Shown one piece after another: positions 1 through 34,203 of a DNA stretch of 34,203 bases (within the stretch, counting starts at the first letter, position 1; every line of letters begins with the position of its first letter). The notes under the pieces are model-generated. The model had not been told where the DNA came from. It ran no database searches and saw only the letters and a program-made list of their open reading frames with translations. Position numbers and translations under genes: made by a program. This stretch comes from Leptolyngbyaceae cyanobacterium C42_A2020_001 (GTDB lineage Bacteria; Cyanobacteriota; Cyanobacteriia; Leptolyngbyales; Leptolyngbyaceae), in contig JACYLN010000091.1 of assembly GCA_015272515.1 (NCBI GenBank), forward strand, positions 1 through 34,203. Reading direction: 5' to 3'.

Positions 1-52
1 TTGCGACCGGCTGATTACAAATCAGCTGCTCTACCAACTGAGCTACACCAGC
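1..52 (-). tRNA. tRNA-Thr (anticodon TGT), 3' part cut off by window edge
   Basis: Read on the minus strand, the sequence starts with a 7-nt acceptor strand GCTGGTG, then TA, a D arm GCTC-AGTTGGTA-GAGC, and an anticodon arm GCTGA-TTTGTAA-TCAGC. The seven-base loop TTTGTAA puts TGT at the anticodon, which reads ACA (Thr). The variable loop and T arm are beginning when the window ends, so about 20-25 bases of the gene are missing. Confidence 0.9.
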
Positions 53-70
53 ATATTCAACCAGTCACTT

Positions 71-76
71 AGTATA
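71..76 (-). promoter_or_regulatory. Probable -10 box for tRNA-Thr
   Basis: On the minus strand the hexamer TATACT, preceded by TTGC, lies 18 bases upstream of the mature tRNA 5' end. That puts the transcription start about ten bases before the tRNA. No convincing -35 hexamer is visible 16-18 bases further upstream, so the call rests on the -10 box and its distance only. Confidence 0.45.
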
Positions 77-216
77 GCAAACTTTGTTCTTCTCTAGGTA
101 GGGGATTGAACTTTCTATGAAAGCACAGATTTTCGATGTTGAGCAAGGTTGAGGATAGGGCAACTGACCTAAATAGGGCGTTACACATCAACCCCTGTCA
201 CCTACCTCGATTAAAA

Positions 217-369
217 GCTACCGTGTACCGACAAGTCGAGGTTGACTGCGTTTCAGTCCTTTTCGCCCAATTCTGGAGGACTTTGTGGTTCAGTTTTCCC
301 AAACTTGAGGGCAGGGGGCGATTTAGCGGTAGCTTGGCTAGATTCGAGCTTTTGTGTGTACACGGTAGC
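217..369. repeat. Spacer with a perfect 12-bp inverted repeat; possible structured RNA
   Basis: The spacer between clpB and the tRNA gene holds GCTACCGTGTAC at 217-228 and its exact complement GTACACGGTAGC at 358-369, 129 bases apart. Other small palindromes lie around it: CCTCGA (205-210) with TCGAGG (235-240), and GACTG/CAGTC around a five-base loop near 243-257, followed on the plus strand by CTTTT. The decamer CGATTAAAAG also occurs next to both arms in direct orientation. No credible protein is encoded. It could be a small RNA gene or a decayed repeat; I do not recognise a known RNA family. Confidence 0.4.
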
Positions 370-381
370 GATTAAAAGAGA

Positions 382-403
382 AGGGTGAGCGTTTGCCCAC
401 CCT
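382..403 (-). terminator. Terminator-like hairpin downstream of clpB
   Basis: AGGGTG pairs with CACCCT, with two further G-C pairs inside and a short loop. On the minus strand the hairpin is followed by TCTCTTTTAATC, a short T-rich stretch. It begins about 8 bases after the clpB stop, which suits an intrinsic terminator of modest strength. Confidence 0.65.
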
Positions 404-410
404 GGAGAGA

Positions 411-3035
411 TTATTGAGTTGTCAGGACTTCGGAGGGGAGGCGTTTGAACACGAGGCGTTCGGTTTCGCCCATATCGACGAAGATGGTGTCGCCGTTCTG
501 GAATTCGCCGCGCAGGATGGCTTTGGCAATTTGGGTTTCCAACTCCCGTTGGATGGCACGCTTCAGGGGACGGGCACCGTAGACAGGATCGTAGCCCACT
601 TCGGCGAGGAAATCGATCGCGGCATCCGTTAGCTTCAAAGACATCTTGCGATCTCTCAGGCGTTGTTCCAGTCGCAGGGTTTGTAGTTTGACGATGTTGC
701 GAAGTTCGCTCTTTTGCAGTCCGTGGAAGATGATGAACTCATCCACGCGGTTGAGAAATTCCGGGCGGAATTGCGATCGCATCGCGTCTACTACTCGACT
801 CCGCATCACCTCGTATTGCGTATCGTCTCCCGCCACATCGAGAATGAATTGGGAACCGATATTGCTGGTCATGATGATGATTGTGTTTTTGAAGTCCACC
901 GTATGACCTTGTGCATCCGTTACGCGTCCATCATCGAGGATTTGCAGGAAGATGTTGAACACATCGGGATGGGCTTTCTCAATTTCGTCGAACAGGATGA
1001 CGGCATAGGGGCGGCGACGAATCGCTTCCGTTAACTGTCCACCTTCGTCATAACCGACGTATCCGGGAGGGGCACCGATCAAGCGAGAGACGGCGTGTTT
1101 CTCCATATATTCGGACATATCGATTCGCACCATTGCTTCTTCCGTATCAAACAGATAAGCTGCCAGGGCTTTTGCTAACTCGGTTTTTCCCACCCCGGTT
1201 GGCCCCAGGAAGATAAAGCTAGCAACGGGACGATTGGGATCGGCGAGTCCAGCGCGCGATCGCTGGATGGCATCTGCCACAGCCGTCACGGCTTCATTTT
1301 GTCCGATGACGCGCTTATGCAACTCGTCTTCCAGGTGCAGGAGTTTTTGCATTTCCGATTCCACCAGTTTGCTGATAGGAATGCCTGTCCACTTGGAAAT
1401 GATTTCAGCGATGTCTGCTTCGGTCACTTCTTCTCGTAATAGAGACTTACCGCTGGTTTGCGCTTCGGCTAACAGCTTTTCAGCCTCTTGCAACTGACGG
1501 TTTAGATTCGTCAATTTGCCGTACTTCAACTCAGCCGCACGATTCAAGTCGTAATCTCGCTCTGCCTGCTGAATTTCCAGGTTGACCGCTTCGATCTCTT
1601 CTTTCAGAGATTGAATTTTGGTGATTTTTTCTTTCTCACCCTGCCATTGGGCGTTGAGCGTGGATTGCTCCTCCTTCAGATCCGCCAGTTCTTTTTCCAG
1701 CTTTTCCAGGCGATCGCGGGAAGCGGCATCGGTTTCCTTCTGCAAGGAGAGCTTTTCCATCTCCAGTTGCAGGATTTTGCGATCAACTTCATCCAACTCT
1801 TCTGGTTTAGAAGTGATTTCCATTTTGAGTTTGGCGGCGGCTTCGTCCACCAGGTCGATCGCCTTATCGGGCAAGAAGCGATCGCTGATGTAACGAGTCG
1901 AGAGCATAGCAGCGGCAACCAGGGCAGAATCAGAGATTTTCACGCCGTGGTGCACTTCGTAGCGTTCTCGCAGCCCACGTAGGATGGAAATCGTGTCTTC
2001 CACCGTCGGCTGATCCACATACACCTGCTGGAAGCGGCGTTCCAACGCGGCATCTTTTTCGATGTACTTGCGGTATTCATCCAGCGTTGTTGCACCAATA
2101 CAGCGCAATTCACCCCGCGCCAGCATCGGTTTCAGCAGGTTTCCGGCATCCATTGCGCCCTGAGTCGCACCTGCGCCGACGACCGTGTGAATTTCGTCGA
2201 TAAATAGAATGATGGTGCCTTGAGACTCGGTGACTTCTTTGAGCACGGCTTTCAACCGCTCTTCAAATTCACCACGATACTTGGCTCCGGCAATCAACGC
2301 CCCCATATCTAGCGCGATCAGTTTGCGGTCTTTGAGGGATTCGGGTACGTCTCCCGTAACAATGCGCTGAGCCAGACCTTCGGCGATCGCGGTTTTCCCC
2401 ACGCCCGGTTCTCCAATGAGCACGGGGTTATTCTTCGTCCGGCGAGAGAGGATTTGAATCGTACGACGAATTTCGTCATCCCGACCAATCACCGGATCGA
2501 GTTTGCCATCGCGAGCGAACTGAGTCAGGTCGCGCCCATATTTTTCCAGGGAGTCGTACTTGCCTTCAGGGTTTTGATCTGTCACTTTTTGACTGCCTCG
2601 AATCTGGTCAATTGCGGTCTTGAGCTTGCCTTCATCCAGTTTAAATTCATTGAACAATGCTCTGCCAACGCGATCGTCCTTTGCAAAGCCCAGCAGCATG
2701 TGTTCCACTGAGATGAACTCATCCCCATACTGCTTGCGGTAGTTCTCGGTGCGATCCAGCAGCGTATCCAGGCTGCGTCCTAAGTAAACGTTACTGCCTG
2801 CGCCCGATACTTTGGGTTGCTTGCGAATGAATTCGTCGGTGCGATCGCTCAACTGCTGCACATTCACGTTGAGCTTCTTGAATACGCTGCTGGCAAGTCC
2901 ATCCTGCTCTAACAACGCTTTCATCAAATGCTCCGACTCAATCTGCTGGCTCTGGGATTGTTTGGCAATGTCTGCGGCTTGCGCGATCGCTTGATAGGCT
3001 TTCTCTGTAAACTGGTTGGGGTTGGTTGGTTGCAT
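411..3035 (-). CDS. clpB: ATP-dependent chaperone ClpB (protein disaggregase)
   Basis: A hexameric AAA+ disaggregase that threads aggregated proteins through a central pore, normally with DnaK, in the cytoplasm. The 874-residue protein has the full ClpB plan: an N-terminal Clp repeat domain (about 5-150), first AAA+ module with Walker A GEPGVGKT (208-215) and Walker B LFIDE (277-281), a long charged coiled-coil middle domain (about 405-530) that separates ClpB from ClpA/ClpC, and a second module with Walker A GPTGVGKT (611-618) and Walker B VILFDE (679-684). Pore-loop tyrosines are seen in AKYRGEFE (Tyr253) and GYVGYDEGG (Tyr659). Length is normal and no lesion is seen. The start ATG has only a weak ribosome site. 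It is transcribed alone, with the hairpin at 382-403 behind it. Cyanobacteria often have two clpB genes; which this is cannot be told from the sequence. Confidence 0.97.
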
Positions 3036-3169
3036 AGGTCTTTAAGGCGATAGGAATTAGGTTCTGTTTTAGGTTTTAGGGTTGGGATGGACGGGGATTA
3101 GTCACGGATCATGGGTAATTGGCGATTACAAATAACAAGTGACAACGAAGATTCACCCATAACCCAACG

Positions 3170-3406
3170 TCATAGGAATGCAATTGATATAGGCTTATTG
3201 TATGCAACTGGGCTGGAACAACGGGATCGGTGTTCACCCCTCTGGAGATAGGTATTGCCGTCCAATTCCCATCTTGTTGAGAAATATCCTCCGGCAAAGG
3301 CGGAGGCTTTAAATATGGGAACTTCTTCTTTAGGTAACAGGTTCACGCCACCCGCGATCGCGTCAGTGATCCCAGGTAGGATCAAGAGGGTTAGCAATTT
3401 CTCCAT
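3170..3406 (-). CDS. Doubtful small reading frame or repeat-derived sequence
   Basis: This lies in the 395-base spacer between clpB and the Nudix gene. A 78-codon frame starts with ATG 24 bases after the Nudix stop and begins with a hydrophobic stretch (MEKLLTLLILPG), but there is no good ribosome site. A second frame (3109-3297) overlaps it and looks equally peptide-like. The stretch contains a CCTCCG/CGGAGG hairpin (3288-3306) in the middle of the frame. Text of this kind reads like a dispersed cyanobacterial repeat that gets annotated as a hypothetical protein. The clpB-proximal part of the spacer (about 3050-3090) has TTAGGTT-like degenerate heptamer repeats. I do not recognise a protein family. 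Confidence 0.25.
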   Translation of the reverse strand: MEKLLTLLILPGITDAIAGGVNLLPKEEVPIFKASAFAGGYFSTRWELDGNTYLQRGEHRSRCSSPVAYNKPISIAFL

Positions 3407-3430
3407 AGGTTTTTATTCTACAGAGGGGAA

Positions 3431-3844
3431 CTACTGCTGCTCTACCAGATGCAGTGAATCAGGTCGAATCTGGTTTAGGAGCCGTTTTAGTTCTGCTTTC
3501 CGAACCAGAGCGATCGCGGTTTCTATCGTCACCCAAGTTCGCGTTCTAACGTTGACCTCTGGATAGATGGCTTCTTCTTGTTCAACCCGCATCAAAAACA
3601 CTTCTACCTGATAGATCAAACCCCATTTGCGTGTGTGGTAATGTCCTATTGCCGGAGTAATCATCATTCCTCTCACCCCAGCTTCCTCCCAGGCTTCTTT
3701 TGCCGCAGACTCTTCGGACGAAAGTCCGAGGTCAATCCAGCCTTTGGGGATTACCCAGCGTTTGCCACTGGAAGATGACACCAGTAATACTTCGATCGCA
3801 GTGTCGGTAAAGCGGTAAGGAATCACGCCTGATTGCAAAATCAT
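3431..3844 (-). CDS. Nudix hydrolase
   Basis: A 137-residue single-domain Nudix protein, expected to cleave a nucleoside diphosphate linked to another group; the substrate cannot be read from the sequence. The Nudix box runs from Gly35 to Val57, with the metal-binding core KEAWEEAGV (49-57) keeping the key Glu residues. Two positions differ from the consensus: Lys49 replaces the usual Arg, and Leu41 sits where the first box Glu is normally found. The PKGW lead-in (33-36) suggests the branch related to diadenosine or diphosphoinositol polyphosphate hydrolases. Its ATG overlaps the stop codon of the upstream LtrA-family gene by one base (TAATG), so the two are very probably translated together. 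Confidence 0.85.
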   Translation of the reverse strand: MILQSGVIPYRFTDTAIEVLLVSSSSGKRWVIPKGWIDLGLSSEESAAKEAWEEAGVRGMMITPAIGHYHTRKWGLIYQVEVFLMRVEQEEAIYPEVNVRTRTWVTIETAIALVRKAELKRLLNQIRPDSLHLVEQQ

Positions 3845-5079
3845 TACTCTTGAGTTTGACTAGAATCCATTGAGGAGCCAATGTTAATACACTCAGAATC
3901 TTTCACTGGGATATCTTGAGTAAACCAAACATACAGCGCGTAAACCATTTGAATGATCAGCAGTCCTAACAATCCCAACTGCAACCCAATCACCCAAAAC
4001 CCAGCGCTAATTATGCCAAACACGATCGCGATCGCTCCGGCTGCAAACTTTAAACCTGGACTTAGCCGGGGATGGGTGGGTTCATCAAAACGCCGTTGTA
4101 GAGTTAATTCCAGTAATCCGTTTACAATCAAGGATAAGCCAACAGCGCTGCCAATGAGCAAGCTTACGTTTTGATTAAGTAATAAGTCGTTATCAGAAAC
4201 TGCCTTCAATGTGCCAGCACCTGTTGCAGCGATCGCAATCAGCAGTGGCATGTGCAAATAACCCCAGGCAAAGGTCCAACGGACTCCCAATTGGGGGGGA
4301 CGACGATTGATAAAATCAAAATAAATCCACCACATTCCAAATGCGATAGCGATTCCTAAAATACCAATCAAAGCATTGGCTAAGGTGATAGTTTTTTGCT
4401 CGGCAATTCCATTTACCACACCAACAATAGACTCACCCAAGACGATAATCACAAATAACCCAAATCGCTCAGGTAGTTTAGATGTACTTAGTCGAGGCAG
4501 CAGGGCTTGTTGCTTTAGCGTTAGTAATGGCGTAACCACGTCAATAAACAAAGCAATACCCCACAATAGAAAACGAATGGGGGGTGCAACAAATACTGAC
4601 AGCACAAACAATAGAATGGACACACTAAACCCAATCACAAATCGGTGAGATGTAGGGCGAAAACGGCGATCGTATTTCCCCCCACGCCAACAAAGAAACG
4701 TAATAATGACTCGACTCAGCGCATAAGACAATGCAAACTCCACAGAAGTTTTGCTAAATGCGTAGTGAGCAAAGACTGCCATCCCCGCGATCGGAATCAT
4801 CTGCAAAAAGGTAAACAGTCGCTGATCAAATCCTTCGGTTTCAAAGCGCTCGGTGTAGTAAGTTGCGCCAATCCATACCCACCACAAATGCAAAAACAGA
4901 AAAATAAACTGCCCCACGCCCAACCAGGAAATATCTTCTGCCAGGGTGTGAGCCATTTCGGCAACCACAACAACAATAAACAAGTCGAAAAAGAGTTCTA
5001 ACCAGGTAACCCGGCGATCTCGTTCTTCCTCTTCATCGGTGCGTAAAACCGGGTGCTGCCAGAAAACTCGTTTTGCCAT
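3844..5079 (-). CDS. Low temperature requirement protein A (LtrA) family membrane protein
   Basis: A polytopic inner-membrane protein of the LtrA family, named after a Listeria gene needed for growth in the cold; its biochemical role is unknown. The family start is clear in VTWLELFFDLFIVVVVAE, followed by about ten hydrophobic segments over the whole length and a short polar C-terminus. I chose the ATG at 5079 (411 residues), which has TAGGG six bases upstream. A GTG at 5127 would add 16 residues and sits only 10 bases after the previous gene, so it remains possible. It is the middle gene of a three-gene minus-strand run (5374 to 3431), overlapping the Nudix gene by one base. Confidence 0.85.
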   Translation of the reverse strand: MAKRVFWQHPVLRTDEEEERDRRVTWLELFFDLFIVVVVAEMAHTLAEDISWLGVGQFIFLFLHLWWVWIGATYYTERFETEGFDQRLFTFLQMIPIAGMAVFAHYAFSKTSVEFALSYALSRVIITFLCWRGGKYDRRFRPTSHRFVIGFSVSILLFVLSVFVAPPIRFLLWGIALFIDVVTPLLTLKQQALLPRLSTSKLPERFGLFVIIVLGESIVGVVNGIAEQKTITLANALIGILGIAIAFGMWWIYFDFINRRPPQLGVRWTFAWGYLHMPLLIAIAATGAGTLKAVSDNDLLLNQNVSLLIGSAVGLSLIVNGLLELTLQRRFDEPTHPRLSPGLKFAAGAIAIVFGIISAGFWVIGLQLGLLGLLIIQMVYALYVWFTQDIPVKDSECINIGSSMDSSQTQE

Positions 5080-5137
5080 AGCTTGCCCTATCTGATTTCG
5101 GTGTTCTTGACCATTAGAATACGGCACAGATCTTGAT

Positions 5138-5374
5138 TTAACGAACTGTCACCGTTAAGGTTAAATCACTCATGCCCCACACCTGAAAAAACTGACGAAA
5201 CAAAGCTTGGCTGGCAGATGCCATATCGCCGTCTGAATCCACCATGCCTCCCTGGATCAGTTTGCCTCCATCGGTTTGCAGGTCTAGCCGCCATTTGCCC
5301 TCATCCGTTTTATGCAAAAGCAAACACCCATTCGCAATCACTTGCCCCGCTCGACTAATCACAGCACACCGCAT
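5138..5374 (-). CDS. Small conserved-looking hypothetical protein
   Basis: A 78-residue soluble protein with no signal peptide or membrane segment and no motif I recognise. The N-terminal half (MRCAVISRAGQVIANGCLLL, then KWRLDLQTDGGKL) has an alternating pattern suggestive of beta strands. A good ribosome site (GGGAGG) precedes the ATG, which supports real translation. It is the first gene of the run with the LtrA-family and Nudix genes, and starts 65 bases from the divergent RluA-family gene, so both promoters must lie in that short gap. Confidence 0.7.
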   Translation of the reverse strand: MRCAVISRAGQVIANGCLLLHKTDEGKWRLDLQTDGGKLIQGGMVDSDGDMASASQALFRQFFQVWGMSDLTLTVTVR

Positions 5375-5439
5375 GGCTAACTGCCTCCCTTCACCATAAA
5401 CAAATATACATAGGTAATCATCATGCCAGGAACTGGGAC

Positions 5440-6342
5440 ATGAATCAGGGATGGATTTATCGCAATCAGGTTAAAAAGACAGATGTGGGACTCACAATTT
5501 TAGAGTTTTATCAGCGGCATTACCGCCATTCCACTCTACACGACTGGCAAGAACGCATTGCATCGGGGAAGGTGTTGCTAAATGGACGGAGCGCGACGGC
5601 TGAAACCATTTTGCAGGTAGGGCAAGAACTGACCTACGATCGCCCGCCCTGGCAAGAACCTGATGTGCCATTGTCGTTTGACGTATTGCATGAAGATCGA
5701 GATTTGTTGGCGGTTGTCAAACCTGTAGGATTGCCAGTGCTACCAGGAGGCGGGTTTCTGGAGCATACGCTGTTGTGGCAATTGAAACAACAATATCCGG
5801 CTGAAACTCCTGTGCCGATTCATCGCCTGGGACGGGGAACCTCTGGCTTAATGTTGCTGGCACGATCGCCCCTCGCCAGGTCCGGGTTGAGTCAACAGAT
5901 GCGCGATCGCCAGATTCGCAAAACCTATCGAGCGTTAGTTGGTACTGGTAATGTACCAGAGTCTTTCACAGTAACCTGTGCCATTGGGAAAATTCCCCAT
6001 CCTGTTTTGGGCTATGTGTATGGGGCAGCTTCTGAAGGGTTTGAGGCTCACAGCGAGTGCCGTGTCCTCAAACGCATGGCTGAAACCACGCTGCTAGAAG
6101 TCACAATTCGTACAGGTCGTCCGCACCAAATTCGGATTCATCTAGCCGTTGCTGGTTTTCCGCTGATAGGTGATCCGCTTTATGAGGCGGGAGGAGTGCC
6201 TCGGCAAGCGAGGAGCGGCGAAAAGCTGCCTGTACCGGGAGATATCGGGTATCATCTCCACGCTTATCACGTTGCTTTTCTACATCCGCGCACTCAGCAA
6301 CCCATCAAGTTCACTGCTCCGGTTCCAGCAAGGTTGAGTTAG
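5440..6342 (+). CDS. RluA-family pseudouridine synthase-like protein with variant active site
   Basis: The 300-residue protein has an S4-like RNA-binding segment (about 15-68) followed by the RluA catalytic fold. Family landmarks are the KPVGLPVLPGG loop (94-104), the active-site motif at 128-136, KTYRALV after it, and the RTGRPHQIRIHLA block near the C-terminus, all well preserved. The active-site motif reads HRLGRGTSG, whereas RluA enzymes carry HRLD with the catalytic Asp, so position 131 is Gly. Either this is a branch with an altered mechanism or RNA-binding role, or another Asp serves. I have a weak memory of HRLG in cyanobacterial and plant relatives. The ATG has AGGA ten bases upstream. 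The gene is apparently intact and monocistronic. Confidence 0.85.
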   Translation: MNQGWIYRNQVKKTDVGLTILEFYQRHYRHSTLHDWQERIASGKVLLNGRSATAETILQVGQELTYDRPPWQEPDVPLSFDVLHEDRDLLAVVKPVGLPVLPGGGFLEHTLLWQLKQQYPAETPVPIHRLGRGTSGLMLLARSPLARSGLSQQMRDRQIRKTYRALVGTGNVPESFTVTCAIGKIPHPVLGYVYGAASEGFEAHSECRVLKRMAETTLLEVTIRTGRPHQIRIHLAVAGFPLIGDPLYEAGGVPRQARSGEKLPVPGDIGYHLHAYHVAFLHPRTQQPIKFTAPVPARLS

Positions 6343-6484
6343 GAATCTTTCCAACTTATATCTCTGGTTAGAGGTCGCGGGTCTGGGCTAACCCTAAGCT
6401 TAAACCCGTACCTGAAGAGGTAACTGATTCAACGTAGTGGCAATTTTTCCCGCTACTGATGCGATCGCAAGCAAGGAGATTTTT

Positions 6485-7087
6485 ATGGAAAGACTCATCT
6501 TATTTTTCAAACCGCTGAATTTGCGAAAATTGTTAATTGTGTTTGTTGCAGGTATCACACTATTGGTTTCCACCGCTTGTAGCAATGCCAATACCGCTGA
6601 ACCTCGTGCCAACCGCCCCAATGACATTTCTGTGCAGGCGGGTGCCAACAACAACCCATACACTATGGGAAACGATACTCAAGGAAAATCAGTTCCCAAT
6701 TCTCAGTATGGCAATCAAGCGTATAAGAATCAGCACAGTGACGCGTCTGGGACTCTTCCCTGGAATAATTTGATTGCTACAAGCGTTGTCGAGCAAGATA
6801 GATCAGGATTGCTCTATAAAACAAATGAGCAATACCAGGATGAACAAACCAATCCGTCCTACTCAAACCAAGAACGCACTTACCAAACTGAGAGTATTCC
6901 GGCTACTCGCCAACCTTCAATTAACCGCACTAATCCCAAAGAAGGGATTTTAGAGGGTATTGGTGAGCAATTTAGTGAAGCGTCCAAGTTCTTGAAAGAA
7001 GATACGCGATCGTCCATTCAAAATGCTCAAACCAGAGCAAACACCGGAAGTAACGACTCAGTAGCTCGTCAATCTGAGCAAGATTAG
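6485..7087 (+). CDS. Small lipoprotein, paralogue of the one at 25464-26126
   Basis: A 200-residue exported protein. The N-terminus has positive residues, a hydrophobic segment (about 15-28) and the sequence VSTAC with Cys32, the likely lipidated residue. The rest is polar, rich in Asn, Gln, Ser and Thr, with no catalytic motif. The ATG at 6485 is chosen because AAGGAGA lies just upstream; a GTG at 6437 would place 16 extra residues before the signal. The leader closely resembles that of the gene at 25464-26126, including the STACS lipobox and an Ala-Xaa-Pro-Arg stretch after it. Such proteins are common in cyanobacteria and of unknown role (I would look first at DUF6658, from memory). A strong terminator follows. 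Confidence 0.8.
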   Translation: MERLILFFKPLNLRKLLIVFVAGITLLVSTACSNANTAEPRANRPNDISVQAGANNNPYTMGNDTQGKSVPNSQYGNQAYKNQHSDASGTLPWNNLIATSVVEQDRSGLLYKTNEQYQDEQTNPSYSNQERTYQTESIPATRQPSINRTNPKEGILEGIGEQFSEASKFLKEDTRSSIQNAQTRANTGSNDSVARQSEQD

Positions 7088-7134
7088 TATGGCATAACTG
7101 CGGTAAAGCATTCTGTAAATTGCTCAACGATTAG

Positions 7135-7171
7135 AAATGGGGTCTTCCACAGTATGGAAGACCCCATTTTT
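7135..7171 (+). terminator. Strong intrinsic terminator
   Basis: A perfect 14-bp stem: 7135-7148 (AAATGGGGTCTTCC) pairs with 7156-7169 around a seven-base loop, and the 3' arm ends in a run of Ts on the plus strand. It closes the lipoprotein gene 48 bases upstream. The glycine-zipper gene converges from the other side, so the hairpin may stop both transcripts, though the minus side lacks a good T tract. Confidence 0.88.
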
Positions 7172-7215
7172 ACTATCTAAGTTACTTTGATGAAAAAAGA
7201 AGTGACAATTGTGTT

Positions 7216-7761
7216 TTACAGAGTTTCTCGGTTTGAGCGGTTTCTGAAACTGTGTTCAATGCGTTCCCAGGCATCCCTTGTTGCGTGTTTTGCATCATTC
7301 CAGCCAACGCGAGAAGTTCTGTAGTTGGTTTCGTAATCGCGTTGCAGTTCTGGTTCTACTTCCTCATAAGTTCTGCCGTCTGCATAGTAGCGATGATACC
7401 CTTCGTATCCGGTGCGATAAGCAGGGTGATAATCGTCGTAGGAGTAACCAGGTTGGACGTAGGGACGAGAAGTGTAATTTTCTCGCCAATAGGTATCTTC
7501 AATGGTTGGGTCAAACACTTCTGCGGTGCTTTTGCCGACTAGCCCCCCAACTACACTGCCAGCCACAGCGCCGACACCCGCGCCCACAGGACCTGCGATC
7601 GCGCCTAGAGCTGTGCCAATTGTACCCGCCGCCGCTGCTCCCAATCCTGTTCCAACGGGGTGAGCACCAGGTTGTCCAGTGATGGGGTCGCGATTTGCAT
7701 CAGCCTCAAAACCATTTTCATCGACCTGGTCGTATGTGCGTTTCTCTTGTTCGTTATTCAT
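7216..7761 (-). CDS. Glycine-zipper envelope/stress-type protein
   Basis: A 181-residue protein of a family found in cyanobacteria and proteobacteria and usually left as hypothetical. Visible parts: an acidic N-terminus with the signature DPITGQPGAHPVGTG, a Gly/Ala-rich zipper of two hydrophobic helices (about 37-78; GTALGAIAGPVGAGVGAVAG), then YWRENYTSRPYV and a Tyr/Asp/His-rich region ending in GWNDAKHATRDAWERIEHS. The zipper could insert in or lie on a membrane. There is no signal peptide. AAGGAG lies about a dozen bases before the ATG. The gene converges on the terminator at 7135-7171. Confidence 0.75.
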   Translation of the reverse strand: MNNEQEKRTYDQVDENGFEADANRDPITGQPGAHPVGTGLGAAAAGTIGTALGAIAGPVGAGVGAVAGSVVGGLVGKSTAEVFDPTIEDTYWRENYTSRPYVQPGYSYDDYHPAYRTGYEGYHRYYADGRTYEEVEPELQRDYETNYRTSRVGWNDAKHATRDAWERIEHSFRNRSNRETL

Positions 7762-7970
7762 AAATAAACGCTCCTTGTTATAAAGAGTGATAGTCGCAAT
7801 ATTAATGTTTGTGAGACAAATTCAGCGTCTTTCTCAAGTAGTGAAAATACTCAATAGCAAATGCTTAAAGTCTTAAAAGGTATTTCTTTAGGTAGGTAAA
7901 TTGTTTTTCAAAATATCCTAATTTACTAGTGAATCGATACTCTCTCAAAACTATTTAGGTTTCCACAATT

Positions 7971-8183
7971 ATGTTATTAAAAGATAAACAGTCTGGTGAG
8001 CTTGTAAAAATTGCTGATTTGGAAACTCTGATAGATCCTACCAAATCAACTGTGACGGCAAAACTACAAGCAGGACAGGAAGAGCAAGATCCAGAAGAAT
8101 TTGCGAAGGATGCTTTGTTATTTCCATCGAATGAAAATCTGCCTGAGTGCTGGTTAAATCCAAATTATCAGCAGGCAATCTAA
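7971..8183 (+). CDS. Small conserved cyanobacterial-type protein of unknown function
   Basis: A 70-residue acidic soluble protein. Its C-terminal part (AGQEEQDPEEFAKDALLFPS, then LPECWLNPNY) is of a kind I recall in short cyanobacterial proteins, sometimes misnamed acetyltransferase. No catalytic motif is visible. The ribosome site is weak (AGGTTT about ten bases upstream of the ATG). It follows a 209-base AT-rich divergent spacer shared with the glycine-zipper gene; nothing else is seen in that spacer. Confidence 0.6.
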   Translation: MLLKDKQSGELVKIADLETLIDPTKSTVTAKLQAGQEEQDPEEFAKDALLFPSNENLPECWLNPNYQQAI

Positions 8184-8255
8184 CCCACGTTCAACTCCAA
8201 AACTGGACGTTTCTATAAAGGAAACAACGGAGTTAGAGGTGAACCAGGTTTAGAT

Positions 8256-9803
8256 TCAAGGCATTATGCTTTTTAGAATAGAAAGGTGCTGAGACACAGA
8301 AGCCAGCGTATTTGCGGTGAGCATACCGCTGGCTGCAACGGCGGGTAGCCCAATTCCAGGAAAAGTAGAGTCGCCGCACAGAAGTAGACCTGGCAGGGGA
8401 GTTTTAGCTGTGGGAAATAGGCTTTCTCCAGCGCGTAAAGCTGGACCGTAAGAACCCCGATGACGGCGCAGGAAGCGCTCGTGTGTCAGGGGTGTGCCAA
8501 TGAGGGTGATTTCACAGCGCGATCGCACATCAGGAATCACCCGTTCTAACGCTTGCCACATCACAGCAGCACGTTCCTGTTTAAGTTGGGTATAGTCCTC
8601 ACTCCGACGATCTAGCCCTTGCCAGAGGTGATAGGGTTCGTTACCCGGTGTGTAGACGTGGATGACGTGCTTTCCATCAGGTGCGAGTGAAGGATCGAGA
8701 ACTGACGGAATAGAAATTAATACCAAATTTTGGGGAGCCGTTACGCCTTGCTGCCAATCATTCACCACAATGTAGTGACACTCAAGATCAGAGGGTAGAC
8801 CAATTGCGTCGATTCCTAAGTGAAGATGCATGAAACTGTCGCATTCTGGGGTTGACTGCCGTTTGAGCAGCCATTTCTGAGGTAAAACGCCATCGGGCAA
8901 CAACTTGAGTGTGTCCCAGATGGATGCGTTGGAGATGACTGCTTGCCGAGCCTGAATCAGGGTGCTATCTCGCAATTGAACCGCGATCGCTCGATTATTT
9001 TCCACCACAATTTGCTTCACATGGGCATTGAGCTTTAACTCGCCCCCATGTTTTTGCAGCCCATTCACCAGCGCTTTCACCAAGCCACCACTGCCACCCA
9101 GGGGATAATCGAGCTTCACACCGGGGCGATACCAATCTGCAAACATGAATGCTACCTCCGCCGCACTGGTGCCATCGGCTGGAAGCCCCGATAAGAGAAA
9201 ACACAGCATATTCAACCAGTTGCGAATAAACGGGTCACGCACCGTTTCATCCATGATGCGGCTGAAGGGTCCCGTTAGCTTGAGGACATTGGCAGAGTGT
9301 GGCAGCAGCGCAGGAAGGAACGAACCGACCGTGAAAAGTGCGCCCAGATCTAAACGTAATGCTGCTGGAGGAAGGGCGATCGCGGCTTTAGCATAGGGTT
9401 CCATGACTTGCTGAAGTTTGCGCCACTCAGCAACCGCTGTCTCACTGCGAAACCGTTCCAGTACCTGACAAAATTGGTCTGCCCCCACTGAGGTTTTGAA
9501 ATCGCCTTCAGGTAAGCAACAGCCCCAAACGTCATAGGTGACACAGGGCAACTCCTCCCCGATCGCGTCTAACACTTGCCGTAACGGGTTTGGTGAAGGG
9601 CTGTAAGACAATCCAGAATAGAGCGATGGACCCGAATCAAAGATAAAGCCATTTCGCTCAAAGGAATGGGCAGCTCCACCAGGAATGGAGTGGCTTTCGC
9701 ACACAACGACCTGAAACCCATACCGGGCTAACAATGCCGCACAACATAACCCACCAATGCCACTACCGATGACAACCACATCGGTTGCGATCGCTCCACC
9801 CAT
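8256..9803 (-). CDS. CrtH/phytoene-desaturase-type FAD-dependent oxidoreductase
   Basis: A 515-residue flavoprotein of the carotenoid isomerase / phytoene dehydrogenase superfamily. The dinucleotide-binding motif VVVIGSGIGGLCCAALLARYG lies at about residues 9-29, ending in a Glu (CES) as expected for FAD. PGGAAHSFERNGFIFDSGPS follows, and the C-terminal FAD-contacting motif is CGDSTFPGIGLPAVAASG. The last motif and the overall plan are closest to CrtH/CrtISO (prolycopene isomerase) rather than plant-type CrtP desaturase. The substrate is undetermined; it could be the main carotenoid isomerase or a paralogue acting on another polyene. It stands alone, with no carotenoid genes beside it. The start at 9803 is well placed before the FAD motif. 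Confidence 0.85.
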   Translation of the reverse strand: MGGAIATDVVVIGSGIGGLCCAALLARYGFQVVVCESHSIPGGAAHSFERNGFIFDSGPSLYSGLSYSPSPNPLRQVLDAIGEELPCVTYDVWGCCLPEGDFKTSVGADQFCQVLERFRSETAVAEWRKLQQVMEPYAKAAIALPPAALRLDLGALFTVGSFLPALLPHSANVLKLTGPFSRIMDETVRDPFIRNWLNMLCFLLSGLPADGTSAAEVAFMFADWYRPGVKLDYPLGGSGGLVKALVNGLQKHGGELKLNAHVKQIVVENNRAIAVQLRDSTLIQARQAVISNASIWDTLKLLPDGVLPQKWLLKRQSTPECDSFMHLHLGIDAIGLPSDLECHYIVVNDWQQGVTAPQNLVLISIPSVLDPSLAPDGKHVIHVYTPGNEPYHLWQGLDRRSEDYTQLKQERAAVMWQALERVIPDVRSRCEITLIGTPLTHERFLRRHRGSYGPALRAGESLFPTAKTPLPGLLLCGDSTFPGIGLPAVAASGMLTANTLASVSQHLSILKSIMP

Positions 9804-9857
9804 CTTAATTTCCGTTATTGCAGGACGCTAGCCCTTAGCCTAACCCACCACAGGGCA

Positions 9858-10901
9858 TTATTTAGGCTGGAAGGCAACATAGGTTCCGTTCAGCCCTTCA
9901 ACAATAGTTCGCGTATTGGCAATCAACATCTTGGGATAGGTATCACCCTCACTTCCCGCTTCCCCCAAACTATCGGAATAGATTTCTCCATCTGCCACCT
10001 TGACCTTTGCATCTCTGGCAACGGCTTCAATCAACTTTGAATTCACAACCACTTCTGCAAAAATCGTTGGTACACCCGCTGCTTTCACCTCATCCACCAA
10101 CTCCTTCACCCGTGTGGCTGTTGGTTTTTCCTGAGTATTCAGTCCTTGCAGCGCCCCTTCAACTGGGATGTTATACGCTTCTGAAAAATATTGCATGGCA
10201 TCATGAGTGGTCACCAGTTTGCGGTTTGCGGCTGGAACCGTCGCAATTTGAGATTTGATCCAGCGATGAATTGCATTGAGCTGAGTTTCTAGAACTTCTC
10301 CATTTTTGATGTACAACTGTTTATTCTCTGGAATAAGCTTAGTTAGTTCTGCTTGTATCACCTCTGCCATCTTTGCGCCGTTTTCTGCATTCTGCCAAAC
10401 GTGCGGATCGGGCGTATCAGATCCTTCAACATGGTCATGATTGTGCTCCGCTGCTTTCTCGTTGCCGTGTTTCTCTCCGTGCTCGTGTCCCATCAACGGT
10501 TTGGGAACAGCTTTTTCTGCCACTGCCACCTTTGGCGCAGGGTTAGACGTAGATTGAATGAACTTAATCAGCCCTGGTTCAAAGTCATAGCCGGAATACA
10601 GAATCAGTTTGGCATCTTCGATCGCCCGTCGATCTTCTGGCACCGGTTGATACACATGCCCATCCACTCCTGGCTTCAGCAAACACGTGAGGTTAACCGT
10701 GTTTTGGGCAATTTCTCGCACCATGTCACACAAGATTGTGGTGGTTGCCACTACCTTTGGAGCGTTGGCGGCTGCTACAGGGTTGGCACTGGTGCTAGTT
10801 GATTTTTGAGCATTCGGTATTGAGGACACACAACTCGTTACCAAACTGACGGTAAATACGAGGGCAATTCCTCGCCAAATTCGATGAAATGTAAACTGCA
10901 T
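9858..10901 (-). CDS. Metal ABC transporter substrate-binding lipoprotein (ZnuA/TroA type)
   Basis: A 347-residue cluster A-I binding protein that captures Zn or Mn outside the inner membrane. The signal ends in LVTSC (Cys24), a good lipobox. Metal-site landmarks are His82 in PGVDGHVYQP, His167 in DPHVW, and the later EGALQGLNTQEKPT and DGEIYSDSLG stretches. A His-rich loop (139-157, six His) favours zinc, since such loops are typical of ZnuA; the cyanobacterial manganese protein MntC, as I recall it, lacks one. The usual Pro of GVDPH is Gly81. Cys58 and Cys73 may form a disulfide. It diverges from the ATPase gene with a Fur-type palindrome between them. Confidence 0.9.
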   Translation of the reverse strand: MQFTFHRIWRGIALVFTVSLVTSCVSSIPNAQKSTSTSANPVAAANAPKVVATTTILCDMVREIAQNTVNLTCLLKPGVDGHVYQPVPEDRRAIEDAKLILYSGYDFEPGLIKFIQSTSNPAPKVAVAEKAVPKPLMGHEHGEKHGNEKAAEHNHDHVEGSDTPDPHVWQNAENGAKMAEVIQAELTKLIPENKQLYIKNGEVLETQLNAIHRWIKSQIATVPAANRKLVTTHDAMQYFSEAYNIPVEGALQGLNTQEKPTATRVKELVDEVKAAGVPTIFAEVVVNSKLIEAVARDAKVKVADGEIYSDSLGEAGSEGDTYPKMLIANTRTIVEGLNGTYVAFQPK

Positions 10902-10946
10902 AATTTTTTAACTCTCAGATTTCTACCAAAATTTTCAACCTGAGTT

Positions 10947-10971
10947 TAAAATGAGTATCGTTCTCATTTTA
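10947..10971. promoter_or_regulatory. Fur/Zur-type operator between the divergent transporter genes
   Basis: TAAAATGAG (10947-10955) and CTCATTTTA (10963-10971) form a perfect 9-bp inverted repeat around seven bases centred on 10959. Read as a 7-1-7 site it is TGAGTAT-C-GTTCTCA, close to the TGATAAT-n-ATTATCA pattern of Fur-family repressors, Zur included. It lies between the binding-protein gene (start 10901) and the ATPase gene (start 10984), where one repressor dimer could shut both promoters when metal is plentiful. The identity of the repressor is inferred. Confidence 0.7.
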
Positions 10972-10983
10972 TTTTCGGACTTC

Positions 10984-11730
10984 ATGTTAGAGGTTCAGCA
11001 ACTGGCTGTCAATTACCGGGGTATTCGGGGGCTGGATTCTGTCAGCTTTCGGGTAGAGCCTGGGCAACTGGTGGGAGTGATTGGTCCGAACGGGGCGGGC
11101 AAAAGCACCATGTTCAAAGCTATGCTGGGACTGATTCCCAAAGATCGAGGTGTGGTGAAATATTGCACCTGCCCGCTGCATCAACAGTTGGAACGGGTGG
11201 CGTATGTGCCGCAGCGATCGCAAATTGATTGGGACTATCCGATCACGATTTGGAATGTGGTGATGATGGCACGGACGCGGCAGCTTGGGTGGCTCCGTAA
11301 GCCTGGTCGTAGCGCTAAAGAGTTGGTGAAAACGGCGTTGTCTCAAGTTGCGATGTATGACTTGCGCGATCGCCGTATTAGTGACCTGTCAGGAGGGCAA
11401 CAGCAACGAGTATTTTTGGCGCGGGCATTGGCTCAACAAGCGGAGCTATTTTTCTTCGATGAACCCTTTACAGGTGTGGATACGAAAACTGAAGCGATTA
11501 TGCTGCGAATATTTGACGATCTGCGTCAGCAGGGAAAAATTTTGCTCATCAGCAGCCATGATTGGGGGCAGGCATTGAGCCAACTCGATCGCTTACTGCT
11601 GCTGAATCAACGCCTGATTGCCGATGGTGCTCCATATCAGGTCATGACTCCCGAAAATTTGCAGCAAGCTTACGGCGCAACGCTACAAACTCACTGGCAA
11701 CCCAGATTCGACTCTAACTTCTTCTGTTAA
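10984..11730 (+). CDS. Zn/Mn ABC transporter ATP-binding protein
   Basis: A 248-residue cytoplasmic ATPase that powers metal uptake. Walker A GPNGAGKST (34-42), signature LSGGQQQRV, Walker B LFFFDEP and the switch His in LLISSHD are all present. I chose the ATG at 10984 because the protein then begins MLEVQQLAVNY, as its relatives do, and because an upstream in-frame ATG at 10951 would put the operator palindrome inside the coding region. The ribosome site is poor for either start. The permease gene follows in the same direction, so the two are cotranscribed. Confidence 0.92.
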   Translation: MLEVQQLAVNYRGIRGLDSVSFRVEPGQLVGVIGPNGAGKSTMFKAMLGLIPKDRGVVKYCTCPLHQQLERVAYVPQRSQIDWDYPITIWNVVMMARTRQLGWLRKPGRSAKELVKTALSQVAMYDLRDRRISDLSGGQQQRVFLARALAQQAELFFFDEPFTGVDTKTEAIMLRIFDDLRQQGKILLISSHDWGQALSQLDRLLLLNQRLIADGAPYQVMTPENLQQAYGATLQTHWQPRFDSNFFC

Positions 11731-11811
11731 TTTCCTTTCGTGGGCAAGTACAAGGCTTTGCCCCTACTGTGTCTCGCGATTCCCCATCCCTATCTCAACT
11801 CCCTGCCCTCG

Positions 11812-12666
11812 ATGCTCACCTGGCTACTCGATCCCCTCAATTACGAATTCATGCGAAACGCGATCGCGATTAGCCTAATCGTGGGGATTCTGTGTCCCAT
11901 TGTGGGAAGTTACTTGATTGTGCAGCGCATGGCGTTGTTGGGCGATGTGATTGCTCATTCCGTAATGCCGGGACTGTCAATTTCATTGTTTTTAGGTATT
12001 GATATTTTATTCGGGGCGTTTGTCTCCGGTATTTTAGGTGCACTCACGATCGTGCTGATTCGCGCTCAGTCGAGAGTCAAGGTTGATTCGGCAATGGCAT
12101 TAACGTTTTCCAGTTACTTTGCGTTGGGTGTGATGTTAATTACGGTGCTGCGAAACAAGCTGGATCTGGATAGTTTTTTGTTTGGCGATATTCTCAGCAT
12201 TTCAGTCGCAGATATTTGGCGCACATTGGTAATCGCAGTGCTGATTTTGTTAGTGATCAAGCTGTTTTATAAAGAATTACTCTTTTATACCTTTGATCAA
12301 ACTGGCGCGCAGGCGATCGGGTTACCAATTAATGCCATTTATATGGGATTTATGGTGATGATTACGTTGACTATTATTGCCAGTATGCAAGCAGTTGGCG
12401 TGATTTTGGTAATTTCATTACTTGTGGGCCCAGCATTGACTGCTTACTTACTCGTCAAAGAGTTACACCAAATGATGTTATTGGGCGCATTATTTGGTGT
12501 TGTTTCTAGTTTTACCGGAGTCTATTTAAGTTATTTTTTCAATCTGCCATCTGGTCCGGCAATTGTTCTTGTTTCATCTAGCTTGTTTTTGCTCGCACTA
12601 TTGTTTAGCCCATCGCAGGGTATTTTGACTCGTCCAAATCTTTTGTTTAGACGGCGACGACAGTAG
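11812..12666 (+). CDS. Zn/Mn ABC transporter permease (ABC-3 family)
   Basis: The membrane channel of the importer, 284 residues with about eight or nine hydrophobic segments. Family landmarks are LNYEFMRNAIAIS at the start, GSYLIVQRMALLGDVIAHSVMPG (the ATPase contact region), and GVILVISLLVGPALTAYLL. The ATG at 11812 gives the usual family N-terminus. A GTG at 11740 is in frame, but its 24 extra codons are low in sense and overlap a small palindrome (GGGCAA/TTGCCC, 11743-11764). The ATPase stop is 81 bases upstream of the chosen start. No obvious terminator is visible in the 70-base convergent gap after it. Confidence 0.88.
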   Translation: MLTWLLDPLNYEFMRNAIAISLIVGILCPIVGSYLIVQRMALLGDVIAHSVMPGLSISLFLGIDILFGAFVSGILGALTIVLIRAQSRVKVDSAMALTFSSYFALGVMLITVLRNKLDLDSFLFGDILSISVADIWRTLVIAVLILLVIKLFYKELLFYTFDQTGAQAIGLPINAIYMGFMVMITLTIIASMQAVGVILVISLLVGPALTAYLLVKELHQMMLLGALFGVVSSFTGVYLSYFFNLPSGPAIVLVSSSLFLLALLFSPSQGILTRPNLLFRRRRQ

Positions 12667-12736
12667 TACGTGTTTGATTTTTAGACGGGACGATTCTTAG
12701 GCAAAGCGCATGGCAATGCATTCTTACAAGCTGAGA

Positions 12737-13405
12737 TTAGAATTTGTAGTTGCGATCGCGCACCCACAAACCCACCGGAACCGAATTACCTGTGGCATCA
12801 ACCTTCGCCTCTACGACGAACGATTGCTGGTTCCCCTGTTGCGCCTGGTTGATAGCGGCGTTCACCTGCTCTCGCTGGTCTTCAGGCATATAGTAGGTTT
12901 CCAGTCCGTAAATGACTCGCCATCCTTCTGCCCGTCCTTTTAGCGCAATTTGATTGGCAGGCAGGTTGGATGGACGTTCACCACTCACGCGCACGGGTTT
13001 CCAGGCTTTGGGTGGGCGCGAGTTCTCGGTTGCGGGAGCTTCCAAAATCACGTACACATCATCGATGGGATGAGTCCTTAAGCGATCGCCACCTGGCAGT
13101 TTAGACAGCGTATCGACTCTGGAAATTTCATAGCCCAACGTTTGATAGTAGCCCCGCAAAAGATCGTAGGGATCGACGGGAGCGGTTTGCAGAACCACCG
13201 TTTTACCTGTGGCATAGGTGTAAGCATCCTGAGCAGGTACGGCGATAATCAACGCGGATTGAAATACCAGTGGTAGCCAAAATCGCCATCCTGGTAAGCG
13301 TCGCGGAGTTGTTTCTGTTTCAGGTAAGGGTTCTAGCGTTGGGTCTGGGCGATCGCTGGGCGAGACTGCATCGGGCAATTTATCGCTGGGAAGGGGCGAA
13401 GTCAT
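12737..13405 (-). CDS. GDYXXLXY-family membrane-anchored protein (variant motif)
   Basis: A 222-residue protein with a Pro/Asp/Glu-rich N-terminus (1-35), one transmembrane segment (about 40-60, GWRFWLPLVFQSALIIAVPA) and an outer domain. The domain carries PVDPYDLLRGYYQTLGYEIS, the family motif GDYXXLXY with Tyr in place of Asp. The function of the family is unknown. Its ATG overlaps the DUF2157 stop by four bases (ATGA), so the two are translationally coupled and probably act together in the membrane. Confidence 0.8.
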   Translation of the reverse strand: MTSPLPSDKLPDAVSPSDRPDPTLEPLPETETTPRRLPGWRFWLPLVFQSALIIAVPAQDAYTYATGKTVVLQTAPVDPYDLLRGYYQTLGYEISRVDTLSKLPGGDRLRTHPIDDVYVILEAPATENSRPPKAWKPVRVSGERPSNLPANQIALKGRAEGWRVIYGLETYYMPEDQREQVNAAINQAQQGNQQSFVVEAKVDATGNSVPVGLWVRDRNYKF

Positions 13406-14835
13406 GGGAGTTCCTCCTGAGAGCGTGGTAAAGATTGGGGACGGTGGGGTTGGATTTTCCGTTCAAACCAGAGTCCGGCGGCGATCACGCCTGCACCGCA
13501 AAGTGCCAGCACAATTGACTTCAGCAGCAAGCCTGTGTTGTATTCCAGACTGCGGCTGATAATACTCAACACCAGCAACACCGTGCCGCCCCAAAAGGTG
13601 TGACGTTCTGTGAGGGCTAACCCATCGCGAATTAAGGCGATCGCAAACACAAACAGCATGACGTTAAAAGCCAGCGCACATACCTGACCCAATTGAGGAT
13701 GCCAGGTAAACAGCATCGCCGTTAGAATCAGCAGAATAGCAATCAGTCCACTGTTAACTGCTCGTTCTTGAAGGCGACCGAAGCGAATTTGATAGCGCAG
13801 TTGCAGCCAGCCCAAACCTGCCACTATACCCAATCCGGCTGCGTCGATCAGGGGATACCAATTCCAGACATTGATCCAATAGGTGGATTCTGTGGGGTTC
13901 GTTAGCCACCAGTAGTGAAATGCAAACGCATAAAACACCACACTTAAAAAGACTGTTGCCAGACTACGGGAAATTGGCTGAAACGATCGCGCATGAGCAC
14001 GGGTCGCAGACGGAAGGCGACCGACGGGACGACGCTGCCAGATTTCCTCGCTATAGCTCCAAAGCAAGGCAGGTGGCAGCACAAAGGCGATCGCAATAAT
14101 CCAGCCCATACTCCAAACCGCATAAAACTTGAAATTGAACACAAAGGAGATTGCAATGGCGATCGCGCTCAGTCCAACAATTACCCGCGAACGGCGACAC
14201 CAGTAAGCCAACGGTACAAACACCAGACTGATCACCAGTGGCAAATGCTGAATGATTAGCGAGGTTCCTGTGAATTGATCCCAAACGACAGAACTGCTCC
14301 AGCTAAACAAGTACGCGATCGCCACCAGAATCAACGACAACACGCCCAACGATGCTAGCCGCAAGCTATACGCCATTGCCGCTACGCCCAATCCCCACAC
14401 CAAAAATAACTCGTAAGCATCGCCGCTTTGATGAAACATTTGGGACATCAACCCCAAATTGGCACCCAATAGCAACGCCCCCAACAGCAATAGCCCATGT
14501 CCAAGCCGTTGTTGCCCTTTTTGCGAAGTGGGCTTGCGCCACAGATAAAACCCAGCCGCATTCACGCCCACAAAAGCACTGATTAACAACAGCATCTTGA
14601 GCGATCGCGACCATTCTTGCCAGTTTGCCGCCACAAAGGTAATGGCTCCCAAACCCAGAAGTACTGCCCCTAAACCCATCAAAATGGTGACGAAGCGATG
14701 ACTGGCATCTCCTTCCAGTTGATTGAATTGATAACGTGCTGCTAATCGTTCGTAGAGTGCGGCATCAATTAATCCTTCAGACCACCATTTCTCGGATTCC
14801 TGGCGCAACTGGCGGCGAAATTTTTCCGAAATCAT
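13402..14835 (-). CDS. DUF2157 domain polytopic membrane protein
   Basis: A 477-residue integral membrane protein. The soluble N-terminal 50 residues (EKWWSEGLIDAALYERLAARYQ) followed by RFVTILMGLGAVLLGLGAITFVAANWQEW are typical of DUF2157, a family without known function. About a dozen hydrophobic segments follow, with an Arg-rich cytoplasmic loop near the middle (around residue 275-290). It is the first gene of a two-gene unit with the GDYXXLXY protein, an arrangement I know from other genomes. The ATG has only a weak ribosome site. Confidence 0.82.
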   Translation of the reverse strand: MISEKFRRQLRQESEKWWSEGLIDAALYERLAARYQFNQLEGDASHRFVTILMGLGAVLLGLGAITFVAANWQEWSRSLKMLLLISAFVGVNAAGFYLWRKPTSQKGQQRLGHGLLLLGALLLGANLGLMSQMFHQSGDAYELFLVWGLGVAAMAYSLRLASLGVLSLILVAIAYLFSWSSSVVWDQFTGTSLIIQHLPLVISLVFVPLAYWCRRSRVIVGLSAIAIAISFVFNFKFYAVWSMGWIIAIAFVLPPALLWSYSEEIWQRRPVGRLPSATRAHARSFQPISRSLATVFLSVVFYAFAFHYWWLTNPTESTYWINVWNWYPLIDAAGLGIVAGLGWLQLRYQIRFGRLQERAVNSGLIAILLILTAMLFTWHPQLGQVCALAFNVMLFVFAIALIRDGLALTERHTFWGGTVLLVLSIISRSLEYNTGLLLKSIVLALCGAGVIAAGLWFERKIQPHRPQSLPRSQEELP

Positions 14836-15189
14836 AATTCAGACTCTTCACCAGGAAACGAATGCATTTACTATACTGTCCGGTTACAACACCCCCCGGA
14901 AGCATAAGACACTCTTTCATCTGGCATGATGCTTCTCGAATGGGTCTTCTAGCAGAGCTTTCAAGATGCAAGAAAAAAAGTTGCATTCCTTTTGCATTAC
15001 AAAAATGCGAAAACCCCTGTTCCAGGAGCCTCCTACCCCTGAGTGACACCTGCTTCCACCAGGCATCGACATCAGCGACGCTTCTCAGAAGGGAGAAAGC
15101 CTACAAACATCAGCCGTTTACTCACACTACTGCTTCCCGCTACTTGGCATCCCAAGAGCAGAATAGTGTCTACAATCGTGGCGGCACTT

Positions 15190-15290
15190 CAATCTCCCAT
15201 CCCTCCCCCACCTTCCTCATCTTCCCCATCCCCAGTCTCCATCCCCTACACCCTATTCCCCGTTCCCCTCTTCTGGTTCCACTTTCTCCA
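15190..15290. repeat. Low-complexity polypyrimidine stretch in the DUF2157-ftsI spacer
   Basis: The 417-base spacer 14836-15252 encodes nothing convincing. Its ftsI-side end, running a few bases into the ftsI 3' end, is almost pure C/T on the plus strand, with short repeats of CCCCATCC, CCTACACCC and CCTTCCTCATCTTCC. The last of these recurs at about 18352-18366, and the complement of the CCTACACCCTAT block recurs near 18285. Such purine/pyrimidine-biased repeats are common in filamentous cyanobacteria. The rest of the spacer contains only the promoter region of the DUF2157 gene. Confidence 0.6.
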
Positions 15291-17049
15291 CGGGAGATGA
15301 TGGTGCAATACTCTTGAGGTTGGCGATCGCGCGCATCACTTCTTTAGAAACGGGTGCGGCAACGGTACCACCATAACCACCCCCAGCGGGTTCGTCGATC
15401 ACGGTGAGAATAACGAATTGGGGTTTGTCGCCGGGGAAGAGGCTGACAAAGCTGGTAACATAGGCGCTTTCGGAGTATCCCCCTGTGCCGTTGGCTTTTT
15501 GCGAGGTTCCAGTTTTACCCGCCACCCGATAGCCCGGTAAGCGAGCGGCTTTCCCGGTGCCTTCTTCAACTGCGCCTTCCATCATGGATATCAGTGCCTT
15601 TGTGGTGGTAGGCGAGAATACCTGCCGGGTGGGGCGGAGATTGGGCTTCCAATAAAGTTGCCCCTTGCTGGTGTATAACCCTTGCACCACATGGGGTGTT
15701 ACAAGTTTGCCGCCATTGGCGATCGCGGCATGAAGTTGCACAAGCTGAATTGGTGTGAGCGAAAAACCCTGTCCAAATGCCATGACTGCCCGTTCAATCC
15801 GGGTTTCTAAAAAGGTTTTGCGGCTTCTAAACTGCCCTGGCATCTCGGAAGGAAGATCCACACCAGTAGTTCCACCCAACCCTAATCGCCGCAGCCATTG
15901 GTAGTACGCATCTGGCTTCAGCAAATCCACAATGTGAACCATACCGGGGTTGCTGGAGTTGACCAACACTTCTGTCACGGTTGAGCTACCGCCCATTCCG
16001 CCTTGAATGGGCCACCCATCCACCGTAATTTGAGAAGAGTTATCTACTACGGTGTCGGGTGTGGCAACTTTTGCTTCCAGCGCGATCGCCACATTAATCG
16101 GTTTAAAGGTTGACCCTGGTTCATACAAATCCGTAATCGCCCAGGTTTTGAACCGTTCAGGATTTGCCTTGAAATATTCGTTGGGGTCGTAGGATGGTTC
16201 TGACACCAGCGATAACAGTTCGCCTGTGTGGGCATCCATTACAATTACTGCACCCCGCTTGGCTCCCACAGCAGCAACTTGTTTTTTCAAAAATGGTTGA
16301 ATCGTGCGCTGGAGGCGCGTATCAATCGTCAAACGCAACTGCAAATCATCCAAATTGAGAAAACCAGAGGGGATTTTGTCAGGCATGACGGAGCCATCCC
16401 CCATGCGGCGTAAACGCACAGGTTCTGTCGTGCGCTGGAGTACATTTTGCTGGCTCAGTTCCAGCCCTGCCTGCCCTTCATGGTCAGCATTGACGTACCC
16501 AACAATATCTGCCGCAACTTCTTTGTAAGGGTAGAGGCGCTGCTGACCTTGCACCAATTCCAACCCATCAATCCCCAGTTCAGAAATTCGAGCCTGGGTA
16601 TCTTCCACAACGGAATACTCTACCCGAATGCCCGACTCTCCTTCGTTAAATTTCTGCACCAGTTCGGAGGCGGGTCGATTCAAGATGGGAGCCAGTTTGG
16701 CAGCGATCGCGTCTTTTTCCTGCTTAAACAGTTTGGGGTGAGCATACAGCGTATAAACCGGGCGATCCAGCGCCAGCACATTCCCCGACCGATCCACAAT
16801 GTCACGCCGTGGTACAAAGGGGCGTAAAACAGCAACCTGATTGTCTTGCGCTACTGCACGCAAAGCTGGACCTTTGACAATTTGCACATAAAACAAATTG
16901 ATGCCCAGTAGCCCCGTTCCAGTCATCAACACTGCCCATACAAGACCCGCCCTGAATGCGGAAGAATTTACCCAGGCAGGAACCCGAACTAGCTTGGTAG
17001 GTTTTTTGCGCCGACGGGAAGGGCGAAAAGAAGAGGGTGGGTTTGCCAC
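15253..17049 (-). CDS. ftsI: Septal peptidoglycan transpeptidase FtsI (class B PBP)
   Basis: A 598-residue class B penicillin-binding protein that cross-links septal peptidoglycan; its catalytic domain lies in the periplasm. It has a basic cytoplasmic start, one transmembrane segment (about 33-56), the dimerisation domain beginning RPFVPRRDIVDRSGN, and a transpeptidase domain with STFK (313-316, nucleophile Ser313), SSN (365-367) and KTGT (512-515). All three motifs and the spacing are normal. The start is GTG, supported by TAGGAGG just upstream. The FtsL-like gene ends nine bases before it, so the pair is one transcription unit, as with ftsL-ftsI elsewhere. Confidence 0.93.
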   Translation of the reverse strand: MANPPSSFRPSRRRKKPTKLVRVPAWVNSSAFRAGLVWAVLMTGTGLLGINLFYVQIVKGPALRAVAQDNQVAVLRPFVPRRDIVDRSGNVLALDRPVYTLYAHPKLFKQEKDAIAAKLAPILNRPASELVQKFNEGESGIRVEYSVVEDTQARISELGIDGLELVQGQQRLYPYKEVAADIVGYVNADHEGQAGLELSQQNVLQRTTEPVRLRRMGDGSVMPDKIPSGFLNLDDLQLRLTIDTRLQRTIQPFLKKQVAAVGAKRGAVIVMDAHTGELLSLVSEPSYDPNEYFKANPERFKTWAITDLYEPGSTFKPINVAIALEAKVATPDTVVDNSSQITVDGWPIQGGMGGSSTVTEVLVNSSNPGMVHIVDLLKPDAYYQWLRRLGLGGTTGVDLPSEMPGQFRSRKTFLETRIERAVMAFGQGFSLTPIQLVQLHAAIANGGKLVTPHVVQGLYTSKGQLYWKPNLRPTRQVFSPTTTKALISMMEGAVEEGTGKAARLPGYRVAGKTGTSQKANGTGGYSESAYVTSFVSLFPGDKPQFVILTVIDEPAGGGYGGTVAAPVSKEVMRAIANLKSIAPSSPVEKVEPEEGNGE

Positions 17050-17058
17050 GACAACCTC

Positions 17059-17616
17059 CTAATAGCCCAGCGGAGCCGCAGCAGGTTCAACGTTTGTCAC
17101 CACCGGGGGCGTAGTAGGGGCGACACGGGCACGACTGGGTGATGGTTCTAATACAATCGTATGTTCAGAGGTGCGAGGCACCAATCCTGATCCCGGTTGC
17201 TCTGCCTGTTGAATCAGTTGATTCTTCATCAACTCTCCAGCGGCAATCATTTGTCGTTCACTGCGCTGCATAGTCTTGAGCTTGCGGTATTCCTTACTCC
17301 AGTGCTGCTGCATATAAATCGTGCTGCCATACACGACCAGAGCAGCCGTCACTAAAACAAAGGTGACAATCACAGACCCACGCTGAAGCTGGATCAGCAA
17401 TCGCAGCCAGGTGGGGAGGGGGCGACGGGTTGGCAGTTGCCGGACCGGAGGACGAGCAGGCGAATTAGGAACGACAGCAAGGGGTGGTTTTTTAATCGGA
17501 TGACGAAGCGGAGCGGGTGCAACCGGAGCGATTGTTTGTAAATGCGATCGCGGGCGACGAGAAGCCTGTTGCCGAGGCTTAGGTTTGGGTCGAGTTGGTC
17601 TTAGTGCTGTTGTCAT
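17059..17616 (-). CDS. FtsL-like bitopic membrane protein upstream of ftsI
   Basis: A 185-residue protein with a long Arg/Pro/Lys-rich cytoplasmic part (about 1-80), one transmembrane segment (about 83-103; GSVIVTFVLVTAALVVYGS), a short helical stretch likely to form a coiled coil (to about 140) and a Pro/Ala-rich tail. That plan, together with the position directly before ftsI, is that of FtsL, a divisome scaffold poorly conserved in sequence. I infer the role from context; no residue proves it. The ATG at 17616 has AGGAGCGG twelve bases upstream; a GTG at 17637 is less likely. Confidence 0.65.
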   Translation of the reverse strand: MTTALRPTRPKPKPRQQASRRPRSHLQTIAPVAPAPLRHPIKKPPLAVVPNSPARPPVRQLPTRRPLPTWLRLLIQLQRGSVIVTFVLVTAALVVYGSTIYMQQHWSKEYRKLKTMQRSERQMIAAGELMKNQLIQQAEQPGSGLVPRTSEHTIVLEPSPSRARVAPTTPPVVTNVEPAAAPLGY

Positions 17617-17898
17617 CCGCTTTTCCGCTCCTATCACACAAATCGGACTGTCTTACACATCCTTTGCTTCGCAACACACTCTAATGCACCTGATCCATAA
17701 TACGGATGATCGAACAAGAGTGTCTCTACCCCAGGTCACCCCAGCTAAACCAAGAGTTCCCTGAATTTTCACTAGCCAGTCTACTGCAATACTCTCAGAG
17801 TAAAAGAATTGTTTAGCGAATCTCCTTTTTTATGCGATGGCATCCCCTCGACTGGTGTAGACTTTGAATCCTGAACCTCAATAAACCCTAAATGTGGA

Positions 17899-17935
17899 TT
17901 GGGGGAACTATACCCCATTCCGCTAAATCCCCCAA
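17899..17935. repeat. Palindrome in the spacer between the FtsL-like gene and DUF3288
   Basis: TTGGGGGA (17899-17906) and TCCCCCAA (17928-17935) form a perfect 8-bp inverted repeat around 21 bases. It resembles the dispersed hairpins of the GGGGGATTTAG type seen in many cyanobacteria. The remaining 370-base divergent spacer (17617-17986) must hold the division-gene promoter and that of DUF3288, but no clear -35/-10 pair stands out. Confidence 0.55.
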
Positions 17936-17986
17936 GAAGAATCTCAAGTTTTTCAAATAATTCTTCATGAAGTGAGGCAGTGACTG

Positions 17987-18274
17987 ATGGCTGAAACGAA
18001 AAAAGACCAACAACATCCCCAATGGCAGGGCGATCGCCAAATCGTAAACGCCCTTTTATCCGGCGCTCCCACCGAGTTCAATCTGGCAGAATTGGCCCGA
18101 CTCCGGATTCGCTACCGTGGCTTTCCCGGTGCTCGCGACATCCAAGCAGACCTGGACACCGTGTTAGAGCAATGGGAATTAACCGAAGACCTGCTCTTTG
18201 CCAAAACCCGCCAAATTCACGCCACAAAGCAAATTTATAAAGGCATGGGCACCCAGCGGGATGATTGGAGCTAG
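17987..18274 (+). CDS. DUF3288 family protein
   Basis: A 95-residue soluble protein of a family I know only from cyanobacteria, function unknown. The core is highly recognisable: QHPQWQGDRQIVNALLSG, FNLAELARLRIRYRGFPGAR, then LEQWELTEDLLFAKTRQIHA. It is mostly helical with no catalytic motif. Length is normal for the family. It is transcribed away from the FtsL-like gene and towards the MCE pair. Confidence 0.88.
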   Translation: MAETKKDQQHPQWQGDRQIVNALLSGAPTEFNLAELARLRIRYRGFPGARDIQADLDTVLEQWELTEDLLFAKTRQIHATKQIYKGMGTQRDDWS

Positions 18275-18372
18275 GTGATGGAGATAGGGTGTAGGGGGCA
18301 GGGGTAGGTGGGTGGAATTTCACTCACTCACCCACTCATCTACTTCCTTACCTTCCTCATCTTCCGCCGCCT
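18275..18372. repeat. Low-complexity dispersed repeat between DUF3288 and the MlaD-like gene
   Basis: The convergent spacer begins purine-rich (TGGAGATAGGGTGTAGGGGG) and turns pyrimidine-rich (CACTCACTCACCCACTCATC, then CCTTCCTCATCTTCC). Both halves share words with the tract at 15190-15290. The two halves can partly pair, so it may also act as a crude terminator for the converging genes. No gene is present. Confidence 0.55.
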
Positions 18373-18375
18373 CTC

Positions 18376-19590
18376 TCACTCTTCGTGCTTTTCCTCGGCT
18401 GACTTTGTCTGACTTAAGCCAGGTGGAACAGGAATGACAATTGTTTCGGTTGGGATGGTTGGCTTGAGAGATGCAGCGATCGGAGCTAGAATTTGAGCGG
18501 TTTGAGTTTGCTGCTGGAGTTGCTGCGTGGAGGATACTAAGCCGCTCAACCCATTGACCAGGTTTCTCAGATTATTCCGAAACGCTGGATCGCCTGTTAA
18601 CTCATCTAAGTCTGCGGTGATTTTTTGAGCGTTTTGAAAGGTGGAGCGGGCAGAGTCGAGGGTTTGTTGCAGCATCAACAGATTGGAGGGGCTACTGAGG
18701 GCATCGGATGCGGCTCTTAAGTTGGCGGAGGCTTTGGCGGCATTTGCAGTTAAGGTTTCCAGGTTTTGCAGGAGTTCACCCTGATCTACACGGTTTAAAA
18801 CGGTTCCTAAATTGCCGACGGTGCCACGAAGTTGAGTACTGGTTTGCCCCAGGTTATCAAGAGTGGCAACTAGAGTTGCTTGATTGGCAGCGATGAGATT
18901 GTTCACCTGATCGGCTGTTACACCAATCTTGTCTGCGGTGCGGCTAATGGCAGCAGCTGACGCTGAAAAGGTTCTCAGTTCCTGCCGCGCATCTTGAGTT
19001 AACAGGTTAAATTGCTTGGATAGTTTAGTGATTTCTGCCGCGGCTTCAGAGGTATTTTTTACCACTGAATTGACGTTGTTGAAGAAGGCTGGGTCTGTGT
19101 AGACACTGGCAAAACGCACGGAGGCACGAATCAACTCGTCAACGCTGACTCCGGGTTCGCCGGGGAGACGGGCATTGTTACAAAGGATGCGCTCATTGTC
19201 GCAATTGCGATCGAGGGGCTTGGTCTGAACAGTACCGGAAAATTGGCTGAGAGGAGATAGCTCGATCGCAGTTTGGCTGATCAAGCCAGACTGGTTGACT
19301 TGAGCAATCACATCTCGCGGAATAATCGTATCTGCGGGAGAAATTTGCGCTTCTACCTCAACTTTATTAGGGGTCGGTTTAATTGCAACGATTTTACCTA
19401 CCGTTACGCCACGAAATCGAACCGGAGCACCATCCTGTAACCCAGCACTATTGGCAAATTCAATAAAAATTTTGAAACTGCGGTTGGCAGGGTTCAATCC
19501 TCTGAGCCAAAGCGCAACTCCGGTAAACAGAATAATTCCCAACAAAATTAAGAGTCCAACCGATCCTTCCCGTACTGTTCGCGCTCGCAT
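18376..19590 (-). CDS. MlaD/MCE-family lipid-transport protein
   Basis: A 404-residue membrane-anchored protein of a lipid transport system between the two envelope membranes. It has one transmembrane segment (about 10-29), an MCE domain (about 38-115, with SFKIFIEFANSAGLQDGAPV, then FRGVTVGKIVAI), and a long helical region with heptad-like character (about 140-385), as in cyanobacterial and chloroplast (TGD2-like) members. I chose the ATG at 19590 because GGAGGAG lies six bases before it and the protein then begins MRARTVREGSVGLLILLG, the usual family start; longer forms from ATG 19617 or TTG 19656 lack this support. The MlaF-like ATPase gene lies 88 bases upstream in the same orientation. 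Confidence 0.9.
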   Translation of the reverse strand: MRARTVREGSVGLLILLGIILFTGVALWLRGLNPANRSFKIFIEFANSAGLQDGAPVRFRGVTVGKIVAIKPTPNKVEVEAQISPADTIIPRDVIAQVNQSGLISQTAIELSPLSQFSGTVQTKPLDRNCDNERILCNNARLPGEPGVSVDELIRASVRFASVYTDPAFFNNVNSVVKNTSEAAAEITKLSKQFNLLTQDARQELRTFSASAAAISRTADKIGVTADQVNNLIAANQATLVATLDNLGQTSTQLRGTVGNLGTVLNRVDQGELLQNLETLTANAAKASANLRAASDALSSPSNLLMLQQTLDSARSTFQNAQKITADLDELTGDPAFRNNLRNLVNGLSGLVSSTQQLQQQTQTAQILAPIAASLKPTIPTETIVIPVPPGLSQTKSAEEKHEE

Positions 19591-19678
19591 CACGCTCCTC
19601 CACTTAAACAATGGCATGTTCAAAGCCACGTGTAGTTGCTTGAGTATGCCTCTCAATTCCCACCGATGTCGATGACTC

Positions 19679-20461
19679 CTACCCTATCACCTGAATCGGT
19701 CCTTCAATGCTGCCGGTAAAGAATTGGCGAACCAGGGGGTTGTCTGTGGTTTCAATGTCATGTACCTTCCCCTCCCACGAAATTTTTCCTTTGTACAGTA
19801 AGACAATGCGGTCAGCCGTGCGGCGAATGGTGCTGTGCTGGTGCGTCACCATGACGTAAGTGCTACAGCCTTCTTCTACAGCCTGCAACTGGCGTACCAG
19901 ATCTTCAATCACGGTGGACGCGATCGGGTCAAGTCCGGCAGTTGGCTCATCGTATAGCAGCACCTCAGGAATCTCTTTGGGGTTTTCTGGGTTTGCCATG
20001 ATGGCGCGGGCAAAACTGACTCGCTTTCGCATCCCGCCAGAGAGTTGAGCGGGGTAGCGATCGCCAATGCCCGCCAATCCCACCATTTCTAACCGTTGAT
20101 TCACCAGATCTTCAATTCGGTAGCGTGGCAGGGAGGTGTGCTCGTACAAAAGAAACCCTACATTTTCGTTCACCGTCAAAGAATCAAATAGTGCCGCTTG
20201 CTGAAATACCATGCCAATCCCAATTGGGTCTTCTGAGTCTTCGATCAATCCTCGCCGTCGTTGCCCTAGAACGTAAACGTCTCCAGCATCGGGCGCAGTT
20301 AACCCAGCAATAATTCTCAAAATCGTTGATTTACCCGTACCAGAAGGACCAATAATGGCCAGCGCCTCTCCTCGGTAAATCGTGAGATCAACCGAGTCTA
20401 GAACGATCTGGCTTCCAAACGTCTTAGAAACCCCTTTGAGTTCAATTAACGGTTCAGGCAT
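19679..20461 (-). CDS. MlaF-like ABC transporter ATPase
   Basis: A 260-residue cytoplasmic ATPase of the MCE lipid-transport system. Walker A GPSGTGKST (38-46), Q-loop around residue 87, signature LSGGMRKRV (140-148), Walker B VLLYDE (167-172) and switch His in MVTHQHS are intact. LSGGM and YDEPTAGLDP are typical of MlaF rather than of metal or sugar importers. The permease MlaE is not in the window, as is usual in cyanobacteria, where it is encoded elsewhere. It heads a unit with the MlaD-like gene. Confidence 0.92.
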   Translation of the reverse strand: MPEPLIELKGVSKTFGSQIVLDSVDLTIYRGEALAIIGPSGTGKSTILRIIAGLTAPDAGDVYVLGQRRRGLIEDSEDPIGIGMVFQQAALFDSLTVNENVGFLLYEHTSLPRYRIEDLVNQRLEMVGLAGIGDRYPAQLSGGMRKRVSFARAIMANPENPKEIPEVLLYDEPTAGLDPIASTVIEDLVRQLQAVEEGCSTYVMVTHQHSTIRRTADRIVLLYKGKISWEGKVHDIETTDNPLVRQFFTGSIEGPIQVIG

Positions 20462-20983
20462 CGGAATGTGAACCCGGAATCGTCGTACATCAGTCTAACC
20501 TTTGCGATCGCGCCTTGTAGTGGGCAAAAAGCCGTTCATTAGGCTCCTACGACTCTAGCTAAAGAAAGGCATTCTGTATAGATAAGAAGAATAGATAAAA
20601 AGATTAAACAGATGAACATCGAGTATATTAGTGCCCACAATAAGTACCTAAGCTTTAGGAACAAAAATTTAATATTCGTAGAATAACAGATGCTTCAGGC
20701 AAAAACTGCCAGTCCTGTTTAACCCATTGTGTAGATCAGCGTTAAGTCCGTAAGCTACTATTCCCCCAGGGAGAAATGGTTGTCATGTCAATCTCAATTG
20801 TGTTCTACCAATTGTTTCCCCAAAGCTGCAACGAAAAAGGCACACTGAGATGTAGGTGTAACTGTTTATTCCTGGCAATTGTTGACTCAATACTATGATT
20901 GATTTTGGTGTTCAGGTTGATCTACTGCCGTAAATAAAACCGTTTAGAGTTGTTTTTGATCTTTCCCTATCCCCAAACGAGCA
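20462..20983. other. 522-base divergent spacer, mlaF-like / yvcK
   Basis: No reading frame of merit is found on either strand. The spacer is AT-rich near 20570-20680 and must contain both promoters. I looked for known RNA motifs (6S, Yfr1-type ACTCCTCACAC, riboswitch cores) and recognise none. Its length is unusual for this compact region, so a small RNA or a long leader for yvcK is possible but unsupported. Confidence 0.5.
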
Positions 20984-22345
20984 ATGACCATTGGCTTACT
21001 TAAACAAGCAATTCATGCATTGAAGCTCGAATCCTTTGGTCGTGCCCCCCATCGGCTGAATCGGTGGTTTAAGTGGTTAGCTCCTGGGCTGTTAGTCAAG
21101 CGGTGGTTGCTGTTGAGTGCAACGGGTGTGCTGTTGGCAACGCTGGGGTTTGCTATCTGGATGAAAATGACACCCGTTTTCTACACGACTCAGTTTTTAG
21201 GTTTTATTCTCAACGCGATCGCAGAGTCAGTTCCTAGCTACATCAGCGGACCGGTCGCAATGGCTTCTGGAATCTTGCTCGTTTGGTGGGGGCAAACGCG
21301 TACCTTAAACTCCATTACCGAAGTGCTGATGCCTGAAGGTGATGAAGATTTAGTAGACGTGCTCTTAGCACACCGCCGACTGAATCGGGGTCCAAGAGTC
21401 GTGGTAGTGGGAGGTGGTACGGGGCTTTCCAACCTGTTGCGTGGGCTAAAGGCGTACAGCGCCAACATTACTGCCATTGTCACTGTTGCTGACGATGGTG
21501 GTTCTTCTGGACGGTTGCGCCGCGAGATTGGCGTGTTGCCACCGGGCGATATTCGTAACTGCCTGACGGCTCTGGCAGACGAAGAAAAATTGATGACTGA
21601 ACTATTTCGTTATCGCTTTCGGGCGGGGGATGGGTTATCGGGGCATAGCTTTGGCAATCTGTTTCTCACCGCCATGAATGAGATTACTGGGGATCTGGAG
21701 CAGGCGATCGCGGCAAGTTCCAGAGTCTTAGCAGTGCGGGGTGAGGTGCTGCCAGCCACGCTCAGCGATGTGCGGTTGTGGGCAGACTTGGCAGATGGTC
21801 GCCACATTGAAGGAGAATCGAATATTACGGAAGCAAGAGGAAAAATTGTCCGCGTTGGCTGCACACCTTCCAGTCCGCCTGCTCTGCCCAAAGCGGTGAA
21901 AGCAATTCAGGATGCTGATTTGATTATCATTGGCCCTGGTAGCCTGTATACCAGCATCATCCCAAACTTGCTCGTGCCCGAAATTGCCGACGCGATCGCC
22001 CAATCTAAAGCGCCGCGCATTTACGTGTGCAACATCATGACCCAGGAAGGGGAAACCGAAGGCTATAGCGTGGGCGATCACATTCGGGCAATTGATCGAG
22101 CCTGCGGCAAGCGGTTGTTTGAAGCGGTATTAGTACAAAAACAAACCCCGTCTGCGAAGGCATTAATTCGATACGCTCAGGAAAATTCCAACCCGGTACC
22201 GCTGGATCGGGATGTGGTGGGTCGGTTGGGACGGCGCATCATTCTAGCCAACGTTATGGATGAAGATGCTGATACGGGGCTATTACGGCATAATTCCAAC
22301 GCTCTTGCCCGAATTTTAATCCGCTGGTTTAGTCGGGTGCAGTAG
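20984..22345 (+). CDS. yvcK: YvcK family (UDP-GlcNAc-binding, gluconeogenesis factor) with membrane N-terminus
   Basis: A 453-residue protein. The CofD-like domain (about 137-445) carries [14 protein letters not shown] (143-156), [17 protein letters not shown] and [12 protein letters not shown], and later [11 protein letters not shown], all intact. In Bacillus, YvcK binds UDP-GlcNAc and balances carbon flow into cell-wall synthesis. The extra N-terminal ~135 residues hold about three hydrophobic segments (near 41-60, 66-82, 90-103), so this version is membrane-attached, unlike Bacillus YvcK. That form is common in cyanobacteria. The ribosome site is weak. The last 17 bases overlap the converging malQ gene. 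Confidence 0.92.
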
Positions 22346-23876
22346 GAATGCGGCTATACAATGCTGTCAACATCCGCAACCGCTGGCTTAATTCTGGAGT
22401 GAGTACATGAGAGGTCGGATAGCGCCAGCGCCAGTTACCCGCATTCACACTGGGATCGTTCATCCGTGCTCGACCATCTAAGCCCAAAATATCCTGAAGC
22501 GGCAAAATCGCTAAATTCGCGACCGATGCTAGCGCCATCCGCATCAACACCCAGTTAATTTCTTGAATTTGATCGGGATCATCTGCACCCAGATAATACG
22601 CTAAAAATTCTTTTTCGTCAGAGCTTACAGTTGCCCACCAACCGATCGCGGTGTCGTTGTCGTGGGTGCCAGGATACACCACACAGTTTGGTGTGTAGTG
22701 ATGCGGCAAATGGGTATTTTTTGCGCCTTCATTAAATGCAAACATAAGGATTTTCATGCCAGGAAAATTGAAGCGATCGCGCAATGCTTCCACCTCTGGT
22801 GTGATGATCCCCAAATCTTCTGCCAAAACAGGTAATTGACCCAAGCGATCGCCCAACGTTTCAAAAAATTCGTCGCCCGGAGCTTTAATCCATTCTCCAT
22901 TCATTGCCGTTGTTTCCCCAGCGGGAACTTGCCAGTAGGCTTCAAACCCTCGGAAGTGATCGACTCGGACAATATCCACGTATTGGAGTGTGGCTTTGAA
23001 CCGTTTCACCCACCAATCAAACCCGGTCTGTTGCAGTTTATCCCAGTCGTATACCGGATTGCCCCATAACTGCCCGGTGGCGCTGAAATAGTCGGGTGGA
23101 ACACCCGCAATGTAAGCAGGTTCAAAGGTCTGCGGATTGAGTTTGAACAAATCTGGACTTGCCCACACATCCGAACTGTTATGACAAACGTAAATCGAAA
23201 TGTCTCCAATGATTTTGATCTGCTTTTGATTAGCATAAGCCCGTAAGCGAGACCATTGCTCAAAAAACTGGAACTGTAAAAACTGCTGGAACTGAATCTG
23301 CTCTTGCAAGCTTTCAGTTTGGGCACGCAGGGCCTCTGGTTCGCGCCGAGCGATCGCGGCTTCCCACTGGTTCCAGCTTTTACCGTTATTTGCCTCCAGC
23401 AATGCCATAAATAAAACAAAATCATCTAACCACCAGGATTGTTCTTGACAAAACTGCTCAAACTGAACTTTTAACTGTCCTGTTGATAGGTGTTGAAATT
23501 GGTCAAATGCCAGTTTCAATAGCCTCATCTTGTGAGGAATCACTCGGTCAAATTCAACTTTATCTGGGCTGACTTCAGATAATGGAGTCAATTGCTTTCG
23601 CTCAATTAAGCCTTCTTCTTCCAGTTGTTCAAGGCTAATTAGCAATGGGTTTCCAGCAAATGTGCTGAAGTTCATGATGTAGGGTGAGTGATCGTAGCCT
23701 GTTGGTCCCAATGGCAAAATCTGCCACAACGTTTGCCCACTTTGTTCTAGAAAATCAACAAACTCATAAGCTGATTTTCCCAGATCTCCAATTCCGTGAG
23801 GGCTGGGTAAAGAGGTAGGATGCAGCAACACTCCACTCGCACGTTGAAAACTCATAGCAATATTAGCAGTAGTCAT
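22329..23876 (-). CDS. malQ: 4-alpha-glucanotransferase MalQ (amylomaltase)
   Basis: A 515-residue GH77 enzyme that moves alpha-1,4-glucan segments between chains, here in glycogen breakdown. Landmarks are [20 protein letters not shown] at the start, the nucleophile Asp306 in VRVDHFRG, acid/base Glu353 in LAEDLG, and stabiliser Asp406 in GTHDNDT. Length is normal and no key residue is lost. An ATG at codon 8 (23855) is a possible alternative start. It converges on yvcK with a 17-base overlap of coding regions. Confidence 0.96.
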
Positions 23877-23947
23877 TCCATCCCACTTTAGAGGTCAAAG
23901 TAACGGAAGCGTGCTGTCTTAAGATAGATTTTGCTCTGCTAATTGTC

Positions 23948-24871
23948 CTATTTAATCGCTAATGGCGTGTTGTGAAATAGCCATTCCTGGCGCAAGCGCG
24001 CGATCGCCTTTTCCTTTTGCTTTGCCTCCACCTCAATCCACGGCGCGTAGCGGTAGGACTCTGGCATGAGTGTAATGTAGTCGCTGTGTTGAGGATCACG
24101 GAAAAACTGATTGCCATTAGAAATGTGAACCACTTGCCAGGCTGGAATATCCCAGGTAGAGCGAGCCGCAACCAGCATTTCGGCAACGCTGGGATGATTG
24201 TAACTATCTACTTTTTCATGAATCACATGGTGGTGAGCGTCAAACACCAGGGGCACATTGGCTGTTCGACAAAGTTCAACCAGTTCTGCTGTACTGTAGG
24301 TATACTCATCGTTTTCTAATGTCAGGCGTAAGCGAATTGCATCTGGCAAATCTCGAATCACTTGAATTAACTGGCGTGCCCGATCGCCCTTGCCCCCGTG
24401 GATGTTCATCAATGCCCAGGGAGATCGCGGCAGCCCCAGCATATCCATCATTCGGGCATGGGCACCCAGAATCTTACAGCTATTTTGCACCACATCTGGA
24501 CGATCTGAACTGAGCACTACAAACTGATCCGGATGCAAAACTAAACGCACATTTGCTTCACGCGCAAAGTTACCAATTTGCTGCATTGTGTCGGCAAACT
24601 CAGGTAGCACTGCTTCTCCCACGGGCGCATCTGCAAAGGGCAACAAGGAGGAATTCATGCGGTAGAGTCGAATGTCATTCTCCTGACAAAATGCAATCGC
24701 CTGGTGCAATCGGTGCAGATTTTCTGTGTAGAGCGATCGCAGCAATTGTTCTTGCTCAGCGATCGCAAATTGCAGTAACCGTTTGCGAGTGATTGTCCGA
24801 AACCGCACGCGATCAGATGCGGTAATACAAACCAATCCAAATTCTGGCACCTGAGGTGGTGAAGCGTTCAT
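23948..24871 (-). CDS. uvsE: UV damage endonuclease UvsE (UVDE)
   Basis: A TIM-barrel endonuclease that nicks DNA just 5' of UV photoproducts and starts alternative excision repair. The 307-residue protein shows family blocks FGLVCITASDRVRFRTITRK, YRMNSSLLPF, LHPDQFVVLSSD, NIHGGKGDR, LTLENDEYTY and PLVFDAHHHVIH, which supply the His, Asp and Glu ligands of the metal cluster. I chose the ATG at 24871; a TTG five codons upstream is the alternative, and neither has a clear ribosome site. It lies in a run of minus-strand genes after malQ, with 71 bases between them, and a photoproduct-lyase-like gene is 2.4 kb away. Confidence 0.93.
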   Translation of the reverse strand: MNASPPQVPEFGLVCITASDRVRFRTITRKRLLQFAIAEQEQLLRSLYTENLHRLHQAIAFCQENDIRLYRMNSSLLPFADAPVGEAVLPEFADTMQQIGNFAREANVRLVLHPDQFVVLSSDRPDVVQNSCKILGAHARMMDMLGLPRSPWALMNIHGGKGDRARQLIQVIRDLPDAIRLRLTLENDEYTYSTAELVELCRTANVPLVFDAHHHVIHEKVDSYNHPSVAEMLVAARSTWDIPAWQVVHISNGNQFFRDPQHSDYITLMPESYRYAPWIEVEAKQKEKAIARLRQEWLFHNTPLAIK

Positions 24872-24896
24872 ATTCGTTATGAGCAATACAAATTCA

Positions 24897-25337
24897 CTAT
24901 CGATTCAGTTGAGATTCAATTGGCGCTGTTAACTCCGATGCACCCGGTTGTGCTTCTGGCTGGCGAGTGTACCACCATGCCCAGGTAATCAGCACCGCTT
25001 GAAACGGCAACCGCACCCAGTAGAGAATGGGATGATGGGGAATGCCTTCAATCGAAATGCTGTTGATGGCTTGATTAATATTGGCTGGAAACACCGCAAT
25101 AAATAGAGCAATCAATCCCCAAGCAGCCGCAACGCTCACTAGAGGAATCATCAAACCAATGCCGCCTAAAATCTCAAATACACCACTGATATAAACTAAT
25201 GCAAAGGGATTAGGTAACTGAGGCGGTACAATTTTGGCGTACTGTTCTGGCTTAATGAAGTGGGTAATGCCAACAACAATAATGCACACAGCTAAAATAG
25301 CTCTCAGAAGTTCTTTATGACGTTTAATATCCAACAT
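24897..25337 (-). CDS. DoxX-like membrane protein
   Basis: A 146-residue protein with four hydrophobic helices: ILAVCIIVVGITHF, ALVYISGVFEILGGIGLMIP, AAAWGLIALFIAVFPA and PFQAVLITWAW. The GITHF and GVFEILGGIGLM blocks mark the DoxX family, small inner-membrane proteins with suspected redox or quinone-linked roles. The ATG at 25337 is preferred; an ATG at 25391 would place 18 further residues within a palindromic repeat (25382-25405) and is unlikely. It ends 25 bases before the uvsE start, so the two may be cotranscribed. Confidence 0.82.
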   Translation of the reverse strand: MLDIKRHKELLRAILAVCIIVVGITHFIKPEQYAKIVPPQLPNPFALVYISGVFEILGGIGLMIPLVSVAAAWGLIALFIAVFPANINQAINSISIEGIPHHPILYWVRLPFQAVLITWAWWYTRQPEAQPGASELTAPIESQLNR

Positions 25338-25381
25338 AGTTGAATGAGTTTTTTCTTTTTTGCAATTCTCTTTTGGCAAGC

Positions 25382-25405
25382 AGGGGCGCATTGAGATGCA
25401 CCCCT
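25382..25405. repeat. Short palindromic repeat (GTAGGGG-type)
   Basis: AGGGGCGCAT and ATGCACCCCT pair around TGAG with a single mismatch, which becomes a G-U pair in minus-strand RNA. It lies between the DoxX-like and lipoprotein genes and has no T tract. Hairpins of this type, beginning GTAGGGG and about 27 bases long, are frequent dispersed repeats in cyanobacteria; others here are at 28382-28408 and near 11743. Confidence 0.55.
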
Positions 25406-25463
25406 ACAAAAGCAACATAGTCTCAATTAAATGAGATGATTACCTGCGATCGCAATCCTGCTA

Positions 25464-26126
25464 TTACCGATTTTGGACGGCATCTCCAGCCCGTTCAGCC
25501 GCATTTTGGAAACCACCAAACAGAGATTCGGTTCCTTCACGAACATCGTCTGCCGCACCTTGAGCATTACGCTTGGCTTCATTGAAAACACGAGGAGCAT
25601 TATCCCGTGCTTTATCCAAATTTTCTTTCACATTTTGAGTTCCTTTACGAGTTCCCTCTGAAAAGTCGTTTGCGAGCTTTTCAGCAGAGTTCTTTGTGCT
25701 CTCGTAAGACTCACGCGCTTTGTCATCCAGGGGATTGCGATTCTTGACATTAGAAACAATGTCTTTGGGGTTGCGTGCCTGATTTTTATCAATGTTTTCT
25801 TGAACCCGGTTAACGTACTGCTCGGCTTCAGACTTCACGGCTTTGCGATCGTATTTAGGATCGTCGTTATAGTTGTTCATGCCGCCTTCACGTTTTTGAG
25901 TCGGCTTGTAGAGTTCGCGGGTTGGGCCGTTATTTTTGTCATAAGGGCTGGAAGTGTAAGAACCCTGATTGGCATCAGAACGAGGATCGGCAGCATAAGA
26001 TGAACTGCAAGCAGTGCTCGTTAACATAAAGAAACCAACCAGTGTCACAATGATCAGGCGTTTCACAGAAAGAGTTTTCACTAAGGAAGTCACGCGATCG
26101 CTCACGCTAGAAAAAAAGCTGTTCAT
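25464..26126 (-). CDS. Small lipoprotein with amphipathic-helix tail, paralogue of the one at 6485-7087
   Basis: A 220-residue exported protein. The leader has a hydrophobic segment (about 24-36) and LTSTAC with Cys40 as the likely lipidated residue. The middle is polar (Asn, Asp, Lys). The last ~110 residues are Lys/Asp/Asn/Ala-rich with repeated motifs such as DFSEGTRKGTQNVKENLDKA and AQGAADDVREGTES, which look like amphipathic helices of the apolipoprotein or LEA kind. The leader matches that of the gene at 6485. GGAG lies just upstream of the ATG. A role in envelope stress or desiccation is a guess from composition only. Confidence 0.78.
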   Translation of the reverse strand: MNSFFSSVSDRVTSLVKTLSVKRLIIVTLVGFFMLTSTACSSSYAADPRSDANQGSYTSSPYDKNNGPTRELYKPTQKREGGMNNYNDDPKYDRKAVKSEAEQYVNRVQENIDKNQARNPKDIVSNVKNRNPLDDKARESYESTKNSAEKLANDFSEGTRKGTQNVKENLDKARDNAPRVFNEAKRNAQGAADDVREGTESLFGGFQNAAERAGDAVQNR

Positions 26127-26609
26127 AGTATTTCTCCATTTTGCCTTGTCTATTTTGCTTCAACCTCAAAACATCCAACGGATATTTCTTGCTGAAGCTT
26201 TCGTTCTAAGCGGATTTGAACCCACTAAGCTTCATGTCTAGGTTAGCAATGTCACAAATTTATTTTCATCTAGCTAAAGTTATAGGATTAGTACATCTCT
26301 TGGCTTAGGTTAATGCTACAGTTAAAACTTAAATCAGTTTTTACCATTTTTTAATCATCCAAAAATCTACATCACCGCTCAGTCAATAAAAGGTGAAACA
26401 GATTTGTGTTGAGCAAAACAGTTAGCATTACTCCTTTAGTTGAGCTTTGTGGGGTTTTCTGTCTAGCTGTGGTTTGATGTAAATGCCTGTTGTTTTCAAT
26501 ACGTTTATTAGAGGCTTCACTAAGCAGCAAAATCCGCTATCGACTGTTCTCAGCAAAGCGGTTCATGATGTCAGGTGTTGAAAACAACTACAAGCAAAGG
26601 ATTCTAGTC
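26127..26609. other. AT-rich divergent spacer before the WGxxGxxG gene
   Basis: This 483-base stretch holds the promoters of the lipoprotein (minus) and of the WGxxGxxG gene (plus). An open frame runs through it from 26490 into the next gene, but it has no ribosome site and its residues look random, so I do not call it coding. No RNA gene or strong palindrome is seen. Confidence 0.4.
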
Positions 26610-26900
26610 ATGAAAACAGCTAATCTCTCAAAAGTTTTGGGTTTAAGTGTTTTGTCTCTCAGTCTTGCAGTATTGCCCGTGATCAATTCTGCTTCCGCAC
26701 AAGATACCCCAGCAGCACCCAGCGGAACAACTACAACTACCCCAACCACTGATGTTGACAATGATAACGATTCTAACTGGGGCTGGTTAGGCTTGTTGGG
26801 CTTGGCTGGCTTGGCTGGTTTGGCTGGTCGCAAGCGCCATGATGAACCTGTTCGCTACCAAGACCCTACTGTCGCGCCCTCTCGTTCCGACTATCGCTAG
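26610..26900 (+). CDS. WGxxGxxG-type C-terminal sorting-signal protein
   Basis: A 96-residue secreted protein. A signal peptide (1-30, ending SASA) is followed by a Thr/Pro/Asp/Asn-rich linker (32-56) and the tract WGWLGLLGLAGLAGLAGRKR (57-76), matching the WGxxGxxG sorting-domain pattern: a Trp-Gly start, a hydrophobic Gly/Ala/Leu helix and a basic stop. A polar tail of about 20 residues follows. Such tracts are thought to be processed by dedicated membrane proteases; no candidate protease is nearby. The ATG at 26610 is chosen because AAAGGA lies eight bases upstream and the signal peptide begins there. Confidence 0.8.
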   Translation: MKTANLSKVLGLSVLSLSLAVLPVINSASAQDTPAAPSGTTTTTPTTDVDNDNDSNWGWLGLLGLAGLAGLAGRKRHDEPVRYQDPTVAPSRSDYR

Positions 26901-26938
26901 TTTGCCAACTAGATAGGCCGACTTGATTTATAGCTTTG

Positions 26939-26996
26939 GTCAGAACGCTTAGGACAGGAAAAAGTGGCAAAGCCAATGCTGGGTAGGCGTTCTGAC
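26939..26996. repeat. 58-base hairpin downstream of the WGxxGxxG gene
   Basis: GTCAGAACGC (26939-26948) is the exact complement of 26987-26996, and three more pairs (one G-U) extend the stem to 13. The loop of about 32 bases includes GGCAAAGCC. It starts 38 bases after the stop codon, but no T tract follows, so it is not a standard terminator. It may be an RNA 3' end structure or a small dispersed repeat. Confidence 0.5.
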
Positions 26997-27055
26997 TCGC
27001 CACAGCCACGTTACAGATGGCTATGGCTATATTTGTAGGATGGATAAGTAAAGTA

Positions 27056-27078
27056 AAACCCATACAGGCATTGGGTTT
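27056..27078. repeat. Small hairpin
   Basis: AAACCCA and TGGGTTT form a perfect 7-bp stem around nine bases. On the minus strand it is followed by TACTTTACTT, and on the plus strand by CATTCTTTAAG, neither a real T tract. Its role is unclear. Confidence 0.4.
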
Positions 27079-27138
27079 CATTCTTTAAGCCAACCTATTT
27101 GATCTGGTTGAGTCGTTTGTACATACCACGTTTAGGTC

Positions 27139-27172
27139 AGTTCCCGACGAAAATGTTGGGACTCATCTTTTT
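27139..27172 (+). terminator. Terminator-like hairpin with T run, upstream of the SPL-like gene
   Basis: CCCGAC (27143-27148) pairs with GTTGGG (27155-27160) around GAAAAT, extended by AGT/ACT with one bulged base, and followed on the plus strand by CATCTTTTTG. It could end a transcript from the WGxxGxxG gene 240 bases upstream, or a small RNA made within the 393-base spacer 26901-27293. Confidence 0.5.
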
Positions 27173-27293
27173 GCTGATTTGAGTGAAGTGAGGAAGTCTC
27201 TACAATTTCAGGTGGAAGTCCGTCTTAGCAGAGGTTTAAAGATTCGGCGTAGTCTTTAAGATCAGAGATAGCACTCATCAATGGAGTCTTATT

Positions 27294-28385
27294 TTGACTG
27301 CGATCGCGACTGAAACTCCTATTTCTACAACCGAGTTTTCTGCAACTTCTTCTCGGTTGTGGATGCCTGAACAAGTTTTGTTTACTCCCGCTGCCCTGGA
27401 TGAAGAATGGGGTCAGCAGATTCTCTCACGAGTTCAATCTCTGAACTTGCCCGTTGAAAAACTACCTCGCAATCGTTTGACAGGCTTGCGGGGTGAGACG
27501 GAACGCGAGACTTATGACATTTCTAAGCGAACACTTGCCGTTGTCACCGCTCCACCCAGCCAATTCAAGCTCAGTCCCATTCCACCCTCGGCAGATTGGC
27601 AGTTTCATCTGGCAGAAGGTTGTCCTGCCCATTGCCAATATTGCTATTTAGCAGGTAGTTTACAAGGCCCACCTGTGATCCGGGTTTATGCAAACTTACC
27701 CCAGATTTTAGCGAATTTAGGTGCTTATGAGGTGCCTGAACGGGCAACCTCATTTGAGGTGAGTTGTTATACTGACCCGTTGGGGATTGAGCATCTGACG
27801 GGCGGACTGGCGGAGTGCATCCGCTATTTTGGTACTCGCGAAAATGGGTACTTACGGTGGGTATCTAAATTTGATGCGGTGGAGACATTGTTAGATTTGC
27901 CTCATAATGGTCGTACCCGTTGCCGCATCAGCGTGAATGCTGCTCCTATTTCAAACCGATTTGAGGGGGGTACCGCTTCCGTTACAGCCCGATTGCAAGC
28001 ATTACGACGACTGGCACTGCCGAAAACCCGTGGTGGCGGCGGTTATCCGATTGGTTTAGTGATTGCACCGATTATGCCGATGGATGATTGGCAAGTGCAT
28101 TATGGTCAATTGCTGGATGCGATCGCAACGGCTTTAGACTTTGATTGCGACTTGACGGTTGAGTTAATTTCTCATCGCTTTACGCCTGGTTCTAAGGACG
28201 TGTTAACGACTTGGTATCCTCATAGCAAGCTGGATATGGATGAGGATAAGCGCAGTGTCAAGCGGAACAAGTTTGGTGGTGTGAAGTATGTGTATGATGC
28301 CGTCACTATGAAGACTCTACGCCAATTTTTTGAGCGTGAGATCGGTCAGCGCTTGCCGAATGCCCAAATTCTTTATTGGACGTAG
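27294..28385 (+). CDS. Spore photoproduct lyase (SPL) family radical SAM protein
   Basis: A 363-residue radical SAM enzyme. The cluster motif is CPAHCQYCYL, with Cys110, Cys114 and Cys117 in the CX3CX2C spacing of SPL. Cys158 in FEVSCYTDPLGIEHL aligns by position and context with the hydrogen-donating Cys141 of the Bacillus enzyme, and Tyr116 and Tyr118 with its Tyr97 and Tyr99. The C-terminal LDMDEDKRSVKRNKFG, then KYVYD and QILYWT also follow SPL. The spore enzyme reverses the thymine dimer specific to spore DNA; cyanobacteria make no such spores, so the substrate here is open. The start is TTG, supported by GGAG seven bases before it; an ATG at 27363 is the alternative. Confidence 0.87.
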   Translation: MTAIATETPISTTEFSATSSRLWMPEQVLFTPAALDEEWGQQILSRVQSLNLPVEKLPRNRLTGLRGETERETYDISKRTLAVVTAPPSQFKLSPIPPSADWQFHLAEGCPAHCQYCYLAGSLQGPPVIRVYANLPQILANLGAYEVPERATSFEVSCYTDPLGIEHLTGGLAECIRYFGTRENGYLRWVSKFDAVETLLDLPHNGRTRCRISVNAAPISNRFEGGTASVTARLQALRRLALPKTRGGGGYPIGLVIAPIMPMDDWQVHYGQLLDAIATALDFDCDLTVELISHRFTPGSKDVLTTWYPHSKLDMDEDKRSVKRNKFGGVKYVYDAVTMKTLRQFFEREIGQRLPNAQILYWT

Positions 28386-28408
28386 GGCTTTGTATGCAAA
28401 GCCCATAC
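28382..28408. repeat. Palindrome overlapping the SPL-like stop codon
   Basis: GTAGGGCTTTG and CAAAGCCCATAC pair around TATG with one bulged A. The TAG stop of the radical SAM gene is within the left arm. No T tract follows. It belongs to the same style of GTAGGG hairpin as 25382-25405. Confidence 0.5.
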
Positions 28409-28434
28409 GGTTCCCTCAGAAACGTGAATTGGTA

Positions 28435-29166
28435 TCAGGCTGGTTTCGCAAATGTCCAATCTAAGATTTTAATTGGTGCAGACTGAAGTGCTTTTACCAG
28501 TTCATTGTTGTTTGCATACTTTAGTTCTGTTAAGCAAGTGGCTTCAACGTTGACGGTAAATTCAGAGTCTTCAAACGGCCACGGTTCTACAGTTAGCCGT
28601 TCATCGCTCAGTTGGCGAACGTCATAACGCTGCCCATCGATCCCGCTGGTAATTTCCAGCGCTCTGCCAGCATCGGGAATTTGTTTTTGTGCCAGGATGA
28701 GAGAAAGGCGATCGCACCAACGCATAAACTGATAAGCACGCTCCGCCTCATCTTTGGTAATTCCTAATTCTTGCCGCCACTGTTCCTGATGCTGAATTTG
28801 TTCATTCAAAAATGCATCCCACTCGGCAGTAGTGCCCCAGCGATCTTGATTGAGGAAGCAAATATGTTTGGAAATTAGCATCGTAACCCAGCGTCCTCGG
28901 TAGCGGGCATCGGTTAAGTGTTTTCTCAATGGTTCAATGTCATCGCTGCGGTTGAGGGTGAAATCGAGCGGTGCACCTGCGGGCGTGAGTTCGTTGCCTT
29001 CCCACTCTTTTTCCAGATCATCATGGTGAGAAATTGCCGCGATCGTTTCATACAAACGCTCTGGAGAGTCGGATTTACGCCAATGTCCGGCAATTTGAGC
29101 GGCTAATAAAGCATGGGCACGGTGATAAATAACTTCCCAACCGTTTTCAGCTAGATTCACAATCAT
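28435..29166 (-). CDS. DUF3891 family protein
   Basis: A 243-residue soluble protein. The N-terminal MIVNLAENGWEVIYHRAHALLAAQIAGHW and AAISHHDDLEKEWE, with a conserved-looking HHDD, mark DUF3891. The His/Asp pattern in mainly helical surroundings resembles a metal-binding HD-like site, but that is my inference; function is unknown. The ATG at 29166 is preferred over a TTG at 29178. The GAF protein ends 27 bases upstream in the same direction, so the two probably share a transcript. Confidence 0.8.
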   Translation of the reverse strand: MIVNLAENGWEVIYHRAHALLAAQIAGHWRKSDSPERLYETIAAISHHDDLEKEWEGNELTPAGAPLDFTLNRSDDIEPLRKHLTDARYRGRWVTMLISKHICFLNQDRWGTTAEWDAFLNEQIQHQEQWRQELGITKDEAERAYQFMRWCDRLSLILAQKQIPDAGRALEITSGIDGQRYDVRQLSDERLTVEPWPFEDSEFTVNVEATCLTELKYANNNELVKALQSAPIKILDWTFAKPA

Positions 29167-29193
29167 ATTGGTTTCCAAATCAGAAAATTAAGT

Positions 29194-29727
29194 TCAACAA
29201 TTTGCAGCTTCAACATAAGCGATCGCAAAGGGAGTCAGGAACTTTTCGACCTCGGAGATCGTAGCTCGATCTACTTCTGTCCAAGTTCTGGAACGCCCAA
29301 ACACACAGGGTTGGAGAACGCCCCACAATTGACCATTCCGACGCAGGTGAGCATGAATTAAGGCACGATGTCCAAAATTCTCATGTTCAAATTTCCGGTT
29401 TAGCACATCCGAGCTAGCCGTTTCTATATCCTCGACAAAAATGGAAGGTTCTGCCCGAAGCGCCGCCGCAAACATGGGATCTTCGTCCGCCAAAGAATCA
29501 GGTTCTGGCTTCCAGTCAGGATCAAAGATCGTTGGAATATGATCATTGCGCCGCCAACAATAGGGCACTCTTCCCATTTTTGTTTGAGGGTTGCGGAGAT
29601 ACAAAAAGCAGCGATCGCACTGCAAAGTTTCACCCAACACAGGCAGCAGTTCCATAAATATTGTTTCAGGATCGTGCTCGTGTTTGAGAAGGGTTTGTAG
29701 TTGAGAAAAGGCTGTTTGCATGATCAT
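29194..29727 (-). CDS. GAF domain protein
   Basis: A 177-residue stand-alone GAF domain, a small-molecule or chromophore sensing fold. Landmarks are HEHDPETIFMELLPVLGETL, QCDRCFLYLRNPQT, FGHRALIHAHLRRNGQLWGVL and the closing TEVDRATISEVEKFLTPFAIAY. There is no output domain, so it must signal through a partner, or bind a ligand only. A chromophore is possible, since Cys residues occur in the domain, but there is no clear bilin-binding CH motif. AGGA lies nine bases before the ATG. It precedes DUF3891 in a likely two-gene unit. Confidence 0.8.
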   Translation of the reverse strand: MIMQTAFSQLQTLLKHEHDPETIFMELLPVLGETLQCDRCFLYLRNPQTKMGRVPYCWRRNDHIPTIFDPDWKPEPDSLADEDPMFAAALRAEPSIFVEDIETASSDVLNRKFEHENFGHRALIHAHLRRNGQLWGVLQPCVFGRSRTWTEVDRATISEVEKFLTPFAIAYVEAANC

Positions 29728-29739
29728 TGGTTTTCCTGG

Positions 29740-29774
29740 GAAACCCCTCCTCCAGGAGTGGAAGAAGGGGTTTC
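29740..29774. repeat. Hairpin between the repeat-protein gene and the GAF gene
   Basis: GAAACCCC (29740-29747) pairs exactly with GGGGTTTC (29767-29774), and the stem continues inward with minor mismatches and G-U pairs. It lies 31 bases after the large gene's stop and 12 bases before the GAF start. With no T tract it may be a weak terminator or a leader hairpin next to the GAF ribosome site. Confidence 0.5.
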
Positions 29775-29805
29775 GTCGTTAAATTGACATTTGCGAACGG
29801 TTCGC

Positions 29806-32800
29806 TTACCTCGCTGCCAGCGCTCCAGCACCAGCCGCAGCACCAGCCGAGATCAAAGCAGTAAGGAACAACCACCAAGCAGCCGTAGCAGCCGCTTTGC
29901 GAGTTTCTTCCATTTGACGCTGAGCTTGCAATTTGACTTCTTCTACTCGGCGTTGAGCTTCCATTTGAATCCGTTCTGCCCGCTGCAACACGCTGTTTCG
30001 TGCTGCCTCAATTTGATCAATGATGCGATTGGCATCTTCCTCAGAAATATCTCTGCGAGAGCTGAGAATGGCAACCAGTGTACCCCGATCAAATTGGCTC
30101 AATCGACCCCGCAGCGCATCAAATCCGGCTTGAGGATCATCGAACAAGGTGCGAACGTCACGCTTGATGCTGTCGTAGTTCAGTTCTGGACGATCCAAAC
30201 TATTCAGATAATCGCGAATTTGAGCAAACAAGCGATCAACCAGTCCTTGCAGTTGAGCTTGAATCTGTTTCAACTGGCTCAGAATTTGATCTCGTACCGA
30301 CTCAATTTGTGACACGACCTGATCCGCTTCTTCCGGAGTCATGTCTTTCCGTTGAGACAGTAAGGCAATCAACGTAGATCGATCAAAGCGAGATAGGCGA
30401 TCGCCCAGGCTTTGCACACCTTGTTTAGGTGATTGAATCAAGAGGCTGAGATCTCGCTTAATCCCTTCAGGATTGAGTTCATCCTTGTCGGTGTTCCGCA
30501 GGTAATCTTCAACGCTGGCTTCAAAGTCCATCACAGATTGTTGGGTTCGCAATGCCAGGCGACGGGGTGAACGGATAATGCGACGAATTGCTTCCTGCAC
30601 CTGATCGATAGAACGATTCACTTGTTCCTCGGTTACACCTTCTCGCTGGCTCAACAACTTCACCAACGTTTCGCGATCTACCCTAGAGAGCCGTCGTCGC
30701 AGGGCGATCGCGCCCTCTTTGGGATCATTCAGCAGAGTCAACAAGTCTTGCTGCAACCCTTCAGGATTGAGTTCTTCCAGGTTAGTAGACCGCAGATAAT
30801 CTGCAATCTTGGTTGTGGTCTGGTCATACTGTTCTTTCACGGCATCCGTGACGATGCGAGGTGAATGCACAAATGTATACCAGTTGGACTCAACCTGGCT
30901 CACAATTTGATTTGCTTCCGCCTCACTAATGTCTCCCCGCTGGCGTAACAGTTGCACTGCCGTATCCCGATCAAAATGAGAGGCACGATTGCGGAGTGCC
31001 TGGAGTCCCAGTTGGGGATCGTTGAGCAGGAGTTGAAAATCGCGCTTAATGCCGTCTGGATTGAGTTCTGCTTTGCCCGTATCCCGTAGATAAGACTCTA
31101 GTTTTTGTTGAAATTCAATCGCTTTTTGCTTGGCTTGCTCATCCAGTGAACGAGCATCAAACAATACGCGATCGCGAGTTGTTTCCAACGCATTCAGAAT
31201 ACTTTCGGTTTCCTCCGGAGTGATGTCCGTTCTTCTCGCTAAAATACCTTGTAAGGTGTGGCGATCATAGGATGAAAGCCGAGTATTCAGCGTATCAAAT
31301 TCGGCTTCTTCATCCTCTAATAACGCTTTGAATGCGGGCAACGTATCATTTGAAAAAAGCTGTTCTTTAGGAGTCAGCGTCAGGTAAATATCCACCCGCT
31401 GCTTCAGGTCAGCCGTAATCTCCACATCTTTTGCTGTCAAAGCACCCTGTAATACATCGCGACGAATTGCCTCTAGCTGATCGGCCACCTGCTGAATTTT
31501 CGCCTCAGTCAGCACTCCCCGAGATGAGAGCAAATCGACAAACAACCCACGGTTCAATTGAGAAAGTTGTTGTGCGATCGAGCCTGGATCGGCACTCGGA
31601 TCATACAGCACTTCGCGAAACTCGCGTTCGATAGTTGTGGGGTTCATCTGCCAGGAAGGTTTGTTGAGCAGGTAGTTCTCAACATCGTTCCGAATCGGGC
31701 TATAAGCAGGTGCGGTTGAATCGCCCTTAAGCTGCCCTACAACCTTGTTCGTTTGGTCAGCCACTTTATCCGGTGCTGATTTGAGTCGATCTAGAATCTT
31801 TTCAATATCCAGATCAGAAATATCCGTTCGTCCAGCAATCAATCCTACTAAAGTGTTAAACCCAGTTTGCAGCGTTTGCTGAATACCTCCAGGGGCTTTT
31901 TCACTGGCGGCACTGCTCTGCTGCGATCGCTCTGCCAACAGGCGATCAATTTTTGCATTCAGCTCTTGAAGCTGAAGCTGTCCTGGTTGGGTAGATTGCA
32001 GGTAACTGGTCAACTCAGCCAGAGAATCACGCCGAGTTCGCTGCCCTAGAGTCTGTTGCCAAATACCCTCCAACATGGCGGCAATTCGGTTCACTTCCTC
32101 TTTAGAAAAATCAGTTCGCTTACTGACTAGATCCACAAAGGTTTGGCGATCAATATGGCTTAAGCGATCGCTCTCCGCCAAAGCAGCAACCTCTGGATCA
32201 TTCAACAACGCCTCAAAATCTCCCCGAATGCGGCTTAAATCCAATTTTGGCAACTGAATTTTTTGTACGTACTCTTCAACTGACTCACGAATACTTTGTG
32301 GGTCAATCGCCGAGCCTAACTCGGTACGCACGGCTGACGCAACCGCCTCTGCGGTCGAAACAATTTGTTGCTTTGCAGCTCTACCTCCAATAGCAGCAGT
32401 CGCAGCCCCCAAAATGCTTTGAAAGCCAGTAGTAGCTGCATTCATGACAGAGCCGATTAAAGAACCGACCGTGCTGGAACTAACCCATACCAGCAGCGAG
32501 AAATAGGCAGCCCAAACGACTAAACCAATAATTGCACCCAAACCCTCATCGGTTAACAAGCTTAATTTTACTGCTAAATAGCAAGCAAAAAATAAAGCAA
32601 GCGTTACGCTAAGGAGTGTCCAAAGACCTAAACCAAAACCAATTTTACGAATGGTTGATCCAACACTTTCCGATTCGGAGTCTGAAGAGTCTGAATCGGA
32701 AGATCGCCCTAGATAAGAGATGCCAGCAGCAACAGAAAAGTTGGTCAACAGAAGTTGCATCGCGAATGCCAACAGAATTCCTGAAACCAGTGCAATAAAA

Positions 32801-32925
32801 AATTGAGGTCCAGTAAAAAATACTGAGGCAGCTTCCGGGGTATTTGTTTCCGTCGTAACGGGAACCTGTCCTACCCAAAATTGAATAGTCAATAATTGCA
32901 TCGGTAGTAGCGCAGTTTGAATCAT
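29806..32925 (-). CDS. Large membrane protein with eight ~98-residue repeats
   Basis: A 1039-residue protein I cannot assign to a characterised family. Order: three transmembrane segments (about 40-66, 96-121, 128-158), with an acidic Ser/Asp/Glu loop after the first (SSDSDSSDSESES, about 75-87); a repeat array; a charged coiled-coil (about 980-1010); and a C-terminal transmembrane segment (about 1017-1037). Repeat cores begin near 216, 415, 511, 609, 707, 805 and 903, so the period is 96-98 residues, and a degenerate copy fits between the first two. Each core reads roughly YLRxTxxxELNPEGIKRDL, then LLNDP, LSxFDRxTLVxLLSQRxDIS, and EEANxIVxQIE. All are predicted helical and probably cytoplasmic. 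The ATG at 32925 is chosen for GGGAG seven bases upstream; a GTG at 32985 is less likely. Similar cyanobacterial proteins are, as I recall, annotated as hypothetical or as transporters without basis. Confidence 0.85.
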   Translation of the reverse strand: MIQTALLPMQLLTIQFWVGQVPVTTETNTPEAASVFFTGPQFFIALVSGILLAFAMQLLLTNFSVAAGISYLGRSSDSDSSDSESESVGSTIRKIGFGLGLWTLLSVTLALFFACYLAVKLSLLTDEGLGAIIGLVVWAAYFSLLVWVSSSTVGSLIGSVMNAATTGFQSILGAATAAIGGRAAKQQIVSTAEAVASAVRTELGSAIDPQSIRESVEEYVQKIQLPKLDLSRIRGDFEALLNDPEVAALAESDRLSHIDRQTFVDLVSKRTDFSKEEVNRIAAMLEGIWQQTLGQRTRRDSLAELTSYLQSTQPGQLQLQELNAKIDRLLAERSQQSSAASEKAPGGIQQTLQTGFNTLVGLIAGRTDISDLDIEKILDRLKSAPDKVADQTNKVVGQLKGDSTAPAYSPIRNDVENYLLNKPSWQMNPTTIEREFREVLYDPSADPGSIAQQLSQLNRGLFVDLLSSRGVLTEAKIQQVADQLEAIRRDVLQGALTAKDVEITADLKQRVDIYLTLTPKEQLFSNDTLPAFKALLEDEEAEFDTLNTRLSSYDRHTLQGILARRTDITPEETESILNALETTRDRVLFDARSLDEQAKQKAIEFQQKLESYLRDTGKAELNPDGIKRDFQLLLNDPQLGLQALRNRASHFDRDTAVQLLRQRGDISEAEANQIVSQVESNWYTFVHSPRIVTDAVKEQYDQTTTKIADYLRSTNLEELNPEGLQQDLLTLLNDPKEGAIALRRRLSRVDRETLVKLLSQREGVTEEQVNRSIDQVQEAIRRIIRSPRRLALRTQQSVMDFEASVEDYLRNTDKDELNPEGIKRDLSLLIQSPKQGVQSLGDRLSRFDRSTLIALLSQRKDMTPEEADQVVSQIESVRDQILSQLKQIQAQLQGLVDRLFAQIRDYLNSLDRPELNYDSIKRDVRTLFDDPQAGFDALRGRLSQFDRGTLVAILSSRRDISEEDANRIIDQIEAARNSVLQRAERIQMEAQRRVEEVKLQAQRQMEETRKAAATAAWWLFLTALISAGAAAGAGALAAR

Positions 32926-33083
32926 ATAGTCTCCCATGAAGTGCAAATATGCTTTGTGAGCTGCCACTTGCACGAAATAACACACGGTTGTTGAAGGACA
33001 AGTACCTCCATAGATTAAGAATCCTTCTGAAAAGGGAAAGCTACATCTCTCCTGAGTTGGAATCTTGGGGGGATTCCATGAAA

Positions 33084-33153
33084 ATTCTGCTGTTGAATTA
33101 GAGGGCAGAGGCGTAAAGAAATTCGCCCTATCTCCTCATTTCAACAGCAGAAT
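33084..33153. repeat. 70-base hairpin with a perfect 14-bp stem
   Basis: ATTCTGCTGTTGAA (33084-33097) is the exact complement of 33140-33153. Inside, AGGGC (33102-33106) pairs with GCCCT (33125-33129). On the minus strand it starts 34 bases after the stop of the secreted-protein gene and is followed by TTTTC, so it may end that transcript; the long stem also suits a small RNA or a miniature repeat. The rest of the 262-base spacer 32926-33187 shows only the ribosome site of the repeat-protein gene. Confidence 0.6.
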
Positions 33154-33187
33154 CATCTGACAGACTAAAGTTTATGGAGCTAAACGA

Positions 33188-33934
33188 TTACCAGAGTCCA
33201 GGAACGGAACCGCTTCCACCCGTGCCGCCACCCGTCGAGTCACCTGTTCCATCCACACCTGTGCCGCTATTGGGTGTAGTAGTGGAGTTGGGCGTAGTGG
33301 AGTTTGGAGTGGTTGAACCAGGTTGAGTGTAGCGCTCGATTCGGTTATCTGGTTGGGCGTTGGTATTGGGAGAGGTAGAGTTGTTGATTTGGCTGTCTGC
33401 ACCTGTGCCACCTGCACCGCCGCCAACACCCGTCGAGTTGTCGTTCACCTGACTCCGGGGAGAAGTATAGGTACCACGTCCAGGTGTGTTTTGGCTGGGA
33501 GAGGTCAGCCGATCCGTACCACGGCTACCGGGAGTAGTGTAGCTAGAAGGATTTTCACCTGAACGGTTCGTGGTGTTAGGTTTGGAACCATCAGGTTGCG
33601 TGTATTTTTCAACGCGGTTTTCGGGCTGTTGCTGGCTACGAACGCCTGGTGTAGTGGAACCATCTCGATCATAGCGATCGCTGCGTTGAGCAGGAGCGCT
33701 ATTCGCAGGAGCACTACTGTCGTTCTGGTTTGTCATTGGGCGGGAAGGATCATCAACGCGGGTACCAGCAGGAGCGTTAGCACCTTCATCAACCTTAACA
33801 TCGCCCGATGCACCAGGGCTTTGAGTTTGAGAGAAAGCTGCTTGAGGGATTACGGCTGCAACTCCCAGGAAAGCGCTAGCGGCGATCGCACCAACCAGGC
33901 TATTCATTGCTTTTTGATTGAGCTTAAAGTTCAT
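33188..33934 (-). CDS. Secreted Ser/Thr/Pro/Gly/Asn-rich low-complexity protein
   Basis: A 248-residue protein with a clear signal peptide (about 1-35, MNFKLNQKAMNSLVGAIAAS, ending near AAFS) and an otherwise disordered, polar sequence. There is an internal duplication: PENRVEKYTQPDGSKPNTT and PDNRIERYTQPGSTTPNSTT. The last part is repetitive (TPNSTTPNSTTTPNSG) and ends in a Gly-rich tract. No domain, lipobox or anchor is visible. AGGAGG lies just before the ATG, one of the best ribosome sites in the window, which suggests strong translation. It is upstream of the repeat-protein gene in the same direction, with the 33084-33153 hairpin between them. Confidence 0.78.
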   Translation of the reverse strand: MNFKLNQKAMNSLVGAIAASAFLGVAAVIPQAAFSQTQSPGASGDVKVDEGANAPAGTRVDDPSRPMTNQNDSSAPANSAPAQRSDRYDRDGSTTPGVRSQQQPENRVEKYTQPDGSKPNTTNRSGENPSSYTTPGSRGTDRLTSPSQNTPGRGTYTSPRSQVNDNSTGVGGGAGGTGADSQINNSTSPNTNAQPDNRIERYTQPGSTTPNSTTPNSTTTPNSGTGVDGTGDSTGGGTGGSGSVPGLW

Positions 33935-34154
33935 TCCATTCCTCCTAATTTTTGAGATTCCTCTTTTGATGAATTTCTGTGAGATCTCTCGCTGCGGTTA
34001 TCAGTATTTTTCATTTACGATGCTTCTGGATAAAACTACCAGTTCTCGAAGGAGATCGCTTATCGCAATGACTATCAACAACTTAATGCTTATTCAGTCT
34101 TAAATGGTCTATCAGGAGGGGTGTTATTTTTTCCATCATAAGGATGGTTATTTA
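33935..34154. other. AT-rich spacer upstream of the secreted-protein gene
   Basis: About 220 bases, presumably with the promoter of the secreted-protein gene on the minus strand. I see no gene. AAGGAG at 34050-34055 stands 12 bases before an ATG that opens an 11-codon frame (34068-34103), too short to call. Confidence 0.4.
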
Positions 34155-34203
34155 ATCTCTGCGGGTCAATTCCCCGCCGCTCTGCGGCGTAAAATGCAGA
34201 GAT
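34155..34203. mobile_element. Nested palindrome at the right edge, resembling an IS200/IS605-type end
   Basis: ATCTCTGC (34155-34162) is the exact complement of GCAGAGAT (34196-34203, the last base of the window). Within it lies a hairpin CGCCGC-TCT-GCGGCG (34175-34189), and GCGGG/CCCGC gives an alternative fold. Subterminal GC-rich hairpins with GGGGAATT beside them are typical of ends of IS200/IS605 elements and the linked TnpB guide RNA in cyanobacteria. No transposase or tnpB is in view; it would have to lie to the right. Call based on likeness only. Confidence 0.4.

Follow-up and report, generated by a model that had tools for sequence, protein, structure and literature searches.

The window analyzed here, i.e., the whole stretch of 34,203 nt from a Leptolyngbyaceae cyanobacterium, carries on its (−) strand a coding sequence (positions 29806..32925, with the ATG at 32925 and the stop codon at 29806–29808) that translates into a product of 1,039 residues, and the start codon lies at the same or a nearby position in several orthologues. 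A first, sequence-only reading of this DNA had given the correct coordinates, to which the minus strand has to be added. The three N-terminal membrane segments and the C-terminal one that it described were all seen as hydrophobic regions by hydropathy: TM1 (residues ~40 to 62; 32740..32808), TM2 (residues ~96 to 119; 32569..32640), TM3 (residues ~128 to 155; 32461..32544) and the C-terminal TM (residues ~1015 to 1038; 29812..29883), all on the (−) strand. TM1, TM2 and TM3 also align with relatives that host a single unit (see below), and a profile of those relatives matched the C-terminal TM together with the last repeat (residues 942 to 1037; 32.4 bits).

Self-comparison of residues 191 to 1000 revealed peaks at lags 98, 196, 294 and 392, with 23% identity at lag 98 (9.3 standard deviations over the mean of lags 20 to 399), and, together with hydropathy and held-out profiles, confirmed a regular array between membrane anchors. 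When the profile was built without the repeat under test, all eight, i.e., the seven clear copies and the degenerate one proposed at first reading, were recovered at 28 to 102 bits, as compared with a maximum of 6.5 to 14.4 bits among shuffles (500 each, 486 to 500 of them scored). Specifically, on the (−) strand, repeat 1 (residues 219 to 308; 32002..32271) scored 61.0 bits and aligns with the single unit of the relatives, while the degenerate repeat 2 (residues 309 to 416; 31678..32001) varies in length and scored lowest, at 28.3 bits. Repeats 3 (residues 417 to 513; 31387..31677) and 4 (residues 514 to 611; 31093..31386) reached 50.5 and 55.1 bits, followed by repeats 5 (residues 612 to 709; 30799..31092; 90.8 bits), 6 (residues 710 to 807; 30505..30798; 83.4 bits), 7 (residues 808 to 905; 30211..30504; 96.7 bits) and 8 (residues 906 to 1003; 29917..30210; 101.9 bits). 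As cut here, the repeats measure 90, 108 and 97 residues and then 98 residues for repeats 4 to 8; the near-exact 98-residue spacing first described is therefore limited to repeats 3 to 8, because repeats 1 (90) and 2 (108) depart from it. The motifs highlighted as most conserved (ELNPEGIKRDL, LLNDP, FDRxTL and SQRxDIS-EEA) are present in the translated protein.

The period proved to be kept across orthologues. From a scan of genome contigs we retained the best 80 of 536 relatives, 40 of which were aligned with the window protein (alignment A2, 41 orthologues). Among these, 244 of 246 copies of repeats 3 to 8 were 97 or 98 residues long: 97 residues in 41/41 for repeat 3, 97 or 98 in 40/41 for repeat 4, 98 in 40/41 for repeat 5, and 98 in 41/41 for both repeats 6 and 7. 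Repeat 2, in comparison, ranged from 93 to 145 residues, which makes it a possible hinge, and repeat 8 was the best conserved (79 to 83% identity with the four orthologues displayed). Deviations from 97 or 98 residues affected 3 of 96 repeats 3 to 8 in alignment A1, which is more distant; a third alignment (A3) took in 125 of 164 two-repeat fragments. Since the number of units often varies among repeat arrays, the strict length of repeats 3 to 8 over so much divergence stands out as the most surprising result.

Positional identity was equally strict: in 320 of 320 comparisons, with positions taken from alignment A2, the best match of each repeat was the repeat at its own position. Judged from this alignment, the eight repeats are older than the split of the 41 orthologues. 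Recent growth at the C-terminal side by duplication, suggested earlier, is therefore not supported and was rejected; the later repeats are more alike, as had been observed, but the same repeats are also better conserved between species. Seven to eight repeats were detected in 142 ORFs (all loci collected, with some genes counted twice under two locus numbers), and one to six were detected in cyanobacterial paralogues that have diverged, including broken and partial ones. No relatives were found among phage records with the whole protein as query, and there was no match in viral contigs with the two-repeat profile or in plasmids with a two-repeat fragment.

Profile searches against Pfam, NCBIfam and PDB sequences retrieved no characterized repeat family, in line with the first reading, with the exception of half of the HU profile. 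HU (PF00216) matched residues 751 to 792, in repeat 6, at 25.9 bits against a curated cut-off of 22.4, and all 16 aligned members were matched at E 0.01 (best 6e-11), which would be expected of a protein anchoring DNA or the nucleoid to the cytoplasmic face of the membrane through an HU-like hairpin in each unit. HU proteins consist of a helical hairpin followed by an arm part, and the match covers profile positions 3 to 44 of 90, i.e., a two-helix hairpin like that of the repeat without the arm; unlike HU, the array protein lacks the second half of the profile, is repeated and is anchored in the membrane. HU was also absent from the eight PDB sequences listed for the two-repeat profile (E up to 10), and both the exclusion of cysteine and the homology described below favor the opposite side of the membrane. 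Such a nucleoid anchor is thus very improbable, and with half of the HU profile unmatched, we set aside a DNA-binding protein; by automated annotation, nevertheless, the window protein would receive an HU DNA-binding label. With regard to spectrin-like repeats, i.e., a three-helix-bundle fold, SR_plectin_7 scored 10.1 bits, below its cut-off of 27, and the best E-values by sequence in the PDB were 0.64 for the whole protein and 0.027 for the two-repeat profile. AlphaFold models reached a mean pLDDT of only 58 and 64, so a loop or rod shape was not predicted. Foldseek searches of both low-confidence models against the PDB gave no match at E 0.001, and VIA, on the two-repeat model only, returned mixed helical proteins with Z up to 5.6; at this confidence, the missing fold matches do not show a new fold. 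In the low-confidence model, the long helix of repeat 8 would run on into the C-terminal TM as one helix (962 to 1038).

The long helices argue against the coiled coil first proposed. Their hydrophobic period was 3.60 to 3.64 in five of six repeats (4 to 8) and 3.36 in repeat 3, so that five of the six lie nearer to 3.64 than to 3.5, i.e., nearer to an 11/3 amphipathic helix than to a heptad coiled coil, although a stretch of 46 residues separates the two poorly. Amphipathic helices of this kind would also suit a protector that lies along the membrane surface, as apolipoproteins, phasins or LEA proteins do, with the eight units providing covering area instead of a load-bearing rod. Consistent with this, the array is devoid of Cys, with L, R, D, Q and E as abundant residues, and Pfam weakly matched Apolipoprotein in 8 of 16 members (best 6e-7), Phasin in one and ApoLp-III in one; a phasin-family gene also lies near one relative. 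However, the Apolipoprotein match (PF01442) of the window protein lies far under its cut-off (19.6 against 90 bits), repeat 3 has a different period, short helices with conserved motifs make up half of each unit, and the strict length and positional identity exceed what a bulk amphipathic coat needs. We consider a protector of this type rather unlikely.

Relatives indicate what kind of protein this is. Single-unit proteins of 320 to 352 residues, labeled YrzE, TIGR04086 or CAP-Gly (e.g., WP_315962808.1, WP_236942830.1, WP_169553613.1 and WP_180547166.1), occur in Proteobacteria, Bacteroidota and Enterococcus and place the membrane frame of the array protein around one unit: both have three TM segments, the unit, a long helix and a C-terminal TM in that order, the array protein with eight units in ~1,040 residues. 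They also have in common motifs resembling LRxTGxPxLxP and DRxxxxNxxxxRxxKSxxExxQIVD, which are clearest in the single-unit proteins of Pseudomonas, Ewingella, Spirosoma and Dyadobacter. By hhalign, seven single-unit proteins matched 16 array proteins over TM1 to TM3 and repeat 1 (99.4%, E 9e-22) and matched the repeats as well (97.9%). A profile of eight single-unit proteins recovered 81 of 81 array proteins (the best 80 of 536 plus the window) at E 4e-34 or better, against 6e-4 for the highest-ranking match among the other ORFs and all reversed copies; the N-terminal 230 residues alone were matched in 81/81 at E 2e-16 to 3e-5, with 3e-4 as the best value for any other ORF. The three-TM N-terminal domain is hence homologous to that of the single-unit family by both hhalign and profile. 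The unit itself was found between TM3 and the C-terminal TM in all eight plasmid-borne relatives of a set of eight (E 2e-12 to 7e-4), seven of which, rescored at 918 sequences, gave 2e-10 to 0.08, with Acinetobacter the weakest (0.08). As these non-cyanobacterial relatives were drawn from plasmids only, they form a biased sample.

Because it has eight units and not exactly one, the array protein is a variant, not a plain member, of the single-unit family. At the other end, six cyanobacterial frames of 215 to 287 residues (a small set) had no detectable unit; their matches to the profile of single-unit proteins ranged from 4.5e-22 to 5e-27. Rhizobia and relatives have PhnA-like proteins that likewise resemble the array protein in their three-TM N-terminal domain, C-terminal TM and single-unit profile match, but nine of them (L143, L145–L147 and L181–L185) differ from it in having no unit by the repeat profile. 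These comparisons demonstrate the homology and a series of none, one, several and eight units, beside the fixed length of repeats 3 to 8 and the age of the array described above. Although called uncharacterized, the protein is not an orphan: profile and hhalign place it in a widespread family that usually carries a single unit or none. At the level of sequence, the cyanobacterial eight-unit array is linked with single-unit and zero-unit membrane proteins as one family, which spans several phyla under the unrelated names YrzE, TIGR04086, PhnA-like and CAP-Gly.

TIGR04086 and PF12670 (DUF3792), which we take to be the type of B. subtilis YrzE, weakly matched single-unit protein P0002 in its N-terminal membrane part (20.8 and 19.4 bits), below both cut-offs (30 and 31.3); these models span 115 positions and contain no unit. 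The window protein had no TIGR04086 match at E 1 in NCBIfam and no DUF3792 match at E 10 in Pfam. A search of the window's own genome for the TIGR04086 family gave three matches, all below the cut-off. The accessible parts of the literature on YrzE, TIGR04086, DUF3792 and the PhnA-like protein contained no function for family members; there, the PhnA-like protein appears as a table row under signaling and a YrzE-type gene as a pseudogene in a table. Neither a 98-residue repeat of this kind nor a "TIGR04086 family membrane protein" was described in the literature searched.

Next, we considered the side of the membrane on which the array lies. Cysteine was absent from all 33,478 array residues (190 to 1003) of the 41 orthologues and from the units of the eight single-unit relatives, while 58 of 60 flanking ORFs of at least 600 residues contained it. 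A lack of cysteine in helical proteins may have other reasons. Read by eye, basic residues directly precede TM1 in seven of the eight single-unit relatives (Enterococcus has no basic N-flank), and the C-tail is clearly basic in five of eight, those of Spirosoma and Dyadobacter being rather acidic; in the six zero-unit frames, both sides carry R or K. In the cyanobacterial proteins, K+R amounted to 3.07 in loop 1 and 1.02 in loop 2, with D+E also higher in loop 1; these charges do not give the topology and, read alone, would favor loop 1 inside. In two aligned orthologues (L026 and L027), the topology could be reversed by an additional hydrophobic stretch near the N terminus. Taken together, the array is probably extracytoplasmic, with both ends held by one membrane. 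Homology to the basic-tailed relatives would let both ends enter one and the same membrane from one side, and on this ground the bridge between thylakoid and plasma membrane once envisaged was set aside; a scaffold or spacer, from the same proposal, appears to be the most natural class of function.

The neighborhoods of the relatives point to stress. Of the 60 plasmid matches listed, we picked eight regions, one per genus, from annotated records before their neighbors were viewed, with eight stretches from the same plasmids as controls. A stress-gene neighbor (CsbD, YsnF/AvaK, DUF2382 or DUF883/YqjK) was present in 6/8 regions and 0/8 controls (Fisher p 0.007). The stress set was derived from the first regions viewed (CsbD, YsnF/AvaK, YqjK, Gls24/AmaP/GlsB and YtxH); DUF2382 and DUF883, presumably a domain of YsnF/AvaK and the YqjD type, respectively, were added after the second set was viewed, and under the stricter list, i.e., gene types already in the first set, the count was 5/8 against 0/8 (p 0.026). 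Mn-catalase and ferritin-like genes were left out of the count. The first, unsystematic set comprised 13 plasmid regions, two of which (L144 and L176) were unannotated and left out, and had a stress neighbor in 6/11. Across both sets, such a neighbor accompanied 6/10 genes with a detected unit and 6/9 without, and 7 of the 19 annotated regions had none. These counts demonstrate that family genes on plasmids often lie beside general-stress genes. The array loci themselves (the 80 named loci, from the best 80 of 536, plus the window) encoded no protein of the stress set (18 queries, tblastn, E 0.01; 81 found in the positive control), so the stress role is transferred from the relatives.

Since family genes often lie beside stress-response genes, the array protein is probably an oversized envelope scaffold. 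Our preferred reading, to which we assign a probability of roughly 45%, is that a widespread four-TM membrane family has here an eight-unit member, whose array serves as an extracytoplasmic brace of the envelope under stress. The family frame would hold the unit, detected elsewhere in one copy or none, between TM3 and TM4, with all four TM segments in one membrane, most simply the cytoplasmic one. With both termini inside, the array would thus form a closed extracytoplasmic loop, its two ends coming together at the membrane. A unit would consist of three short helices, and a long amphipathic helix would connect it to the next, giving a scaffold or brace of fixed length on the membrane face in which repeat 2 would be the flexible joint. 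The array may support the envelope in conditions of osmotic stress, drying or the like, and the relatives would probably do likewise on a smaller scale. The likeness to Asp23/AmaP-type scaffolds of the Gls24 group, in which the soluble Asp23 is held by AmaP, is limited to the idea of a membrane-anchored stress scaffold, with no homology claimed; Gls24-group genes flank the single-unit gene on an E. faecalis plasmid. Enterococcus has a thick wall, and its single unit speaks against a simple ruler of wall thickness. A fuller version is unlikely as a whole: that a small stress-associated protein grew into a giant closed eight-unit loop, a brace or ruler of the envelope, older than many mostly filamentous lineages and kept in length ever since. 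Its brace or ruler would be a rigid six-unit stretch of fixed length, with a joint close to one end that is free in length.

Fixed length would also be expected if the eight units set a distance at cell contacts, e.g., septa, of multicellular cyanobacteria. HetR, a marker of filamentous species, occurred in 21/25 array-positive and 15/121 array-negative genomes (one draw, n = 146; two genomes with the N-terminal domain only, G194 and G090, were not counted as array-positive, and one with three repeats, G108, was), and most of the 80 named carriers (best 80 of 536) belong to genera that we take to be filamentous. The association is confounded, however, because HetR and the array have ancestry and genome size in common; moreover, 4/25 carriers lack HetR, the presumably non-filamentous Gloeocapsopsis (L100) carries the array, and single-unit relatives exist in unicellular bacteria. 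A cell-contact spacer is therefore quite improbable. One membrane frame carrying none to eight copies of the unit offers a clean test system for the role of the unit in a genetically tractable Nostoc or Anabaena.

Finally, we looked at what surrounds the array genes in cyanobacteria. Operon logic was rejected as a guide there, the largest neighbor cluster covering 32/81 loci (best 80 of 536 plus the window, some on short contigs). A universal-stress-type gene, named from its sequence, lies 1.1 to 7.6 kb upstream in 32/81 loci, and a transporter gene, named likewise, lies 1.1 to 7.2 kb upstream in 24/81, both mostly in Nostocales, with one further copy of the transporter gene just downstream in locus L076.

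The array ORF extends from 32925 to 29806 on the (−) strand of the window, and several orthologues start at or close to the same site. Hydropathy placed three membrane regions at the N-terminus of its product and one at the C-terminus, self-comparison of residues 191–1000 revealed periodicity at lag 98 and its multiples, and profiles built without the repeat under test recovered all eight repeats, with repeat 2 the weakest. The regular repeat array between membrane anchors described in the sequence-only reading is a sound observation. In a protein search, matches were found in 33 of 58 relatives and in 60 of 386 genomes sampled across the phylum, counts that include matches to the N-terminal domain only (e.g., genomes G041, G194, G389, and G090). 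The best 80 of 536 relatives retained in a scan of named genomes carried cyanobacterial titles and included Nostoc, Scytonema, Fischerella, Leptolyngbya, Oculatella, Trichocoleus, and Gloeocapsopsis. Several genomes (e.g., G397, G240, and G379) contain two long copies. At one cyanobacterial locus (G115:C1:3715600-3721900), the array gene is split between open frames of 836 and 279 residues and seems to be decaying, and plasmid1 of Nostoc carneum NIES-2107, a record titled plasmid, hosts a full-length gene. In a draw of 146 genomes, the array was present in 25, HetR in 36, and both in 21; this overlap is consistent with a filamentous life style, but shared ancestry and genome size confound it.

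Among 41 aligned array proteins, 244 of 246 repeats in positions 3–8 were 97 or 98 residues long, and repeat 2 ranged from 93 to 145 residues. In an alignment of 16 proteins chosen to include more distant ones, 93 of 96 repeats in positions 3–8 had this length. The period of repeats 3–8 is kept in the orthologues. It had also been proposed that the array grew at its C-terminal side, and the later repeats are indeed more alike, with 37–43% identity among repeats 5–8 of the window protein versus 20–27% among repeats 1–4. However, each of the eight window repeats matched best the repeat in its own position in the other 40 aligned proteins (320 of 320 comparisons), indicating that the full array predates the divergence of these lineages and arguing against recent duplication. 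Conservation between the window protein and four orthologues was 54–83% for repeats 5–8 versus 38–53% for repeats 1–4, and a lower rate of change can account for the resemblance among the later repeats without any recent duplication.

A tblastn search of a plasmid collection with the window protein returned 21 records, all from Proteobacteria. In 20 of these, the match was confined to the N-terminal membrane part, where annotations include PhnA-like protein; the remaining match, on a Pseudomonas plasmid, fell in a repeat and carried a YrzE family annotation. This Pseudomonas protein of 320 residues consists of three transmembrane segments (TMs), one repeat unit, and one C-terminal TM, and as a query it retrieved 229 plasmid records, including Spirosoma, Dyadobacter, and 54 Enterococcus records. 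The window repeat profile found the unit in all eight single-unit proteins examined (E-values of 2e-12 to 7e-4, small set); after rescaling to 918 sequences, six of seven rescored proteins had E-values of 2e-10 to 1e-3, with the Acinetobacter protein at 0.08. In the reverse direction, the single-unit profile matched every one of the 81 array proteins with an E-value of at most 4e-34, whereas the best non-array match among other ORFs and reversed sequences, a low-complexity helical window protein, reached 6e-4. Profiles of the single-unit and array alignments, compared by hhalign, scored 99.4%. Homology of the array protein to the single-unit family is, in our judgment, near certain, which makes the array protein a strikingly enlarged member of a family that has been overlooked. 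Curated family models fail to capture this kinship: TIGR04086 and DUF3792 scored below cut-off on the single-unit relatives and were absent from the listed matches of the window protein.

The number of units varies further. Six cyanobacterial open frames of 215–287 residues share the membrane frame of the single-unit proteins (4.5e-22 to 5e-27 with the single-unit profile, small set), and the repeat profile detected no unit in them, nor in PhnA-like proteins of other bacteria. These six frames form a short cyanobacterial subgroup with a DR[VI][RHN]WG-type start of TM1. One to six units were detected in divergent cyanobacterial paralogues, some of them broken or partial genes; the window's own genome encodes such a paralogue of 542 residues (G000:C115:36776-38263) with one clear repeat and the membrane frame of the array protein. 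The occurrence of no detected unit, one to six units, and eight units in one frame implies that the unit is inserted between TM3 and TM4 in a variable number of copies.

In the six frames without a detected unit, basic residues directly precede TM1 and also follow the last TM; read by eye, the single-unit relatives have them before TM1 in seven of eight cases and a clearly basic C-tail in five of eight. Basic flanks combined with four TMs would put the two tails in the cytoplasm and the insert on the other side of the membrane. Loop charges of the cyanobacterial proteins (K+R of 3.07 in loop 1 versus 1.02 in loop 2), taken alone, lean the opposite way and are indecisive. Two orthologues carry an additional hydrophobic stretch at the N-terminus. 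The array lacks cysteine (none among 33,478 array residues from 41 orthologues), whereas 58 of 60 flanking ORFs at least 600 residues long contain it. On balance, the array probably lies outside the cytoplasm (probability roughly 0.7), and an extracytoplasmic array with both anchors in the same membrane is likely.

AlphaFold predicted one ~45-residue helix and three short helices for most repeats. Mean pLDDT was 58 and 64 in two models, too low for reading domain packing, with blocks of 74–90 in residues 411–600; no known-fold match was found for these low-confidence models. The hydrophobic period of the long helices was 3.60–3.64 in repeats 4–8 and 3.36 in repeat 3.

Eight plasmid regions hosting family genes, one per genus, were chosen before their neighbours were known, and six contained a general-stress neighbour: CsbD in one, DUF883 with YqjK in one, and YsnF/AvaK or DUF2382 in four. 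None was present in eight control stretches located 30 kb away on the same plasmids (Fisher P = 0.007); one of the six regions counts solely through DUF2382, a type added to the stress list at this stage, and without this type the count is five of eight (P = 0.026). An earlier, unsystematic set had stress neighbours in 6 of 11 annotated plasmid regions (Indioceanicola, Paraburkholderia, Spirosoma, Serratia, Enterococcus, and Dyadobacter) and none in five. On the E. faecalis plasmid pUK045_2, a single-unit relative (2435-3493) adjoins Gls24, AmaP, GlsB, and CsbD genes. Over all 19 regions, stress neighbours accompanied 6 of 10 genes with a detected unit and 6 of 9 without, indicating that the stress link belongs to the family rather than to the unit. 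CsbD and AvaK-type genes have been described as stress genes in N. punctiforme (PMC7660261). Against a stress link, none of 18 general-stress query proteins was encoded in 80 array loci or in the window. Our literature search found no paper on the function of the array protein or its family; a stress-related structural role is our best guess. Within 6 kb of the array gene are genes for UvdE, a UV endonuclease (23951-24886, (−) strand), and a spore-photoproduct-lyase-family protein (27294-28382, (+) strand), with DoxX and DUF6658 genes in between, and these surroundings may possibly represent a UV-stress island.
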